64,000 bases of DNA from Hwanghaeella grinnelliae (GTDB lineage: Bacteria > Pseudomonadota > Alphaproteobacteria > UBA8366 > Aestuariispiraceae). This document shows, piece by piece, positions 1 to 64,000 of the stretch; position 1 is the first letter of the stretch; each line of letters starts with the position of its first letter. Position numbers and translations under genes: made by a program. The notes under the pieces are model-generated. The model was not told the origin of the DNA. It made no database searches and saw only the letters and a program-made list of their open reading frames with translations. The DNA is taken from assembly GCF_004005845.1 (NCBI RefSeq), contig NZ_SADE01000004.1, positions 124,001-188,000 of the forward strand, given 5' to 3'.

Positions 1-56
1 ATGCGTCATCCTCTGGTTCAGCGGCGACGAGGGCAATTGCAAAATAGTACCGGTTG

Positions 57-251
57 TTATTCCGCCGATACCAAGGTTACGACCGCCGTATTAATGAGCA
101 GCTTGCCGCGTTCCTCGAAATTAACGGTGACGCGGTGGCCGACCACGGATTGGACTTGTCCCAATCCCCAATCGGGTTCGTCCGGGTTTCTGACAAACGA
201 GCCGGGAACGAACCCGACGTCATTGCACAACTCGGCCCTTAAATCGTCCAT
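57..251 (-). CDS. DUF3553 family small protein
   Basis: A 64-residue protein that matches my memory of the DUF3553 family: a PGSFVRNPDEPDWGLGQVQS segment followed by a VTVNFEERGK strand and a TAVVTLV end. These short beta-rich proteins are common in alphaproteobacteria and are often found beside chpT, as here, where it is divergent from it with about 136 bases between. The biochemical role is unknown; the fold suggests a small nucleic-acid- or protein-binding barrel, which is inference. No signal peptide or membrane segment is visible. Confidence 0.85.
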   Translation of the reverse strand: MDDLRAELCNDVGFVPGSFVRNPDEPDWGLGQVQSVVGHRVTVNFEERGKLLINTAVVTLVSAE

Positions 252-387
252 TGCCTGAGATGTCCCAATCTAACCGTTAGACCAATGTTGCCTAGGCCGA
301 TGCTTGGTCTTTTCCGCCCCTGCCGAGTATGTTCTTGTTCTGTAGTGATACATGATTCATCCGCTGCCATAGGCTGGTTTTTAGCAT

Positions 388-999
388 ATGAACCAAAGAA
401 TTTCCGAAATGCTGATGTCGCGCATGGCCCACGAACTGGCTGGGCCTGTCGGGGCGATCGCAAATGGCGTCGAATTCATGCAGGAAGTCGAGGAAGGGGC
501 AGCGGATGCGGTCGACTTGATTGCCGACAGCGCACGCCGCGCGGCCGGGCGCTTGCAATTCTATCGGTTGGCCTATGGCGGCGCGGGCCGGTCGACAGAG
601 GATGAGACTGTTTTCGTGGATGCGGCGCGGGGCTTTGTAGACGAAGGCGGCGTCACGCTGTCCTGGCCTTCCGGCAGTTCCGCCGACCTGATCGAACGGC
701 CGGGCGGTGGCAAACTGTTGCTATTGGCAATTGAGATCGCCCGGGGCGCCTTGCTGCGCGGCGGGACCGTGGATATCGATGCCTTGCCGGGAATGGTGCA
801 GGTCGCGGCGGAAGGGCCAAAACCGACTTTGGCTGACGAAATACGTGCTAATTTCACGAGTACCGAACCGGTCGATGGTGTCGATGTGACGGCCAGATCG
901 GTGCATTGCCTATATGCGCGCCTCCTTGCGAGTGAGGCGGGAGTTCGTTTGGCGCTCGCTCAAGAAGGTGAGCAAATCCGCCTGTCCATAATACTTTAG
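388..999 (+). CDS. chpT: Histidine phosphotransferase ChpT
   Basis: A 203-residue protein of the ChpT family (HPTransfase). ChpT is a dimeric, degenerate histidine-kinase-like protein that moves phosphate from the hybrid kinase CckA to CtrA and CpdR. The phospho-accepting histidine is His15 in the opening helix (MAHELAGPVGAIANGVEF), the typical position after the first turn. The rest resembles the kinase ATP-binding fold but lacks N, G1 and G2 boxes, as expected. It heads the chemotaxis block, with its substrate CtrA encoded about 5.7 kb downstream on the other strand. The ribosome site before the ATG is weak. Confidence 0.92.
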   Translation: MNQRISEMLMSRMAHELAGPVGAIANGVEFMQEVEEGAADAVDLIADSARRAAGRLQFYRLAYGGAGRSTEDETVFVDAARGFVDEGGVTLSWPSGSSADLIERPGGGKLLLLAIEIARGALLRGGTVDIDALPGMVQVAAEGPKPTLADEIRANFTSTEPVDGVDVTARSVHCLYARLLASEAGVRLALAQEGEQIRLSIIL

Positions 1000-1242
1000 A
1001 TTTATTGCGACTGTCTGCCCACGCGTTCCGCGCTTTTGCGGCCGGTGAACCCGTTCATCCCGGGCCGTCCCGTGAATTAGCTAAGAACAGCTTAGTGGTT
1101 TGTTAAGAACTCGATTGGTATTGTTAGATCACCATTCTGATACCGTTATACGGACACTGGAATTAACTAGTCTGACTTTGACCATAACCAGCATTTAGGC
1201 GCGCCACTCGGCTGCGTCAGGTGGTAGGGGAGTGAAATAGCT

Positions 1243-4089
1243 ATGGACGATCTCCTTAGCGAGTTTTTGACCGAAACTGCGGAGAGCATGGACACGCTCG
1301 ACGTGGAATTGGTGAAGCTTGAACAAAATCCGAACGATCAAGCTATTCTTTCGAACATTTTCCGCCTGGTGCATACGATCAAAGGGACCTGCGGCTTTCT
1401 TGGCCTGCCGCGGCTTGAATCGGTGGCGCATGCCTCCGAGAATGTGCTCGGACGTATTCGCGACGGCGAATTGGAGATCAGCCAAGGTGCTGTCTCGCTG
1501 GTCTTGGAGTCTCTCGACCAAATCAAAATGATCCTGTCCGACCTGGAAGCGACGGAGGCCGAACCCGCGGGTGACGACTCCGATCTGATCGCGCGTTTGA
1601 ACCATCTCGCGGAAACGGGCGAAGTTCCGGCCGGTGGCGCTGCCGCGCCTGCCGCATCCAGTAATGACGATGCGCCTGCGACGAAGGACGAGGAAGAACT
1701 CGCCGCGACCGAAGCGATGATGGCTGAACTGGAAGACGCTGTTGAGGAAGCCCCGACGCCGGCGGCTCCATCCAGTGGTAGCGCCGCACTAGACGCGCTT
1801 ATGAACAGCGACGAGGTCGCCGCTGATAATGACGAGTTGCAGGCCGCGTTCGATAATGCGGTTTATGAGGGACCCGGCGACCCGTTTGCCGCCTTGAAGG
1901 GCGATCCGGAAGACGAACCCGCCGAGGAACCTGAGGACGAACCGGTGATTGCCGAAGCCTCGGTGCCCGCGACGGTTGAAGAAAAGAAGGCGCCGGCGGC
2001 GAAATCCGAGCCGGAAGCCGCGGCCGCCAAGAAGGAAGGCGGCGGGGTCACGCAGACCATCCGCGTCAACGTCGACCTGCTGGAAAACCTGATGACCATG
2101 GTCAGCGAGTTGGTGCTGACCCGCAACCAGCTTATGCAGATCCTGCGCAGCCAGGGCGAAAGCGATTTCGGTGCGCCGCTTCAGCGCTTGTCGCATGTGA
2201 CGACCGAGCTGCAGGAAGGCGTCATGAAGACGCGCATGCAGCCAATCGGCAATGCCTGGGCGAAACTGCCGCGTATCATTCGTGACCTCAGCCTGGAATT
2301 GGACCGCAAGATCGACCTGCAAATGATCGGCGCGGAAACCGAGCTGGATCGTCAGGTGTTGGATATCATCAAGGATCCGCTGACCCATATGGTCCGGAAT
2401 TCCGCGGATCACGGCATCGAACCGCCGGCCGACCGCGTGAAAGCCGGCAAGCCGGATACGGGGACGATCACGCTGAACGCCTATCATGAGGGCGGGCATA
2501 TCCATATCGTCATCCAAGATGACGGTAAGGGCCTGAATATGGCCCGCATCCGCGAGAAGGCGGTTTCGAATGGTATCGCCACCGAGTCCGAACTGGATGC
2601 GATGAGCGAACATCAGATTCAACAGATGATCTTTGCGGCGGGCTTCTCAACGGCAGCGGCGGTCACCAGCGTCTCGGGGCGCGGTGTCGGCATGGATGTC
2701 GTGAAGACGAATATCGACAAGATCGGCGGCACGGTCGAACTGAAGTCGGTCGAAGGCCGTGGTACGACCTTCCTGATCAAAATTCCGCTGACATTGGCCA
2801 TCGTTTCGGCGTTGATCGTCGAATGCGCGGACGAACGCTTCGCGATCCCGCAGATCAGCGTCGTGGAATTGGTGCGTGCCAGCAACGACTCCGAACACAA
2901 GATCGAGGAAATTCACGGCACGCCTGTGCTGCGCCTTCGCAACAGACTGCTTCCGCTGGTCTCGCTGCGCCGGTTGCTCGACGTTCCGACCAATGATGAG
3001 GATTTCATCAGCGACGAGAACTTCATCGTCGTGGCCCAGGTGGGGAATTATTCCTTCGGGATCATCGTCGACAAGATCTTCGATGCCGAGGAAATCGTCG
3101 TCAAACCGACTTCCACCGTGTTGCGGAACATTTCGATCTTCTCGGGCAACACGATCTTGGGTGACGGTAGCGTGATCATGATCCTTGACCCGAACGGCAT
3201 TGCACAGACAACCGGGGAAATGGCGACCCCGGACCAAACTGCGCAAGATGTCAGTACCGTACAGGCCAGTGGCGATGACGAACGCGTTGCCCTGCTGTTG
3301 TTCCGCGCGGGCGATAAATCGCCGAAATCGGTGCCGCTGGGCCTTGTCGCACGGTTGGAAGAAATCGACTTCGATGTGGTCGAATACTCCAATGGCCAGG
3401 CGATGGTGCAGTATCGCGGTTCGCTGATGCCGCTGGTCCCGATCAACGATTCATACAGCTTCCCGGAAACGGGCAAGAAGCCGACGTTGGTCTTCTCCGA
3501 TCGTGATCGGACAATGGGGCTGGTCGTCGACGAAATTCTGGACATCGTGGAAGACCGTTTGTCGGTCGAACATAGTGCATCCAAGGAAGGCATGATCGGC
3601 AGCGCCATCGTTGCCGGGAAGGCAACGGAAATCCTGGATACCGGTTACTTCCTGACCAAGGCGTTCCACGATTGGTTCGGCGTCGAAGGTGAGGTTTCCG
3701 TTACCGAGGGCCGTTCGTCCCGCCGCCGGATTCTGCTGGTGGATGACAGTTCCTTCTTCCGGAACCTGTTGACGCCGATCTTGTCCGTTGCGGGCTATTC
3801 GGTCACCACGGTTACCAGTGCCGCCGAAGCGCTTGAGCTTTGCGAACGGGGTGACGAATTCGATGGGATCGTTAGCGATATCGAAATGCCGGATATGAGC
3901 GGCTTCGAATTGGTCGAACATATCCGGGCTGGAACCAGGTGGGCCAAGCTGCCGATCGTCGCAATGTCTTCCCATACCAGCGCGGCGGCAGTGGATCGCG
4001 GCCGCGAGGTCGGCTTCACCGATTATGTGGCGAAGCATGACCGCGACGGTCTGCTTCAGACATTGGCGGAGACCTTCGGTCAGGGATGA
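1243..4089 (+). CDS. cheA: Hybrid chemotaxis kinase CheA with two CheW-like domains and C-terminal receiver
   Basis: A 948-residue histidine kinase. Domains in order: Hpt (1-110, phospho-His44 in VHTIKGTCGFLG); a long acidic Ala/Glu/Pro linker (110-270) that seems to replace a recognisable CheY-binding P2; dimerisation helices (from about 275); HATPase with N box HMVRNSADHGIE, G1 DDGKGL and G2 GRGVGMDVV; a CheW-type domain (530-665); a second CheW-like domain (about 685-815); and a receiver domain (825-945) with phospho-Asp879 in VSDIEMPD. It leads cheA-cheY-cheB-cheR. No cheW follows, so coupling to receptors may use the second CheW-like domain or a cheW elsewhere. A GGGGAG stands about 10 bases before the ATG. 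Confidence 0.95.
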   Translation: MDDLLSEFLTETAESMDTLDVELVKLEQNPNDQAILSNIFRLVHTIKGTCGFLGLPRLESVAHASENVLGRIRDGELEISQGAVSLVLESLDQIKMILSDLEATEAEPAGDDSDLIARLNHLAETGEVPAGGAAAPAASSNDDAPATKDEEELAATEAMMAELEDAVEEAPTPAAPSSGSAALDALMNSDEVAADNDELQAAFDNAVYEGPGDPFAALKGDPEDEPAEEPEDEPVIAEASVPATVEEKKAPAAKSEPEAAAAKKEGGGVTQTIRVNVDLLENLMTMVSELVLTRNQLMQILRSQGESDFGAPLQRLSHVTTELQEGVMKTRMQPIGNAWAKLPRIIRDLSLELDRKIDLQMIGAETELDRQVLDIIKDPLTHMVRNSADHGIEPPADRVKAGKPDTGTITLNAYHEGGHIHIVIQDDGKGLNMARIREKAVSNGIATESELDAMSEHQIQQMIFAAGFSTAAAVTSVSGRGVGMDVVKTNIDKIGGTVELKSVEGRGTTFLIKIPLTLAIVSALIVECADERFAIPQISVVELVRASNDSEHKIEEIHGTPVLRLRNRLLPLVSLRRLLDVPTNDEDFISDENFIVVAQVGNYSFGIIVDKIFDAEEIVVKPTSTVLRNISIFSGNTILGDGSVIMILDPNGIAQTTGEMATPDQTAQDVSTVQASGDDERVALLLFRAGDKSPKSVPLGLVARLEEIDFDVVEYSNGQAMVQYRGSLMPLVPINDSYSFPETGKKPTLVFSDRDRTMGLVVDEILDIVEDRLSVEHSASKEGMIGSAIVAGKATEILDTGYFLTKAFHDWFGVEGEVSVTEGRSSRRRILLVDDSSFFRNLLTPILSVAGYSVTTVTSAAEALELCERGDEFDGIVSDIEMPDMSGFELVEHIRAGTRWAKLPIVAMSSHTSAAAVDRGREVGFTDYVAKHDRDGLLQTLAETFGQG

Positions 4090-4274
4090 TCACGGTGCCC
4101 ATGCTGCGGATTTCACAAGGAAATTAGGGCGGCATGATGTTCTTCGGTTGCGGACGAGCCGTCCCACCCTTAACGTCGGATTGGCAGCCTCGGCGCTTTC
4201 AGTCCGGGGGTGGAAATTCGGGTCCGGACCGTTAAATTGGTTTGTAAATCCGCAATCCGTGGGGAGCGATGTCG

Positions 4275-4640
4275 ATGAAATCCTGTCTTGTCGTGGACGA
4301 CTCCCGCGTCATTCGAATGGTGGCGCGCAAGATATTGGAAGAACTGAACTTCGAAGTAATCGAGGCGGAAGACGGCAAAGTCGCGCTGGACGCCTGTAAT
4401 AAGAGCTTGCCGGATGCAGTTCTGCTCGATTGGAACATGCCGGTCATGGACGGGCTGGAATTTCTCGTTGCCCTTCGCCAGTTGCCGGGGAACGAGAACG
4501 TTCAGGTCATTTTTTGCACGACGGAAAACGACCTGGAACATATCCAGAAAGCGATTTCGGCTGGTGCGAACGAGTACATCATGAAACCGTTCGACAGTGA
4601 AATTATTCAAAGCAAATTCACTCAGGTAGGACTGCTGTAA
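4275..4640 (+). CDS. cheY: Chemotaxis response regulator CheY
   Basis: A 121-residue single-domain receiver that carries phosphate from CheA to the flagellar switch. The acidic pair (Asp8, Asp9), phospho-Asp52 in LLDWNMPVMDG and Lys104 in YIMKPF are all present. I place the start at the second ATG, because a GGGGAG lies 8 bases before it but only 2 bases before the ATG at 4269; family members also begin at this point. A 179-base gap separates it from cheA, and its stop overlaps the cheB start by one base (TAATG), so cheY and cheB are translationally coupled. Confidence 0.93.
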   Translation: MKSCLVVDDSRVIRMVARKILEELNFEVIEAEDGKVALDACNKSLPDAVLLDWNMPVMDGLEFLVALRQLPGNENVQVIFCTTENDLEHIQKAISAGANEYIMKPFDSEIIQSKFTQVGLL

Positions 4641-5794
4641 TGTCCGACCGCGGCGCCACGGCGCGCCTTTCGCAGCCAACAGCCTCGCAAGACGCCATCC
4701 GTGTGATGGTCGTCGACGATGCGCTTGTCATCCGAGGCATGTTGAGCCGAATGATCGAAGAAGAGCCGGGAATGGCGGTCATTGCCTCCGTCGGTGACGG
4801 GGAAAGGGCTTTGAAGTCCTTGGAACGGCACGAGGTGGACGTCGTGGTCCTGGATATCGAAATGCCGAGGATGGACGGGCTGACAGCTCTGCCGAAAATC
4901 ATCGAAATGTCCCCCGGCGTTCAAGTTTTGATGGCGTCTACCTTGACGCTGCGAAACGCAAAAGTCTCCATGAAGGCCATGGAACTCGGCGCGGCGGACT
5001 ATATCGCCAAACCGTCTTCAAGCGGTGAACTGCGGTCGGCCGATGAATTTCGGCGCGAATTTCTTGAGAAAGTAAAGACGTTGGGGCGCCTTGCACGGCG
5101 CCGTCGCCGGCTTTCCGGCACCCCGGCCGCGAAAGGGGCTGCGCCCACGGTTTCCGCGACAAAATCCGCGTCGAAACCGGCCAATATCACCTTGCGGCCG
5201 TTGCAGAACGCCAAACCCGACATCATCGCGATTGGCAGTTCCACCGGCGGGCCGCAAGCGCTCTTCAAGGTGCTATCGGCGATGGGCACGGAATTCCGGC
5301 AGCCGATCCTGATTACACAGCACATGCCGCCGACCTTCACGACGATATTGGCGGAGCATATTCAGAAAGCATGCGGTCGGCCGTGCAAGGAAGCCACGGA
5401 CGGTGAGGCGATCGCCCCTGGTACGGTATATGTCGCGCCGGGTGATTACCACATGCTGGTTGAATCGAAAGGCATCTCCAAGACGTTGAGACTGACGCAG
5501 GATCCGCCCGAAAACTTTTGCCGGCCGGCGGCGGATCCGATGTTCAGGAGTATTTCGCAAGCATACGGGGCACGGGTACTTGTAGTGATTCTGACCGGGA
5601 TGGGGTCGGATGGCAAAAAAGGCGCGGAAGTCGTCGTGCAAGGTGGAGGACAAGTGGTCGGTCAAGATGAAGCGTCCAGCGTAGTCTGGGGCATGCCCGG
5701 AGCCGTCGCCAATGCCGGCTTGTGCTCGGCAGTTCTGCCTATTGATGAAATAGGTGGACTGGTTAAGCGTCTAGCAACAGGGGGCGCGGCATGA
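4640..5794 (+). CDS. cheB: Protein-glutamate methylesterase / glutaminase CheB
   Basis: A 384-residue two-domain protein that demethylates and deamidates chemoreceptors once phosphorylated by CheA. The N-terminal receiver carries phospho-Asp72 (VLDIEMPRMDG) and Lys124 (IAKPSS). A linker rich in Arg, Lys and Ala (145-190) leads to the methylesterase domain, with the catalytic triad Ser201 (GSSTGGP), His228 (ITQHMPP) and Asp324 (TGMGSDG). Length and architecture are standard. It overlaps cheY by one base and cheR by four, placing it inside a tight operon. Confidence 0.96.
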   Translation: MSDRGATARLSQPTASQDAIRVMVVDDALVIRGMLSRMIEEEPGMAVIASVGDGERALKSLERHEVDVVVLDIEMPRMDGLTALPKIIEMSPGVQVLMASTLTLRNAKVSMKAMELGAADYIAKPSSSGELRSADEFRREFLEKVKTLGRLARRRRRLSGTPAAKGAAPTVSATKSASKPANITLRPLQNAKPDIIAIGSSTGGPQALFKVLSAMGTEFRQPILITQHMPPTFTTILAEHIQKACGRPCKEATDGEAIAPGTVYVAPGDYHMLVESKGISKTLRLTQDPPENFCRPAADPMFRSISQAYGARVLVVILTGMGSDGKKGAEVVVQGGGQVVGQDEASSVVWGMPGAVANAGLCSAVLPIDEIGGLVKRLATGGAA

Positions 5795-6630
5795 AGGTCG
5801 AAGATTTCGAACTGCTTGCGAAGACCGTGAAAGAACGGTCGGGCCTCGTGCTTTCGAAGGATAAAGCGTACTTGCTGGAAACCCGGTTGATGCCGGTGGC
5901 CAGGAAGCACGGATTGAAAGGGTTGGACGAATTATCCGATCAGGTTCGGCGCAGGAATGAAACCCTTATCGGTGATATTACCGAAGCGATGACGACGAAC
6001 GAGTCCCTGTTCTTCCGGGACAACAAGCCGTTCGATCAGTTCAAGGCTGCGGTGCTGCCTGGGTTGATGAAAGCGCGGGAAGGACAGAAACGCGTCCGAA
6101 TTTGGAGCGCGGCCTGTTCCAGTGGCCAAGAACCCTATTCTCTTTCGATGCTGATCAAGGAAGAAGGCGCGAAACTGACGGACTGGCGCTTCGACATCAT
6201 GGCCACCGATATCTCTATGGAGATGATCAACAAGGCCAAGGCTGGTATCTATACGCAGTTTGAAGTTCAGCGCGGTCTGCCGATCACCTTGCTGATCAAA
6301 TACTTCAAGCAGAACGGCGACAAATGGATACTGGATTCCGCAATCCGTTCGATGGTTCAGTTCAAGCCGTTCAACCTTCTGGAGTCCCTCTCCGGAATGG
6401 GACAGTTCGATATCGTGTTCTGCCGCAATGTGTTGATCTATTTCGACCAAGCGACCAAAGGCAAGGTCTTGGACGGGATCGCGAACCAATTGGCGGATGA
6501 CGGTGTGCTATATCTCGGCGGGGCCGAAACGGTATTGGGCATAACCGACCGCTTCGCGCCGGTTCCCGGATATCGCGGTATGTATCAGAAAAAGGGCGGC
6601 ACGCCCGCTGTGGTACCGGCCAGCACGTGA
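5791..6630 (+). CDS. cheR: Chemotaxis protein methyltransferase CheR
   Basis: A 279-residue SAM-dependent methyltransferase that methylates glutamates on chemoreceptors, opposing CheB. The N-terminal all-alpha CheR_N segment (about 1-60) is followed by the SAM domain with RIWSAACSSGQEPYS, MATDIS and DIVFCRNVLIYF, the usual signatures. The C-terminus has no receptor-tethering pentapeptide-binding insertion that I can recognise. The ATG overlaps the cheB stop (ATGA). It closes the che operon and is followed by a strong hairpin at 6675-6701. Confidence 0.95.
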   Translation: MKVEDFELLAKTVKERSGLVLSKDKAYLLETRLMPVARKHGLKGLDELSDQVRRRNETLIGDITEAMTTNESLFFRDNKPFDQFKAAVLPGLMKAREGQKRVRIWSAACSSGQEPYSLSMLIKEEGAKLTDWRFDIMATDISMEMINKAKAGIYTQFEVQRGLPITLLIKYFKQNGDKWILDSAIRSMVQFKPFNLLESLSGMGQFDIVFCRNVLIYFDQATKGKVLDGIANQLADDGVLYLGGAETVLGITDRFAPVPGYRGMYQKKGGTPAVVPAST

Positions 6631-6674
6631 TCTGGCGAACGTACGGCCATCGTAAACGCATGGCTCTTGAATCA

Positions 6675-6701
6675 AAAAGGCCGCCCGGTGGGCGGCCTTT
6701 T
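6675..6701. terminator. Bidirectional rho-independent terminator between cheR and ctrA
   Basis: A perfect 8-bp GC stem (GGCCGCCC / GGGCGGCC) with a 3-base loop is flanked by A-runs on the left and T-runs on the right, so it can end transcripts from both convergent genes. It lies 45 bases after the cheR stop and 27 bases after the ctrA stop. Confidence 0.9.
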
Positions 6702-6727
6702 CGCTGAACAGCATTCGGTCTTGGTGA

Positions 6728-7426
6728 TCAGCTTGCTTTTGCCACCGGCTCATCCGGTTCCCGCAGGACATAGCCGCGGCCCCAGACCGTTTCGATGAAA
6801 TTGTGCCCGCCCGTGGCGACGGAGAGCTTCTTCCGCAGTTTACAGACGAACACGTCAATGATCTTCGCTTCTGGTTCGTCCATGCCGCCATAAAGGTGGT
6901 TCAGGAACATCTCCTTGGTCAGCGTCGTTCCCTTGCGCAGGGCGAGCAACTCAAGAATTCCATATTCCTTGCCGGTCAAATGAACCGGCTTGCCTTCGAC
7001 TTCCGCGGATTTGGAATCCAGCAGCACGGTCAGCGGGCCGCATTGGATCTCGGACTTCGCATGGCCCTTGGACCGGCGAATGACAGCTTGGATGCGGGCC
7101 ATCAATTCCCGGCGGTCGAACGGCTTTGTCAGATAGTCGTCCGCGCCGAAACCGAGCCCCTTGATCTTGTTATCCATCTCCGTAAGGCCGGAAAGGATAA
7201 GGATCGGTGTTTGCACCCGGGCATCCCGAAGGCGTCGCAAAACCTCATATCCGTCAATATCCGGAAGAACGAGATCAAGAATGATCAAGTCGTAATCGTA
7301 TATTTTGCCGATTTCGAGGCCATCTTCCCCAAATTCCGTAACGTCGATGACGTAGCCCTCAGACTGGAGCATCATCTCGATACTCCGTGCCATCGACGGA
7401 TCGTCTTCGACCAGTAGCACTCTCAT
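6728..7426 (-). CDS. ctrA: Cell-cycle / motility master regulator CtrA
   Basis: A 232-residue OmpR-family response regulator. The start [20 protein letters not shown] matches the conserved CtrA N-terminus; an upstream in-frame extension is not conserved-looking and is dropped. The receiver has phospho-Asp51 ([13 protein letters not shown]) and Lys in YLTKPF. The winged helix contains the very conserved [20 protein letters not shown] and [20 protein letters not shown] stretches. In relatives it is phosphorylated via CckA-ChpT and controls flagellar, chemotaxis and cell-cycle genes. The C-terminus is PVAKAS and lacks the terminal Ala-Ala needed for ClpXP turnover in Caulobacter. It is divergent from fliI. 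Confidence 0.95.
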
Positions 7427-7563
7427 TTTAGTTCCCCTCAAGCGCCGACATTCTGCGCGGACTGCCCCAAGGTCCAGTTCCGATTTACCGCATCTAACGT
7501 GTTTCGCAGTGTGCTTTTCCACCTTCTGCGCGCCGCGGTGCGCTAATATGCTAGCAGACAATG

Positions 7564-7578
7564 TTAAAGATTGTTAAC
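7564..7578. promoter_or_regulatory. Candidate CtrA-binding site in the ctrA-fliI intergenic region
   Basis: TTAA at 7564-7567 and TTAAC at 7574-7578 are separated by six bases, close to the CtrA consensus of TTAA, seven bases, TTAA(C). It lies about 140 bases upstream of the ctrA start and 145 upstream of fliI, so it could serve autoregulation and flagellar control. The one-base-short spacing lowers confidence. The surrounding 295-base intergenic region is visibly AT-richer than its neighbours. Confidence 0.4.
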
Positions 7579-7721
7579 AAAAATGACCAGTCTGTAGATA
7601 ATTGATGTATTGTCCTGTTGTAAAACAATAAATGCTAAGAGGCTTCTCGTCAGAAACGAAGACTTGGCGTAGAATTCGCTGAAAGTCGTCTGCTCGTTAT
7701 TACTTGAGGGTTACTCCAAAC

Positions 7722-9119
7722 ATGTCATCGCCCCTTCAGCATGCCCAGGCGGAGGTCTCTCGCATGCCGACCGCCCAGGTCCACGGGAAGGTGATCGGAA
7801 TCCAGGGAATGTTGCTGCAAATCGGCGGCATTTCCGGGTATTTGTCGATCGGCGACCGATGCGACCTGATCGCGCGGGGGGGGCGTCGTGTGCGGTGCGA
7901 AGTGGTTGGTTTTCGCGATGGCCTTGCGCTTGCCATGCCTTACGGCCCCCTGGAAGGCGTCGGATTGGGCAGCAAGGCGGAATTAATTCAGTCGGAACCG
8001 GTCGTCAGGCCCCATCCACAATGGTTGGGCCGGGTCATCAACGCGTTCGGCGAACCGATCGACGGTGGCTCGCCCCTGCCACGCGGGGATCGGCCGATGA
8101 GAATTCGGAACCAACCCCCGCCGGCCCACACCAGAAACCGGTTGGGGCCGAAGGTCGATCTGGGGGTGCGCTGTCTGAACACCTTCACGACAATCTGCCA
8201 GGGGCAGCGTATGGGTATCTTCGCCGGTTCGGGGGTGGGGAAGTCCATTCTGATGTCGATGATGGCCCGTTATACGAACGCGGAAGTCATCGTCATCGGC
8301 CTGATCGGCGAACGCGGCCGCGAGGTGCAGGAGTTCATACAGGACCAATTGGGCGAGGAAGGCCTGGCGCGCAGCGTCGTCGTGGTGGCGACGTCGGACG
8401 AAAGCGCCCTGATGCGGCGTGAGGCTGCTTTCATGACCATGGCCGTCGCCGAATATTGGCGGGACCAAGGGCGGGAAGTGCTGTGTTTGATGGACTCGGT
8501 CACCCGCTTTGCCATGGCGCAGCGGGAAATTGGCCTCAGTGCCGGGGAACCGCCTGCAAGCAAGGGATACACGCCGACCGTTTTCGCGGAACTTCCGAAA
8601 TTGCTTGAGCGCGCCGGTCCCGGCGTGGGGGACGGCAATATCACCGGCATTTTCACGGTATTGGTTGAAGGGGACGACCATAACGAACCGATATCGGATG
8701 CGGTGCGCGGCATTTTGGATGGACATATCGTGCTGGACCGCACGATTGCGCATAGAAACCGGTATCCCGCGGTCAATATTCTGCGGTCCGTTTCCCGTTC
8801 CATGCCGGGTTGTAATTCCGAAGAACAAAACGCGGTCGTGAACCGGGCGCGGCAATTGCTGTCGACCTATGAGGACATGGCCGAACTGATCCGGTTGGGC
8901 GCCTATCGCAAGGGATCGGATCAGCAAGTCGACGAGGCGATCTACTATTTCGACGCCTTGGACCAGTTCATTTCCCAGATGCAAAGCGAGCAGGCCTCGC
9001 TGGAACAAGGTTATCAGCGCTTGGCTGAAATCCTCGGCATGCCCTATGGCGACACGGTGCTACCCCGGGAAGACGGCAGCGTTGAAGATGAAGAGGCTGC
9101 GGAGCCTGACGCCGGGTGA
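7722..9119 (+). CDS. fliI: Flagellar export ATPase FliI
   Basis: A 465-residue F1-beta-like ATPase that powers the flagellar type III export apparatus on the cytoplasmic side. Walker A is GIFAGSGVGKS (165-175), followed by VIGLIGERGREVQEF and the Walker B region EVLCLMDSVTRFA; ERAGPGVGDGNITG and SDAVRGILDGHIVL are FliI/SctN signatures. I prefer the ATG at 7722 over a TTG 18 bases upstream; a GAGG sits about 12 bases before the ATG. The stop overlaps fliJ by four bases (GTGA). Confidence 0.96.
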   Translation: MSSPLQHAQAEVSRMPTAQVHGKVIGIQGMLLQIGGISGYLSIGDRCDLIARGGRRVRCEVVGFRDGLALAMPYGPLEGVGLGSKAELIQSEPVVRPHPQWLGRVINAFGEPIDGGSPLPRGDRPMRIRNQPPPAHTRNRLGPKVDLGVRCLNTFTTICQGQRMGIFAGSGVGKSILMSMMARYTNAEVIVIGLIGERGREVQEFIQDQLGEEGLARSVVVVATSDESALMRREAAFMTMAVAEYWRDQGREVLCLMDSVTRFAMAQREIGLSAGEPPASKGYTPTVFAELPKLLERAGPGVGDGNITGIFTVLVEGDDHNEPISDAVRGILDGHIVLDRTIAHRNRYPAVNILRSVSRSMPGCNSEEQNAVVNRARQLLSTYEDMAELIRLGAYRKGSDQQVDEAIYYFDALDQFISQMQSEQASLEQGYQRLAEILGMPYGDTVLPREDGSVEDEEAAEPDAG

Positions 9120-9535
9120 AGACCGTTTCCACTTTGATCCGTTTGTCCAAGCTGGAGGTCGATAACCGCCGGCGGCTTCTTGCCGACCTGCTTGAGCAGG
9201 ACGCAGCTTTCGACCGTGCCATAGACCGGGTGGACACGGAACTGGACACCGAACGACAAAAAGCACGCGAAACGCCCGAATACGGTGCGGGCTTTGTAGC
9301 CTATGCGAAACACGCGGCAAGCCGACGCAAGGCCCTCGTCGACCGGAAGGCGGCCTTGGCCGTGGATATCGACACGGCCCGTGACCGGCTTGCCGAAGCG
9401 TTCGAAGAGCAGAAAAAATACGAGATCACTGCCGAAAGGCAGGAAGAAGAAGAAACCGCCGAGGAGAACAAGCGGGAGCAGCAGGACCTTGATGAATTGG
9501 GACTGCAGACACATAGCCGGAACACCGGTCGTTAG
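9116..9535 (+). CDS. fliJ: Flagellar export chaperone FliJ
   Basis: A 139-residue highly charged, almost entirely helical protein, consistent with the two-helix coiled coil of FliJ, which docks in the centre of the FliI hexamer and escorts export chaperones. Heptad-like runs extend through residues 5-110 (for example LEVDNRRRLLADLLEQD). Recognition comes mainly from position: a GTG start overlapping the fliI stop, the normal fliI-fliJ arrangement. The sequence itself is poorly conserved in this family. Confidence 0.85.
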   Translation: MKTVSTLIRLSKLEVDNRRRLLADLLEQDAAFDRAIDRVDTELDTERQKARETPEYGAGFVAYAKHAASRRKALVDRKAALAVDIDTARDRLAEAFEEQKKYEITAERQEEEETAEENKREQQDLDELGLQTHSRNTGR

Positions 9536-9607
9536 GCTCACGGAACAGCCATTTTACGAGTGGCGTAATATTGGGTGATGTAACACAGGGGGCCGAAGGG
9601 GCGAGGC

Positions 9608-11083
9608 ATGGAAAAGGCGGATATCAAGATCGAGGGGGCGCTTGTCTGCGACGGAACGGGCGCGCCGCTTTTCAAAGCGGATGTGGCAATTCTGGACGAC
9701 CGTATCCAAGCGGTCGGGGACCTGTCGGCTCAACCCGCCGGAAGCGTTGTATCAGGGGAAGGGTTGGTCCTGGCCCCGGGCTTTATCGATGTGCATACCC
9801 ATGACGACAGAGCCGTGCTGGCGGATCCCGCCCATGCCTGCAAAGTCAGCCAAGGCGTTACAACTGTCGTTACCGGCAATTGCGGGATCAGCCTGGCGCC
9901 TTTGAAAGTGTCTGCCGATAAACGGCCGGCGCCGCCGCTGGACTTGATCGCGCCGACAGGCGCGCAGCTGTTCGACGGGTTCGGCGATTATCTCGATGCG
10001 TTGGATGATGCGCCGCCGGCGCTGAACGTCCTGCCGCAGATCGGGCATTCCACGCTTCGCCTGGCGGCGATGGAGGATCTGCAGCGTGGCGCGAGTGACA
10101 AGGAATTGTCGGCCATGCTGTCCCTGCTGGAAGATAGTCTTGCCGCGGGCGCGGCCGGGTTTAGTACCGGCTTGTTTTACCGCCCGGCGGAACACGCGCC
10201 GACGGAAGAGGTTATCGCGCTGGTCAAGGCTGTCGGCGCGGCTGGCGGTTTTCACAGCACGCATATGCGGGACGAGGGCAACTTCGTCATCGATTCAATC
10301 GATGAGACCGCCAGGATAGGCCATGATGCCCGGACGCCGGTCGTCATTTCCCACCACAAATGCACCGGTGCGGAGAACCACGGTCGGTCGGTGGAGAGCT
10401 TGGCGCGCATCGACCACTACCGCTTCCAACAGCCCATGGCGCTCGACGCCTATCCCTATGAGGCTGGATCGACTGTGTTGGATTCAGCCCGCCTGGAAGG
10501 GGCGCGGAAGATTCTGGTTTCCTGGTCCGAAGCCCGGCCCGACTGTGCCGGCCGGGATTTGGATGAGCTTGCCGCCGAATTCGGGATGAGCCGCCAGGAT
10601 ACCGCCAAGATGCTCTCCCCCGCCGGTGGCATCTTCTTTCAAATGGATGAAGAGGATGTCCGCCGCATTCTGGCCCATCCTGCGACGATGATCGGGTCGG
10701 ACGGCCTGCCGCATGACGCGCGGCCGCATCCGCGCCTATGGGGAACTTTCCCCCGCGTTCTGGGACACTATGCCCGTGATGTCGGTTTGTTCCCGTTGGA
10801 GGAAGCCGTGCGCAAGATGACCGGCCTGTCCGCGGCACGTTTCGGCCTGACCGACCGCGGGGCGGTCCGACCCGGTGCCTTTGCGGACCTGGTTCTGTTC
10901 AATGCCGACAGCATCATTGACAGCGCGACCTATGAGAACCCGATGGAGCCCGCCGAGGGGATCGAAATGGTGATGGTCAACGGCCGCATTGTCTGGCGCG
11001 ACGGCGCGTCGACCGATGCGCGGCCCGGGCGGGCGATTAGATTGAAGGATATCAAGCCGCAAACCATGCCTGATGCGGCCTAG
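9608..11083 (+). CDS. N-acyl-D-amino-acid deacylase (D-aminoacylase, amidohydrolase family)
   Basis: A 491-residue amidohydrolase releasing D-amino acids from N-acyl-D-amino acids, presumably cytoplasmic as no signal peptide is seen. Metal ligands expected for this family are visible: His63 and His65 (FIDVHTHDD), Cys92 (VTGNCGISL), a histidine in FHSTHMRDE, one in VISHHKCTG, and the catalytic Asp in MIGSDGLPHDARPHPR. The length matches known D-aminoacylases (about 480-490). It is a single gene with a weak ribosome site (GGGGCGAGGC) and no obvious partners; D-amino acids from peptidoglycan turnover are a plausible source. Confidence 0.88.
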   Translation: MEKADIKIEGALVCDGTGAPLFKADVAILDDRIQAVGDLSAQPAGSVVSGEGLVLAPGFIDVHTHDDRAVLADPAHACKVSQGVTTVVTGNCGISLAPLKVSADKRPAPPLDLIAPTGAQLFDGFGDYLDALDDAPPALNVLPQIGHSTLRLAAMEDLQRGASDKELSAMLSLLEDSLAAGAAGFSTGLFYRPAEHAPTEEVIALVKAVGAAGGFHSTHMRDEGNFVIDSIDETARIGHDARTPVVISHHKCTGAENHGRSVESLARIDHYRFQQPMALDAYPYEAGSTVLDSARLEGARKILVSWSEARPDCAGRDLDELAAEFGMSRQDTAKMLSPAGGIFFQMDEEDVRRILAHPATMIGSDGLPHDARPHPRLWGTFPRVLGHYARDVGLFPLEEAVRKMTGLSAARFGLTDRGAVRPGAFADLVLFNADSIIDSATYENPMEPAEGIEMVMVNGRIVWRDGASTDARPGRAIRLKDIKPQTMPDAA

Positions 11084-11099
11084 GTAATTCTCCAAACCC

Positions 11100-11145
11100 G
11101 AAAAAGAAAATCGGCGGCGTCCGTATTGGGGAAGGGACGCCGCCG
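11100..11145 (-). terminator. Terminator of the GGDEF gene
   Basis: An 11-bp GC-rich stem (CGGCGGCGTCC at 11112-11122 with GGACGCCGCCG at 11135-11145) is followed on the minus strand by a T-rich run (A-run at 11100-11110 on the plus strand). The orientation of the T-run assigns it to the minus-strand gene ending at 11257. Confidence 0.75.
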
Positions 11146-11256
11146 CAGGGTCGGGCTCCTTTAGGCAATTTCTTGCTTGGGAAACCCGTTGGGGACCAAA
11201 AGAAAAAGAACCACTGGTACGTGTACGAATGGGCCGAAGCCCATGCTTCCGCCCGA

Positions 11257-12039
11257 CTATTCGGCCGGAAGCGCCTTCACTTCGATCGTTGACTGATTGA
11301 AGTCCGGGCGAATGCCGCCGCGCTTGCGGCCATACATGCAATCGTCCGCGGCGCGCATGACGGAAACAGGGTCGTCATGCGGTCCGAACGGGGCGGCCCC
11401 TATGCTGGCCTGGACCTGAATACGCTCCCCATCCCAGGGAACGGTCAGGTTGTTCAGCATGACCTCCAATTGGGTCACCTTCTGGTAGCCCTGCAGGTCG
11501 TCCGCCCCGTTCAGGAGCACTGCGAATTCGTCCCCGCCGATACGGGCGACGTCATCGATTTCTCTGGTATTTACCCGCAGCAGGGTCGCGACGCTGGCAA
11601 GCACGAGGTCGCCGGCGAGATGGCCGTGGGCATCGTTGATGCGTTTGAAAAAATCCAAGTCGACGATCAACAACAAGCCGCGCTCATTGCTGCGCCGTGA
11701 CCGCGCCAGGGACCGGTCGAAGGCCCGATCGAAACCGCGGCGGTTCAACAGTTTCGTCACTTCGTCGGTGATCGACAACAGCCGCAAGGCGCGCAGTTCG
11801 CGGTCTTTTCGGTGCAATTCCCGCTGCGCTTCCGCGGCCACCAACATGGCCTTGTGCAGAAGATGGCGATATCCGTCGCCGGGATGGCCGGGTTCTCCCG
11901 CGCTGGCGATCAGATCGCCGGCGACTTGCTCCAGGCGATTTGCGAGACGGCCCTCCTCGTCATGGCCAAAGCCCTCCAGGACGGCGTCGCCGCCGGTCGT
12001 AAGTCCCAAGCGGTCGGTCAGGGGATAAGTGTTTGTCAT
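11257..12039 (-). CDS. GGDEF-domain diguanylate cyclase
   Basis: A 260-residue soluble protein. The N-terminal 100 residues are helical with no recognised sensor; the C-terminal GGDEF domain starts near residue 105 (LRLLSITDEVTKLLNRRGFD) and carries the intact catalytic motif IGGDEF, so it should make cyclic di-GMP. An inhibitory I-site RxxD is not evident in the residues before GGDEF (NTREIDDVARIGGDEF has no RxxD at the canonical spacing). The start MTNTYPL is chosen because AGGAG lies 7 bases before it. A CtrA-like half-site lies about 90 bases upstream. Confidence 0.88.
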   Translation of the reverse strand: MTNTYPLTDRLGLTTGGDAVLEGFGHDEEGRLANRLEQVAGDLIASAGEPGHPGDGYRHLLHKAMLVAAEAQRELHRKDRELRALRLLSITDEVTKLLNRRGFDRAFDRSLARSRRSNERGLLLIVDLDFFKRINDAHGHLAGDLVLASVATLLRVNTREIDDVARIGGDEFAVLLNGADDLQGYQKVTQLEVMLNNLTVPWDGERIQVQASIGAAPFGPHDDPVSVMRAADDCMYGRKRGGIRPDFNQSTIEVKALPAE

Positions 12040-12127
12040 CTCGTCACTCCTCATTGCGGGCCCTCTCGTGCCCAGTCTCGAGGGGATAAGCGCAATCGCC
12101 GTGCCAATCCTGTTCGCGCATACGCCG

Positions 12128-12135
12128 TTAACCAT
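12128..12135. promoter_or_regulatory. CtrA-like half-site upstream of the GGDEF gene
   Basis: The octamer TTAACCAT, the best-known CtrA half-site form, occurs 89 bases upstream of the cyclase start. A second, weaker TTAACCA lies at 12205-12211. Neither has a correctly spaced TTAA partner, so this is a suggestion only. Confidence 0.25.
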
Positions 12136-12219
12136 TGGCAGGTAGGGGAATCCGGGGAATCGAAAATTTCGCGTGATGCTTTGGGGGGCGGCTAGACGTA
12201 AAGCGTTAACCAAGAAAGA

Positions 12220-12265
12220 GGAATCCTTTGCCGCCCCATCTCAGCGGCAAGCGGCAAGGGATTCC
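12220..12265 (-). terminator. Long inverted repeat, probable terminator of the PAS_5 gene
   Basis: Arms GGAATCCTTTGCCGC and GCGGCAAGGGATTCC pair over about 15 positions with one mismatch around a 16-base loop. On the minus strand the stem is followed by a short T-rich stretch. It lies 41 bases after the stop of the PAS_5 gene (end at 12306). Confidence 0.55.
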
Positions 12266-12305
12266 CGGTTTGCCGTGGCTTTGGTCGTCTACGAAAAGCT
12301 GCGGC

Positions 12306-12773
12306 TTAGAAATTAGAAGGAATGTCGTCGAAAGGGGATTTCTCCGCCATTGCTTGGGCCAGATGTTCCTTGCAGATATGAACGACCAGCCGGGAAACTC
12401 CGCCATCCGGTCCGGTCCAAGGGGTCGCATGGCTCTGGACGCCTGTAATTTCCTCGACGGGGCCGGCATAGGGGGCAACGAAGGATGCGGTGTCGCGTCT
12501 TTCCACGGTTTCCGAGAGGAAGGCCCAGATTTGAGATCCTTGACCCTGTCCTTCAATCGTGGACATCCGCTGACCCCGCCGATTTTCCCGGTGGATACGC
12601 CTGACATTGGCGCCAATCAAACTGTACTCGAAGTCGAGCGGATCGCTGAGGACCCGGAAAACAATCAGATCGGGGAGTATGCTCGAAAGGGCGGTCGGGT
12701 CGAATTGCGCATAAGCCGGCATAGGCGCCGTACCGCGCAGTTCGTTCCAATATTGTACGAGGGGTGAGGCCAT
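12306..12773 (-). CDS. PAS_5 family protein
   Basis: A 155-residue single-domain protein of the alphaproteobacterial PAS_5 family. Typical elements are the N-terminal YWNELRGTAPMPAYAQFDP, the central LIVFRVLSDPLDFEYSLIG strand pair and the late RLVVHICKEHL region. In other genomes these small PAS proteins often appear near signalling genes and are assumed to bind an unknown ligand; no output domain is attached. It lies between a GGDEF cyclase and a class IV aminotransferase, all on the minus strand but with gaps that argue against one operon. Confidence 0.75.
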   Translation of the reverse strand: MASPLVQYWNELRGTAPMPAYAQFDPTALSSILPDLIVFRVLSDPLDFEYSLIGANVRRIHRENRRGQRMSTIEGQGQGSQIWAFLSETVERRDTASFVAPYAGPVEEITGVQSHATPWTGPDGGVSRLVVHICKEHLAQAMAEKSPFDDIPSNF

Positions 12774-12850
12774 ACCGTGACGCTACACGGAAATTATTAG
12801 CGATCCGTAAATTTCGATTCCAGATCGACCGAAAGCTACCAAGAGTTTTC

Positions 12851-13804
12851 CTAGAACCCGGTTCCGACCTCATCGTCCGACAGGTGATTCAGATATTGCT
12901 CGACATAGTCGTAACCGACCAGGGCGCTGAACGCGTCCATCAAGCGCTTCGTCACCGGGCCCGGCACGGCGCTGAAGGTTTGACCGTTGAAGCTGCGCAA
13001 CGGACAAATGCAAAGGCTGGTGGAGGTGAAGAAGGCCTCGTCCGCGATCGCGACGTTGTGGAGTGACAGCGGGCGTTCGACGAGCGGGATGTCCGCCTTT
13101 TTGCAGAGGTCGATGGCCGCCTGCCGTGTGATGCCGTCCAGGATATACTCGGTAGACGGGGTGAAGACCGTACCGTTCTTCACGATGAAGATGTTGCATC
13201 CGGCGCCTTCGCAGATATTGCCCGTCTCGTCCAACAACACGGCCCAGGCGCCCGGCGCGTAGGACGCGACCTCCCGCTGGGCCAGCAGCATGTTCATGTA
13301 ATTGTTGGTTTTGGCATTGGGGGAAAGCGCGCTGGGCGGGGTGCGCTTGAGGGAGGAGACGACGGCGTCGATGCCGTCGCGGAACATTCCGGCCCGCGCC
13401 CGTAAGGGCAGGGGCATGCATTCAATCAGGATTGTCGCGCCGTCCCGCTCCGGTGTTTCGCCGTCGACCGGGGAAATCCCGCGGGACACACGCTGGGTCA
13501 CCCAATAATCCTCGTCCGGCCCCAACAACGCGGCGTTGATGGCCAGCACTTCTTCCGTCTTCGCCAGCATCTCCGCCTTCGACATGCCTGGAGCGATCCG
13601 CACATAGCTCAGCGTGTCATAGAGCCGGTCCACATGTTCCTTCAACATGAAGCCCTTGCCCCCGAAGGTGCGGCCGGTGTCGAAGACCGCGTCGCCATAG
13701 ACGAAACCGGTATCCCGGAACGATATCATCGCCCGGCTTTCCGGCAGGATCTCTCCGTTCAGGTAAACCACACGTTCGTTGTGGAGCGTTTTGTCGGCTG
13801 GCAT
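12851..13804 (-). CDS. Class IV (branched-chain-type) aminotransferase
   Basis: A 317-residue fold-type IV PLP aminotransferase. The N-terminal YLNGEILPESRAMISFRDTG and GDAVFDTGRTFGGKGF are classic, the PLP-binding lysine is in SPNAKTNNYMNML, and the phosphate-cradling EGAGCNIFIVKNG and ILDGITRQA motifs are in place. It could be a branched-chain aminotransferase (IlvE), a D-amino-acid transaminase or a relative; sequence reading alone does not separate these. It follows an acyl-CoA ligase by only 32 bases on the same strand, so the two are likely cotranscribed. Confidence 0.85.
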   Translation of the reverse strand: MPADKTLHNERVVYLNGEILPESRAMISFRDTGFVYGDAVFDTGRTFGGKGFMLKEHVDRLYDTLSYVRIAPGMSKAEMLAKTEEVLAINAALLGPDEDYWVTQRVSRGISPVDGETPERDGATILIECMPLPLRARAGMFRDGIDAVVSSLKRTPPSALSPNAKTNNYMNMLLAQREVASYAPGAWAVLLDETGNICEGAGCNIFIVKNGTVFTPSTEYILDGITRQAAIDLCKKADIPLVERPLSLHNVAIADEAFFTSTSLCICPLRSFNGQTFSAVPGPVTKRLMDAFSALVGYDYVEQYLNHLSDDEVGTGF

Positions 13805-13836
13805 TGTTGGTCTTCTCCGGTAAAGGGGCTGCTGGG

Positions 13837-15462
13837 TCAGAGTGCCTTGGCTTTGTCGCGAAGGACGAATTTCTGCACCTTGCCGGTGCTGGTCTTGGGC
13901 AGTTCACCGAAAACCACCGTCTTCGGCGCCTTGAAATGGGCCATATTCTCTCGGCAGAAGGCGATGACTTCTGCCTCCGTCAGGGGGGTGTCGGCCTTTG
14001 CTAGGACGAAGGCGCAGGGCGTTTCCCCCCATTTCTCGTCCGGCCGTCCAACGACCGCGGCTTCGACGATCGACGGATGGCGGTAGAGAATGTTCTCCAC
14101 TTCGATGGTCGAGATGTTCTCGCCCCCGGAAATGATGATGTCCTTCGACCGGTCTTTCAGTTCCACGTAGGAATCCGGATGCCAGACGCCCAGGTCCCCG
14201 GAATGAAACCAGCCGCCGGCGAAAGCTTCCTGGCTGGCTTTCGGGTTTTTGAGGTAACCGCGCATGACGACATTGCCGCGGAACATCACTTCACCCATGG
14301 TCTCACCGTCCTTGGGCACAGGCTCCATCGTTTCCGGATCCAGGACCGCCAGTTCCTCCAAGGCCGTGTAGCCGACACCCTGACGTGCCTTTTTCGCCGC
14401 GCGCTCATCCGCGTCCAGTTGGTCCCATTCCGATTGCCAGGCGCAGACGACGGCTGGGCCGTAAACCTCGGTCAGGCCATAGACATGGGTGATGTGGAAC
14501 CCCTGTTCTTCCATGCGTTTCAACACCGCGGGTGGTGGGGGCGCGGCGGCGGTCATCACCTCAACCGTTTGCGGCAGGGGGCGGCGCTCGGCCTCGGTCG
14601 CGTTGATAACCATGCCCAGCACGATCGGTGCGCCGCAGAAATGGGTAACGCCTTCATCCGCGATGGCGCGGTATATATTGGCGGCGCTGACATGGCGCAG
14701 GCAGACATTCGTCGCCCCGGCTGCGGCCAGGGTCCAGGGAAAGCACCATCCGTTGCAGTGGAACATCGGCAAGGTCCACAAATAGCGCGCCGAATTCGGC
14801 AGGCCCCAGGTGACAATATTGTCCATCGCCAGCAGATAGGCCCCGCGGTGGTGATAGACGACGCCCTTCGGGTTGCCCGTCGTGCCGGACGTATAGTTCA
14901 GCGTGATCGCGTCCCATTCGTCGCCGGGAAGCGCCCAGTCGTAGCCGGGGTCGCCGTCGGCGATGAAATCCTCGTACTCGACCTCACCAAGCTTTTCGCC
15001 GCCGTTTCCTTCCGGATCGTCCACATCAATCACCAACAGGTCCGTGCGGTTGGTTTCCGCCAGCGCCGCTTTCATGGTGGGTGCGAATTCCGTGTCGGTG
15101 ATGACGGCCTTCGCCTCGCCGTGATCCAGGATGAAGGCGATGGTCGATGCGTCCAGCCGGGTGTTCATCGCGTTCATGACCGCGCCGGTCATCGGGATGC
15201 CGAAATGCGCCTCCATCATCGCCGGGATGTTCGGGCACATGACGGCAACCGTATCGCCCTTGCCGATCCCGCGTTTCGCCAGTGCCGATCCCAACTGCCG
15301 ACAGCGGTCATAGGTTTCGGACCAGTTTCGCTCGATCGTGCCGTGTACGACGGCGGTCTTGGTCGGATAGACGGTAGCGGCGCGTTTCAGGAAGCTGAGG
15401 GGCGACAGCGGAACGTGATTGGCAGGATTCTTGTCCAGGTCCCGGTCGTAAATGCTGGTCAT
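13837..15462 (-). CDS. Acyl-CoA ligase of the medium-chain / DmdB-like clade
   Basis: A 541-residue ANL-superfamily ligase that adenylates a carboxylic acid and forms its CoA thioester. The AMP-binding motif is YTSGTTGNPKGV, followed by the clade-typical PMFHCNGWCFPW and THVYGLTEVYGP; the hinge and catalytic lysine region is LPKTSTGKVQKF near the C-terminus. Its length and N-terminus resemble 3-methylmercaptopropionyl-CoA ligases (DmdB) and related medium-chain ligases. The real substrate cannot be read from sequence. It appears to head a two-gene operon with the class IV aminotransferase. Confidence 0.85.
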   Translation of the reverse strand: MTSIYDRDLDKNPANHVPLSPLSFLKRAATVYPTKTAVVHGTIERNWSETYDRCRQLGSALAKRGIGKGDTVAVMCPNIPAMMEAHFGIPMTGAVMNAMNTRLDASTIAFILDHGEAKAVITDTEFAPTMKAALAETNRTDLLVIDVDDPEGNGGEKLGEVEYEDFIADGDPGYDWALPGDEWDAITLNYTSGTTGNPKGVVYHHRGAYLLAMDNIVTWGLPNSARYLWTLPMFHCNGWCFPWTLAAAGATNVCLRHVSAANIYRAIADEGVTHFCGAPIVLGMVINATEAERRPLPQTVEVMTAAAPPPPAVLKRMEEQGFHITHVYGLTEVYGPAVVCAWQSEWDQLDADERAAKKARQGVGYTALEELAVLDPETMEPVPKDGETMGEVMFRGNVVMRGYLKNPKASQEAFAGGWFHSGDLGVWHPDSYVELKDRSKDIIISGGENISTIEVENILYRHPSIVEAAVVGRPDEKWGETPCAFVLAKADTPLTEAEVIAFCRENMAHFKAPKTVVFGELPKTSTGKVQKFVLRDKAKAL

Positions 15463-15746
15463 GCTTCCCTCCGCAATGTTCGGAAATCCGGCTTTCCGGT
15501 TTAGATCCGATTTACGGCGACTGCGTCACCCGCAGTCAAGAGGCGGGTTCTAGGAACGGATAAATTCTGCGCGTTTGAGCCAGATCAAGGGCAAGCGGTC
15601 GATCTGCCTATAGGGACTTTGGCAACTGCCGCCGGAACGGTATAAGAAGCGGTATAAGAAACAGGTAATGATCGGCCGGGAATTGATCTGCTAGCAAGTG
15701 ATCTTCCGATGGGCCGGCCGTAGAGACTGATGGGAGGATGCCGTCG

Positions 15747-17645
15747 ATGGGTTTGATGGATGAATTGCACGAACGCTCGCTACGCGACCCGGAAGGCTTT
15801 TGGGCCGAAGCGGCCAAGGAAATCGACTGGGTCAAACCCTGGGATAAGGTCCTGGATGACAGCAGGGCCCCGAATTTCTACCGCTGGTTCGCAGGCGCCG
15901 AGTGCAACACTTGCTATAACGCGGTCGACCGCCATGTGGAAAACGGGCGGGGCGAGCAGGCCGCCATCATTTATGACAGCCCGATCACCGGCAAAAAGCG
16001 GACGCTGACCTACGCGGAATTACAGGACAAGGTTGCCCGCTGCGCAGGGATGTTGCGCGCGAACGGCGTCGGCAAAGGCGATCGCGTCATCATTTATATG
16101 CCGATGGTGCCGCAGGCAGCGGTTGCCATGTTGGCATGCGCACGGCTCGGCGCGGTCCATTCCGTCGTTTTCGGGGGCTTCGCGGCCAACGAATTGGCGA
16201 CGCGCGTCAAGGATTGCTCGCCAAAGGCGATCATCACCGCCACCTGCGGAATTGAACCAGGCCGTATCGTCGCCTATCAGCCGATGATTGACGGCGCATT
16301 GGACCTGGCGCCTGGTATTGTCCAAAAGGTTATCGTCCTGAAACGCGAAGGTGCGGATTGGGATATGCGGCCCGGCCGCGATGTCGACTGGAAAGAAGGC
16401 ATGGAAGCGGCGGCGCCGGCGGAATGCGTTCCGGTCGCGGCGACCGACCCGCTCTACATCCTCTATACATCCGGCACGACCGGCGAACCCAAGGGGGTTG
16501 TCCGCGACAATGGCGGCCATATGGTGGCGCTGAAATGGTCGATGAAGAACATCTACAATATCGACCCCGGCGAAGTGTTCTGGGCCGCCAGCGATGTCGG
16601 TTGGGTCGTCGGCCATTCCTACATCATTTACGCGCCGCTGTTGCACGGGGCGACAACGATCATGTTCGAGGGCAAGCCCGTCGGTACGCCGGATGCAGGT
16701 GTCTTCTGGCGCGTAATTGCAGAGCATAAGGTGGTGACGCTGTTCACCGCACCGACCGCCTTCCGGGCGATCAAGAAGGAAGATCCCAACGGAAGTCTGA
16801 TCGGCGACTACGACATGTCGCATTTCCGCGCGCTTTTCCTGGCGGGTGAGCGGTGCGACCCGGATACGCTGCATTGGTCGGAAGAGAAATTGAGCGTGCC
16901 TGTGGTGGATCATTGGTGGCAAACCGAAACCGGTTGGCCCATCGTCGCTAATTGCCTGGGGATCGAACAACTTCCGATCAAGGCGGGGTCGCCGACCAAA
17001 CCGGTCCCCGGTTACGACGTGCAGATCCTGGACGAAGGCTGCCACGAAATGCCGCGGGGGGAGATGGGGGCGATCAGCATTAAGCTTCCGCTGCCGCCGT
17101 CCTGCTTGCCGACCCTGTGGAACGCCGATAAGCGCTGGGTGGATAGTTACTTGGTGGACTATCCCGGCTACTACAAAACCGGTGATGCCGGTTACATGGA
17201 TGAGGACGGCTACCTCTTCGTGATGAGCCGTACGGACGACATCATCAATGTCGCCGGGCACCGCTTGTCGACGGGGGCGATGGAAGAAATCCTCGCGTCC
17301 CATCCCGATGTCGCGGAATGCGCCGTGATCGGCGTCGCCGATCCGTTGAAGGGGCAATTGCCCTTGGGTTTCTTGGTTCTCAAAGCCGGCGTTGACCGCA
17401 GCGACGACGAGATCGTCAAGGAAGCGGTCAGAATGGTGCGTGAGAAAATCGGTCCGGTCGCGGCCTTCAAGACCGCCGCGGTCGTGAAGCGTTTGCCGAA
17501 GACGCGTTCGGGCAAAATCCTGCGCGCGACCATGGTGAAAATCGCCGATAGCGAGGAATATAAGATGCCCGCGACCATCGACGATCCGGCCATCCTGGAT
17601 GAGATTGAGGAATCTCTTCACGAGGTCGGCTACGCCAGCAAGTAA
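15747..17645 (+). CDS. prpE: Propionyl-CoA synthetase PrpE
   Basis: A 632-residue acetyl/propionyl-CoA synthetase. The opening ERSLRDPEGFWAEAAKEIDW, FYRWFAGAECNTCYNAVDRH and the later WAASDVGWVVGHSY are characteristic of PrpE. The AMP site is YTSGTTGEPKGVVRDNGGH, and the acylatable catalytic lysine lies in LPKTRSGKILR. I place the start at the ATG at 15747 because GGGAGG lies 9 bases upstream; the ATG at 15738 would be only one base from it. It activates propionate (and likely acetate) for the methylcitrate or methylmalonyl route. It is divergent from the acyl-CoA ligase. Confidence 0.92.
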   Translation: MGLMDELHERSLRDPEGFWAEAAKEIDWVKPWDKVLDDSRAPNFYRWFAGAECNTCYNAVDRHVENGRGEQAAIIYDSPITGKKRTLTYAELQDKVARCAGMLRANGVGKGDRVIIYMPMVPQAAVAMLACARLGAVHSVVFGGFAANELATRVKDCSPKAIITATCGIEPGRIVAYQPMIDGALDLAPGIVQKVIVLKREGADWDMRPGRDVDWKEGMEAAAPAECVPVAATDPLYILYTSGTTGEPKGVVRDNGGHMVALKWSMKNIYNIDPGEVFWAASDVGWVVGHSYIIYAPLLHGATTIMFEGKPVGTPDAGVFWRVIAEHKVVTLFTAPTAFRAIKKEDPNGSLIGDYDMSHFRALFLAGERCDPDTLHWSEEKLSVPVVDHWWQTETGWPIVANCLGIEQLPIKAGSPTKPVPGYDVQILDEGCHEMPRGEMGAISIKLPLPPSCLPTLWNADKRWVDSYLVDYPGYYKTGDAGYMDEDGYLFVMSRTDDIINVAGHRLSTGAMEEILASHPDVAECAVIGVADPLKGQLPLGFLVLKAGVDRSDDEIVKEAVRMVREKIGPVAAFKTAAVVKRLPKTRSGKILRATMVKIADSEEYKMPATIDDPAILDEIEESLHEVGYASK

Positions 17646-17756
17646 GAATTTCCAAAAAACGCCAAGGCTGGGGCCTTGTCCTTACAGCGCCGGTGGCTCT
17701 ACAAGGCTGCCGGCGCGTTTGCGTCTGGATGAAGAAATTTAAATGGGTAACGGGTC

Positions 17757-19061
17757 ATGAAACTGGCGGATATGCAGAAAAGCGATCTCGAGGCGGTAGA
17801 AAAGCAACTGCTTGGAGAATTCGAGGCATTGAAGGGCGAAGGTCTCTCTCTCGATATGACACGCGGCAAGCCGGCACCGGACCAACTGACCCTTGCTGAC
17901 GGCATGCTTTCCCTGGTCGGCCCTGGCGAAACCGCGGGCGAGGACGGGACGGATTATCGGAACTACGGCATCGTCGAAGGCATTCCGGAAGCACGCCGGC
18001 TTTTCGCTGAGTATATGGGCGTGACGCCCGCGCAGATTATCGTCGGCGGGAATGGTAGCCTGACCATGATGTACGACACGCTGGCAGGTGCCGTTCTTTT
18101 CGGCATGCCGGGGGGGAAAGGCCCGTGGAAACGGGCCGGGGCGGCTGCCGGGTCGGGCGAGGGCGCATCCAAGGTTATCTGCCCGGTTCCCGGTTACGAC
18201 CGGCATTTCGCCATCTGTGAGCGCCTGGGCCTGGAAATGGTCACCGTGCCGATGCTGGATGACGGTCCCGACATGGATGCCGTCGAAGCTCTCGCCGCAG
18301 ACCCTGACGTGAAGGCGATATGGTGTGTGCCGAAATATTCGAACCCGACGGGTGCGGTTTATTCCCAGGCGGTTTCGGAGCGGCTTGCCAAAATGACGAC
18401 CGGCGCGCCTGACTTCCGCATCCTCTGGGACAACGCCTATGCGGTCCACCATCTGGGCGGTGGCCCGGCGGAAATTCCTGACATCCTTTCGCTATGTGAA
18501 AAAGCGGGGAACCCGGACCGTGTGCTGATGTTCGGCTCAACCTCAAAAATCACCTATGCCGGATCCGGCGTCGCCATGATGGCGGCATCCGAAACCAATA
18601 TCGCGGACGCGGCTAAGAAATTGTCCTTCGCAACGATCGGGCCGGACAAGTTGAACCAGTTGCGGCATGTTCGCTTCTTCCAGTCGATGGACGGCATCCT
18701 GGCGCATATGGAAAAGCACGCTGACATCGTGAAGCCGAAATTCGACGCGGTTGAAGAGGCCTTGAGCCGCCGTTTGGCGGACAAAGGCATTGCCGATTGG
18801 ACTGCGCCGCAGGGCGGCTATTTCGTCAGTCTGGACGTGATGGACGATTGCGCATCCGAGATCATTCGGCTGGCTGGTGAGGCGGGCGTTAAATGCACGC
18901 CGGCAGGGTCGACTTTCCCCTATAAGAAGGACCCAGCCGACAGGAACATCCGCATCGCCCCAACCTTGCCCTCGGTGGCGGAAATTGAAAAGGCGATGGA
19001 GGTCCTGTGCGTTGCGGTAGAATTAACCTGCGCGCGCCGTCTTCTTGGTCGAAACAGATAA
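17757..19061 (+). CDS. Aspartate-aminotransferase-like PLP enzyme (Asp_aminotransf family)
   Basis: A 434-residue fold-type I aminotransferase of the atypical subgroup first seen in actinobacteria (PF12897-like): it has LDMTRGKPAPDQLTLA near the N-terminus, NYGIVEGIPEARRLFAEYMG, the PNPTGAV-type stretch WCVPKYSNPTGAVYS, the aspartate in LWDNAYAVHHL and the PLP lysine in FGSTSKITYAGSG. It probably transaminates aspartate or a related dicarboxylic amino acid. The last 15 residues (ELTCARRLLGRNR) are slightly longer than usual. It is a stand-alone gene 111 bases after prpE. Confidence 0.82.
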   Translation: MKLADMQKSDLEAVEKQLLGEFEALKGEGLSLDMTRGKPAPDQLTLADGMLSLVGPGETAGEDGTDYRNYGIVEGIPEARRLFAEYMGVTPAQIIVGGNGSLTMMYDTLAGAVLFGMPGGKGPWKRAGAAAGSGEGASKVICPVPGYDRHFAICERLGLEMVTVPMLDDGPDMDAVEALAADPDVKAIWCVPKYSNPTGAVYSQAVSERLAKMTTGAPDFRILWDNAYAVHHLGGGPAEIPDILSLCEKAGNPDRVLMFGSTSKITYAGSGVAMMAASETNIADAAKKLSFATIGPDKLNQLRHVRFFQSMDGILAHMEKHADIVKPKFDAVEEALSRRLADKGIADWTAPQGGYFVSLDVMDDCASEIIRLAGEAGVKCTPAGSTFPYKKDPADRNIRIAPTLPSVAEIEKAMEVLCVAVELTCARRLLGRNR

Positions 19062-19214
19062 GATGTCTTCTAAAAAATGGTTTTAGAATAGCGGGTTACC
19101 GCAACGATCAGATTTTCGTCAAACAGAAGGTAATTTATGTTGCGACGCAATATGAACAGTCCTATCTAGGCGACAGGGAGGGTGTTTCAATTATCACCTA
19201 GAGGATAAGCCGAC

Positions 19215-19835
19215 ATGGCCCTCCCTAAATCTGATTTTCTTTTTCCTACCATTCTACCCGATCAGGCCGCTTTTCCGGCCACATCGCCTGTAACCCTGCG
19301 GAAACTGACTCAGCGGGACGTGCAGGTCTATCAGGAACATCTGCTGCGCCTGACCCCGCACGACCGGTGCAACCGGTTCATGGGCGCAATCTGTGACGAC
19401 CGCGTTCGTGCCTATTGTGCCGATTTGAATTGGACCGCAACTGTCGTCCTAGGCGCCTTCATTGACGGCGAATTGCGCGGCGTCGGTGAATTGGCGACAG
19501 CAACGCGTTCGCCGCGCCTTGTTGCCGAGATCGCGCTCAGTGTTGAGGAACCCTGGCAAAATCTCGGGGTTGGGACATTGTTGCTGCGGCATGTCCTTAA
19601 CATGGCGCGGAACCGATATGTCTCCCGCGTGTATTTGATGTGCCTGCTCGACAATCGAAAAATGCAGAAAATCGCGCGGAAGTTCGATGCGAACCTGATA
19701 TTCGAAGACGGTGGTGTTGAGGGAAGTTTGTGGCCCCATTGGCCAAATTACATGTCCCTGATGGAGGAGGCGACGACGGATGGCCGTGCCTTTTTCAACA
19801 CCATTGTGGGGCAGAAAAAGCCGACGCGGCATTAA
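19215..19835 (+). CDS. GNAT family N-acetyltransferase
   Basis: A 206-residue protein with one GNAT domain. The acetyl-CoA-binding motif A is recognisable as ALSVEEPWQNLGVGTLLLRH (Q-x-x-G-x-G/A form), preceded by a VVLGAFIDGELRGVGEL strand pair. The substrate is unknown. GAGGATAAG lies 6 bases before the ATG. Members of this type in alphaproteobacteria are usually annotated only as acetyltransferases. Confidence 0.8.
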   Translation: MALPKSDFLFPTILPDQAAFPATSPVTLRKLTQRDVQVYQEHLLRLTPHDRCNRFMGAICDDRVRAYCADLNWTATVVLGAFIDGELRGVGELATATRSPRLVAEIALSVEEPWQNLGVGTLLLRHVLNMARNRYVSRVYLMCLLDNRKMQKIARKFDANLIFEDGGVEGSLWPHWPNYMSLMEEATTDGRAFFNTIVGQKKPTRH

Positions 19836-19923
19836 GTGTAACGGCGCCTCAATTTCTTTTTATCAAGAAATCTAGATATATTGGTTGAACCCGACATTGG
19901 TATCGTTATATCTGCTTGCTCTG

Positions 19924-20682
19924 ATGAACCACATGGGGCGGGCAAAGATGTACGGGATATTGGCGCGAAGCCCGGGCGGGGCGACGACCCGGTTGGAAGA
20001 CATTCGGTTCCGGGCGCGGGAAAACGCCCTGGAAGACAATCTGCGGCATTGGTTGTTCGAAGAATTTCGCGACCGGATTGCCGTATCGTCCTCCTTCGGA
20101 ACAGAAAGCGCGGTTCTGCTGCATTTAATGGCGCGAATTGACCGGGATGTTCCCGTGCTCTTCGTCGATACAGGAAAACTGTTTCCCGAGACGTTGGCCT
20201 ATCGCGATCTGCTGGTCGACCGCCTAAGACTAACGAATGTGCGGGCCGTCGCGCCGGAGGATACGGATGTCAGCCGTGAGGATCCCGATGGGACTTTGTG
20301 GTCGTCGTCGCACGATGCCTGCTGCGCGCTTCGCAAGGTCCGTCCCTATCAGCAGGCAATTCGGCAATTCGATGCCCTGATTACCGGCCGGAAGCGCGTG
20401 CATGGCGCGGCGCGGAGCGACCTAGACCTCGTCAACGTGACCAACGGTCAATTCCGGATCAATCCGCTTTTCGATTGGAGCGCGGAGAAGATCGGGAATT
20501 ACTTGGACAATTTCGGCCTGCCCCGGCATCCGTTGATCGCCCACGGATATACCTCCATCGGCTGCAAGCATTGCACGGCAAAACCCGATGGTGGAAACAG
20601 CCGGAGCGGACGGTGGAGCGGCAGCGGCAAGACCGAATGCGGCATCCACCTGTCCACCGGCTGGGTGTCCTTGCGGACCTGA
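19924..20682 (+). CDS. cysH: Phosphoadenylyl/adenylyl-sulfate reductase CysH
   Basis: A 252-residue PAPS/APS reductase that makes sulfite from activated sulfate with thioredoxin or glutathione. The nucleotide site SSSFGTESAVLLH and the VDTGKLFPETLAYRD stretch are clear. A paired CC (SHDACCALRKVRP) and a CxxC (SIGCKHC) indicate a [4Fe-4S] enzyme of the APS-using type, and the C-terminal KTECGIH carries the catalytic cysteine. The exact start is uncertain: in-frame candidates are a TTG at 19885 and ATGs at 19924, 19933 and 19948, none with a good ribosome site. The sulfite reductase genes are not nearby. Confidence 0.87.
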   Translation: MNHMGRAKMYGILARSPGGATTRLEDIRFRARENALEDNLRHWLFEEFRDRIAVSSSFGTESAVLLHLMARIDRDVPVLFVDTGKLFPETLAYRDLLVDRLRLTNVRAVAPEDTDVSREDPDGTLWSSSHDACCALRKVRPYQQAIRQFDALITGRKRVHGAARSDLDLVNVTNGQFRINPLFDWSAEKIGNYLDNFGLPRHPLIAHGYTSIGCKHCTAKPDGGNSRSGRWSGSGKTECGIHLSTGWVSLRT

Positions 20683-20708
20683 CCCCTCCGGTTCCCCGAC
20701 GGTCCCGG

Positions 20709-21707
20709 CTAGTCCACGGTCAGAATGATCTTGCCGATGTGGTCGCTGGATTCCATCAGGCTGTGCGCCGCGGACGCTTCCGCCAAGGGAAAGGTCTTGA
20801 AAAGAACCGGCGCGACCTTGCCCGATGTCAGAAGCGGCCAGACATGGTTCTGCAGGTTCGCGGCGATCTCCGCCTTTTTTGAAATCGGCTGCGGCCGCAG
20901 GGTCGAGCCGGAGATCGTCAGACGTTTGCCGAGCACCTTGATAAGGTCGACTTCCCGTTTCGATCCTTGCAGAAAGGCGATGATCGCCAACCTGCCGTCG
21001 AAGGCCAGACTGTCAATATTGCCTTGGATATAGTCGCCGCCGACCATGTCCAGGATGACGTCGACGCCCTTGCCGTCGGTCGCTTCCTTTATCGCTTCCT
21101 TCCAATCCTGAGCCCGGTAGTTGATCGCGTGATGTGCGCCCAGATCGGTGCAGGCCTTCACCTTTTCGTCCGATCCGGCGGTGGTGAACACGGTTGCCCC
21201 AAAGGCGCGCGCCAACTGGATTGCAGTGGTCCCAATTCCGCTGGACCCGCCATGCACTAGGAACTTCTCACCGGCTTTCAGACCGACCCGCATAAAGACG
21301 TTCAAATAAACGGTGAAAAAAGTTTCCGGCAGGCAGGCGGCTTTCACCATGTCATACCCTTCGGGAACCGGCAGGCATTGTTCCTGCGGGGTCAGGCAAT
21401 ATTCGGCATAGCCCCCACCCGGTGTCAGGGCGCAGACCGGGTCGCCTTCAGCCCAGTTGCGAACCCCGTCACCAACCGCCGCGACCGTGCCGGCGACTTC
21501 CAGTCCCGGCAAATCGCTGGCGCCGGGTGGTGGCGGATAAGCACCCATGCGCTGGGAAATATCCGGCCGGTTCACGCCCGCCGCGGCGACCTTGATCAGG
21601 ACCTCGCCCGGGCCGGGCTTCGGAACCGGGCGTTCCGTCGGGGTCAATACCTCCGGTCCGCCGAAGGACGCGATTTCCACGACACGCATTGTTTCCGGCA
21701 AGCTCAT
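20709..21707 (-). CDS. NAD(P)H quinone oxidoreductase, PIG3-type zinc-independent MDR
   Basis: A 332-residue medium-chain reductase. It has the N-terminal GroES-like fold (PRPVPKPGPGEVLIKVAAAGVNRPDISQRMG), the NADPH motif HGGSSGIGTTAIQLARA and ILDMVGGDYIQGNI, as in the quinone_pig3 family. No zinc ligands are present. Residue 1 is set at MSLPETMRVVEI; the longer upstream reading runs antisense through the DUF1192 gene and is not credible. It reduces quinones or other enone electrophiles. It is divergent from DUF1192 with 109 bases between. Confidence 0.88.
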   Translation of the reverse strand: MSLPETMRVVEIASFGGPEVLTPTERPVPKPGPGEVLIKVAAAGVNRPDISQRMGAYPPPPGASDLPGLEVAGTVAAVGDGVRNWAEGDPVCALTPGGGYAEYCLTPQEQCLPVPEGYDMVKAACLPETFFTVYLNVFMRVGLKAGEKFLVHGGSSGIGTTAIQLARAFGATVFTTAGSDEKVKACTDLGAHHAINYRAQDWKEAIKEATDGKGVDVILDMVGGDYIQGNIDSLAFDGRLAIIAFLQGSKREVDLIKVLGKRLTISGSTLRPQPISKKAEIAANLQNHVWPLLTSGKVAPVLFKTFPLAEASAAHSLMESSDHIGKIILTVD

Positions 21708-21816
21708 TCCTTCATCCCCTCGTTTTGATCTATCTTCGGGGTATAGAGTTAGCGTTCGGCACACCGAACTTAAAGCCGGAAGAAGAAACAAAGACGACAA
21801 TGGGGAGGGACCCGGT

Positions 21817-22002
21817 ATGAATCCTGACGACCTGGAACCGCCAAAACCGAAAACGCTGGAGCAGGCGGACCTGGACATGATGTCCATCGAAGCGCTCGAG
21901 GAGTACATCGCCGAGCGCGAGGCGGAAATAGAACGCGCCAAGGCGAAGATCGCGGGCAAACAGTCCGCCCGTGGTGTCGCGGAAACTTTTTTCAAATCCT
22001 GA
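21817..22002 (+). CDS. DUF1192 family protein
   Basis: A 61-residue protein. The core MSIEALEEYIAEREAEIERA followed by KAKIAGKQSARGVAETFF matches the DUF1192 family, a short amphipathic helix found throughout alphaproteobacteria, often beside an oxidoreductase gene as here. The start is supported by GGGGAGGG 7-8 bases upstream of the ATG. The function is unknown. It is followed after 57 bases by another MDR reductase. Confidence 0.85.
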   Translation: MNPDDLEPPKPKTLEQADLDMMSIEALEEYIAEREAEIERAKAKIAGKQSARGVAETFFKS

Positions 22003-22059
22003 AAAAGGTGACCAAGTCCGCATCGGCCCAACCAACAACAAATGATAAAGGGATCGACG

Positions 22060-23085
22060 ATGTCGAACGAAATGAAGCAATGGGTCCTGGCCTCTCATCC
22101 GACGGGCATGCCGACGAAAGAAAACTGGCAATTGCAGACGGCGCCCTTGCCTGAACCCGGCGCGGGGGAGGTTCTGACCCGGGCGGTTTATCTATCGGTC
22201 GACCCTTATATGCGTGGCCGTATCAGCCCGCGAGCCAATTATGCCGCCGGCGTGGGTGTCGGTGACGTGATGCATGGCGGCGGGGTCGGCGTGGTGATGG
22301 AAAGCAACGATCCCGCGTTGAAACCCGGCGATATCGTCGAGAGTTTTCGGTTCGATTGGCAGGAATACAATGTCCAAAAGGGTTCGGCCCTGCGTAAGGT
22401 CGACCCCGATATGGGGCCGATCCATTCGGCGTTGAGCTATTTGGGGCTGCCGGGCCTGACCGCCTATTTCACGATGTTGACGGCGGGTGAGTTGAAGGAA
22501 GGTGACGATGCGGTGATTTCCGCGGCATCCGGCGCGGTCGGGCAGGTTGCGGGCCAAATCGCGGTCATCAAGGGGGCGCGCCCGATCGCGGTCGCCGGCT
22601 CGGACGAAAAAATCGCCTGGTGCAAGGAACTCGGCTATGCGGAAGGCATCAACTATAAAACGGAACCCGACCTGACGGCGGCGGTGAAGCAGGCTTGCCC
22701 AAATGGTGTCGACCTGTTCTTGGATAATACGGCGGGTCCGATTCATGACGCGGTGATGCGGAACCTGGCGGAAAAGTCGCGCACCGTGATATGCGGGACC
22801 GTGGCGCTTGCCGACAAGTTCGAAGAACCGGATATCGGCGAAAGGTTCCTGCGCAACATAATGATCGCTCGGGCGACGATCCGCGGATTCATCCTGTTCG
22901 ACCATGCGAAGCATTTCGATCAAGCACGGAAGGACCTCTCATCCTGGGCGAAGTCCGGAAAACTGCGCCATAGGGAGGATATGATGCACGGTATTGAATC
23001 GATGCCAGCAGCTTTCCTGCGGCTGATGACTGGTGCGAATATGGGAAAACAGCTGATTCAGATTTCTGACGACCCAACGTTGTAG
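22060..23085 (+). CDS. NADP-dependent MDR oxidoreductase, CurA/leukotriene-B4-dehydrogenase type
   Basis: A 341-residue zinc-free medium-chain reductase related to curcumin reductase CurA and prostaglandin reductases. YLSVDPYMRGRIS near the N-terminus, LGLPGLTAYFTML and the NADPH motif AASGAVGQVAGQIA are diagnostic, with DLFLDNTAGPIHDAV later. It reduces the alkene of alpha,beta-unsaturated ketones or aldehydes. The ATG at 22060 is preferred over the one at 22042, since AAAGGGA lies 7 bases before it. Confidence 0.88.
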   Translation: MSNEMKQWVLASHPTGMPTKENWQLQTAPLPEPGAGEVLTRAVYLSVDPYMRGRISPRANYAAGVGVGDVMHGGGVGVVMESNDPALKPGDIVESFRFDWQEYNVQKGSALRKVDPDMGPIHSALSYLGLPGLTAYFTMLTAGELKEGDDAVISAASGAVGQVAGQIAVIKGARPIAVAGSDEKIAWCKELGYAEGINYKTEPDLTAAVKQACPNGVDLFLDNTAGPIHDAVMRNLAEKSRTVICGTVALADKFEEPDIGERFLRNIMIARATIRGFILFDHAKHFDQARKDLSSWAKSGKLRHREDMMHGIESMPAAFLRLMTGANMGKQLIQISDDPTL

Positions 23086-23189
23086 GGAAAATTTGGACCA
23101 GGAAACCTGAACTGATATTGACAAAATGTACGATTTTTGACCGTAGGTTGATTTTTTAACGATTTATTAGCGAATCCGGCATATAAACG

Positions 23190-23285
23190 TTCTTGACCCC
23201 AGCCCGTCACACTCCCGACGGGCCATGGCACTCTTAGACCCCCTGTTCAACTGAGCCGCACGTTGTTGCGGCTCTTTTCTTTTTC
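23190..23285 (+). ncRNA. Candidate small RNA with two hairpins and a poly-U tail
   Basis: A TATAAA hexamer at 23182-23187 precedes a stretch that could form a 7-bp hairpin (GCCCGTC 23202-23208 with GACGGGC 23217-23223, C-rich loop ACACTCCC) and then an 8-bp hairpin (GAGCCGCA 23253-23260 with TGCGGCTC 23267-23274) followed by a T-rich tail. The layout of promoter-like box, C-rich exposed loop and rho-independent terminator within about 95 bases resembles trans-acting sRNAs of alphaproteobacteria. The minus-35 element is weak, and the second hairpin may simply terminate the reductase gene. Confidence 0.35.
23253..23284 (+). terminator. Rho-independent terminator
   Basis: An 8-bp perfect stem (GAGCCGCA/TGCGGCTC) with a 6-base loop is followed by TTTTCTTTTT. 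It lies 168 bases after the stop of the MDR reductase, far for a simple gene terminator, which leaves room for an independent short transcript. Confidence 0.85.
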
Positions 23286-23429
23286 GGCGAGGGCGTTCAG
23301 AAAGAGGCGCATTGTCACCACACCGACCATTTCCCACGATTCTTGGCAGTATATTCCAGACCTTTGCGGCAGGCGCCGCAGAAGGGCTGTAAATTATCCC
23401 CGTACCATCAGAAACAGTCTATTTCCCTT

Positions 23430-23540
23430 TTGACAATTGTATGACGTTTGCTATCGTCCGTCCCGACGCAAGTTGAACAGGGGTCCCGATTAAAAGGGGT
23501 TAGGCTTGCTCTAGGGTCGCTTCGGCGACCCTTTTTTTTG
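23430..23540 (+). ncRNA. Candidate short transcript or attenuator leader upstream of the sulfhydrylase gene
   Basis: A perfect TTGACA at 23430-23435 is followed after 16 bases by TATCGT (23452-23457). Some 60 bases later stands a GGGTCGC-TTCG-GCGACCC hairpin with a UUCG tetraloop and eight T residues (23513-23539). Between them, GCAAG near 23468 can pair with CTTGC near 23505, and TCCC with GGGG inside. It could be an independent sRNA of about 75 bases or a conditional leader for the downstream methionine gene. It does not fit the SAM-II riboswitch consensus as I know it. Confidence 0.35.
23513..23539 (+). terminator. UUCG-capped rho-independent terminator
   Basis: A 7-8-bp stem, AGGGTCGC with GCGACCCT, is closed by a TTCG tetraloop and followed by a run of eight T residues. 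It lies about 180 bases upstream of the O-acetylhomoserine sulfhydrylase start and oriented with it. Confidence 0.9.
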
Positions 23541-23718
23541 GGGCACGGGTTCCAGTTTAATCGCGATGCTGGGGACTGGCGATTTACTGTCGTAGCGCCG
23601 CAAATCTTTTGCCGTCGCCCCAACCTTTCGCTACTTTCCGCGCAGACCGGCCCCTTCGGGCGGCTGACATTCCGGACCCGACAACGGGTAACCGAAAACC
23701 AAAGGGTGGGAGGATAGA

Positions 23719-25050
23719 ATGGTCCAGCCTGACTTCCTGAAGTTCGACACATTGGCCCTGCACGCGGGGCAGCAGCCCGATCCGGTCTACGGCGCGCGCG
23801 CGGTGCCGATTTATCAAACGACCTCATATGTTTTCGACGATGTCGATTCCGCGGCGGCGCTGTTCAATCTGGAAGCCGCAGGCCACATTTATTCCCGGAT
23901 ATCCAACCCGACCGTAGCGGTGTTGGAAGAGCGGATGGCCGCACTCGACAACGGTGTCGGCGCATTGGCTTGCGCCAGCGGTCATGCTGCCCTGCATCTG
24001 ATCGTTGCGACCTTGATGAGCCAGGGAAGCCATATCGTCGCGTCCAAATCCCTCTACGGCGGCTCGATCAATATGTTCAGCCATACCCTGCCGCGCTTTG
24101 GGATAGAGACCACTTTTGTAGACCCGCGCGATCCAGCCGCTTTCAAGGCTGCGATACAGCCGAATACCCGCATGCTATTCGCCGAGGGGCTGGGTAATCC
24201 GGGATTGGATGTCCTGGACATCGAAGCCGTCGCCGCGGTCGCGCATGACGCCGGTATTCCCTTGGTCATGGACGCCACGTTCAGCACACCGTTCCTTTGC
24301 AAGCCAATCGATTTCGGGGCCGATATAATCATGCATTCCGCCACCAAATGGATCGGCGGCCATGGTACGGCCATGGGGGGCATCATCGTCGACGCCGGGC
24401 GGTTCGACTGGGCGGCGTCCCAGGATGCTGACGGCAAGGACAGGTTCCCGACCATGACCGAGCCATATGCCGGCTATCACGGTATCGCTTTTGCGGACGA
24501 ATATGGCCCGCATGCCTTCGTGATGCGCGCCCGGGCGGAAGGCCTGCGCGACTTCGGACCGGCCCTGTCGCCGCAGAATGCGTTCTATTTGTTGCAAGGG
24601 TTGGAGACGCTGCCCCTGCGGATGGCGCGGCATGTCGAAAATGCAGGCAAGATAGCGGCGTTTCTGGAAGGGCATGAAGCGGTTGCCTGGGTTTCCTATC
24701 CCGGCCTGAAGAGCCACCCGGACCACGAATTGGCCAAGAAGTATTTGCCGAAAGGGCCTGGATCGATGCTGGCCTTCGGTGTGAAGGGCGGGCGCGCAGG
24801 TGGCGCGGCCTTCATTGAGTCGGTCCAATTGTTCAGCCACCTCGCCAATGTCGGGGATGCCAAGTCCCTGGTATTGCATCCGGCCACGACGACGCACCGG
24901 CAGTTGAGCGCGGAGCAGTTGAAGGCCGCGGGCGTCGGCGAGGACTTGGTTAGAATGTCTGTCGGCCTTGAAGATCCCGACGATCTGATCGCGGATCTTG
25001 AGCGCGGATTACGGGCGGCAGCCAAGGCGGTTCCACAAGCGGCCGAGTAA
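23719..25050 (+). CDS. metY: O-acetylhomoserine / O-succinylhomoserine sulfhydrylase (MetY-type)
   Basis: A 443-residue Cys/Met metabolism PLP enzyme. The opening FDTLALHAGQQPDPVYGARAVPIYQTTSYVF is typical, PLP-phosphate contacts are in SRISNPT, and the PLP lysine is in HSATKWIGGHGTAMGG. The length of about 430-445 residues fits MetY better than the shorter MetZ or cystathionine enzymes. It makes homocysteine from O-acetylhomoserine and sulfide, and so could use the product of the sulfate assimilation route represented by cysH in this window. GGGAGGA precedes the ATG by 5 bases. Confidence 0.92.
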   Translation: MVQPDFLKFDTLALHAGQQPDPVYGARAVPIYQTTSYVFDDVDSAAALFNLEAAGHIYSRISNPTVAVLEERMAALDNGVGALACASGHAALHLIVATLMSQGSHIVASKSLYGGSINMFSHTLPRFGIETTFVDPRDPAAFKAAIQPNTRMLFAEGLGNPGLDVLDIEAVAAVAHDAGIPLVMDATFSTPFLCKPIDFGADIIMHSATKWIGGHGTAMGGIIVDAGRFDWAASQDADGKDRFPTMTEPYAGYHGIAFADEYGPHAFVMRARAEGLRDFGPALSPQNAFYLLQGLETLPLRMARHVENAGKIAAFLEGHEAVAWVSYPGLKSHPDHELAKKYLPKGPGSMLAFGVKGGRAGGAAFIESVQLFSHLANVGDAKSLVLHPATTTHRQLSAEQLKAAGVGEDLVRMSVGLEDPDDLIADLERGLRAAAKAVPQAAE

Positions 25051-25105
25051 GGCGCGGCGATACACAACAATCGGGAAGACCGACCGGATAGGGAATGAAC
25101 CGAGA

Positions 25106-25915
25106 ATGTTTGTAAGTGTTGATGGTACCGCTGCCTTCGTGGCGGATGGCGGGCAGGATTTCGATGCCGCGAAGCCCAGTGTGGTCTTCGTGCATGGCGC
25201 TGGGATGGACCATACCGTATGGGGGCAGCAGACGCGCTACATGGCCCATCACGGGTTCAACGTCCTGGCGGTCGACCTGCCGGGGCATGGCAAAACGCCG
25301 GGCGATCCCTTGCCGACGATCGAGGATATGGCTGATTGGCTGAACCGCTTCATCGACGCGGCGGGGGCGGCGCCGGCGATCGTCGTTGGGCATTCCATGG
25401 GAACATTGGTGGCGTTGGAAGCGGCGGCGCGAAAACCGGACGCGGCGCGCGCCTTGGTTCTGTGCGGCAGTTCCGCGCAAATGGGCGTCCACCCGGTCTT
25501 GGTTCAGGCCGCTGAGGAAAATCGTATTCTGGCGCCGGAACTGATGTCGGCCTGGGGGCATGGCCCCAAGGCGCATCGTGGCGGCAATATCGCCAGCGGC
25601 GTCTGGTTGATCGGCGGTGCGGTTCGGCTGCTCGAACGCGCCCGGCCGGGCGTTATCGCGTCCGAATTGAAGACCTGCGCGGCTTACAAGGGCGCCGTTG
25701 CGGCGGCGGAGAGAATCACCGTACCGGTGATGATTATCAGCGGCCGCCACGATAAGATGACCCCGGTCAAGGCGGCGGCGCCTCTGGCGGCGGTATTGTC
25801 GGACGTTCGAACCCATATCATCGAGGACGCCGGCCATATGATGATGTTGGAGGCGCAGCAGGAAACCCGGCGCGTTCTGTTCGAATTCAGCCGGACTGTG
25901 ACTGCGGTCGACTAA
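25106..25915 (+). CDS. Alpha/beta-fold hydrolase
   Basis: A 269-residue alpha/beta hydrolase. The oxyanion motif is FVHGAGMDHTVW, the nucleophile elbow GHSMGT with its serine, the acid is likely in IISGRHDKMTP and the histidine in IEDAGHMMML, in the usual order. The substrate is unknown; relatives are esterases and 2-hydroxymuconate-type hydrolases. It begins 55 bases after metY on the same strand and may be cotranscribed. The ATG at 25106 is the conserved-looking start; the frame is open further upstream but that part lies inside metY. Confidence 0.85.
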   Translation: MFVSVDGTAAFVADGGQDFDAAKPSVVFVHGAGMDHTVWGQQTRYMAHHGFNVLAVDLPGHGKTPGDPLPTIEDMADWLNRFIDAAGAAPAIVVGHSMGTLVALEAAARKPDAARALVLCGSSAQMGVHPVLVQAAEENRILAPELMSAWGHGPKAHRGGNIASGVWLIGGAVRLLERARPGVIASELKTCAAYKGAVAAAERITVPVMIISGRHDKMTPVKAAAPLAAVLSDVRTHIIEDAGHMMMLEAQQETRRVLFEFSRTVTAVD

Positions 25916-26035
25916 GGCGGGCGATCAAATATCTTCCGCCGGAAACCTACCCGTGACACGCATGCGGTGGGGAAACCCGGACTTGGGGAAAGCCTAGGTT
26001 TCTAGGATATCGAGTCTTCTGGGGGGAGGACAAAA

Positions 26036-26662
26036 ATGGCCAAGGCGCGTTTCATTGCCGACGGTGCCCGCATTGCATTGATCAAGCAGGAAGAGGGCGG
26101 TGAGGGACTGGCCACGGCGGCCGGCTCCTTCGTGATCGAAGTCTATAAGACCACTGAAAACCTGTCGGACCTACCGGAAGACGAGGAATTGGCGGCATTT
26201 TCCCTGCTGACGGATGAGCAGGTCGCCAGTTCCATCGCTCGTTTGTTGAACGCGGCGCAGATGCTGGGCATGGAAGACCTGCCATCCACTTCCGCGGCCG
26301 TCGAGATCCTGTTGAGCCAATTGTTGAGCGATGTCTCAAAATCCGATCCCGCCCAACTGATGGAAGCGGCCATCCATTATGTCTTCGAACAGGAGAAGTG
26401 GGACCTGGAAGTCGCGCGCGAAGAACGCGAAGACGGCATCCGTTTCAGCATCGTCAACAAGGGCGGTGACGACCTGCCGCATGCTGTCTTTATGTCCAGC
26501 CGCGGAAAGACGCCTGCCTTCTGGTTGATGCAGGAAGCCCGCATCATCCAGGGAACGCACGCCTACAAGATCCCCATTCAAGCGGCGACGGCGTTGAAGC
26601 ATGAATTGTCGGATTACATCAAACTTCATGATGTCGGGGGGTTGGTCAAAGCGACCGGCTGA
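26036..26662 (+). CDS. Unrecognised 208-residue protein
   Basis: I do not recognise the family. The protein is soluble with no signal peptide or membrane segment. The first half is acidic (LSDLPEDEELAAFSLLTDEQ) and predicted helical; the second half (about 130-200) alternates short strands and helices, with WDLEVAREEREDGIRFSIVN and a C-terminal helix. The gene is well formed: GGGGGAGGA 6 bases before the ATG and codon use like its neighbours, so it is real. It precedes a thioesterase by 56 bases on the same strand and may share its transcript. Confidence 0.75.
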   Translation: MAKARFIADGARIALIKQEEGGEGLATAAGSFVIEVYKTTENLSDLPEDEELAAFSLLTDEQVASSIARLLNAAQMLGMEDLPSTSAAVEILLSQLLSDVSKSDPAQLMEAAIHYVFEQEKWDLEVAREEREDGIRFSIVNKGGDDLPHAVFMSSRGKTPAFWLMQEARIIQGTHAYKIPIQAATALKHELSDYIKLHDVGGLVKATG

Positions 26663-26718
26663 TTTACTCAATAGCCCGCTTTGAACATTATTCCTTCAGC
26701 AATCATGAGCGAGCATCG

Positions 26719-27156
26719 ATGAAACGCGAAGAGGCCCCGAGCCGCGAAGAATTCCCCTTGTTCCGCCCGATTACCACCCGTTGGATGGACCAAGACCCTT
26801 ACGGGCATGTGAACAATGTTGAATACTATTCCTATTTCGACACAGCGGTGAACCAGCATCTGATCGAGGAAGCGGGCCTGAACCCGCGGTCGACCGATAT
26901 CGTCGGGATGGTCGTGGACACACAATGCAGCTTCTTTCACGAACTGACGTTTCCGGAAACCGTCGAGGTCGGGATTCGCGTTACCAAGCTGGGACGCAGC
27001 TCAATCGCCTATGAAATCGGTATTTTCCGGCAGGGTGAAGAGAAACCCGCCGCGCTTGGTCATTTCGTGCATGTTTATGTGGAACGCGCGACCATGACGC
27101 CGATACCGATTCCAGCCCATGTGCGCGCTGCCGTTGAGCCATTGGTGATGGCTTAA
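26719..27156 (+). CDS. Acyl-CoA thioesterase, 4-hydroxybenzoyl-CoA thioesterase family
   Basis: A 145-residue single hot-dog-fold protein. The catalytic signature RWMDQDPYGHVNNVEYYSYFDTA includes the Asp and the HVNN typical of the YbgC/4HBT group. It hydrolyses an acyl-CoA thioester in the cytoplasm; the substrate cannot be told from sequence. The length is normal for the family. Confidence 0.88.
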   Translation: MKREEAPSREEFPLFRPITTRWMDQDPYGHVNNVEYYSYFDTAVNQHLIEEAGLNPRSTDIVGMVVDTQCSFFHELTFPETVEVGIRVTKLGRSSIAYEIGIFRQGEEKPAALGHFVHVYVERATMTPIPIPAHVRAAVEPLVMA

Positions 27157-27287
27157 GCGCTTTTTCAGGCGATTTCTTTGAATTTTGTCAACGTTGGTTG
27201 ACCAAGTGATCCAGGTCATAGGGAGAAAGCTTCGAAACGTCGATATTGCCCTTACGAGTTAATTCCAACTTTGTTTCGGGTGTGTCC

Positions 27288-28163
27288 ATGAAGAAGCTTT
27301 TGAACGTCATCGCCGTTGCCGCTCCGGCCCTTTTGTTGCCGGTCGTGCCGGCCGCCGCGGCGAGTTGGGTCATCGACTCCCAAGACGTCTTGGGCTTCGG
27401 TCTGGGCTCGTCGACGACCGGCTCAATCGATATCAGCAGCCTGTCCGGAAACGACGACGGTCCTTCTGTCACCGTTACCGCGCCGAATGGCCTGACGCTA
27501 AAGCGTAAATCGATCCCGTCGCTCAGCCGCGCCGACCTGTTCGAGACCGATGGCGGCAGCATCAACAAGGTTCTGGGGACCAGCGCGCCGCCCAGCGGTG
27601 AGATCAACAGCGAAGGCCTGTCCTTCGATTTCAGTGATCCGGTTTTTCTGAATCAGTTGACCGTCGCGCATTTGTATCCGGCGGGTGAGCACAACGATTC
27701 ATTCGGCGAGGTCGGCGTGATCGAAGTAACCCGCGCCAATCTATCCGTCGACAGCTTCTATCTGCGCCCGGACAGCGAAACCACGGCAAGCCTGTATTCT
27801 TCGCTGTCCTTCACCTCCGCGGATCTCGTTCCTCTGGTCAGCATCGTGAATTTGCAGCCGGCGATCGACGGGAAGAACGACGGTTCCGATGGGCCGGGTG
27901 ATATCGTCGCGGAAGGCAGCAATCAGGGCGGTGTCTGGCAGATCCTGGGTGATGACCTGTTCGGCAGTTTCGTCTCCCTGACGCTGCGCGGTTTGGATCA
28001 GGACAATATCAGCGGAAACACCCGCGACTCCGATTTCTCCTTCGTCGCGGCCGGTGGCGCTGTCGCCGCAGTTCCGCTTCCCGGTGCGCTGCCGATTTTC
28101 CTGTCCGCCTTGGTCGGGTTGGGTTTCCTGGCGCGCAGCCGAAAAGAAGCAGTGGCGGCTTAA
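27288..28163 (+). CDS. Exported protein with VPLPA-CTERM sorting tail
   Basis: A 291-residue protein with a signal peptide (MKKLLNVIAVAAPALLLP, cleavage after PAAAA about residue 24), a Ser/Asp/Gly-rich beta-type body, and a C-terminal tripartite tail: VPLPGALPIFLSAL motif, a hydrophobic helix and the basic end ARSRKEAVAA. This is the VPLPA/PEP-CTERM arrangement of proteins sorted by exosortases to the surface or extracellular matrix. No exosortase is in the window. The start is set at the MKKLL signal, not the upstream in-frame codon. A strong terminator follows at 28191. Confidence 0.85.
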   Translation: MKKLLNVIAVAAPALLLPVVPAAAASWVIDSQDVLGFGLGSSTTGSIDISSLSGNDDGPSVTVTAPNGLTLKRKSIPSLSRADLFETDGGSINKVLGTSAPPSGEINSEGLSFDFSDPVFLNQLTVAHLYPAGEHNDSFGEVGVIEVTRANLSVDSFYLRPDSETTASLYSSLSFTSADLVPLVSIVNLQPAIDGKNDGSDGPGDIVAEGSNQGGVWQILGDDLFGSFVSLTLRGLDQDNISGNTRDSDFSFVAAGGAVAAVPLPGALPIFLSALVGLGFLARSRKEAVAA

Positions 28164-28190
28164 TCCCAAAACACTTTTTGAAAAGCAAAG

Positions 28191-28217
28191 AGCGGGCCCT
28201 GGGGCCCGCTCTTTTTA
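28191..28217 (+). terminator. Terminator after the VPLPA-CTERM gene
   Basis: Perfect inverted arms AGCGGGCCC and GGGCCCGCT with a very short loop are followed by CTTTTTATTT. It lies 28 bases after the stop codon and before the convergent molybdenum hydroxylase gene. Confidence 0.9.
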
Positions 28218-28236
28218 TTTCCATGCCAAACTTGGG

Positions 28237-30411
28237 TCAGGCAAAAGCAATACCGTTTTCCGTCATAGGAAGTTGGGTGACACGCGTTCCCGTCGCTGCA
28301 TAGATCGCGTTGGCCAATGCCGGACCGACCGGCGGGACGCCCGGTTCCCCGACGCCGGTTGGCGCTTCCGAAGAGGCGACGATGTGAACCTCGACCGCCG
28401 GCATGTCGGTAATGCGCAACGGTTCATAGTCCGGGAAGTTGAACTGATCGACTTCGCCGTCGGTCATGGTGATCTGGTTCCGCATGACGTGCCCAAGACC
28501 ATATCCGATCCCGCCTTCCATCTGCGCCCGAATGACATCCGGATTGACGGCGGTGCCGCAATCCACCGCACAGGTGACCTTTTCCACCTTCACCGCGCCG
28601 TCGGTGACGGAGATTTCGACGACCTCGGCCACATAGGTGCTGAAGGATTTATGCACCGCTATGCCTTGGTGACGCCCGGCGGCCGGTTTGCCCCAGCCTG
28701 CCTTTTCGGCGGCCAGTTTCAGAACCTCGGCCAGACGTTTCTGGTCCTTGTCCCCGCCCGAAAGCAATTCCAGCCGATAGGCGACCGGGTCCTTGCCAAG
28801 GGCTTCCGCGACTTGGTCCACCACGGTTTCCATGGCAAAGGCCGTATGGGTATGGCCGACCGACCGCCACCAAAGCACCGGCACCGGCGTTTCCGCGTCC
28901 GACAGGCCGACGGACATGGCCGGAATGGCGTAGTGACTGTCATTGACCCCCTCGACGGATGTGGCGTCGACCTGGCTGCCAGGTTTCATGACAAGCGACT
29001 CGAATGGGGTACCCTTGATGATCGGCTTGCCGGCAACCCGGTGATCCCAGGCGGCGATCCTTCCGTCTTTGAGGCCGACCTTCACGCGATGGGCGAACAT
29101 CGGGCGATAGTAACCGCCCTTGATGTCGTCCTCACGTGTCCAAACCACCTTCACCGGGGTCTTCCGACCCAGAAGGGCGAAGGCAAGCGCCGCCTCTGCC
29201 TGATAATCCGCATTGGTGGTGGCGCGCCGGCCAAACGAGCCGCCCGCGAAAACCGTGCGGATTTCGACATTGGCCGGGTCCAGTTCCAGGATATGCGCCA
29301 AGGTCGGTTTGACGGCCCCCGGGAACTGACAGCCGTCATGGACGCGGATTCCGTTCTCCGTCGGTTCGATCACGCAGTTCAACGGTTCCATCGGCGCATG
29401 GGCCAGGAAGGGAAAGTTCAGTTCCGCTTCGATCACCGTATCCGCGGCGGCGACCGCTGCTTCCGTGGCAGCGCGGTCAGCACCCTCGACAGCTTCGAAC
29501 TGCGGTGCGTCGAGCAGGGAGCGGTGGTAGTCCGCCAATTCATCCGTCGACCGGTTTTCCGCCGCGCTGAAGTCCCAATCGGCCGTGATGGCGTCGCGTG
29601 CCTGGATCGCGGCCCAGGTATTCTTGCCATAGACGGCGATTGCACCACCGGTCGGTAAGGCTTTGGCCCCGATGAATCCGGGAACGCTGTTCGCGCCGGA
29701 CGCATCGAAGGAGGTCAACTTGCCGCCGAACCTCGGGGATCGCAGCAGCACGGCATAGACCATGCCCGGCAGCTTCACATCCAGTGCGAAGGTAGCCAGC
29801 CCTGTTGTCTTCAGATGTGAATCCTTGCGGGGCAGGTGGTCCAATCCAATCAGGCGGAAGTCGGACGGGTCTTTGACCGAAGGATTTTCCGGCGCCGTCA
29901 GCGTTGCGGCCTTCGCCGCCATTTCGCCTAAATGGGCCCGATTGTTCCCGGCTTTCAGCATGCTGGCGGTTATGGAGATTTCCGAGGCCGGGACATTCCA
30001 AGCCTCTGCCGCGGCTTGAACCAGCACGGCCCGTGCGGCGGCGGCTGCCTGCCGGTATTGCATATAGCTGTTGGCCATGGCGGTGGAACCGCCGGTTCCT
30101 TGCGCGCCGAAGAACAGGTTCTTGTAGCGTTCGTTGTCGGCCGGGGCGAAATGGATGGCGACACGGTTCCAGTCGGCGTCCAGTTCTTCGGCGACAAGCG
30201 TTGCAAGGCCGGTGGTCGTACCCTGACCCATCTCGAAATGCTTCAGGATGACGTGCACGACGCCGTCATCGGAGATGCTGACGAAGGGGTTCATGTGGGC
30301 AACGCCGGACGCTGCCGCGAAACTGCCGTCTGCGCGCATGCCGATGACGAGCGCCATGCTCGTTGCGGCCGCGCCCTTCAACAGGGTGCGTCTTGTTGTT
30401 TGGATGGTCAT
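28237..30411 (-). CDS. iorB: Molybdopterin hydroxylase large subunit, isoquinoline 1-oxidoreductase beta type
   Basis: A 724-residue xanthine-dehydrogenase-family large subunit of the IorB/aldehyde-oxidase kind. A twin-arginine signal ([20 protein letters not shown]) shows Tat export with cofactor already bound. Features include [34 protein letters not shown] (cofactor contacts), AGGSFGRRA and the late [19 protein letters not shown] with the active-site glutamate. The start is the second ATG at 30411, 7 bases after GGAGG; the ATG at 30417 overlaps the iorA stop. It hydroxylates an N-heterocycle or oxidises an aldehyde in the periplasm, passing electrons through IorA, usually to a cytochrome. 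Confidence 0.9.
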
Positions 30412-30413
30412 GA

Positions 30414-30875
30414 TCATGCCTCCATGATGTCGGATGCGCGATGGATCGCGGCCCGGATACGGTGATAGGTGGCACAGCGGCAGGCATTGCCCGCCATGGC
30501 GTCGTCGATGTCCTGGTCGGTTGGCTTCGCATTCGTCGCCAGCAGATTGACGGCGGACATGATTTGACCCGATTGGCAGTAGCCGCATTGGACGACATCC
30601 ATCTCCCGCCAAGCCGTTTGCACGGCCTGCGCCGCCGGACCGTTCACACCTTCGATGGTGGTGATTTCGGTGCCTTCAAGGTCGTCGACATAGGTGGAGC
30701 AGGACCGAACGGGTTCGCCGTCCACATGGACGGTGCAAGCCCCACAGGACGCGACCCCGCAGCCGAATTTCGTTCCCGTCATGTCCAGCTCGTCGCGCAG
30801 GACCCAAAGCAGGGGCGTGCCGGGTTCGGCCGCGACGCTCACCTGTTTTCCATTGATGTTCAATTTCATCGCCAT
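30414..30875 (-). CDS. iorA: [2Fe-2S] small subunit of the molybdenum hydroxylase (IorA type)
   Basis: A 153-residue protein with two [2Fe-2S] clusters: a plant-type ferredoxin domain with [14 protein letters not shown] and the fourth cysteine in PVRSC, then the CO-dehydrogenase-type domain with [10 protein letters not shown] and [11 protein letters not shown]. It relays electrons from the molybdenum centre of IorB. It lacks its own Tat signal, so export would be by hitch-hiking on IorB. It is transcribed first in the operon, with GAGGA before its ATG, and overlaps or abuts iorB. Confidence 0.92.
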
Positions 30876-31111
30876 GATGTCCTCTATCGGTTGGCGTTTG
30901 AATTCACTATCTAGAGGTATTCGAACGTGACTGCCGGTATCCCGATTTTCGGCGCGGGCCGGTGGAATCGGTTAACGTTGCTGCAGTGCCGTAATCTTTG
31001 GGACTTTCATATCTCCCGGCGCGCCTGGGTCCGATCACTGTCTAACTTTCCGCGGGGCCGTCATTGTGCTACTGGAACGTCTTGGACGATCTGACAATCA
31101 GCGTTCGTTTG

Positions 31112-31141
31112 TATAATTGACAATTAGTCGGTAAATGTCAA
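31112..31141 (+). promoter_or_regulatory. Promoter with TetR-type operator
   Basis: A perfect minus-10 hexamer TATAAT lies at 31112-31117, with CTGACA 15 bases upstream. Directly on it sits a 25-base inverted repeat: outer arms TTGACA (31117-31122) and TGTCAA (31136-31141), with inner matching TTA and TAA, so 9 of 12 arm positions match. It ends one base before the regulator start codon, so a bound dimer would block transcription of the regulator, consistent with autorepression. Confidence 0.7.
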
Positions 31142-31142
31142 C

Positions 31143-31709
31143 ATGTCTAGTATGATGGAAAAGGAAATTCTGTACGCCGAGGCCGCGGGCCGGGTTATCG
31201 AGCGTTATGGCATGAAGCGCACGACCATGGGCGACATCGCGAAAGAGGCGGGGGTTTCAAGGCAGACGCTCTATACGGTCTATCCCAGTAAGGAGGACGT
31301 CTTGCGCGGCATCATCCGCCTTTCCTGCGGACGGACGTCGGAAACGATAGAGGTGGAATGCGCCAAACAGGTCGGGGTCGAGGCAAAACTCACCACCATG
31401 TTCGAGCATATGACCCTTGCGCCCTATCGGATGATCGCCGCCATGCCGGACGCCGCCGACTTTCTGATCGGGTTCAAGGATGCGGCAACCTGCGAGCTGG
31501 ACAGGGCCTACGACCGATATGCCGAAACCCTGCGCGGCATTCTTTCGCCATATGAAAAGCCGATTGAGGCCACGGGCCTTACCGTCGACCGGCTCGCGAA
31601 CTACGTCATCACCTCCGCCAAGACCTTCAAGAAGGAAGCCAGGGACGAAGACGAATTGGTGGAAATGCTGGAAGTGCTGAAACGAATGGTCATTTCGATC
31701 ACCGGCTAG
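31143..31709 (+). CDS. TetR family transcriptional regulator
   Basis: A 188-residue repressor. The N-terminal helix-turn-helix runs through residues 8-55 (IERYGMKRTTMGDIAKEAGVSRQTLYTVYPSKEDVL), the classic TetR pattern; the C-terminal half is helical and ligand-binding, of unknown specificity. It is divergent from iorAB with a 267-base intergenic region, and an inverted repeat overlaps its own promoter. By context it probably controls itself and perhaps iorAB in response to a substrate of the hydroxylase; this is inference. Confidence 0.9.
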   Translation: MSSMMEKEILYAEAAGRVIERYGMKRTTMGDIAKEAGVSRQTLYTVYPSKEDVLRGIIRLSCGRTSETIEVECAKQVGVEAKLTTMFEHMTLAPYRMIAAMPDAADFLIGFKDAATCELDRAYDRYAETLRGILSPYEKPIEATGLTVDRLANYVITSAKTFKKEARDEDELVEMLEVLKRMVISITG

Positions 31710-31713
31710 ACCA

Positions 31714-32118
31714 TCAGTCCTTCGGCGGTGGGCCTTCCTCAAACTGCACCACATCCTCCGGCATTTTTTCCCAAGCGGCCTTGGACCCCACAAAGATATG
31801 CATGCCGATTTCGATTTCGGGGTCGCCGTTCACGCAGCCCAGGGTGACGCCGTGCACCGCGCCGTTATGCACGCCCACCATGGTGGACCCGCAATTGCCG
31901 CAGAAACGCACGCCAAACCCGTTCCCGGTATCGAAGGTGTTGAGCTGGTCTTCGCCCGTCGCCCAGGTGAATGCGCCGGGCGCGACTTCCGCATAGGCGG
32001 ATGCCTGTGCGCTGAAAATCTTGCGGCAACGGGAACAATGGCACGACCGGGCATCCCTTAACGGCGCGTCGATCTTATAGGTGACTTTCCCGCAGAAGCA
32101 TTCGCCGGTGATGGACAT
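31714..32118 (-). CDS. GFA / CENP-V family zinc protein
   Basis: A 134-residue protein of the glutathione-dependent-formaldehyde-activating (Gfa) fold. Zinc cysteines are visible in GECFCGKVTY, SCHCSRCRKIF and FCGNCGSTMVG. Members rarely have proven enzymatic roles; some are S-(hydroxymethyl)glutathione synthases. It is the last gene of an apparent GST-kynA-gfa operon, 17 bases after kynA. The start at MSITGECF is chosen by homology; a longer frame has no ribosome site. Confidence 0.87.
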   Translation of the reverse strand: MSITGECFCGKVTYKIDAPLRDARSCHCSRCRKIFSAQASAYAEVAPGAFTWATGEDQLNTFDTGNGFGVRFCGNCGSTMVGVHNGAVHGVTLGCVNGDPEIEIGMHIFVGSKAAWEKMPEDVVQFEEGPPPKD

Positions 32119-32135
32119 GTCATCCTCCCCAATCG

Positions 32136-32981
32136 TTACAGTTCGGTTCGCAGGTCCCAAAGCTCGGGGAAGAAGACATAGCTCAACGCGTGCTGAAGGT
32201 AGCCCACCCCGGCCGTGCCGCCGGTGCCGCGCCGGTGTCCGATGATGCGTTTCACCGTTTCCAGATGACGAAACCGCCATTGCTGGAAACTGTCTTCCAG
32301 GTCGACCAGCTTTTCCGCCAGTTCATACAATTCCCAATGCCCGTCCGGCTTTTGATAGATTGACGTCCAGGCCTTACGGACGCTGTCATCCGCTTGATAG
32401 GGGTGGGTGCGGTCGCGCCTCAGAACCTCGTCGGAGACCTCGAAACCGTTCCGCTTCAGGGCTTCAAGGGCGACATCGTACAGGCTGGGGCCTTCCAGCG
32501 TGGCCAATAGATGCGCATGGACGGCGGGCGTTTCCGCGAAAGGCGCCAGCATGGCGCGGCGCTTGTTCCCCATCAGGAATTCGATTTCGCGGTATTGCGC
32601 GGATTGGAAACCGGAACTGCGGCCCAGATCGTCGCGGAAGGTCAGATAGTCGGCCGGCGTCATGGTCGACAATACCGACCAGGACTGGATCAACTGCGTT
32701 TGGATCCGCGCCACCCGCGACAGCATCTTGAAGGCCGGGCCGAAAGCGTCCCCCTCCAGTGCCGCCATCGCCGCGCGGATCTCATGGATGATCAGCTTCA
32801 TCCAAAGTTCGGTCGCTTGATGGATGACGATGAACAGCATCTCGTCATGGGCGTCGGAAACCGGCTTCTGCGCCGACAGTAAATCCGTCAGGCGCAGGTA
32901 ACCGCCATAGCTCATGCTGTCGCTGAAATCGGTATGCGCGCCTTCGGGCAGGTTCTCGCCGCGTTTCGTCTCGTCCGTCAT
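32136..32981 (-). CDS. kynA: Tryptophan 2,3-dioxygenase
   Basis: A 281-residue haem enzyme opening the indole ring of L-tryptophan to N-formylkynurenine. MSYGGYLRLTDLLSAQ, FIVIHQATELWMKLIIHEI (with the substrate-base His), GFQSAQYREIEFLMGN and QQWRFRHLETVKRIIGHRRGTGGTAGVGYL (with the haem-ligand His in FRHLE) are all as expected, and the length is normal. The rest of the kynurenine pathway is not in the window. It lies between a GST gene (27 bases upstream) and gfa, all on the minus strand. Confidence 0.96.
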   Translation of the reverse strand: MTDETKRGENLPEGAHTDFSDSMSYGGYLRLTDLLSAQKPVSDAHDEMLFIVIHQATELWMKLIIHEIRAAMAALEGDAFGPAFKMLSRVARIQTQLIQSWSVLSTMTPADYLTFRDDLGRSSGFQSAQYREIEFLMGNKRRAMLAPFAETPAVHAHLLATLEGPSLYDVALEALKRNGFEVSDEVLRRDRTHPYQADDSVRKAWTSIYQKPDGHWELYELAEKLVDLEDSFQQWRFRHLETVKRIIGHRRGTGGTAGVGYLQHALSYVFFPELWDLRTEL

Positions 32982-33008
32982 TGTGTCCCCACGCCCCCAA
33001 GCTTTTCT

Positions 33009-33617
33009 CTAGTCGTGATAGGTGATCGGGACGTAGTTCGGCAAGCTTGCGAAACGGTCGAGCCATCGGTTGATGCCGGGATAGTCGGCCAGGCTGATGC
33101 CGCCTTCGTCGGCCACATGGGTGTAGGCGTAAAGCGCGATATCGGCGATGGTCGGCCCATTCCCAACCAGCCAATCGGTGTAGGCCAGCTGCTTTTCCAT
33201 CACCGCCAGCGCCGCATGGCTCTTCTTTTCCTTTTCCGGCGCCTGGGCTTCCAGCTCCGGCGTCATCTCTAGGAAGTGACGCCAGAAGCGCAGCACCGCG
33301 ATATTGGGTTCGTGGCTGTATTGCTCGAAATAGGTCCAGCTCAAAACCTGGGCATGGGCGAACCGGTCATCGGGCAGCCAGGGCGTGCCCTCGGCCAGGT
33401 AATGCATGATGGCGTTCGATTCCGGCAGGGCCCGTCCGTCTTCCAGCACCAGCGCGGGGATCTTGCCGACAGGATTGATTTTCAGGAAATCGTCGGAATG
33501 GGTTTCGCCTTTCAGGACGTTCACGCGCACGCGCTCGTATTTCTCACCCAGGAAATGCAGCAGCAGCCAAACCTTATAGCCGTTGCCGCTGCCGTCGAAA
33601 TCGTAAACCGTATACAT
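33009..33617 (-). CDS. Glutathione S-transferase family protein
   Basis: A 202-residue GST. The thioredoxin-like N-terminal domain (YDFDGSGNGYKVWLLLHFLG) has a serine or tyrosine near the start as likely catalytic residue, then KINPVGKIPALVLEDGRALPESNAI, which is the glutathione-binding cis-Pro and ESxAI motif, and an all-helical C-terminal domain with GNGPTIADIALYAYTH. It heads the operon with kynA and gfa; the two downstream genes suggest a shared detoxification or amino-acid breakdown role, which is inference. Confidence 0.9.
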   Translation of the reverse strand: MYTVYDFDGSGNGYKVWLLLHFLGEKYERVRVNVLKGETHSDDFLKINPVGKIPALVLEDGRALPESNAIMHYLAEGTPWLPDDRFAHAQVLSWTYFEQYSHEPNIAVLRFWRHFLEMTPELEAQAPEKEKKSHAALAVMEKQLAYTDWLVGNGPTIADIALYAYTHVADEGGISLADYPGINRWLDRFASLPNYVPITYHD

Positions 33618-33785
33618 CTCCGTCGCCCTTTCCGTCGCAAATCCGCCAGCGAAAAGATGCGGTCCAATCGCGCCAACCGGCAAGCGGGAAATTCCGATGC
33701 TCGGATTACCGGTGTTTATGCGTTGCGCTTTAGAGTTGCCATCGAACAGCCTTGAATGGTGGAGTAGCAGCGGGAGGAACCAGCA

Positions 33786-35222
33786 TTGTTGGATACCATC
33801 GTCCAGATTCTGGATTGGGATTGGACAGGGGCGCTTGTTGCAGGCGGGACCATCTTGGCCCTTTGGCTCGCATTCCTGGGGGTCACCACCGGCTATTTGA
33901 AATCCGACAAAGACCGGCGGGCGCTGGCGAAGCGCGTTCGGCGCAGTAAAAGTTGGTATCGGCGATGGCAGCGTATGGTTCGCCGGTTGCTGAAATGGGC
34001 CGATGCAGCTTTTGCTTTCGACGAGTCAAAGCAGGGGGCCGTGTTTCAGATCGGTCCATGGTCACGCTGCCTGACCTTGGCGTATCTCTATCCGATTTTC
34101 TTTTTCCTCGTTGCCTGGGGCATCGGCGCACAATCGCCCTTGTCGGGATGGGACCTGGGGCTGGATGCAACCGCTTCGGTGGAACGACGGTGGGGCACGA
34201 TTGCCGTCATAGTTGGGATCGGTGGAGTATTCTTTTCATTCTTTAAGATTCAGCTGCCGGAAAAACTCGCAAGATTTGTCAGGGGGAAAGTAGAAAACTG
34301 GCTTAGTGCGCGATTGGCAGGCCTTGCGGCTGGAACGGCGGAGTGGGGCGCTGTCGCTGTCGCTATCGCTATCGCTATCGCTGTCGCTGTCGCTGTCGCT
34401 GTCGCTGACGCTGGCACTGGCGCTGGCGCTGGCGTTGTCGCTTACGCTGTCGCTGTCGCTGGCGCTGTCGCTGGCGTTGTCGCTGGCGTTGTCGCTTTCG
34501 CTTTCGCTGTCGCTGTCGCTGTCGCTGGCGTTGTCGCTGCCGCTGTCGCTCTATTTGTCCTCGGCAGTACTCTCCCTGCAATCACGATAGCGACGTTCTT
34601 TTTGTTGTTTCCAGTAATCAACAGCCTTGCGGATTATGTGTCCTTGCGCCTTACGCGCAGACTGTTGCGGTCTTGGCTGGAAGTTCCGGCGAAAGTGGCG
34701 GTGTCTGAACGGCTCTGGAAGTTGGGCCGTGCTCTTGTGACCGACCTGGCGGTGGCAGTCCTGTGCCTTGTCCTTCTTTCGGCTTTGTTTGCGGCCGTCA
34801 TGCCCGGTATCGGTGCCGCCGTGGAAAGGTTTTTTCCCGGTAACAGTTTCGTGGATTGGCGCGCCGCCATGAATGACTTTCGCCGGGAATGGTGGAAGGA
34901 CGGATTAGCGGTTTCCATGATGCTGTTCACCACGCTTTGGCCAACGGCTGTGCATTTCGCGCTTGGCAGTTTCGCGGCGATCATGCCGCCGCCGGAGGCC
35001 CGGCGCCTTCTGATCTATGCCTTCCGGGGGCGTGTCGCCGATGTCGATCGGTTCATCTTCGCCAACATTGCCGTGGGGCTGGTTGTCGCCATTTGTTTCG
35101 TCGGGTTTGTCACCGCAGGCGCGCGGCTACTTTCTGTTTGGGAGCAGGCCGGTTGGTTATTCGTGGAACTGCCATATCTGGTAAGCGATGCGGTCATGAA
35201 CACCTTGTACCCACGACCATAG
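33786..35222 (+). CDS. Multi-pass membrane protein with hexanucleotide-encoded Ala-Val core
   Basis: A 478-residue integral membrane protein that I do not recognise. Membrane segments are visible near residues 8-32, 98-118, 138-156, 190-262, about 320-345 and 420-445. A basic stretch ([25 protein letters not shown]) lies at about 42-68. Residues 189-255 are an almost uninterrupted Ala/Val/Ile/Gly run encoded by a ~200-base imperfect repeat of GTCGCT. The start is TTG, supported by GGGAGGA 7 bases upstream. Flanking regions have normal coding character, so the gene is real. It is isolated, between the GST operon (divergent) and hsp20 (convergent). Confidence 0.8.
34350..34551 (+). repeat. Imperfect hexanucleotide tandem repeat (GTCGCT)n
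   Basis: About 34 consecutive hexamers based on GTCGCT with scattered substitutions (ATCGCT, GGCGCT, GTTGTC, TTCGCT). Because the unit is 6 bases, gain or loss keeps the reading frame and changes the length of the Ala-Val membrane stretch. All three plus frames and some minus frames stay open across it, giving spurious Leu-Ser and Arg-Gln repeat readings. Confidence 0.95.
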
Positions 35223-35227
35223 AGATC

Positions 35228-35278
35228 AAAAAAAGCGGCCCCTCGCCCGATCCAGGGGAAAGATCGGGGAGGGGCCGC
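35228..35278 (-). terminator. Terminator of hsp20
   Basis: A long stem pairs GCGGCCCCTC and GCCCGATC on the left with GATCGGG and GAGGGGCCGC on the right. On the minus strand it is followed by seven T residues (A-run at 35228-35234). It lies 45 bases after the hsp20 stop, and also just after the membrane-protein stop on the other strand. Confidence 0.88.
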
Positions 35279-35322
35279 CCTTGGTCTGGCTTCGCCCTTT
35301 TTAAGGCGAGGTCAGGGGGAGG

Positions 35323-35775
35323 TTATTTGGACGCGATCTTCTTCGCCTTACCGGTGGCGATTTCGATCTTGCGGGGTTTCATCTCTTCCGGAATCTCGCG
35401 GACCAGCTTCACATGCAGCAGGCCGTTTTCGAGCAACGCGCCCTGGACCTTTATATGGTCGGCAAGGTTGAAGCGGCGCTCAAAGGCGCGCTCCGCGATA
35501 CCGCGATAGAGATAGACACGCTCGGCCTCGGCTTCTTCGTCGAGGTCCTTGCGACCGGCGATGGTGAGCACGTTTTCCTTCACTTCCAACGTCAATTCGT
35601 CTTCAGCAAAACCGGCGACCGCCATCGAAATCTGATAGGCGTTGTCGTCGAGTTTTTCGATATTGTACGGGGGATAGCCGTTCGACTGTTCGCTGGACAG
35701 CGCATCGATCATGCGGGCCATGCGGTCATAGCCGACGGACGTGCGGAAAAGCGGGGAAAGATCATAGGTACGCAT
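35323..35775 (-). CDS. hsp20: Small heat shock protein Hsp20 (IbpA-type)
   Basis: A 150-residue alpha-crystallin-domain chaperone that holds unfolding proteins. The N-terminal MRTYDLSPLFRTSVGYDRM and YPPYNIEKLDDNAYQISMAVAGF are typical of class A rhizobial-type sHsps; LLENGLLHVKLVREIPEE is the conserved end of the crystallin domain, followed by a short basic tail with IEIATG. The start is the ATG at 35775, 8 bases after AAGGAGGA; the ATG at 35781 is too close to that site. The 5' region contains a sigma-32-like promoter and a thermometer-like hairpin. Confidence 0.93.
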   Translation of the reverse strand: MRTYDLSPLFRTSVGYDRMARMIDALSSEQSNGYPPYNIEKLDDNAYQISMAVAGFAEDELTLEVKENVLTIAGRKDLDEEAEAERVYLYRGIAERAFERRFNLADHIKVQGALLENGLLHVKLVREIPEEMKPRKIEIATGKAKKIASK

Positions 35776-35778
35776 AGT

Positions 35779-35802
35779 CATATCCTCCTTCGAAGCGATA
35801 TG
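35779..35802 (-). promoter_or_regulatory. ROSE-like RNA thermometer hairpin over the hsp20 ribosome site
   Basis: In the transcript (minus strand) CAUAUC pairs with GAUAUG, enclosing UCGCU (plus-strand AGCGA 35794-35798) opposite the AGGAGGA Shine-Dalgarno (plus-strand TCCTCCT 35783-35789). U(U/C)GCU facing the ribosome site, with a G opposite a G, is the defining feature of ROSE elements that control small heat shock genes in alphaproteobacteria. Melting on warming would free the ribosome site. Confidence 0.65.
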
Positions 35803-35892
35803 GGTCAAGTCAACGCGGCCCACCTTGTGGTCTGACCGCTTACCGTTCCGATTTCCGGCGACCCAATTGGCATCGCCTTCAGAACGAATTTT

Positions 35893-35920
35893 ATTTAAGC
35901 ACTGATTTTGGCGTTTCAAG
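35893..35920 (-). promoter_or_regulatory. Sigma-32 (RpoH)-like promoter of hsp20
   Basis: On the minus strand CTTGAAA (plus TTTCAAG at 35914-35920) is followed after 14 bases by CTTAAAT, resembling an RpoH minus-35 and a degenerate minus-10. It would give a leader of about 110 bases, enough for a multi-hairpin ROSE element. Confidence 0.5.
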
Positions 35921-35997
35921 AGGGGGATTGGACGAGCCGAAACCCGCGGTGAACCGCGAAGGGCCGACCGTTGCACAATAGAAAAGGCGCCCAAAAG

Positions 35998-36025
35998 AAA
36001 AGGCGTCCCCTGGGGAACGCCTTTT
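35998..36025 (-). terminator. Terminator of rpmE
   Basis: Arms AAAAGGCGT-CCCC and GGGG-ACGCCTTTT form a stem with a one-base bulge and a minimal loop, flanked by A and T runs on both sides. It lies 65 bases after the rpmE stop. Confidence 0.85.
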
Positions 36026-36090
36026 CGCTGTCTGTCGTCTTCCTGGCCCGTGTGTCCCGTTGGACATCACGCCGGAAGAGATCGAGCCGC

Positions 36091-36312
36091 TTACTTGAGG
36101 CCGAAAGAACCGAAACGCTTGTTGAACTGGGCCGCGCGGCCGCCTTCCAACATGCGGGTCGGGCCGCCCGTCCATGCCGGATGGGAGGTCGGATCGATTT
36201 CCAGGCGCAGCGTGTCGCCCGGATTGCCCCAGGTCGAGCGGGTCTGATAAGACGTCCCGTCCACCATCTGGATGGTGATTTCGTGGTATTCGGGATGCGT
36301 TTCAGCTTTCAT
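36091..36312 (-). CDS. rpmE: 50S ribosomal protein L31
   Basis: A 73-residue bL31 protein. [40 protein letters not shown] and the end [14 protein letters not shown] are the alphaproteobacterial form. No cysteines are present, so it is the zinc-independent version, usual in this class. The start MKAETHPEY is fixed by homology. Confidence 0.96.
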
Positions 36313-36565
36313 CGCCCGTCTCCAAGTCAAAACAGTTGGGGTAAAAACAGTGGGGCGCACGAAACGGTGTTCCATGCGCCGGATCGGGGGCTTTTACGCC
36401 GTCATACTCGAAAAGGCAAGCGCGGAAAGCGGCCTATTTTTGGGTTTCTTCGACCATGGAAGGCATTGCGCGCGCGGCGAATCCGATTGAACTGGCGCGT
36501 TACGGGATGAACGCCGATTTCAGGTTCGCGGTGCCGGGCGAATCGGGAACAAGTCCTAAGGTATT

Positions 36566-37105
36566 ATGGTGCAGATCGGAACGGATCGATTGAGGGTGCG
36601 GCCCATTGAAGCCGCTGACGAACCGCATGTGCGTGGCTATGCGGGGCGGGAAGACTTTTGCCCTTATCTGCCCGTCGATCCCAAACAACCGGAGACCGTC
36701 GTGAGCTATGTGAGACAACAAATTCAGCCAGAGGGTTTGGACTCAGGAACGGCGATTGCGCTGGCGATTGTTCCCGGTGGCGTGGACCGCCCGGTGGGAA
36801 CGATTACGGTTTCGGTGCAACCCTTTCCGGTGCCCATCGGTCAGCTCGAATTCACGCTCGACCCTGAATATCGGGGCCGGGGTTACATGACGGAGGCCTT
36901 GGAGAGCGTCCTGCCCATGGCGTTCCGGGACCTTGGCCTGTTGCGGATCTGCGCCGCGTCCGACGTCGACAATGTCGACTGCCAGAATGTTCTGGAGCGG
37001 ATCGGCATGCATCAGACGAAACGCCTGCCGGAATACCGCACGGTAAACGGCGAAAAGCGGGATGCCTTCCTCTATGTCCTCGATGCGCAACCTGCCACGC
37101 AATAG
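36566..37105 (+). CDS. GNAT acetyltransferase, RimJ/RimL type
   Basis: A 179-residue protein with the RimJ/RimL layout: TDRLRVRPIEAADEPHVRGY at the N-terminus, GQLEFTLDPEYRGRGYMTEA as the acetyl-CoA-binding motif, and NCQNVLERIGM-like VDCQNVLERIGMHQ late in the sequence. It may acetylate a protein N-terminus or a small amine. It lies between rpmE (divergent) and a chemoreceptor gene, without an obvious functional link. Confidence 0.85.
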   Translation: MVQIGTDRLRVRPIEAADEPHVRGYAGREDFCPYLPVDPKQPETVVSYVRQQIQPEGLDSGTAIALAIVPGGVDRPVGTITVSVQPFPVPIGQLEFTLDPEYRGRGYMTEALESVLPMAFRDLGLLRICAASDVDNVDCQNVLERIGMHQTKRLPEYRTVNGEKRDAFLYVLDAQPATQ

Positions 37106-37275
37106 GAAGCATTTGGCCCGAATTCTCATACTTCCGGGCTGTTTTTTCCTCCTTGCCGGGACACACCCTAGTACGAACGGACAAATAGACGTCGTTCCGA
37201 CCGCCTCCTAAGGTTCTCGCAACGCTGGCTGGCTAATGCCGGTGCAAGAGAACAAACAGCGGTGGGGAGGCGCTC

Positions 37276-39372
37276 GTGGAACGTCTCAAAAAGCTCGGCT
37301 CGTTTTCGCGGACCGGCGACAAGGCCCAGGACGGGCCGGCGATTTCATCCGACGGGGGCGAAACGGTCACCGCGGGCGGATTGGCCGCGCTGACCGATGC
37401 CGTCCGCCAGGTCGTAGATGGTCAGTTGGACGCGCCGATGCCTGACTTTCCGCCGGGCTCTCCTATGCATGGGCTTGTCGAACAGACCGAACGGATGCGC
37501 GGGCGCCTGCGCGCACTCAGCCAAATCATCGAGGATCATACGCTTGAGGAAGGCACCGCCGAGCGGCAGCGCCGTGACGCCATGAGCGGGTTGGCCGAGA
37601 ATTTCGAGGCCGCAGTCTCGGGCTCCATTTCGTCGGTGGAAAGCCATGTGGCAACGGCACTCGACGATTCTTCAGACAGCGTGGACAGGGTTGCCCAGGT
37701 CGCTTCCGCCGCGACGGAGAGCTCCGCCAGCGTCACCGAAATAGGCCGCATGACCCAGCAGACAGCGGATTTGAGCGAACGGATGACCGAGCAAACCCGG
37801 ATCGCTCAGGAAACCACTGCGGAACTGGGCAGTGCCGCGGCCGATATTCTGGGCGTTGCCGATATCATTCAGGCTATTGCCGGTCAGACCAATTTGCTTG
37901 CCCTCAACGCGACCATCGAAGCGGCCCGTGCCGGGGAGGCGGGCCGGGGCTTCGCCGTCGTCGCCAACGAGGTGAAGACCCTTGCCCAACAGACGGCGGA
38001 TGCGACCGACCGGGTCAAAAACCTTATCGCCGCCGTCGATTCCGCAGCCGCGCGGGTGACCGAAGCGACCGGTGCGATCGGTGCGGCGGTGGCGGAACTC
38101 GATACAAGTGCAGGCGTCGTGGCTTCCGCGGTGGAAGAACAGCAAACCGCCAATCAGGAAATTGCCGCGAATGCTGAAGAGATTCTCGCCCGGATGCGAA
38201 GTTTCGAGGAACGAATGCAGGAAGTCCGTGGCGGCGTGCAGAAAATTCATGACGGCGCGGGCGCTTTCCTGGGGGAAATCCGTGCGGAAGCCGGCATCAA
38301 GGACGATGAAATTACTTTCGGGCAAAGCGCGCCGCTAAGCGGCAGCGCGGCCAGCCTGGGAACCGCAATGCGGGACGGAATCGCGCTCGCCTTCGCAGAG
38401 GTGAATGCGGCGGGCGGCGTCGGTGGCCGGAAACTGGCCTTGGAAACAGAGGATGACGCCTATGTTCCGGAACGCACGTTGGACAATGTTCGCGCGATGG
38501 TTCGTAGCGGGTCGGTCTTCGGCCTGATCGGGTCGGTTGGCACGCCGACATCGAAACTGGCCGAGCTTGTCGCGCGCGGGGGCGGCATTCCCTTCATCGG
38601 TCCGGTTACCGGGGCCGCGTTCCTGCGCGACCCGCAATTTCATCATGTCTTGAACATCCGCGCGTCCTACCAGCAGGAGGTGGACGCGTTGGTGAAATGG
38701 ATGACGGGAACGGTGCGGGCGAAGCGGCCCGCCTTGCTGTTTCAGGGCGATGCCTATGGTCAGACGGTCAGGGCCGCCCTGGAAACGGCGCTGAAACCGC
38801 ACGGCATGGATTTGTCCGCGCAGGGGGCATACGAACGTCAAACGGGCGACGTGCAGCCCGCCTATGAGATCATCCGGGCGGCCGAGCCGGACATCATCTT
38901 CATGGCCGGCACGGCGGGACCGACGGCCGCCTTCGTCCAAGCGGCACGGGACGGCGGTCTGACTTGTCCCCTGGCAACCATTTCCTTCGTCGGCAGCCGC
39001 GATTTCGCCCGGCAGGCCGGGAATGCGGGCGCCGGGGTCATCATCAGCCAGGTCGTGCCTCTGCCGACCGATGGAAGCCAGGGCGTCGTCCGCCGTTATC
39101 TCGACAGCGCCCGACGACATGGGATCTGTACCGAACCGGATTTTCAATCGCTGGAAGGCTATGTGACGGGACTGACGGCCGCGGAAATCCTGACCTCGGT
39201 CGATGGTCCGTTGACCAGGGATGCCTTCGTCAAGGCGGCGACCGGCGTGCAGCATGACGTGGATATCGGTGGTTTCAAGCTGGTCTTCGGACCGACCCGC
39301 AACCAGGGATCGGACCAAGTTTATCTGACTGAGCTGAAACCAGGTGGCGGTTTCGACCTGATTCACGCCTGA
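37276..39372 (+). CDS. Soluble chemoreceptor fused to a type I periplasmic-binding-protein domain
   Basis: A 698-residue protein. Residues 1-95 are a soluble, weakly helical region; about 100-335 form an MCP signalling domain, with the hairpin tip [20 protein letters not shown] (201-220) followed by [17 protein letters not shown]. Residues 345-698 are a branched-chain-amino-acid-type binding domain (Peripla_BP_6), starting [20 protein letters not shown] and containing [26 protein letters not shown] and [15 protein letters not shown]. There is no transmembrane segment and no signal peptide, so the sensor domain should be cytosolic. No HAMP domain or CheR-tethering pentapeptide is visible. GTG start with GGGGAGG 5 bases upstream. 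Confidence 0.9.
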
Positions 39373-39386
39373 ACGCGGAATAGGGA

Positions 39387-40850
39387 TTAGCGTTCGGTCA
39401 GTTTCAATTCGATACGGCGGTTTCGTCGGTAGGCGATTTCGTCGTTGCCTTCATCCAGCGGCTGAAACTCGGCGAAACCGGTCGCGGCGAGACGCTCCGA
39501 CGGGATGCCCCGGTTTTCCAGGAACTTCACGACCGAGATGGCGCGCGCCGTCGACAATTCCCAGTTCGACGGGAAGCGCGCGGTAGAGATCGGAACGCTG
39601 TCGGTATGTCCGTCAACGCGCAGGACCCAGTTGATCTCCGGCGGAATATCGCTGGAAATCTGGATAAGGGTATCGGCCAGTTGGCCCAACTGCTCCTGCC
39701 CGGCCGGCCCGAGTTCGGCGGAGCCTTGGGAGAAGAGCACCTCGGATTGGAAAACGAAGCGGTCGCCGACGACACGGACATCCTGGCGATTGCCCAGAAT
39801 TTCCCGCAGGCGGCCGAAGAATTCCGAACGGTAGCGCGCCAGTTCCTGAACCTTGCTGGCCAAGGCCAGGTTTAGGCGTTTGCCCAGGTCGACGATCTGC
39901 GCCTTTTGTTCCTTGTCGCGGGCTTCAGAGGCATCCAGGGTCTGGTTGAGGGCGGAGATCTGTTCGTTGAGGGTGGCAATCTGTTCACGCAAACGGGCCG
40001 ATTCAGCCCGCGCCAACAGGACGGCTTCCGTCTTCGCGTCGATTTCCTTCAGGTTGGAGCGCGCGGCGTCCTCCATATTCTCGATTTCCGCTTCTTTCTC
40101 CTCCAATGACTTTTCAAGCGCCGCCAAGCGCGCGGCCCGCAACGCCAATTCTTCGGTTCTGGCTTGAAGGTCTTCAGCCTGTGCGTCGATCTTTTCGGAC
40201 TGGCTGGCGATCGTCTCCGATTGCTGTCCCAGTTCTTCGGCCTGTTTCTCGCTCAAGGCTTCCAGATCGGCGACTTGCTGCAGCAATTCCCGGCGCAGGG
40301 CGGTCAGGGCATTCACGTCCTGTGCAAGAGTGTCGAGTTCCTTCAACTGAAGCTCGATCGTCTCCTTGTTCGCTTCGACGACCGTATAGGCGTCTTCCAA
40401 TTCCTGGCGCGTGCGGGACAGCAGGGCGTCGCTATCGGCCAGCCGGCTTTCCTTTTCCTGCAGATCGGCGCGAATGTCATTGGCGGCGCTCTCCGCCGCG
40501 TCCATGCGCGCCAGCACCGAATTCCGTTCAATCCGTAGCGCGCCGAGGGACGCTTGTAGGTCGTCCCGCTCGGCCAAACTTGCCCGCAGCTGGGTCGAGA
40601 GGCTTTCGATGTTGGAGCGCAAATCCTCGTTCGCCGATTGCTCAAGGCTCAATTGTTCTGCGATGTCGGCGATCTGCCGGTTCAGTTTCTCCAAGGCCGC
40701 GTCACGCCCGACCAGGGCTTCGTTGAGATAGACCTGGGAGATGACGAAGATCATCAGTAGAAAGATGATCACCATCAACAGTGTTGCCAGGGCATCGACG
40801 AAGCCCGGCCAAATGTCGAGGTTTGTTCTGCTGCGCCGGGCTAGTGCCAT
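39387..40850 (-). CDS. MotB-like protein: one membrane segment, long coiled coil, OmpA peptidoglycan-binding domain
   Basis: A 487-residue inner-membrane protein. A single transmembrane helix (about 18-42) opens with Asp19 in PGFVDALATLLMVIIF, the position of the proton-carrying Asp of MotB/ExbD-type stators. Residues 45-330 are a long coiled coil rich in Glu, Gln and Leu. The C-terminal OmpA-like domain (about 350-487) carries VDGHTDSVPIS and RRNRRIELKL for binding peptidoglycan. Its partner, the MotA/ExbB-like gene, lies 63 bases upstream on the same strand. Together they should form a proton-driven stator-like complex of unknown cargo, not the flagellar MotAB. Confidence 0.88.
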   Translation of the reverse strand: MALARRSRTNLDIWPGFVDALATLLMVIIFLLMIFVISQVYLNEALVGRDAALEKLNRQIADIAEQLSLEQSANEDLRSNIESLSTQLRASLAERDDLQASLGALRIERNSVLARMDAAESAANDIRADLQEKESRLADSDALLSRTRQELEDAYTVVEANKETIELQLKELDTLAQDVNALTALRRELLQQVADLEALSEKQAEELGQQSETIASQSEKIDAQAEDLQARTEELALRAARLAALEKSLEEKEAEIENMEDAARSNLKEIDAKTEAVLLARAESARLREQIATLNEQISALNQTLDASEARDKEQKAQIVDLGKRLNLALASKVQELARYRSEFFGRLREILGNRQDVRVVGDRFVFQSEVLFSQGSAELGPAGQEQLGQLADTLIQISSDIPPEINWVLRVDGHTDSVPISTARFPSNWELSTARAISVVKFLENRGIPSERLAATGFAEFQPLDEGNDEIAYRRNRRIELKLTER

Positions 40851-40913
40851 GGGGAGCCTTCCCCCCCGTGTCCCGGCCGTTCAAGCGTTGTCGGCGCCGT
40901 GGAAACCATGCCC

Positions 40914-42062
40914 TTACGCATCGCCTTCCGCGATGGCCGCGATGGTACGGGCCAGCAGGCGAATTTCGCTGCGAATTTCCTGAACGGTCTCCGTCCGGCC
41001 CGCACTTGCCTGATCGATCATGCGGTTCAAATTGGATTCGATATTGTGCAGATGCTTCACCATGGCCTGATCGGCGCCGGCTGCCGGCTTCGCCAGGGCT
41101 TCCATGACGTTCTGCAGGCGCTGCTGGCCTTCCGCCAGTTTCAACATCAGGTCCTGTTCGGTCCGCATGGAGGTGCTCAGCGTTTCCAGGCTGCTGGAAA
41201 GCGCTGCAATATCCGTGTGCGACGAGGCCCGGGATTCTTCCGCGCGCGCGATGGTACGCTGCAAGCTTTCCAAACTATCGGCGGTTTGTTCCAACAATGC
41301 CTGAATATAAGCAGGGACGGACTGATCGCCGTCGCCGATGGCCGTGCCGCCCCCGCCGCTGAGGCGGGTCAGGCTGCTGAGCCATTCTTCCAGATCGTTG
41401 TAGAAGCGGTTCTGCGCCTGGCCGGCCTGCAAGCCGAGAAAGCCGAGAACCAATGATCCCGCCAAGCCGAATAGCGATGAACTGAACGCCGTTCCCATGC
41501 CGGAAAGAGGCGCTTCCAGACCGGCTTTCAGTTCTTCAAAGGCAAGCCCGACATTCGATCCGCCGACATCGATGCCGGCGATCACGTTGCTGACGCTTTG
41601 CACTGTTTGCAACAGGCCCCAGAAGGTGCCGAGCAGCCCCAGGAAGACCAACAGGCCGACCATGTAACGGCTGATTTCCCGGGCTTCGTCCAAGCGGACG
41701 GCGATGCCGTCCAGCAGGGTTTGCATGGCCATCGTGGACAGGCTGAGGCGCGTCATGCTGCGGTCGCTGCGTTCGGACAGCATCATGGCCGCCGGGGCAA
41801 GGAGCTTCGGTGCGGCAATGCTTGTCTGCGCCCCATGGGCGCCGCGGCGGAAATTTTCGATCCAGTTGATTTCGCGATTGAGGCGCCCGACGGTCCAGAA
41901 ATCGATGCCGATCCCTATGACCAGGGCCAGGACGATCGTACCGTTGAGAAAGACATTGGCCAGGAAAGCGCCGATAAGCGCCTCATAGATCAGCAGGCAA
42001 CCTGCCGCGACCAAGACCAGGAACAAGATCATCCGAACAAGAAAACCGATGGGCCGTGTCAC
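40914..42062 (-). CDS. MotA/TolQ/ExbB-family proton channel protein
   Basis: A 382-residue inner-membrane protein with hydrophobic segments near residues 8-28, 38-58, 133-155 and 190-215. The family core is FLGLLGTFWGLLQTV and LSGMGTAFSSSLFGLAGSLVLGF, typical of the ExbB/TolQ channel helices. A C-terminal coiled stretch (about 250-380) is longer than in TolQ. GTG start with AGAGG six bases upstream. It is the upstream partner of the MotB-like gene; an OmpA-like exported protein is encoded just upstream again. Confidence 0.88.
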   Translation of the reverse strand: MTRPIGFLVRMILFLVLVAAGCLLIYEALIGAFLANVFLNGTIVLALVIGIGIDFWTVGRLNREINWIENFRRGAHGAQTSIAAPKLLAPAAMMLSERSDRSMTRLSLSTMAMQTLLDGIAVRLDEAREISRYMVGLLVFLGLLGTFWGLLQTVQSVSNVIAGIDVGGSNVGLAFEELKAGLEAPLSGMGTAFSSSLFGLAGSLVLGFLGLQAGQAQNRFYNDLEEWLSSLTRLSGGGGTAIGDGDQSVPAYIQALLEQTADSLESLQRTIARAEESRASSHTDIAALSSSLETLSTSMRTEQDLMLKLAEGQQRLQNVMEALAKPAAGADQAMVKHLHNIESNLNRMIDQASAGRTETVQEIRSEIRLLARTIAAIAEGDA

Positions 42063-42199
42063 ATTCGCCTCTTAATGTTCCGCCGCCGTGCCGGTCCGGG
42101 CCAAGCCGGCGGCCGTTAGGTCATCAACGATCCTGATCTATCCGGTTCCTTTGCGACCCATCCCGTATTGGCCCGCCCCGGTTTGGCGATGCCTTCGCG

Positions 42200-43537
42200 T
42201 CAGCCGGTGCTATCCGGCAGGATCACATCCACCCGGTTGCCTTCGCCACCATCGGTTTTGTTACCCAAGGCCCGAACATCCATGCGCGTACTGCGCACGC
42301 CCTTCTTGATCAAATAGGTCCGTACAGCCAATGCGCGGAAGAGGGACAGGCGGCGGGATTCGCTCGCCGTTTCGCCGCTGTTGCTGGCATATCCCATCAA
42401 CTGGACGCGCATGTCGGGGTTGGCGTTCAGGCGTTCGGCCATACGGTCCAGTGCGGCTTCTGAGCCGGCCGGCAATTCTGATGACGTGCTACCGAACTGA
42501 ATGCTGGTCTTGCCGCCACTCTCGATGACGGCATTCGGATTGACCGAAGCGACTTGCGGCTTTGTGGGCACCGGCGTGGGCACATTTGCCGTCGCCTTTG
42601 GCGCTTCCGCCACACTTGCCGCAGTGGGCGTTTCCGCTGCCTCGACTACAGGCGCTTCGATTTTCGGAATTTCAACCTTGGCCGGAACGGGGGCTGGCGA
42701 CGGCGCAGGCTTGGCAGGTGCTTTCGCGACTGCTGCCGGCGCGGGCGGTGCCGTCGGTTTCACTGGAACCGGCGTGGGCTTGGGCGCTGCCGCAACCGGT
42801 TTCGGCGCCGGTGTCGGCGCAGGCGTTGGGGCAGGCGTCGGCGTTGGCTTGGGTGCCGCGGCCACGGGTTTCGGTGCCGGGGTAGGCGTCGCGGTCGACG
42901 TCGCCGCGATGCTCGGTTTCGGCGGCGGCTGCGTCGTTACACGGACAGGCTCAGGCTTTGCGGGAACCGGTGCCGCGGCGGCCGGCTGGGCTGCGGCAGG
43001 CGCGGGCGTAGCGGGCGCCTTTGGCGGCAATGCCGCGACACGGGGCGCCGTCGATTCCAGGCCGGAAACCGGGGCGGATGTACCGGAGCGGGGCGCCGCG
43101 GCATATCCCTGCGTTTGTCCCGAAACCAAACCCGATCGCGGTGCGCTTGCCGGCGCGGCAAGAAGGCTGGTGGGGGCATTCGCGGTAAGACCCGAGACCG
43201 GTGCTCGTCCGTTCAAGGTCGTTCCCCGTTGGGTGACGGGACTGCCGGCGCCCAAAACCACGGCGGGTTGCCGCAGCAACTGGCGCATGTCCGGCGGCGG
43301 GCCCAATTTGTCGAGCGCGTTTGTATTCACTTCAACCGGGTTACCCAGAACGGCGACGCCCGTGTAGTACTTTGTTGGCCCGTCTGTCTGAGCAATCGCA
43401 GGCGGCGCGACCAGGGTTATGCCGAAGGAAGCGAAGGCCAGCGCCGCTGCCATCCCGGAAAGACGGAGGTGCGAGCGTCGCATGGCGGTTTGCATGCCCC
43501 GTTCGGAAACGGAGGCTGCTGTTGCTGTGTCGGTCAT
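42200..43537 (-). CDS. Exported Pro/Ala-rich OmpA-family protein
   Basis: A 445-residue protein. An N-terminal signal sequence (about 20-49, ending PPAIAQ) leads to a long low-complexity stretch of Pro, Ala, Thr and Lys (about 90-320), suited to spanning the periplasm, then an OmpA-like C-terminal domain (about 335-445) with IQFGSTSSELPAGSEAALDR, VQLMGYASNSGE and NRVDVILPD. Its order and orientation suggest one unit with the ExbB- and MotB-like genes, though 137 bases separate it from the former. The antisense strand gives a long Arg-rich open frame that is an artefact of the repeats. Confidence 0.82.
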   Translation of the reverse strand: MTDTATAASVSERGMQTAMRRSHLRLSGMAAALAFASFGITLVAPPAIAQTDGPTKYYTGVAVLGNPVEVNTNALDKLGPPPDMRQLLRQPAVVLGAGSPVTQRGTTLNGRAPVSGLTANAPTSLLAAPASAPRSGLVSGQTQGYAAAPRSGTSAPVSGLESTAPRVAALPPKAPATPAPAAAQPAAAAPVPAKPEPVRVTTQPPPKPSIAATSTATPTPAPKPVAAAPKPTPTPAPTPAPTPAPKPVAAAPKPTPVPVKPTAPPAPAAVAKAPAKPAPSPAPVPAKVEIPKIEAPVVEAAETPTAASVAEAPKATANVPTPVPTKPQVASVNPNAVIESGGKTSIQFGSTSSELPAGSEAALDRMAERLNANPDMRVQLMGYASNSGETASESRRLSLFRALAVRTYLIKKGVRSTRMDVRALGNKTDGGEGNRVDVILPDSTG

Positions 43538-43769
43538 GTCGTCACCCAAGAAAGCGGCTCCAAACGAATCACATGAGCGGCACCAAATAAAAGGCGCCGG
43601 TCACCAAGTAACAGTATCGGCGGATTCTCCCATCCGGCCAATTAACATTGTTACACTATCCGAGTGACTTGCGGGGCTCAACAGATACTCTCGTTGATTG
43701 GCCCCTGGATTTGCCGCTCATTTGGCCGAAATACGGGTTGATGAGGTATATATATACCGTTTCGGTCGG

Positions 43770-44585
43770 TTATGCGGTCTTTTCCGCCTCGCGCAATGTT
43801 TTTGCGAAGGCATTCTGGATGCCCGAATTGCTGGCGACAACCACGGGACTGGTCAGTTTGAAGTCCCGGCCTTGCAGGTCGGTAACGAATCCACCGGCTT
43901 CCTTGACGATAATCCAGCCCGCCGCGACGTCCCAGGGCTTCAGGCCCTGTTCCCAAAAGCCTTCATACCGGCCGGCCGCGACATAGGTCATATCCAGCGA
44001 TGCCACGCCCCAACGGCGGACACCGGCGGAGCAGCCCATGATGCCGTGCAGGCGGCGAATAAAGGTCGCGTGGCCCTTGGGCCCGTCGCCGATCCCCAAA
44101 TGCGGGATGCCGGTGGCGAAAACACTGTCCGCCAATTTGGTGCGGCCGGATACCCGCAGGCGTTTGTCGCGCAAAAAGGCACCCTGTCCTTTTTCGGCCC
44201 AGAACATTTCGTCCTTGATCGGGTCGTAGACGACGCCCGTTGTGACTTCACCGTTCTGTTCCAGCGCGATGGAAACCGCCCAATGGGGCATGCCGTGCAG
44301 GAAGTTCGTTGTGCCATCCAGCGGATCGATGATGAAACGCTTTTCCGGGTCTTCGCCGACGATCTCGCCGCTTTCTTCCATCAGGAAGCCATAGTCGGGG
44401 CGGGCCTTCTGCAACTCGCGCCGGATAATGTCTTCCGCTTTCTGGTCGGCGGTGCTGACGAAATCCGCCGGGCCCTTGCGGGACACCTGAAGCTGTTCGA
44501 CTTCGCCGAAATCACGCACCAGCGCGCGGCCGGCCTTTTCGGCGGCGCGCATCATTACGTTCAGGTTGGCGGACCGGATCGCCAT
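43770..44585 (-). CDS. suhB: Inositol monophosphatase family protein (SuhB-like)
   Basis: A 271-residue magnesium-dependent phosphatase. Metal and substrate motifs are EESGEI, FIIDPLDGTTNFLHGMPHWAVSIAL and KPWDVAAGWIIVKEAGG, as in IMPase and SuhB. In many proteobacteria SuhB also takes part in rRNA antitermination; the sequence cannot show this. The start MAIRSANLNVMM is set by homology. It follows efp on the same strand after 116 bases. Confidence 0.92.
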   Translation of the reverse strand: MAIRSANLNVMMRAAEKAGRALVRDFGEVEQLQVSRKGPADFVSTADQKAEDIIRRELQKARPDYGFLMEESGEIVGEDPEKRFIIDPLDGTTNFLHGMPHWAVSIALEQNGEVTTGVVYDPIKDEMFWAEKGQGAFLRDKRLRVSGRTKLADSVFATGIPHLGIGDGPKGHATFIRRLHGIMGCSAGVRRWGVASLDMTYVAAGRYEGFWEQGLKPWDVAAGWIIVKEAGGFVTDLQGRDFKLTSPVVVASNSGIQNAFAKTLREAEKTA

Positions 44586-44701
44586 GGCGAAATTCCTTGC
44601 TTCTAAATTGTCGCGGTTGGAACCGCGTTTCGATCGAAGGTGCAGGCCGATAGGGAGGGCCGCCTGGGAAGCCGCAGAACCCAATGGCGGCCTGCGTCAC
44701 A

Positions 44702-45268
44702 TTAATCCTTGGCGCGTTCCGAATAGGCACCATCGGCCGTGTGAACCACGATGCGGGTGCCGGTTTCGATATGCGGCGGCACCAAAACGCGCTCACCATT
44801 CTCCAGAACCGCCGGCTTGTAGGACGAAGACTGGGTTTGTCCCTTCACCACCGGGTCCGCTTCGGTCACCGTCATGACGACGGTCTTTGGCAGCGTGACC
44901 GAGATCGGCGCACCTTCATGCGTCTGGATGGCGCAGATCATGCCTTCTTGAAGATAGGCCTTCGGAGAGCCGATCAAGTCGCCCGCGACTTCGATCTGCT
45001 CGAAGGTTTCGTTGTTCATGAAGGTGTAGACCCCGTCGGTTTCGAACAGGTACTGATAATCCGTTTCGAACAGGTCCGCGCGTTCGATGCTCTCCTGGGT
45101 CCGGAAACGCAGGTTCGTCTTGGTGCCCATCAGCGGATCACGCGCTTCGATCTGTGCGACGGAGGCGCCTTTACCCGGCTGGTTGATCTCGTTCTTCACC
45201 ACGACCAGCAATTTTCCTTCATGCATGAAGGCGTTGCCGGCTCGCAGATTGATGGCAGTGTCTTTCAT
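44702..45268 (-). CDS. efp: Translation elongation factor P
   Basis: A 188-residue EF-P that relieves ribosome stalling on polyproline. The three beta-barrel domains are in order; the modified lysine is Lys33 in the loop NQPGKGASVAQ, and the C-terminal signature VLENGERVLVPPHIETGTRIVV is intact. It is divergent from epmA, the gene for the enzyme that attaches beta-lysine to that lysine. EF-P would matter for this genome's Pro-rich proteins, such as the OmpA-family protein 1.2 kb away. Confidence 0.96.
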   Translation of the reverse strand: MKDTAINLRAGNAFMHEGKLLVVVKNEINQPGKGASVAQIEARDPLMGTKTNLRFRTQESIERADLFETDYQYLFETDGVYTFMNNETFEQIEVAGDLIGSPKAYLQEGMICAIQTHEGAPISVTLPKTVVMTVTEADPVVKGQTQSSSYKPAVLENGERVLVPPHIETGTRIVVHTADGAYSERAKD

Positions 45269-45438
45269 CGCGCTTGCGTCCCAGAGTCTGCTATGAATCT
45301 ATATGTCACAGTTGCCGCCGCCGGATCGTCATTTCCTGGAAACGAAGGGGATCAGGCGAATTGCGGCGCTTTCCTATCACCGGGGCCCCCGGCAGGCAAC
45401 TGTACCCGGAACAATACCGACGAACAGGCCGACAGATC

Positions 45439-46509
45439 ATGACCAGTAAGGCGGGCAGGGACAGGTGGTGGTCGCGGGACGCGATGGCAGCACGAATGCC
45501 CAATCTGCGACGCCGCGCGCATGTCCGAAATGCAACAAGGCGTTTCTTCGACAATGCCGGCTTCACGGAAGTTGAAACCCCCGCGCTGCAGGTCAGTCCC
45601 GGGTTGGAGCCGCATCTGGCGGCTTTCGAAACCATCATGTTGCCGCCTGGGCGGGGCGGCGGGCCGTCGCTGAAACGCTATCTGCATACCAGTCCGGAAT
45701 TCGCCATGAAAAAGCTGCTGGCGGGTGGGATGGAGAAAATCTGGCAACTCACACCGGTCTTCCGGAACGCAGAGGGGGCAAGCACCCATCAGCCGGAATT
45801 CAAGATGATCGAATGGTACCGCGCCGGTGAGGACTATCGGGTATTGATGCAGGATTGCGTCGACCTGCTGCGTGCTTGTGTTCCGGAAGGGGAGTCCTAC
45901 AGGTTTCGGGGCAAGCAAAGCGTCCCGCATGGCGATTGGCAGGTGGTGACAGTGGATGACGCCTTCGACCTGTATTGTGGGATCGACTTACCGAAAACCC
46001 GGGAAGGGGCCGCGACAGGGTCCATGCCCGAACCGGGCGGATTGGCGCAGGACGCTGTTCGGATCGGTGTCCGCACGGCGGAGGGCGATACATGGGACGA
46101 CATATTCTTTCGCATATTCGCCGAAAAGATCGAACCGGCATTGGGCCATCCGGCGCCGACGATCCTGACCGATTACCCGGTTCATATGGCTGCGCTGTCT
46201 CGGCCTAAGCCGGAAGACCCCTCCCTGGCGGAGCGGTTCGAGGTCTATGTCTGTGGGTTGGAACTGGCCAATGCCTTCGGCGAACTGACGGATGCGGCGG
46301 AACAGCGCCGCCGGTTCGAGGCGGATATGGACCTGAAACAGGAGCTCTACGGCGAACGCTATCCGATCGACGATGATTTCCTGGATGCCGTCGCGCAGAT
46401 GCCGCCGGCCAGCGGAATCGCGCTTGGCTTCGACCGATTGGTTATGCTGGCCTGCGGCGCGGATGATATCAAAGACGTCCTATGGGCGCCGGTTGATCAG
46501 GACAGTTAG
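45439..46509 (+). CDS. epmA: EF-P lysine lysyltransferase EpmA (GenX/PoxA)
   Basis: A 356-residue class II lysyl-tRNA-synthetase-like enzyme without the anticodon-binding domain. Motif 2 is in KIWQLTPVFRNAEG and the following THQPEFKMIEWY, and motif 3 is ASGIALGFDRLVMLA. It activates (R)-beta-lysine and attaches it to EF-P. Divergent pairing with efp supports the call. The beta-lysine-making aminomutase EpmB is not in the window. The ATG at 45439 is used; the frame is open upstream but nothing there looks conserved. Confidence 0.93.
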   Translation: MTSKAGRDRWWSRDAMAARMPNLRRRAHVRNATRRFFDNAGFTEVETPALQVSPGLEPHLAAFETIMLPPGRGGGPSLKRYLHTSPEFAMKKLLAGGMEKIWQLTPVFRNAEGASTHQPEFKMIEWYRAGEDYRVLMQDCVDLLRACVPEGESYRFRGKQSVPHGDWQVVTVDDAFDLYCGIDLPKTREGAATGSMPEPGGLAQDAVRIGVRTAEGDTWDDIFFRIFAEKIEPALGHPAPTILTDYPVHMAALSRPKPEDPSLAERFEVYVCGLELANAFGELTDAAEQRRRFEADMDLKQELYGERYPIDDDFLDAVAQMPPASGIALGFDRLVMLACGADDIKDVLWAPVDQDS

Positions 46510-46541
46510 AGAATAGCGCGGAAAACGACAGGACAGAATCC

Positions 46542-46892
46542 ATGGATATCTATCACGTCTGGTGCAACCTGAAACCCGGGGTCGACGATACGGAATTCGC
46601 CGATTCCGCCCATGCTTATCTACAGCATTTGTGTGAAGAGGGGTCGCTGGCCAATTATCGGCTGACCCGACGCAAACTCGGGCTCGGTCATCCCAATTTG
46701 CCGGAATGGAACATCCTGCTGGAATTCGAGGATATGACCCAGATGGATCAGGCCTTCTCCAGCGTCGCCAGCCGGGCCGATCCCGTGGAAAGCTTTCACT
46801 ACGCGGTCAATTCCAAGGTTCAGGACGTCTTCTTCGCCCTCTATCGCGACTTTCCCGATGCATTTCGGGAACGCGGCGAGGAACGCTTCTAG
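46542..46892 (+). CDS. Small conserved protein (DUF6614-like)
   Basis: A 116-residue soluble protein with a ferredoxin-like strand-helix pattern: MDIYHVWCNLKPGVDDTEFA at the start, then YRLTRRKLGLG, WNILLEFEDM, and a C-terminal VQDVFFALYRDFPD. I associate it with an alphaproteobacterial family of unknown function (DUF6614), with moderate confidence. It follows epmA by 32 bases and its stop overlaps that of the convergent allA. Confidence 0.7.
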   Translation: MDIYHVWCNLKPGVDDTEFADSAHAYLQHLCEEGSLANYRLTRRKLGLGHPNLPEWNILLEFEDMTQMDQAFSSVASRADPVESFHYAVNSKVQDVFFALYRDFPDAFRERGEERF

Positions 46893-47377
46893 CCGCTCAC
46901 CATCACCGGCGTGTCATAGGTAAATTCCTGAAGATTATTGCCCGACCCGATCCGGTCGATGACGGCGAAGACGGCGTCGTCGCGCAGGGCGATCAAGGGC
47001 GCGTGCCAGGTGTTCGGCAGATAGCTCACACCCTGCCGCGGCGCGGTCTTGAATGCGTGTAGCATGCCGGGTTTGCCGCCGTCGTCCTCGGCCACAACGA
47101 CGATAAACGGGTCCTCGGACATTGGGATGAAGGCTTGCGCACCCAGCGGGTGGCGTTCCATCACGGTCAGAGCATAGGGGATTTCGACGGCGCGCGTCCG
47201 GAACAGGCTTATGCCGGCCCGGCCGGTGCCGACGTCCAGCCGAACCTTGTCATGGTGGCGCCCGCAGCGGCCTTCATTAATGATCATGTCCGGTTCGCCT
47301 TCGGCATCGAAGACATCGCCAAAGGGGCGGAAACGATCCGCGTCGATGGGTTCGGGTTTCAGGATTGTTTCGACCAT
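46889..47377 (-). CDS. allA: Ureidoglycolate lyase
   Basis: A 162-residue cupin enzyme that splits (S)-ureidoglycolate to glyoxylate and urea, the last step of allantoin breakdown. FRPFGDVFDAEGEP, MERHPLGAQAFIPMSEDPFIVVVA and the metal or active region PNTWHAPLIAL are typical of AllA. The ATG at 47377 is chosen over a TTG two codons upstream. It directly follows allE, the gene for the preceding ureide enzyme, on the same strand. Confidence 0.93.
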   Translation of the reverse strand: MVETILKPEPIDADRFRPFGDVFDAEGEPDMIINEGRCGRHHDKVRLDVGTGRAGISLFRTRAVEIPYALTVMERHPLGAQAFIPMSEDPFIVVVAEDDGGKPGMLHAFKTAPRQGVSYLPNTWHAPLIALRDDAVFAVIDRIGSGNNLQEFTYDTPVMVSG

Positions 47378-47379
47378 GA

Positions 47380-48204
47380 TCAAAGCTTCAGCGGCATATG
47401 GCGGTTGACGTTCTTATAAAGCAGGTAGCGGAACGGGCCGGGGCCACGGGCATAACACGATTGCGGGCAGAAGGCGCGCAGCCACATGAAATCGCCCGCT
47501 TCCACTTCGACCCAATCCTGGTTCAATTCATATACACCGCCGCCTTCCAGCACATACAGGCCATGCTCGTTCACATGGGTTTCCTCAAACGGAATCACTG
47601 TGCCTGGCATGAAGGTCACGACATTCACGTTCATATCGTAGCGAATATCGGTCGGATCGATGAAACGGGTCGTCATCCAACCCTCGTGCCCCGGGGGCAT
47701 CGGCGAGGGATCTTTTTCGCGGTCGTTGCCGGTCACGAAATCCGGCGCGTCCAATCCGTCCACCCATTCATAGGCCTTGCGGATCCAATGGAAGCATAGC
47801 GGCGCGTCGCCCACATTCTTCAAAGACCAATCGGCGGTGCAGGGAATATAGGCAAACCCCCCGGTGGTCAGGTGATGTTCCGTCCCGTCTACCGTCAACA
47901 CCATGTCGCCGGTGGTAATGAAAAGCGCGTGTTGCGTGCCTTTCTCCGTCTCCGGCCGGTCGCTGCCGCCGCCGGGCATCACTTCCATTATGTATTGGGA
48001 GAATGACTCTGCGAAACCGGTCATCGGGCGCGCGATGATCCAGGCTCGCGTTCCGGACCAGAACGGAAGCTGGCTGGTGACGATATCAGTCATCACGCCT
48101 TTTGGAATAAACGCATAGGCGTTTTTGAAAACAGCTTGGCCGGTAAGCTTCTTGGTCTGATCGGGCATGCCGCCGCTCAAGGCGTAGTAGGACCGTTCTG
48201 TCAC
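47380..48204 (-). CDS. allE: (S)-ureidoglycine aminohydrolase
   Basis: A 274-residue bicupin enzyme converting (S)-ureidoglycine to (S)-ureidoglycolate with release of ammonia, using manganese. The motif PGTVIPFEETHVNEHGLYVLEGGGVYEL holds the metal ligands of the second cupin (Glu, His, His) and is highly characteristic; the first cupin contains MEVMPGGGSDRPE. Its product is the substrate of the adjacent allA. The upstream genes for allantoinase and allantoate hydrolysis are not in the window. Confidence 0.94.
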   Translation of the reverse strand: MTERSYYALSGGMPDQTKKLTGQAVFKNAYAFIPKGVMTDIVTSQLPFWSGTRAWIIARPMTGFAESFSQYIMEVMPGGGSDRPETEKGTQHALFITTGDMVLTVDGTEHHLTTGGFAYIPCTADWSLKNVGDAPLCFHWIRKAYEWVDGLDAPDFVTGNDREKDPSPMPPGHEGWMTTRFIDPTDIRYDMNVNVVTFMPGTVIPFEETHVNEHGLYVLEGGGVYELNQDWVEVEAGDFMWLRAFCPQSCYARGPGPFRYLLYKNVNRHMPLKL

Positions 48205-48259
48205 GAATTCTGTGCTCCTGTCTTTGTATCCCTCGCACGGCGCACGCGCTTGGCGGGAA

Positions 48260-49156
48260 TTATTCCATCTCGTCTATCACGTCGTGCAAATGCTCAATCG
48301 ATTGCAGGTGTTTTCGCCCCGTCTCGCCCATCTTTTCCACAACGGCGACGCTGAGAAGGTGGAAAAGCGATAGGACCGCGCCATACCGGTCAAAGGGTTC
48401 CGAGCCGCGAACCGAGCAGGGAATTGTCCAAGTGGCGGACGATAACGCGCCGGCCGTCCGGTCAGTCACGTATAGTATCTTTGCCTGCTGCTTGTTGGCT
48501 GCGGCAATGACTTTCTCCACCTGTGGAACGCGCCGCCGCATGCCGACGCAGATTAATAAGTCATCCTTTCCCAGCATCGCGATGTCCTCGGCCAAGGTCA
48601 TCCCGGCAGTGGGGAGGAGGGAAACATCCTTGCGCACCTGAACGATTTGCCAATGCAAATAAGCCGCCAGGAAATAGCTGTTTCGCCAACCGACGCAGAC
48701 GACGCGATCGGCTGTGCAGATAGTATCTACGATCAAACGGAAGCTATCGGGCGACAAGGATTGCAGCGTTGTTGTAATGTTTTGGACATCCTGGTCGATA
48801 TGGAACTGAACGCGGCCGGCGAAGTCCTTGGGTTGATGCGACTTCTGCATCAGGTAGAGCGGCGAGCCCCAGGTCTGGGCATCGCGTGCAGCGCGGCGCG
48901 CCTCGTCATAGTTCGAAAAACCAAGCCGCTTGATCAGGCGCGTGACCGCCGCCTTGGACCCATTGGAAAGTTCGGCCAGTTCCGTTGCGGTATAGGCGGC
49001 GACTTCCCCGGGGAATTCTAGAATGAAATCGGCGATTCGGCGTTCGCTGACAGGCAAGGAAGCATATTGCGCGCGAACCGCCTTTTCCAAAGCGGTATGC
49101 GTGGCGGCGTCGTTCGCATCATGCGGTGCTTGCGGATGTTTTGTTTTTTTTGTCAT
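48260..49156 (-). CDS. MurR/RpiR family transcriptional regulator
   Basis: A 298-residue regulator. The N-terminal helix-turn-helix of the RpiR type is at about 25-100 (SLPVSERRIADFILEFPGEVAAYTATELAELSNGSKAAVTRLIKRLGF), and a SIS domain at about 130-275 (DRVVCVGWRNSYFLAAYLHW) would bind a phosphosugar or other small ligand. It follows the ureide genes' orientation and is divergent from an ABC importer; a 16-base palindrome lies between. It is likely the local regulator of both. RpiR members near purine or ureide genes are known in other proteobacteria. Confidence 0.9.
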   Translation of the reverse strand: MTKKTKHPQAPHDANDAATHTALEKAVRAQYASLPVSERRIADFILEFPGEVAAYTATELAELSNGSKAAVTRLIKRLGFSNYDEARRAARDAQTWGSPLYLMQKSHQPKDFAGRVQFHIDQDVQNITTTLQSLSPDSFRLIVDTICTADRVVCVGWRNSYFLAAYLHWQIVQVRKDVSLLPTAGMTLAEDIAMLGKDDLLICVGMRRRVPQVEKVIAAANKQQAKILYVTDRTAGALSSATWTIPCSVRGSEPFDRYGAVLSLFHLLSVAVVEKMGETGRKHLQSIEHLHDVIDEME

Positions 49157-49238
49157 GCGTCCGAGCTTTTCAAACCTTCCTAGCCTTCCGGTTTCGCGTT
49201 CGGCAACACTGATATCATTTTTTTAATTGTTGACGCAC

Positions 49239-49254
49239 TGAAAAAATTTTTTCA
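49239..49254. promoter_or_regulatory. Perfect 16-base palindrome, probable RpiR operator
   Basis: TGAAAAAATTTTTTCA is an exact palindrome in the intergenic region between the RpiR gene (83 bases away) and the ABC importer (67 bases away). The TGAAA-TTTCA outer form resembles operators reported for RpiR-family proteins. Confidence 0.6.
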
Positions 49255-49320
49255 ATCTTCAATATCGCATGTTGCACCGCACCCGGCTTTGAGTCGGGCT
49301 GGGCGGTGGACCGGGGGCTC

Positions 49321-50001
49321 ATGATGTTTGATCTGCGGTTTTTCGAAATCTATCGCAACGCTGACTTCCTGTGGCGGTTGGCAGAAGGTGCCTATCTCAG
49401 CATCACACTATCGGTCGCGGCCGCGCTGGTCGGATTGCTGGCCGCTTCATTGCTCGCCGTTTCCCGTTATGCGCAAATCCCGGTCCTGAAACATGTTGCG
49501 GCTGCATATGTGGAGGTTATCCGGAACACGCCGCTGATAGTGCAGCTATTCTTCGTAGCCTTCGGCCTGCCGCTGTTGCTTGGCTATCAATGGCCGTTCT
49601 GGGCCCATGCGGCGCTGGGGCTGACCTTGAATTTCTCCGCGTATTTCGCCGAGATCCTGCGTTCCGGCTTGGTGGCGATCCCAAAGGGGCAGATTGAGGC
49701 TGCGACGGCGCTTGGCCTGAAGCCGCATTTGCGTTTCATCAAGGTTATTTTCCCGCAGGTCTTCGCGAATGTGTATCCGTCGCTGACCAGCCAATTCATC
49801 TTTCTGTTCCTGACCACGGGTGTGATTTCCGAAATCGGGGTCGAGGATCTGACCCATGCGGGCGTCTTCATAGACAGTCGAACTTTCCGGTCCTTCGAAG
49901 TCTTCATCACCCTGACCGTCGCCTATGTCCTGATCGCGATGTTCTTCAAGGGCTGCATGTTGGTCATCGATCGGCACTATTTTGCATGGAAGGCGCGATG
50001 A
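49321..50001 (+). CDS. Polar amino acid ABC transporter permease (first subunit)
   Basis: A 226-residue HisM/GlnP-type permease with about five membrane helices. The EAA loop that contacts the ATPase is EAATALGLKPHLRFIKVIFPQ. VEVIRNTPLIVQLFFVAFGLP is the typical amino-acid-permease motif. The start is the ATG at 49321 (a GTG at 49306 is possible) after a GGGGG. Its stop overlaps the second permease. It is the first gene of an importer operon divergent from RpiR. Confidence 0.92.
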   Translation: MMFDLRFFEIYRNADFLWRLAEGAYLSITLSVAAALVGLLAASLLAVSRYAQIPVLKHVAAAYVEVIRNTPLIVQLFFVAFGLPLLLGYQWPFWAHAALGLTLNFSAYFAEILRSGLVAIPKGQIEAATALGLKPHLRFIKVIFPQVFANVYPSLTSQFIFLFLTTGVISEIGVEDLTHAGVFIDSRTFRSFEVFITLTVAYVLIAMFFKGCMLVIDRHYFAWKAR

Positions 50002-50708
50002 TGAAGGAATTGTTCATCGACGTTTTGGGCAAGCCGTTCGGCATTGTGATCTTCCAGCTGTTGGAGGCGACGCAATACACGGTCTATCTGTCGCTGATTG
50101 CCTTCGTCGGCGGCGGCTTGATCGGGGCGGTGATCACGCTGGCACGGATCTCCGGCAAACCGGGCTGGCGGCGTTTCGCTTCCGGCTATATTTGGCTGTT
50201 TCAGTCGATACCGCTGCTGATGCTGCTCTTTCTTTCGGGACTCGGCGTTCCACGTCTGTTGGGACAGGACGTGAATCCCTGGGTATCGGCAATCGTCTCG
50301 CTGACGCTGTATTCCAGCGCCTATCTGTCCGAAGTCTGGCGCGGCGCGATCCAAGCCATTCCCCGTGGGCAATGGGAAGGGGGCTCGGCGCTCGGCATGC
50401 GTTTCCTGCCAATCCTTCGCGCCATCATCTTGCCGCAAGCCATCCGGCTCGCGCTTGCGCCAACCGTCGGTTTCAGCGTGCAGATCATCAAGGGAACCTC
50501 GCTCGCCTACATCATCGGGTTCCATGACCTGATGAACCTGGGCAAGCGCTGGGCGAACGCGCCCGTGGAGGGCACGGAACCCTTCGTCATCTATCCGTTG
50601 ATGGCGCTTATCTATTTCAGCCTGTGCTTTCCCTTGTCGCGGATCGCACTCGTCCTGGAACGACGGCTCGGCAGTTATTCGAAAGGGCCGCAAATCACCG
50701 CCGCATAA
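49998..50708 (+). CDS. Polar amino acid ABC transporter permease (second subunit)
   Basis: A 236-residue permease of the same family. SGYIWLFQSIPLLMLLFLSGL is the family motif in modified form, and the EAA-type loop is WEGGSALGMRFLPILRAIILPQA. The ATG overlaps the stop of the first permease, with GGAAGG upstream. The pair forms the membrane channel of a solute importer. Confidence 0.92.
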   Translation: MMKELFIDVLGKPFGIVIFQLLEATQYTVYLSLIAFVGGGLIGAVITLARISGKPGWRRFASGYIWLFQSIPLLMLLFLSGLGVPRLLGQDVNPWVSAIVSLTLYSSAYLSEVWRGAIQAIPRGQWEGGSALGMRFLPILRAIILPQAIRLALAPTVGFSVQIIKGTSLAYIIGFHDLMNLGKRWANAPVEGTEPFVIYPLMALIYFSLCFPLSRIALVLERRLGSYSKGPQITAA

Positions 50709-50743
50709 CAACCAGTTTAAAATCAATGAAACAGGAGTGCCTC

Positions 50744-51535
50744 ATGTTTGGATCTTTGAAGAAAACACTCGCTCTGGCCGCCGCCGCGGCCTCCTTCATG
50801 GCTGTTCAACCGGCCATGGCCGACCTGTCGGATGTCCTTTCTTCCGGCACGATCAAGATCGCCGTGCCGGAAAACTTCCCGCCCTTCGGCGCGTTGGGCG
50901 CCAGTGGCGAACACGAAGGCTATGACGTCGACGTCGCCAAATTGATTGCCGCGGATCTCGGCGTGGAACTTGAACTTGTGCCGGTGACCTCGAAACAGCG
51001 CATCCCGTTTCTGGAAACGGACCGGGTAGATCTTGTGATTTCCTCCATGGGGGCGAATCCGGGCCGGGCGAAGTCGATTTGGTTCTCCAGCGCCTATGCG
51101 CCGTTCTTCTCGGGCGCCTTTGCGGCCCCCGAAATGGACATTTCCTCGCCGGCCGATCTGTCCGGCAAGAAGATTGGTTTGACCGGTGGGTCGCTGGAAG
51201 ACCTGGAACTGACAAAAGTAGCACCGTCCGACGCGGAAATCATCCGCTTCGGCGACAATGCAGCGACGCTTGCCGCCTATGCCTCCGGGCAGGTGGATGT
51301 ACTGGTGACGGGCAGTGTCGTGGCCGCGGACTTTTCCGCGAACAACCCGGAAAAGAACATCCAAACCAAGTTCATCATCAAGGATTCGCCCTGCTTCATT
51401 GGCGTGAAGAAGGGCAGCTTCGATCTGTTGCAATGGGTCAACGTCTTTATTCTTCATAAGAAGTTGGGCGGCGAATTGAACGGTATGTCGCAGAAGTGGT
51501 TCGGCCAGGATCTGCCGCCGCTGCCGGCCCTGTAA
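50744..51535 (+). CDS. ABC transporter solute-binding protein, amino-acid type
   Basis: A 263-residue exported protein: a signal peptide (FGSLKKTLALAAAAASFMA, cleavage after PAMA about residue 27) followed by a type II periplasmic-binding fold with GTIKIAVPENFPPFGALG, the GYDVDVAKLIAADLG motif and DLVISSMGANPGRAKSI. The start at 50744 is supported by CAGGAG; a start at 50726 is less likely. It is the third gene of the importer operon; an ATP-binding subunit does not follow. The ligand is unknown, and the ureide genes nearby suggest a nitrogen compound. Confidence 0.92.
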   Translation: MFGSLKKTLALAAAAASFMAVQPAMADLSDVLSSGTIKIAVPENFPPFGALGASGEHEGYDVDVAKLIAADLGVELELVPVTSKQRIPFLETDRVDLVISSMGANPGRAKSIWFSSAYAPFFSGAFAAPEMDISSPADLSGKKIGLTGGSLEDLELTKVAPSDAEIIRFGDNAATLAAYASGQVDVLVTGSVVAADFSANNPEKNIQTKFIIKDSPCFIGVKKGSFDLLQWVNVFILHKKLGGELNGMSQKWFGQDLPPLPAL

Positions 51536-51838
51536 AACTGTCATCCAAATTAGGCGGAAGCTTCATTTCCGCCCGCGGGAACGCCGGTCCGGGTCCTCGG
51601 GCCGGCGTTTTCCTTATTTCAGCTCGAAATCGCCCTATTAAGTTTTGCGGTTGGGATCTGAGTGGTCATCTTTAAAAGTCATACCCCTTCCATTCTAGCC
51701 CCAAAGGATGCAAGCTAAGCCGTCGTCGCGGAACGCGGGAAGACTACGCGGTTACCTCGGCGGTATGCGGACGGCGAACAGGGAATTCGGAGCCGGCATC
51801 ACGTTTTCTACGGAGCCGGACGAAACGGGAAAAACTCA
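51536..51838. other. Intergenic region after the importer operon
   Basis: It contains a GGCGGAA/TTCCGCC hairpin near 51553-51573 and the terminator at 51590. From about 51613 to 51838 I see no gene, RNA or clear regulatory element; there is only a short purine-rich stretch before the lipoprotein start. Confidence 0.6.
51590..51612 (+). terminator. Terminator of the ABC importer operon
   Basis: Arms AACGCCGG (51590-51597) and CCGGCGTT (51602-51609) form an 8-bp stem with a 4-base apical loop, and a T-rich TTTCCTTATTT follows. It is about 55 bases after the solute-binding-protein stop. Confidence 0.8.
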
Positions 51839-53023
51839 ATGACCTTTATCGATACGCGGCGCGTGCTAGGCCGGACGACTGGATTGCCATATTTCCTGAC
51901 GCGGACCGGTCGGCGCCTGAATGCACGTAAATTGATCAGCGCGGCCTGTCTGGGCACGACGCTTTTGACCTCGGCCTGTCAGACGGTTGAGGGGCTTTCC
52001 AACGATCTCGGCATCCAGCAAGTGTCGAAGGATGATGCCTGTGGGCAGGCGAGTACGGAACTGCGGGAAGCGCAAGGCTACTTCGAGCGAAGCATCATTC
52101 AAGGCGCGGTCATCGGCGCTGTCGGCGGCGCCATCCTTGGTGGCATTCTCGGTGGCGGCGATGGTGCTTTGGCGGGCGCGGCGGTGGGTGGCGCTGCCGG
52201 TGCGGGCGGCGGTTATCTTGCGGCGCGCCAGAACGAAGCGTCGGACCGATCGGAGTTGAACAACACCGTCTATCAGGACGCCCAAAGTGAAACCGGGGAG
52301 ATTGTCCGTGCCCTTGCCGCGTTCAACCGCGTGCGGGACTGCCGTCTCGCCAGGTCGGAGACGATCAAACAGCAATTCGCGACGGGGCAGCTCACGCGCG
52401 AGCAGGCCCAGAAGATGCTGGATGTAGAAAAGCGGCGCTATTCCGACGATATCGTTGTTGTGAAGGCAATCGCCGGCAAGATTGATGAGCGGCACCAGGA
52501 ATTCGTCACCGCCGTCGACACCATGGCCGAAGACAATCCCGAAGCCTCGGCCCTTTTGGCCCGCGCCCAAGAGGCTGAGGAAAATGAATGGAAAAATCCG
52601 GATGCTGTCGCCACAACGGGTTCGGCAGTTTCGCAGGATATGGTCGTTGCCAGCACGAATTTGAATGTCCGGGCGGAACCAAGCACGACCGGGGCTAAGG
52701 TTGGATTGTTGGAAGGGGGCACGGCCGCACTCAGGACCGGTCCCGATCAAGACGGATGGACACCGGTCCAACTGGCCAACGGTTCCAATGGATTCGTCGC
52801 CACCCAATATCTATCCGGGTATGAAGGCAGTGCGCCTGCGGTCAACAACCAATCCGACGAGCTAACATTGGCCTCTGTTACCCGGTCGGTTTCGAGTGAT
52901 GCGGACACGGAAACGCGGACTGTCGCGGTCCTGTATGAAGGCCGCGAAAAGCGGATCGAACTGGACCGTCTTACGCAAACGGCCGAGCAGGAAGAAAACA
53001 CCGCCTTCTCCTTGGACGGTTAG
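51839..53023 (+). CDS. Glycine-zipper, SH3-domain probable lipoprotein
   Basis: A 394-residue exported protein. An unusually long N-terminus leads to a hydrophobic signal (KLISAACLGTTLLTSAC) with a lipobox-like Cys47, in weak form. Residues 87-128 are a glycine zipper (GAVGGAILGGILGGGDGAL and onwards), which usually inserts in or packs against a membrane. A helical region follows (140-250), then a bacterial SH3 domain (about 277-325; STNLNVRAEPSTTGAKVGLL, GFVATQYL) that often binds peptidoglycan. The C-terminal 65 residues are acidic and unstructured. It precedes the caspase gene by 18 bases and is very likely cotranscribed. Confidence 0.83.
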   Translation: MTFIDTRRVLGRTTGLPYFLTRTGRRLNARKLISAACLGTTLLTSACQTVEGLSNDLGIQQVSKDDACGQASTELREAQGYFERSIIQGAVIGAVGGAILGGILGGGDGALAGAAVGGAAGAGGGYLAARQNEASDRSELNNTVYQDAQSETGEIVRALAAFNRVRDCRLARSETIKQQFATGQLTREQAQKMLDVEKRRYSDDIVVVKAIAGKIDERHQEFVTAVDTMAEDNPEASALLARAQEAEENEWKNPDAVATTGSAVSQDMVVASTNLNVRAEPSTTGAKVGLLEGGTAALRTGPDQDGWTPVQLANGSNGFVATQYLSGYEGSAPAVNNQSDELTLASVTRSVSSDADTETRTVAVLYEGREKRIELDRLTQTAEQEENTAFSLDG

Positions 53024-53041
53024 CAGCGGTAGAGGAACATC

Positions 53042-56000
53042 GTGCATCGTAAGCCAGTATGGTCGGGCGCAGCGCGCGCGGTAATTTGGGCCGCCAGCGC
53101 GGTTATCACCGCGGCTGTGGCATCAATCTCTTGGGCTGACGAGCTTCCCGACCTTTCGACCGATCCAATTCTGGTTCTGAATGGTGTCGGGCATACCGCA
53201 TCGGTCAACAGGGTGCTTGTCTCGCGGGACGGTGCGCGGGTTTTTACGGTCTCGGATGACCAGAGCCTTCGTGTTTGGCGCCTCGACGACGGGACGTTGC
53301 TGGATGTCGTCCGCGGACCGATCGGGCCAAGCGATGAGGGCGCCCTTTACGCGGTCGCCGAAAGCGAGCGTTTCCTTGCCGTGGCCGGCCGCGCCGGATG
53401 GGATTGGAAAGGGGGGAAGACTTTCGTTCGGGTCTTGTCCGCCGCAGACCTCACGCCCAAAGGGGTGCTGACGGGCTTGCCGTCTCCGGTTGATGATCTG
53501 GAGTTTTCCGACGATGGAAAGTTTCTTGCCGTAGGGCTTAGTGGCGGTGGAGCCGGTATTCGGGTCTTCCAGTTAGGGCGCGGCGATCCCGTCATCAAGG
53601 ATTCCGACTACCCCGAAGGTGTCGTCGATATCGCGTTCCTGCCGGATGGGCGCCTGCTGGCGCTCGGCGCAAGCGGCGTGTTGCGGGCCTATAATGTCGC
53701 GAATGGCACTACCGTCGCCGATGTCGCGCTGCCCGGCACTGGACGGCCATGGCGGCTGGTACCCGCGCACGGCACGGACTTGGTCGCGATAACGCATCGC
53801 GCGAGTGCCGAGCTCCTCCTTATCCCCACGACCAACAAGGCGCGCCAAGGACGCATTGCGATCGACGGAACCGCTGGGTCGGGGGTTGCGAACGCAGCCT
53901 GGGGAAAAGGCGACAAACGGGTCTATGCCGTGTCTGACCAGGAAGGCGTACGTCGGAATGGTTCGGTCGCAACACAACAACTCATCCGGTCTCTGGATAT
54001 CGATGGCAAGCAACTGGCCGCGTTCGACCTGCAGTTGACGGGCGTTGATGCGCCAATCGTCGATTTCGTCTCTGTGCCTTCCGACGGCGGACGGGACGCG
54101 CTTGTTTTCAGTACCTCGGCAGGCGATTGGGGGGTGTTGGACGTGCAAGGGGACGGACGACTGGAATTGCGGTTTCTCGTACGTGCCGAAGGCGCAAGTT
54201 TCCGGGGCGGCTCAGCGCGGCGTCCCCTGATCAACGAAGATGGAACAAGTGTCGCCTTCTATCCCGGCGCATCGGCGGACCGGCGTATCCTGTTCGATTC
54301 GAAGCGGGCGTTGCTTGAAGAAGCTCCGGACGGTCTGCGTGGCTTTTTCGAAGCATCGCGCACTGTTGGTAACCATATCCTCGATCTTGATGTGGAACTC
54401 GCTTCTGCGCGGGTGGACGGACGGGTTGTGGATTTGGAACCCGGCGAGAGGGCGCTGGATATCGTTTCCTCACAGACGGGGGACGAGGTCTATCTTGGGT
54501 CGAACCATTATCTTCGCCGTTTGGCGCCGGGTTCGGGATCCGAGGTGTGGCGCGTCCCTGTGCCGGCGCCGGCCTGGATTGTTGCGCCCTCGGCAAACGG
54601 TTCTGTCGTCACCGCGTTTTTGGGCAATGGTATTATCCAATGGCGGTCGGCGGCCGATGGCAGACTGCTGAAATCCTTTTTTGCGACCCGCGATACCCGA
54701 CATTGGGTCTCTTGGACGCCGGATGGATTTTTCGATCATAGCGCCGCGGCCCTCAACAAAAGTGGCGGGGCATCAAGCGGTGCGCAGTTGATCGGCTATC
54801 ACCGCAACAAGGGATACAAGGACGCACCGGAATTCCTGCCGATCGACCGGCTGTACACGAAATACTATCGGCCGGATCTCGTCGCCTATGCGCTGGACCC
54901 CGAGATTCCCGATCTGGCCGCGTCGTCCGGGACAGGACAAAGTCTGAGCATCGCAGAGGTGATCGACAGGAATGTTCCGCCGCCGATCGAGATTATCGAA
55001 GCCTGCGGCGTCAACGAGTTGGGGGGCGCTGCCGGTTGCATCACACCGGAACCTGTAGAAGCCGTCTCCGGCACGCGTAGCACCGCAACCCGGACGGTTC
55101 GCGCGGCCCTTCCAGAGCATATGCGCAACCGATCGGTGCTTGAGATCATCTTGAAAATCGAAGATCGGGGCAGCGGCTTCGGTAAGATCGAAATACGGCG
55201 CAACGGCGCCCAAATGACGCTGAGGCGGGAAGGACTTCGGGAGCAAGAGAACGCGTTTCTCATGCGGTACCGGATCCCGTTGTTGAGTGGCACGAACACA
55301 ATCAGCGTCAGTGTCTACGATCGGGAAAATCTCGTGCAATCGGAACCGTTGACCCTTGTCGTCGAAGGCGATTCCGGTGTCACGGTTACGGACAAGACCA
55401 TCCGCGTTTTCGCCGTCGGTGTCTCCGACTATGCGGTCGACATGTTCGATCTGCAAAAGGGGATCGCCAGCAACGATGCCTACGGTATCGCGGATGCTTT
55501 CGCCGATACGGTGAAGAAGGGCGGCCTCTATGCCAGGTCCCAGACGACGGTTCTGGTCGACGAAAACGCGACCAAGGCGAATATCCTGAAAGGCCTTCGG
55601 ATGCTGGCGGATGAATCCAAAACCGTCGATACGGTTGTCGTCTTCTTTTCGGGGCACGGGGACGCCGTCGACGGCAACTATGTATTCGCGCCCCATGACT
55701 TGGGCGCGGGCGGAAGTGAGGCTCTGGCGCAGGCCAGCGCCGGGCAGCGGTTCGGGGATTCCGTGGTCCGGGACCTGTTCCGAACGGAAGGGTTGAGCCA
55801 GGCCGAAATCATGAGCGAGTTGGGCAAGATCGAGTCGGAAAACCTGATCCTGATCCTCGACACCTGCTACGCAGGGTCGTTTCAGGCCCTCAATCAGGAC
55901 CAACGGCAGGTCATGTCCCGTTCCGTCGTAGAACGCGTCGCCCACGATTCAGGCCGCTTCATCCTGGCCAGCGCTCGCGGCCTCGCCCATGACAGTGACG

Positions 56001-56254
56001 GCAAGGACTATCCGCCGGGCCAAGGCCATGGCCTGTTCACGTCCAATGCGCTGGACGGTTTGCACGGTGAGGCCGATTTTGACGACGACAAGGTCGTCTA
56101 TCTGACCGAACTTGGCGGCTATGTCAGGCGAGAGGTCGAAAAGGAATCGAAAGGCACCGAGGTGCCGCAGGTGCCGGTGATCAAATTTTACGGCGATCCG
56201 TTCTTTCCCCTCGCGGTCACCGGGGAACAGGCCACAGCGCCGTCAGCGAACTGA
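53042..56254 (+). CDS. Exported beta-propeller (WD40-like) caspase-family protease
   Basis: A 1070-residue protein. A signal peptide (VIWAASAVITAAVASISWA, cleavage near residue 32) sends it out of the cytoplasm. Residues about 45-620 hold WD40-like repeats (NRVLVSRDGARVFTVSDDQS, then SLRVW). A beta-rich segment (about 660-770) links to a C14 caspase domain (785-1050): catalytic His872 in FFSGHGDAV and Cys942 in ILDTCYAGSF are both present. Caspase-like proteins of bacteria cleave after Arg, Lys or Asp and act in stress or cell death; the target here is unknown. GTG start with AGAGGA upstream, 18 bases after the SH3 lipoprotein. Confidence 0.92.
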   Translation: MHRKPVWSGAARAVIWAASAVITAAVASISWADELPDLSTDPILVLNGVGHTASVNRVLVSRDGARVFTVSDDQSLRVWRLDDGTLLDVVRGPIGPSDEGALYAVAESERFLAVAGRAGWDWKGGKTFVRVLSAADLTPKGVLTGLPSPVDDLEFSDDGKFLAVGLSGGGAGIRVFQLGRGDPVIKDSDYPEGVVDIAFLPDGRLLALGASGVLRAYNVANGTTVADVALPGTGRPWRLVPAHGTDLVAITHRASAELLLIPTTNKARQGRIAIDGTAGSGVANAAWGKGDKRVYAVSDQEGVRRNGSVATQQLIRSLDIDGKQLAAFDLQLTGVDAPIVDFVSVPSDGGRDALVFSTSAGDWGVLDVQGDGRLELRFLVRAEGASFRGGSARRPLINEDGTSVAFYPGASADRRILFDSKRALLEEAPDGLRGFFEASRTVGNHILDLDVELASARVDGRVVDLEPGERALDIVSSQTGDEVYLGSNHYLRRLAPGSGSEVWRVPVPAPAWIVAPSANGSVVTAFLGNGIIQWRSAADGRLLKSFFATRDTRHWVSWTPDGFFDHSAAALNKSGGASSGAQLIGYHRNKGYKDAPEFLPIDRLYTKYYRPDLVAYALDPEIPDLAASSGTGQSLSIAEVIDRNVPPPIEIIEACGVNELGGAAGCITPEPVEAVSGTRSTATRTVRAALPEHMRNRSVLEIILKIEDRGSGFGKIEIRRNGAQMTLRREGLREQENAFLMRYRIPLLSGTNTISVSVYDRENLVQSEPLTLVVEGDSGVTVTDKTIRVFAVGVSDYAVDMFDLQKGIASNDAYGIADAFADTVKKGGLYARSQTTVLVDENATKANILKGLRMLADESKTVDTVVVFFSGHGDAVDGNYVFAPHDLGAGGSEALAQASAGQRFGDSVVRDLFRTEGLSQAEIMSELGKIESENLILILDTCYAGSFQALNQDQRQVMSRSVVERVAHDSGRFILASARGLAHDSDGKDYPPGQGHGLFTSNALDGLHGEADFDDDKVVYLTELGGYVRREVEKESKGTEVPQVPVIKFYGDPFFPLAVTGEQATAPSAN

Positions 56255-56279
56255 TCGGCGGAGCGGCACAGCGGGGAGG

Positions 56280-56960
56280 TTATACGTCAGCCGCGGCGGC
56301 GATGGCGTCGTTCATCGCCTTCACACCGTCGGCGGGTCCGTCCGGATGGTTCCAGACTGCGCCTATGACGGCCAGAAAATCGGCACCGGCCTGAACAAGC
56401 GGTGCGCAGTTCTCAGCCGTGATGCCGCCGATGGCGACCGACGGGACTTCCATCGTCTCCGACCAGATCTCCAGCGTTTCGATCTCCGCCTGATGTTGGA
56501 CCTGCTTCGTGCTGGTCGGGAAGAAGGCGCCGAAGGCGACATAGTCGGCGCCTGCTTCGGCGTCTTCCATGGCGAGGTGGCGGGAATTGTGACACGTGGT
56601 ACCGACGATGGCGTCTGGTCCAACCGTTGCCCGTGCGGATTTGTAATCGCCGTCTTCACGACCCACATGGACGCCGTCGCAGCCGAGTTCGGCGGCAAGG
56701 TCGGGTCTGTCGTTCAGGATAAAGGCGACCTCATGCTGATGCGCAATCGGCATCAGCGTCTCCACAGCTGCGCGGATATCAGCATCGTCCGCGCTTTCGC
56801 CGTCAGGTCCCTTCAGACGCAACTGCAGGCAGGCGACATCGCCCCCACCCAAGGTCTCGGCCAATTGACCTGAAAACGCCGCCAAGTCGAAACTCGGCGG
56901 CGTGATCAGATAGAGCCGGCAGGCCGGCCCCTCAGTTCCCTTATCGGAAGATCCGGGCAA
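56280..56960 (-). CDS. thiE: Thiamine phosphate synthase (ThiE family)
   Basis: A 226-residue TIM-barrel protein joining the thiazole and pyrimidine phosphates of thiamine. [47 protein letters not shown] and [29 protein letters not shown] follow the family pattern. The start is a TTG only 4 bases after the aldolase stop, with AAGG upstream; no better start exists before the conserved region. The GREDG in place of the usual GQxD is a modest variant, so ThiE-like is the safe reading. Confidence 0.85.
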
Positions 56961-56964
56961 GATG

Positions 56965-57885
56965 TTATGCCTTGCCTTGATAGATCTTGATGATCGTATC
57001 CAGCATTTTCAGGGCGTCTTCGCGTGGGCGCTGGAAGGTGTTTCGGCCGATGATGGAGCCGTTGGCGCCACCGTCGCGCAATTCGCGAATTTCATCGAAG
57101 ACCGCGTCCAGGCCCTTGGCCGCGCCACCGGAGAAGACCACCAGTCGACGGCCGTTGAAGGACGACTGCATGACGTGCTCGACGCGTTTGGCGAGCGTGG
57201 AAATATCGATCTTTTCCTTCTCGTAAACCTTCTTCGCTTCCGGCTGTTCCAGATGCGCCGTCGGCGGTTTAACCTTGATGATATGCGCGCCGAGCTGGGC
57301 GGCCATATGGGCTGCATAGGCACAGACATCCATCGCCGTTTCGCCGTCTTTCGACAGATCGCCACCGCGCGGATAGGACCAGATGACCGTCGCGATGCCA
57401 TAGGCCTTCGCTTCTTCGGACATTTCGCGGATTTCTTCGATCAGGTCGAAAGCCTGGTCGGAGCAGGGGTAGATGGTAAAGCCGATGGCGGCGCAGCCCA
57501 AACGCAGGGCATCGCCGACCGAACCGGTTATGGCCTGATCTTTTGTCGTCGCCCAGGAGTTGGAGGAATTGACCTTCAGGATCGTCGGGATCGCGCCGGC
57601 GAAGGTGTCGGCGCCTGCTTCCAGCTGGCCGAGCGGCGCGGCATAGGCATTCAGGCCGGCATCGACAGCGATTTGATAGTGGTAGTGGGGATCGTAGGCT
57701 TCAGGGTTCGGGGCGAAGCTGCGGGCGGGACCGTGTTCCCAGCCTTGATCGACCGGCAGGATGACCATGCGGCCGGTGCCGCCCAGGCGGCCGTGCATGA
57801 GGATACTGGCAAGGTTCCGTTTGGTGCCTGGATTATCACTTTCGTAATTGGCCAGGATCTTTTTGACTTTCTGCGTAATCTTCAT
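56965..57885 (-). CDS. fbaB: Class I fructose-bisphosphate aldolase (FbaB/DhnA type)
   Basis: A 306-residue archaeal-type class I aldolase, cleaving fructose 1,6-bisphosphate through a Schiff-base lysine. [21 protein letters not shown], the Schiff-base region [10 protein letters not shown], and [14 protein letters not shown] plus [13 protein letters not shown] (phosphate site) are typical. It lies directly upstream of thiE, an arrangement I recall from related alphaproteobacteria. Confidence 0.92.
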
Positions 57886-58128
57886 GGCAACGCCACCCCT
57901 TAGCTGAATTCCGGCGCGCCGGCCGCCTGCATATCATCGGCTGGCCAGCTTCGTCCGACTGTTTTCGATATCCCCTCCCGCCACGAAACGACCCATTGAC
58001 GCCACCCCGCAGCAGACGGTGTATCGTCTACACAGGGAATGCGCGGTTTTCAACGCTTTAGCGGCGTGGAAACAGCGTTGTTTCCGCGCGGTCGCCGGTT
58101 CTGCGGCTTGACCGTCCGGGGGTAGGGT

Positions 58129-58515
58129 GTGAAAACCGCCGCCGACAAGACCCGGATAGGATCGATGAACAGCCCAACTCGCACTTCGACCAATCACAGA
58201 GTGATTATCAGGCGCTACCGCCCGCTGCATTGGTTTCTGACGGCGATCTACGGGCTGTTGTTGGTGGCTTCACTGCCCCTGGCCCTTATGACGCTGAAGC
58301 TGTCGCCGGCCGAGGGCGTGTCCGAAGGGCTTTTCTTCGCGATGACGCTGGCGATCGCAGCGGTACCGTTCACAATCGCTGTCTGCCTGACGGCCAGTTG
58401 GATGTATTACAAGGGCGGCGCCCACCGCGCGGCGTTTGTCCCTTATGCGATCCCCTTATTCAATATCGCGGTGGCGCTGATCCTGCGGGCGATGCTTGTC
58501 CCGCCCATGGGCTGA
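58129..58515 (+). CDS. Small membrane protein, unrecognised
   Basis: A 128-residue protein with three predicted membrane helices (about 33-55, 67-90 and 105-124), separated by a short basic loop (MYYKGGAHRAAF). I do not recognise the family. The start may be this GTG (after GGGGGTAGG) or the ATG at 58165 (after AGGA); the N-terminal residues before 58165 look unconserved. The stop abuts that of the convergent cytochrome gene. Confidence 0.65.
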   Translation: MKTAADKTRIGSMNSPTRTSTNHRVIIRRYRPLHWFLTAIYGLLLVASLPLALMTLKLSPAEGVSEGLFFAMTLAIAAVPFTIAVCLTASWMYYKGGAHRAAFVPYAIPLFNIAVALILRAMLVPPMG

Positions 58516-60495
58516 TCACAAGGTTTTCAGAAATTCGATCAAGGCCTCTTTGTCGGCTTCCGTCATCCTGACGCCTTGTCGTCGGGTCGAATGCCCCTTG
58601 TTGGAGGAGGCGAATTCGGATGTGTCCAGCAACGTGGCGTTATTGCCGTCCTGGGCGCAGGCTCCGTCGGCCGTCATCCGGGAAACGAAGCCGACATTAA
58701 CCGGGTCGAATTCACGGCTGCCGACGCAGAAGGCCTTTGCCCGCTCATGCTCGGGCGTCAGCATTTCCCGCAGGTTCATGACCGATCCGTTGTGAAGGTA
58801 GGGCGCCGTCGCCCAGATGCCGGTCAGCGGCCTTGCTTTATAACGATAGAACTTGTCCGCGGTGTTGAAGAACGTGTTTTCCTTGGCGTCGGACTTGCTG
58901 CGGGTGATGCCTTTGATCCCGTCGGTGAAAAGATTGCCGAAAATCACGCCTTTCACCACGGTGCTCAGTGCTTCTCCCCGGAACAGCATGTATTTGCCGT
59001 AGCGCTTGCCCGAGATGATGCTCCTTTTCGTGCCTTGATAGGCACCGCTCAGCCAGGGCTCGCCGTCCGTGGGGTTGGCCTCCAGGATGAAGTTGTTTGC
59101 CGCGGTCGGGTCGGTGCCGATTTCCGGAACCCGGATCATCGTCGCCTTATACGGCTTGTCCTGGTCGTCGCGCGTGACGAGGCCGTGGCAACCGACGCAT
59201 TTTACCCGCGGATAGACCTCACCCATGTAGATTTTCCGGCCCTGTTCGGCTTTGGCTTCATCGATTTCACCCAGGACCTTTTCCGGCCATTTGGGCGACC
59301 GCAAATTGCTGATCCAGGACTCGATTGCGCCCAAATTGGCCATCATGACGGACGAGGTGTAACCACTGAACTGGCCCCCTTCGGATTTGTCGAGCAGCGG
59401 CGGGGCGGCGCCGCGCTGGGCGGCTGAGTCCAGGTTCGCTAGGTAATCCGCACCCTTGCCCTGTGCGGTCACGCCGACATGGCCATAGACGCCGACGACC
59501 TCGCCGACATTTCGTCCCAGTGGGCCGAGGCCGATGCCCACATTGCTGACAGCGCCGTTCCATTGGACCACGTCGGACTGCGAAGCACCCCATAGGAAGG
59601 GGTAGCTAACCGGCGCGTTGGCCGGATAGTTGTTTTCCTTTGCGCCGGTTTTCCAGGCCGCGACCTCGTTCAGGATCGCCCCCAGGGCGTCCAATCTGCC
59701 TTTGCCGTAGGGTGGGTATTTTTTCGAGTAGTTATGCGCGTTTCGGATCTGGATTCGCCCAGTCTGCTTCCGAATGTCTTTCATCAAAGCGTCGGCCGCT
59801 TCTGCCGTATAAACCGGCAATACACGCTCGGCAAAGCGACGGAACTGTGCGTCTGCCGCTGCGATCGCGTCCTCGCGGTTCGGATTGCGTGACTTCACCG
59901 TCGCGCTGTCCATTGAACAAAGCGCGTCCGCCATGCCTTCGTTGAAACTCTGCAGGTCGGCAAGGGTGGGGGCGCCTTCGACCAGGACCTTCCGCCCGTT
60001 CAGGTCCATCAGGTTGCTGTGACAGGCGGAACAGGTAAGGCCGAAATAATCGCCTTCGGGTGTCGGGGTTTTCGCGAAGCCGATCGGCAGACCGTCCGGG
60101 TTCCAATACGGGTCAGCCGTTACAGGAATATACCCCAGACTCCGCAGATGGGTGTTGTCGCGGAAGAGGGTTTGCGCGGCTGTTACAGCATTCTGGATCG
60201 GCTTGTCGGCGCAAGTGCGCTCCGCCTTTTCCAGGTTCAGGAACCAGTCATAGGGCAGCAGAACAGAACCCTGTGGCGTGAACCAGAAGGCGCGGCGAAC
60301 CTCGGAATTCCACCCTTGCGCCATTTCGTACCAACCGAGGTCCGGGCGGTTCTTCAAACCGTCATAGTCGCCTTCCGCCGTTTCCTCGGCTTCCAGATAT
60401 TGGCCGTTTACCTCGACTTCATTGGAGCAGCCGGCAAGGGCCAGAATTATCGCAGTCAGACCGGCCACTGCCAGGTATCGACGATTGGATGGCAT
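58516..60495 (-). CDS. Dihaem cytochrome c, RoxA-like / dihaem peroxidase superfamily
   Basis: A 659-residue probable lipoprotein (lipobox LALAGC, Cys23). Two haem-c sites are CSACH (155-159) and CVGCH (433-437), and further His and Met residues could be the distal ligands. The stretch WFTPQGSVLLPYDWFLNLEKAE and the total length resemble the rubber-oxygenase RoxA group more than the shorter cytochrome c peroxidases. It should lie in the periplasm or on the outer membrane. The substrate is unknown; many such proteins are annotated just as dihaem cytochrome c peroxidase. It is a single gene on the minus strand. Confidence 0.85.
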   Translation of the reverse strand: MPSNRRYLAVAGLTAIILALAGCSNEVEVNGQYLEAEETAEGDYDGLKNRPDLGWYEMAQGWNSEVRRAFWFTPQGSVLLPYDWFLNLEKAERTCADKPIQNAVTAAQTLFRDNTHLRSLGYIPVTADPYWNPDGLPIGFAKTPTPEGDYFGLTCSACHSNLMDLNGRKVLVEGAPTLADLQSFNEGMADALCSMDSATVKSRNPNREDAIAAADAQFRRFAERVLPVYTAEAADALMKDIRKQTGRIQIRNAHNYSKKYPPYGKGRLDALGAILNEVAAWKTGAKENNYPANAPVSYPFLWGASQSDVVQWNGAVSNVGIGLGPLGRNVGEVVGVYGHVGVTAQGKGADYLANLDSAAQRGAAPPLLDKSEGGQFSGYTSSVMMANLGAIESWISNLRSPKWPEKVLGEIDEAKAEQGRKIYMGEVYPRVKCVGCHGLVTRDDQDKPYKATMIRVPEIGTDPTAANNFILEANPTDGEPWLSGAYQGTKRSIISGKRYGKYMLFRGEALSTVVKGVIFGNLFTDGIKGITRSKSDAKENTFFNTADKFYRYKARPLTGIWATAPYLHNGSVMNLREMLTPEHERAKAFCVGSREFDPVNVGFVSRMTADGACAQDGNNATLLDTSEFASSNKGHSTRRQGVRMTEADKEALIEFLKTL

Positions 60496-60672
60496 TTTCC
60501 CGCCTTTCTCGTTGTCGGTAGTTTGCGTGGCGGCGTTGACTGGGGAGGTATTCGCTCAACCACAAGGAAGGCGTAGCATATTACCTTAATGTAAGTGAAG
60601 GCTGAGAGGGAAAAAGTCTGCCGGCTCGGCACGGGCCGACGCGGCGGAAGACCACCTTCCTGGACCTCTACC

Positions 60673-61386
60673 CTAATCAATCAACAATGCGTCCACGTCT
60701 GCGTCATCGAACCCGTAGCGGGCCATCATGTCCCGATGCTCCGTACTGCCGATAAAGCGGTCCAGGGCGGTATTGACCATTTCGAGCAACTCGTGATCGC
60801 CTTTCGCGATGGCGAACGATCCGAAGGCAGGTTTCTTCTCGTTGAATGGGACAATAATCGGTTCAACGTCCCATGCCGGATGCCGTTGTATGAAACCGTC
60901 ATGCGCCCGCGCTACGCTGGCATAGGCGTCGACTTCACCATTCAAAACCGCCGTTGCGGCTTCCGTATAGGTCTCGAATATTCGAATTCGCGCGTCGCCC
61001 ACGCCGAAGGCCTGCGCGGATCGGTGCTGAAATTGATCACGTATAACAGCCAGGATGCAGGTGTCATTGTCCGCCACGGATCTATAGCCGGTTAAGGCGG
61101 ATGGATTGCCTTTCCGCACCAGCAAGCCGTCCGGCAATGCCCAGATCGGTCTGCTGAAGGCAGCATGGGCCCGCCGTTCGTCAGTGCCGAACAAACCGGT
61201 GGTCATCCTCCAACGGCCATCGGACAGGCCCGGAAGTAGTTCGGCAAACTCGGTTTCGACCGGTTCGAACCGGCCAATCCGTAACTCTTCGAACAGCCAG
61301 CGGGCCAAGTCCACGTCGCATCCCGTGACATGGCCGTCATTGGTTCGGTAATTGAATGGCGGCTCTATCAAATAGGCAAATTTCAT
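60673..61386 (-). CDS. Solute-binding-protein-like domain without signal peptide
   Basis: A 237-residue type II periplasmic-binding fold. MKFAYLIEPPFNYRTNDGHVTGCDVDLARWLFEEL is the standard first lobe of an amino-acid-binding protein, and MTTGLFGTDERRAHAAFSRPIW and NGEVDAYASVARAH follow. The first residues are already strand 1; there is no signal peptide or membrane anchor, and GAGGAG stands 8 bases before this ATG, so the start is sound. It may act in the cytosol as a ligand sensor or be a decayed importer part. No permease genes are adjacent. Confidence 0.82.
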   Translation of the reverse strand: MKFAYLIEPPFNYRTNDGHVTGCDVDLARWLFEELRIGRFEPVETEFAELLPGLSDGRWRMTTGLFGTDERRAHAAFSRPIWALPDGLLVRKGNPSALTGYRSVADNDTCILAVIRDQFQHRSAQAFGVGDARIRIFETYTEAATAVLNGEVDAYASVARAHDGFIQRHPAWDVEPIIVPFNEKKPAFGSFAIAKGDHELLEMVNTALDRFIGSTEHRDMMARYGFDDADVDALLID

Positions 61387-61453
61387 CTGTGTCGCTCCTC
61401 TGTTAGGGTGGCGATGAAGGGGATTTGGGTGAAGTTTTAGGACCGGTATGCGG

Positions 61454-61804
61454 TTATTGCCGCTTGTCGTAGCTGCGTATCTTGACCTGCAGGACTGCCT
61501 CGCATCGGTCTAGTTGGGCACGACGGCGGTCCAGTTCGGCAGCATGATCCACAAGTATTCGTCGACGCTCAGGTTTGGTTTTATCCCCTTCCTGAGCCAA
61601 GGAGCAAAAGCGCCGCATCTGTACCATCGACATGCCGGTTTCGCGTAGCCAATAGAGCAGCGTCAGCCAATCAACATTCTCTTTGCTGAACCGGCGGTGA
61701 CCGTCAGCACCTCTTCCAACGGTGGGGATCAGACCTGATTTCTCGTAATAACGGATTGTGTCAGCGCTCAGGCCGCAGGCCGCTGCTACATCGGAAATAC
61801 GCAT
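61454..61804 (-). CDS. MerR family transcriptional regulator
   Basis: A 116-residue MerR protein. The winged helix-turn-helix is MRISDVAAACGLSADTIRYYEKSGLIP to GHRRFS at residues 1-42, followed by the dimerisation coiled coil (75-110). Metal-type cysteines are absent apart from CSLAQEG, so it is more like the small stress or drug sensors of the family (SoxR- or BmrR-like) than a heavy-metal sensor. It is upstream of the solute-binding-like gene on the same strand with 67 bases between. Confidence 0.88.
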   Translation of the reverse strand: MRISDVAAACGLSADTIRYYEKSGLIPTVGRGADGHRRFSKENVDWLTLLYWLRETGMSMVQMRRFCSLAQEGDKTKPERRRILVDHAAELDRRRAQLDRCEAVLQVKIRSYDKRQ

Positions 61805-61905
61805 CGCTTTACCTCGTTTCGCCGTGCTGAACTCCGTTGTACCGGGTTGGAGTTACTCCAAGTCAACAGGGCGGCGGAAACGGTGAAGGCGGTTGTCGCA
61901 CGAAG

Positions 61906-62274
61906 TTATTCCCGGAAATCCACGTGGATGTGATTGCCGTCCGGGTCGTGGATGTTGACCTGGGTAATCCCGAAATCGGCCAGAGTGTTGACGCGGTTGG
62001 GAATGCCGGCCGCGCCGAGTTTCGCGAGGAAACCTTCCTTGTCGGTGGCGGAAAGCGCGAAGTGTTCCAACTGCAGCGTATCCGCCATGCCCGGCTGTTC
62101 GCCGACCTCGACCAAATGCACGATCGCCACGTCCCCGGCATACAGCCAGGCGCCGCCGAAAGAAAAATTTGGGCGCGGTCCAAGGGTCAGCCCCAGTACT
62201 TCTTGGTACCAGGCGATCATAGGCTTCAAGTGCGCCGTTCGAATATTAATGTGGTCCAAAGTCTGGATAGGCAT
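61906..62274 (-). CDS. VOC / glyoxalase family protein
   Basis: A 122-residue vicinal-oxygen-chelate fold protein. LDHINIRTAHLKPMIAWYQEVLGL, FGGAWLYAGD and the end INIHDPDGNHIHVDF, with likely metal ligands His8, His near residue 70 (LEHFAL) and a Glu or Asp at the end, match the lactoylglutathione lyase and dioxygenase group. The substrate is unknown. It is divergent from the SDR gene. Confidence 0.85.
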   Translation of the reverse strand: MPIQTLDHINIRTAHLKPMIAWYQEVLGLTLGPRPNFSFGGAWLYAGDVAIVHLVEVGEQPGMADTLQLEHFALSATDKEGFLAKLGAAGIPNRVNTLADFGITQVNIHDPDGNHIHVDFRE

Positions 62275-62419
62275 GTCGGTTTCCTTCCCGGTCCGGCTCT
62301 TATAGCCTGTCTTTCCTAACTCAAGACTGGGCTGCCTACGCGCCTACCGCAATAGGTTTTGCGTAAATCCGCTAGCCCGTCGCCCCGCCCAAAGACCCGA
62401 TCAGAAATAGGAGTTCCCC

Positions 62420-63121
62420 ATGGACAAGAAAGTAATGCTGCTGACCGGAGGGACGCGTGGCATCGGACGAAAAATCGCGGATGAAGCAATTGCCCGCGGC
62501 TGGTTCGTCTCCATCGGGGCACGCGATCCGTCCGCGCAGGATCTGGGCCTTGCCCCGGCTGATGCGGAGGTTATCCGATACGACGCTGCCAAGGGCGGGG
62601 AGGGCGACTGGGTCGCGGGCGTGCTGGAACGCTTCGGACATGTCGACGCCGTGGTTGCGTGTGCGGGCATTTTTGACGGCGCCAGCATCGTGACGCCGGA
62701 TGAGGAGCGCGTGCAGCACCTGTTCGATGTCAATGTTCACGCGCCCCGCCGATTGGCCGCCGCTGCCTGGGATGCCTTGAAGGTATCGGGCGCTGGACGG
62801 GTGGTCGTATTGGGCTCGTTGTCGGGCAAACGCGTAAAGTCCGCCGGGTCCGGTCTCTATTCCTTCTCTAAATTTGCCGCTGTGGCATTGGCGCATGCCC
62901 TGCGCCACGAAGGGTGGGAAGATGGTATCCGCGCGACCGCGATCTGCCCCGGCCTGGTGGCCACGGATATGGGCTTGGATGCTGCCGGGGGCGCATATCC
63001 AGCAGACGCGATGACCCAGCCCCAAGATGTGGCCAAGGTGACCCTGGATGCGATCGAGATGCCCAACACATTGTCGCAGGCGGAAATCGCCCTAAACTGT
63101 CAGTTGGACGGAATTTTCTAA
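62420..63121 (+). CDS. Short-chain dehydrogenase/reductase
   Basis: A 233-residue classical SDR. The NAD(P) motif is TGGTRGIGR, and the active-site residues appear as Ser in VLGSLSGKR, Tyr in SGLYSFSKFAA with its following Lys, and VACAG for the structural motif. It reduces a ketone or oxidises an alcohol; the substrate cannot be inferred. Its stop overlaps that of the convergent amidotransferase. Confidence 0.9.
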   Translation: MDKKVMLLTGGTRGIGRKIADEAIARGWFVSIGARDPSAQDLGLAPADAEVIRYDAAKGGEGDWVAGVLERFGHVDAVVACAGIFDGASIVTPDEERVQHLFDVNVHAPRRLAAAAWDALKVSGAGRVVVLGSLSGKRVKSAGSGLYSFSKFAAVALAHALRHEGWEDGIRATAICPGLVATDMGLDAAGGAYPADAMTQPQDVAKVTLDAIEMPNTLSQAEIALNCQLDGIF

Positions 63122-63888
63122 ACGGTGAGCGGCTGAACCCGCACGTTCCCATCCGGATCGCACAGCAGGAAAGAGTTCGGACCGACCGGTTGCCAACCCT
63201 CTTCATCCGCACCGAAAGGTTCGGAAACGACCAGCGTGCCGATCTCGTCCTGCCGGTAGAAAAGGCTGGGCGGGTCCGGATCGGTTGAATAGCGCGCCGC
63301 ATACAGGCGTTGGCCGTCCGAAAACGCGGTCGTCATCCTGAAGGGGCTGTCCAAGCCCGTCTCTTTCGCCACGTCTTCAATGCGTCTTATCGTCTTTTCC
63401 ATCGCGCCTTGCGGGTCCACTTCCACGCCGTTGGCCAGCAGATGCAGGAAGATTGCTTCACTGTCCGTTGTGCCATGGCGATGGGCGTAGAGTTCGTCGG
63501 GGAGTGCGTTATCGATGACGCGGCGCAGCTTCTCGTACTGGCCGATCTGTCCGTTGTGCATGAACATCCAACGGCCGACGACGAAGGGGTGACAGTTCGC
63601 CCGCATTGTTTCCGTGCCTGTGGAAGCACGGACATGGGCGAAAAATAGGTGCGAGCGGATCTGATGGGCGAGGGCACGCAGGTTGCTGTCATTCCAGGCC
63701 GGCAGCACTTCGCGAAACAGGCCGGGCTCTTCCCGTTCTCCATACCAGCCGACACCGAAGCCGTCGCCGTTGGTGGTCGTCGCCCCGCGCCTGGCGCGCA
63801 AGGATTGATGGATCAAGGAATATTCTGGAACGAAAAGCAGTTCCTCAAGGAATGTAGGGTCACCGCGAAAGGTCAGCCAACGGCACAT
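63118..63888 (-). CDS. Class II glutamine amidotransferase (YafJ-type)
   Basis: A 256-residue protein with the N-terminal nucleophile Cys2 exposed after Met removal (MCRWLTFRGDP), then NGDGFGVGWYG, FFAHVRASTGTETMRANCHPF and FMHNGQIGQYEKLR, as in YafJ/DUF4873-type glutaminases. No synthetase domain is fused, so it supplies ammonia to an unknown partner or acts on another gamma-glutamyl compound. The conserved MCRW fixes the start; the reading frame stays open to the window end but that part looks unconserved. The 112 bases beyond it, to the window edge, hold no gene I can support. Confidence 0.88.
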   Translation of the reverse strand: MCRWLTFRGDPTFLEELLFVPEYSLIHQSLRARRGATTTNGDGFGVGWYGEREEPGLFREVLPAWNDSNLRALAHQIRSHLFFAHVRASTGTETMRANCHPFVVGRWMFMHNGQIGQYEKLRRVIDNALPDELYAHRHGTTDSEAIFLHLLANGVEVDPQGAMEKTIRRIEDVAKETGLDSPFRMTTAFSDGQRLYAARYSTDPDPPSLFYRQDEIGTLVVSEPFGADEEGWQPVGPNSFLLCDPDGNVRVQPLTV

Positions 63889-64000
63889 ATTTTCCTCACC
63901 CGTACGCTCGCTTCCGATGCGAAGGATGCGGTATTCACGCACAATTCGCCGCACTCGCCAAGGGGAGAGGCATTGCAGGCCGATGCCGCGACGAAAAAGG

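Follow-up and report, generated by a model that had tools for sequence, protein, structure and literature searches.

Periplasmic binding protein (PBP) folds usually operate beyond the inner membrane but are also found inside the cell, as in AmiC, a cytosolic amide sensor that controls an antiterminator. In chemoreceptors (MCPs), the tip of the helical hairpin is the end that binds CheA and CheW. Receptors driven by binding proteins, and sensors of the PBP clan in general, have been reviewed (PMC6321045, PMC8846402); in the TorT-TorS system, a kinase uses its helical sensor to read the binding protein (PMC6321045). Three of 11 studied chemoreceptor/solute-binding protein (SBP) pairs are gene neighbors in the account of PMC11113362, and matches to SBP families are noted to include cytosolic proteins and receptor sensor domains (PMC9602780). 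One chemoreceptor sequence with a Peripla_BP_5 domain has been listed, the pertinent part of that source not stating its topology (PMC8547431). The structure of TlpD illustrates how a cytosolic receptor whose sensor is C-terminal signals along the hairpin (PMC12871147), and receptors with C-terminal sensors, for which at least 17 sensor types are mentioned, are described as poorly characterized (PMC7390727).

Here we analyze a window of 64,000 nucleotides from Hwanghaeella grinnelliae in which one gene joins an MCP to a Peripla_BP_6 domain. The product is probably a soluble cytosolic MCP that has captured a signaling binding protein as the sensor of an internal ligand and that would alter CheA activity. 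The case for this fusion rests on one genome and one sequence.

Architecture of the fusion protein

The gene is a single open frame of 698 codons with a GTG start and no internal stop (Table 1). From stop to stop, the frame spans 711 codons, 13 of which lie open between the upstream stop and the GTG, and a motif resembling a ribosome-binding site is located five bases ahead of the start. No sigma-70-like promoter was found between positions 37080 and 39420 (0.5 expected by chance), and the short repeats around the gene look like chance occurrences.

Table 1 Features of the fusion gene and its surroundings (window positions; aa, residues of the fusion protein)
Feature	Position	Strand	Basis
Hybrid CheA with receiver, candidate partner of the fusion	1243..4089	+	Pfam
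GNAT acetyltransferase, upstream of insertion site	36566..37105	+	Pfam, locus comparison
GGGGAGG, ribosome-binding-site-like	37264..37270	+	printed sequence
Fusion gene, 698 aa: HAMP-like stretch, MCP hairpin, Peripla_BP_6	37276..39372	+	translation, Pfam
HAMP-like remnant, aa ~39-85, no membrane helix before it	37390..37530	+	alignment, phmmer
MCP helical hairpin, aa ~97-337, ends FLGEIRA	37564..38286	+	Pfam, alignments
Hairpin tip, aa 211-220	37906..37935	+	alignment with MCPs
Joint, aa 337-345, MCP end to mature binding-protein start	38284..38310	+	alignment with relatives
Peripla_BP_6 domain, aa 345-691	38308..39348	+	Pfam; matches to 4kv7, 3lop
OmpA-family gene, convergent, downstream edge of insertion site	39387..40850	-	Pfam, locus comparison

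The MCPsignal domain of the hairpin (residues 177-326) scored 93.2 bits against a Pfam cut-off of 34.6, which classes the N-terminal half as an MCP. The Peripla_BP_6 match extended over profile positions 1-342 of 343, a full-length domain, with 183.3 bits against a cut-off of 31.7; among solved binding proteins, 4kv7 was the best match (1.8e-43) and 3lop was also matched (6.6e-39). A sequence-only reading of this DNA had proposed a signaling part at about residues 100-335 that is followed, not preceded, by a complete Peripla_BP_6 domain, and this fused architecture is confirmed.

Topology was judged by a hydropathy scan and by reading frames by eye. The peak 19-residue Kyte-Doolittle mean, 1.5, fell within the coiled coil, and among windows that begin ahead of residue 40 the maximum was 0.74; no 19-residue window had a membrane-like mean, and no leader was found ahead of the frame. 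The same reading had described a protein with no signal peptide and no membrane helix, and this description withstood the hydropathy search for a missed segment. With neither a membrane helix nor an export signal, in its hydropathy profile or in the frames at the joint, the protein has the features of a cytosolic receptor and would be expected to reside in the cytosol; it lacks the leader of the exported Peripla_BP_6 solute-binding proteins.

The HAMP-like stretch ahead of the hairpin was seen when the fusion protein was aligned with two membrane MCPs, and a phmmer match to the HAMP-Tsr entry 3zx6 starts at residue 37; Pfam HAMP was not listed at E 0.1. This likeness suggests that the MCP half may descend from a membrane receptor. 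The ten-residue tip is conserved and intact as judged by alignment, and binding of CheA and CheW is predicted for it. The spacing between the tip and the methylation region equals that of two membrane MCPs (61 and 74 residues). From HAMP to tip, the fusion measures 172 residues versus 193 in a receptor of the sister species G001, and from tip to end motif 126 versus 147, so that each arm falls short by 21 residues (three heptads). The gap in the N-terminal arm is visible against both membrane MCPs aligned, and the 147-residue C-terminal arm refers to 12 rows with the motif found, among 31 others examined. An equal loss of 21 residues per arm is what a working hairpin would require. The equality rests on few comparisons because the arm lengths of other MCPs vary: at least six others have shorter C-terminal arms (127-142 in L052, L053, L061, and L075; 133 and 134 in two receptors of the same genome), and HAMP-to-tip lengths of 159, 156, and 156 were obtained for three further MCPs by motif position, not checked by alignment.

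At the joint, FLGEIRA, the usual MCP C-terminus in this group, runs into AEAGI, where exported relatives of the binding protein have the mature start AETGV. The ten residues after FLGEIRA align with the mature start AETGVTDSTV of these relatives, and only seven residues separate the MCP end from the Pfam start of the PBP. Because the joint aligns with both ends, the MCP end and the mature binding protein are each complete in the fusion, which looks genuine and orderly. A single-sequence fold model was poor (mean pLDDT 47.5, with blocks of the PBP half mostly at 27-48); in this low-confidence model, the helix extends to residue 339.

The gene comes from a single assembly, and an error of sequencing or assembly might have run two genes together, one for an MCP and one for an exported PBP. 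We find this barely credible, since the other two frames across the joint, read by eye, contain no hydrophobic leader, the two halves lie within those seven residues of each other, and the contig spans 767,740 bases in a 7-contig assembly. A frame error, named as a risk in the sequence-only reading, left no trace: homology of both halves runs up to the joint, and a frame-shift origin was rejected with no leader in the other frames.

Origin and pocket of the binding-protein half

Among 59 relatives of the PBP half, which are not independent and include some near-copies, a hydrophobic leader was recognized by a crude test in 50; eight missed the test and showed an RR pair upstream by eye, and one was not judged. 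Neighboring genes were read for 33 stand-alone relatives. In 16 of these, the gene that comes next on that strand encodes an MCP, with one neighbor (L046) running off its contig and matching weakly, and in nine it encodes another HAMP-type receptor, bringing the receptor-adjacent genes to 25 of 33. The other receptors were kinases (L060, L065, L070, and L074), a hybrid kinase with a HAMP below the cut-off (L068), a cyclase (L051), SpoIIE phosphatases (L066 and L072), and one receptor cut off before its output (L059); L067, which was not Pfam-scanned, resembles L065. For seven relatives (L048, L058, L063, L069, L071, L076, and L077), no such neighbor was seen among the listed frames, which were not Pfam-scanned. 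Pairs annotated as a binding protein followed by an MCP are present on plasmids of Ruegeria TM1040 and Phaeobacter DSM 17395.

In the tree, the fusion was placed inside a 44-row alphaproteobacterial clade with support of 99/96. Its PBP branch, at 1.39, is long compared with the median of 0.18; the branches of two stand-alone relatives exceed it (1.61 and 1.5), and the placement of long-branch rows, that of the fusion included, is unsure. Tree position and neighbor adjacency together put the PBP half in the receptor-linked clade, and it looks to descend from exported binding proteins dedicated to signaling. Judged in this way, the half comes from a receptor-linked and not from an ordinary transport clade, a point that is new with respect to the sequence-only reading.

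Members of the clade (L045-L077, with L017 and L018) precede receptors whose outputs are interchangeable (MCP, histidine kinase, hybrid kinase, adenylate/guanylate cyclase, and SpoIIE phosphatase), several of which have a TorS-like sensor. The Pfam TorS sensor domain was over the cut-off in the partners of L061 and L070 and below it in the other matching partners. Paired as it is with membrane receptors that have no fewer than four kinds of output (MCP, histidine kinase, cyclase, and SpoIIE phosphatase), the clade appears as a modular signaling family, and the receptor-paired members form a ready set for ligand discovery.

At 80 alignment columns, at least 90% of the 46 top-scoring relatives agree, and the fusion keeps 69 of these columns (86%); leave-one-out values among the 46 had a minimum of 84% and a median of 96%, and four relatives scored below the fusion. 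Eleven columns are changed, including Tyr547, replaced by Ala beside the presumed pocket. Tyr547 and the ten other changes, taken with the long branch, would fit a PBP half that no longer binds a small molecule and serves as a structural, localizing, or protein-docking module on an unregulated cytosolic MCP. We hold this to be improbable, as the conserved positions at ~421-425, 446-447, and 570-573 are retained. The sequence-only reading would have been refuted by a domain lacking its ligand-binding residues; in this respect, most conserved columns stood and Tyr547 did not.

The ligand had been guessed to be an amino acid or a similar metabolite. The pocket residues of LivJ, which we take to be Ser79, Thr102, Tyr202, and Glu226, correspond in the fusion to Thr423, Gly446, Thr546, and Ser570, in an alignment possibly off by one or two residues. 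The Glu of LivJ and LivK presumably grips the amino group of the ligand, and this position (Glu226 in LivJ) is Ser in all 46 relatives; the fusion PBP half is 19% identical to both LivJ and LivK and does not share their pocket. An amino-acid ligand is not implied because the LivJ contact positions differ in the whole clade, and the guess is not supported. In its favor, members of Peripla_BP_6 are described as mostly predicted binders of branched-chain amino acids (PMC9602780). Two cysteines of the fusion, considered as a hint of a reducing compartment, were dropped: at least two are also found in 13 of the 59 relatives, elsewhere in the sequence, and the second cysteine of the fusion sits in a gapped stretch of the alignment.

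Distribution of the fusion and history of the site

The full protein was searched against five overlapping sets, all within the window's own phylum: 98 relatives and 387 class genomes with an E limit of 1e-60, 43 order genomes and 397 phylum genomes with a limit of 1e-45, and 376 less complete genomes of the class with a limit of 1e-70. No second copy of the fusion was found in any of the five sets at these strict limits, which catch only this PBP clade and miss MCPs fused to other binding-protein families. All other listed matches start at query residue 289 or later, with 31-45% identity. On plasmids, 64 records matched and none covered 80% of the query. A peptide-pattern search of genome contigs matched 35 stretches, with only two relatives among them, distant MCPs.

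Two candidate fusions were rejected, one (G070, open frame 1293) with the domain following a leader and the other (G631, open frame 693) with the domain following a leader of its own. The G631 locus (L091) holds an exported PBP relative with an upstream frame in another phase, which by eye we take to be a FliP-like flagellar protein.

The own genome contains no close stand-alone copy of the PBP half; its other PBPs reached 22-25% over long stretches, and one reached 37% over 87 residues. Its MCPs are 33-48% identical to the MCP half, bar one short match of 54% elsewhere, and no other match to this half was found at E 1e-36 in 289 genomes. The sister species G001 carries a two-gene binding-protein/MCP pair on another contig, and a search of the own genome for an orthologue of that partner MCP gave only matches of 25-27%.

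Seven loci of the family were compared. The flanking genes of both sides are in order in four (G001, G007, G002, and G004), and for the remaining three, the stretch yielded the right-hand genes only. The OmpA-family gene has relatives in 13 of 14 family genomes and stands together with the adjoining gene (39387-42062, below) in all seven loci. At this site in G001, the fusion gene is absent; only 9 bases separate the OmpA-family gene from an acetyltransferase, and no gene intervenes. This acetyltransferase may not be the same gene because it is only 40% identical to that of the window. In G007, no MCP was seen at the site. In G002 and G004, a membrane MCP of 714 residues each fills the slot on the opposite strand; we read both as Cache-like, and with their membrane segments and other strand, they are not obvious parents.

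Two further observations concern the surroundings. At 39387-42062, the OmpA-family protein, with a long coiled coil, adjoins a protein without a Pfam match; our impression is that the former is MotB-like and the latter MotA/ExbB-like. A 478-residue protein encoded at 33786-35222 has long hydrophobic stretches rich in Ala, Val, and Gly and no Pfam match at E 0.001.

Occurrence in a single genome, absence from the site in the sister species, and the long branch would all be expected of a chance fusion that is non-functional and on its way out, as would the overall GC of the MCP and PBP halves (0.635 and 0.639), which exceeds that of 13 of 14 other window genes compared. We regard such an origin as quite improbable. 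The frame is full and has its ribosome-binding-like site, the MCP tip is conserved, and the GC3 of the halves (0.70 and 0.74) lies inside the 0.62-0.77 range of the 14 other window genes. Moreover, the genome holds no close copy of either half, and a fresh join of resident genes was therefore rejected.

Chemosensory setting and comparison with known systems

The genome has 31 MCP matches over the cut-off, the fusion included, and two CheAs, one at 1243 in the window and the other at C1:51507. The CheA at 1243, to which the sequence-only reading had tied the receptor, is real: Pfam recognized Hpt, dimerization, and ATPase domains, two CheW stretches, and a C-terminal receiver, and CheB and CheR follow. 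The fusion gene, on contig C4, lies ~33 kb from it. In a crude scan, seven of 29 other motif-recovered MCP frames had no membrane segment before the tip. One of them (L131:504-1931; C1, ~1375483) ends in a CZB zinc-binding domain. As cytosolic receptors and C-terminal sensors already occur in this genome, the new element is the type of sensor. Another MCP without a membrane segment (L143:2-1687; C2, ~1292269) has at least 200 residues after the hairpin, where the fetched stretch ends; these residues matched no sensor family at E 0.01, and part of the tail gives us the impression of PilZ.

Like other MCPs, the fusion protein would be dimeric. The two-lobe binding protein, exported in the relatives, would sit in the cytosol fused to the C-terminal helix of the hairpin. 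Binding of a ligand, which would have to occur in the cytosol, would bring the two lobes together and shift the C-arm helix at the rod end distal to the kinase; this movement would be passed along the coiled coil as far as the tip and change the activity of CheA. An alternative agrees with this explanation except in the last step, the functional receptor feeding a chemosensory output other than swimming. The genome's two CheAs and the ~33 kb between the gene and the receiver-bearing hybrid CheA would suit it. Nothing specific speaks against it; the tip resembles those of membrane MCPs, and sorting between CheAs is not readable from sequence. We rate it as unlikely.

On the preferred reading, that of a cytosolic receptor for an internal ligand, we tentatively propose that a two-protein periplasmic cascade became one cytosolic receptor when the PBP was captured without its leader and that the cell swims by its internal solute pool, a proposal to which we give somewhat less than even chances. 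If true, swimming would be governed by what the cell has taken up and not by its surroundings. It also suggests how a two-part extracellular sensor may become a one-part intracellular one, and the same binding-protein clade, in exported two-gene form and in fused form, offers a test case.

The sequence-only reading knew of no characterization of this architecture. No description of a fusion of MCPsignal with Peripla_BP_6 was found in the literature searched, which is not proof of its absence from print; C-terminal sensors on chemoreceptors are documented, with types that may include a Peripla_BP (PMC7390727), and the CZB-ended receptor is an example in this genome. The novelty thus holds for the combination and not for the placement of the sensor. 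The fusion is best seen as a variant of an established receptor kind, because C-terminal sensors have precedents among cytosolic receptors.

Among the closest counterparts are pairs such as PGA1_RS18200/RS18205 of Phaeobacter and TM1040_RS01290/RS01295 of Ruegeria, in which the PBP is ~43% identical to that of the fusion. In these pairs, an exported binding protein accompanies an MCP whose two membrane segments flank a large outside region, whereas the fusion is one chain with the MCP first and no leader or membrane helix. TorT-TorS is akin in that the Pfam TorS sensor is matched, mostly below the cut-off, by several receptors paired with the stand-alone relatives, but TorT is periplasmic (and presumably not a Peripla_BP_6 protein) and a TorS-like sensor is absent from the fusion. 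TlpD and other CZB-ended cytosolic MCPs, with L131 as the example from the same genome, are likewise soluble with the sensor after the hairpin; their sensor is a small zinc-binding helical bundle, whereas that of the fusion is a two-lobe binding protein. AmiC, too, has a Peripla_BP-type fold at work in the cytosol; what it controls is an antiterminator and not an MCP.
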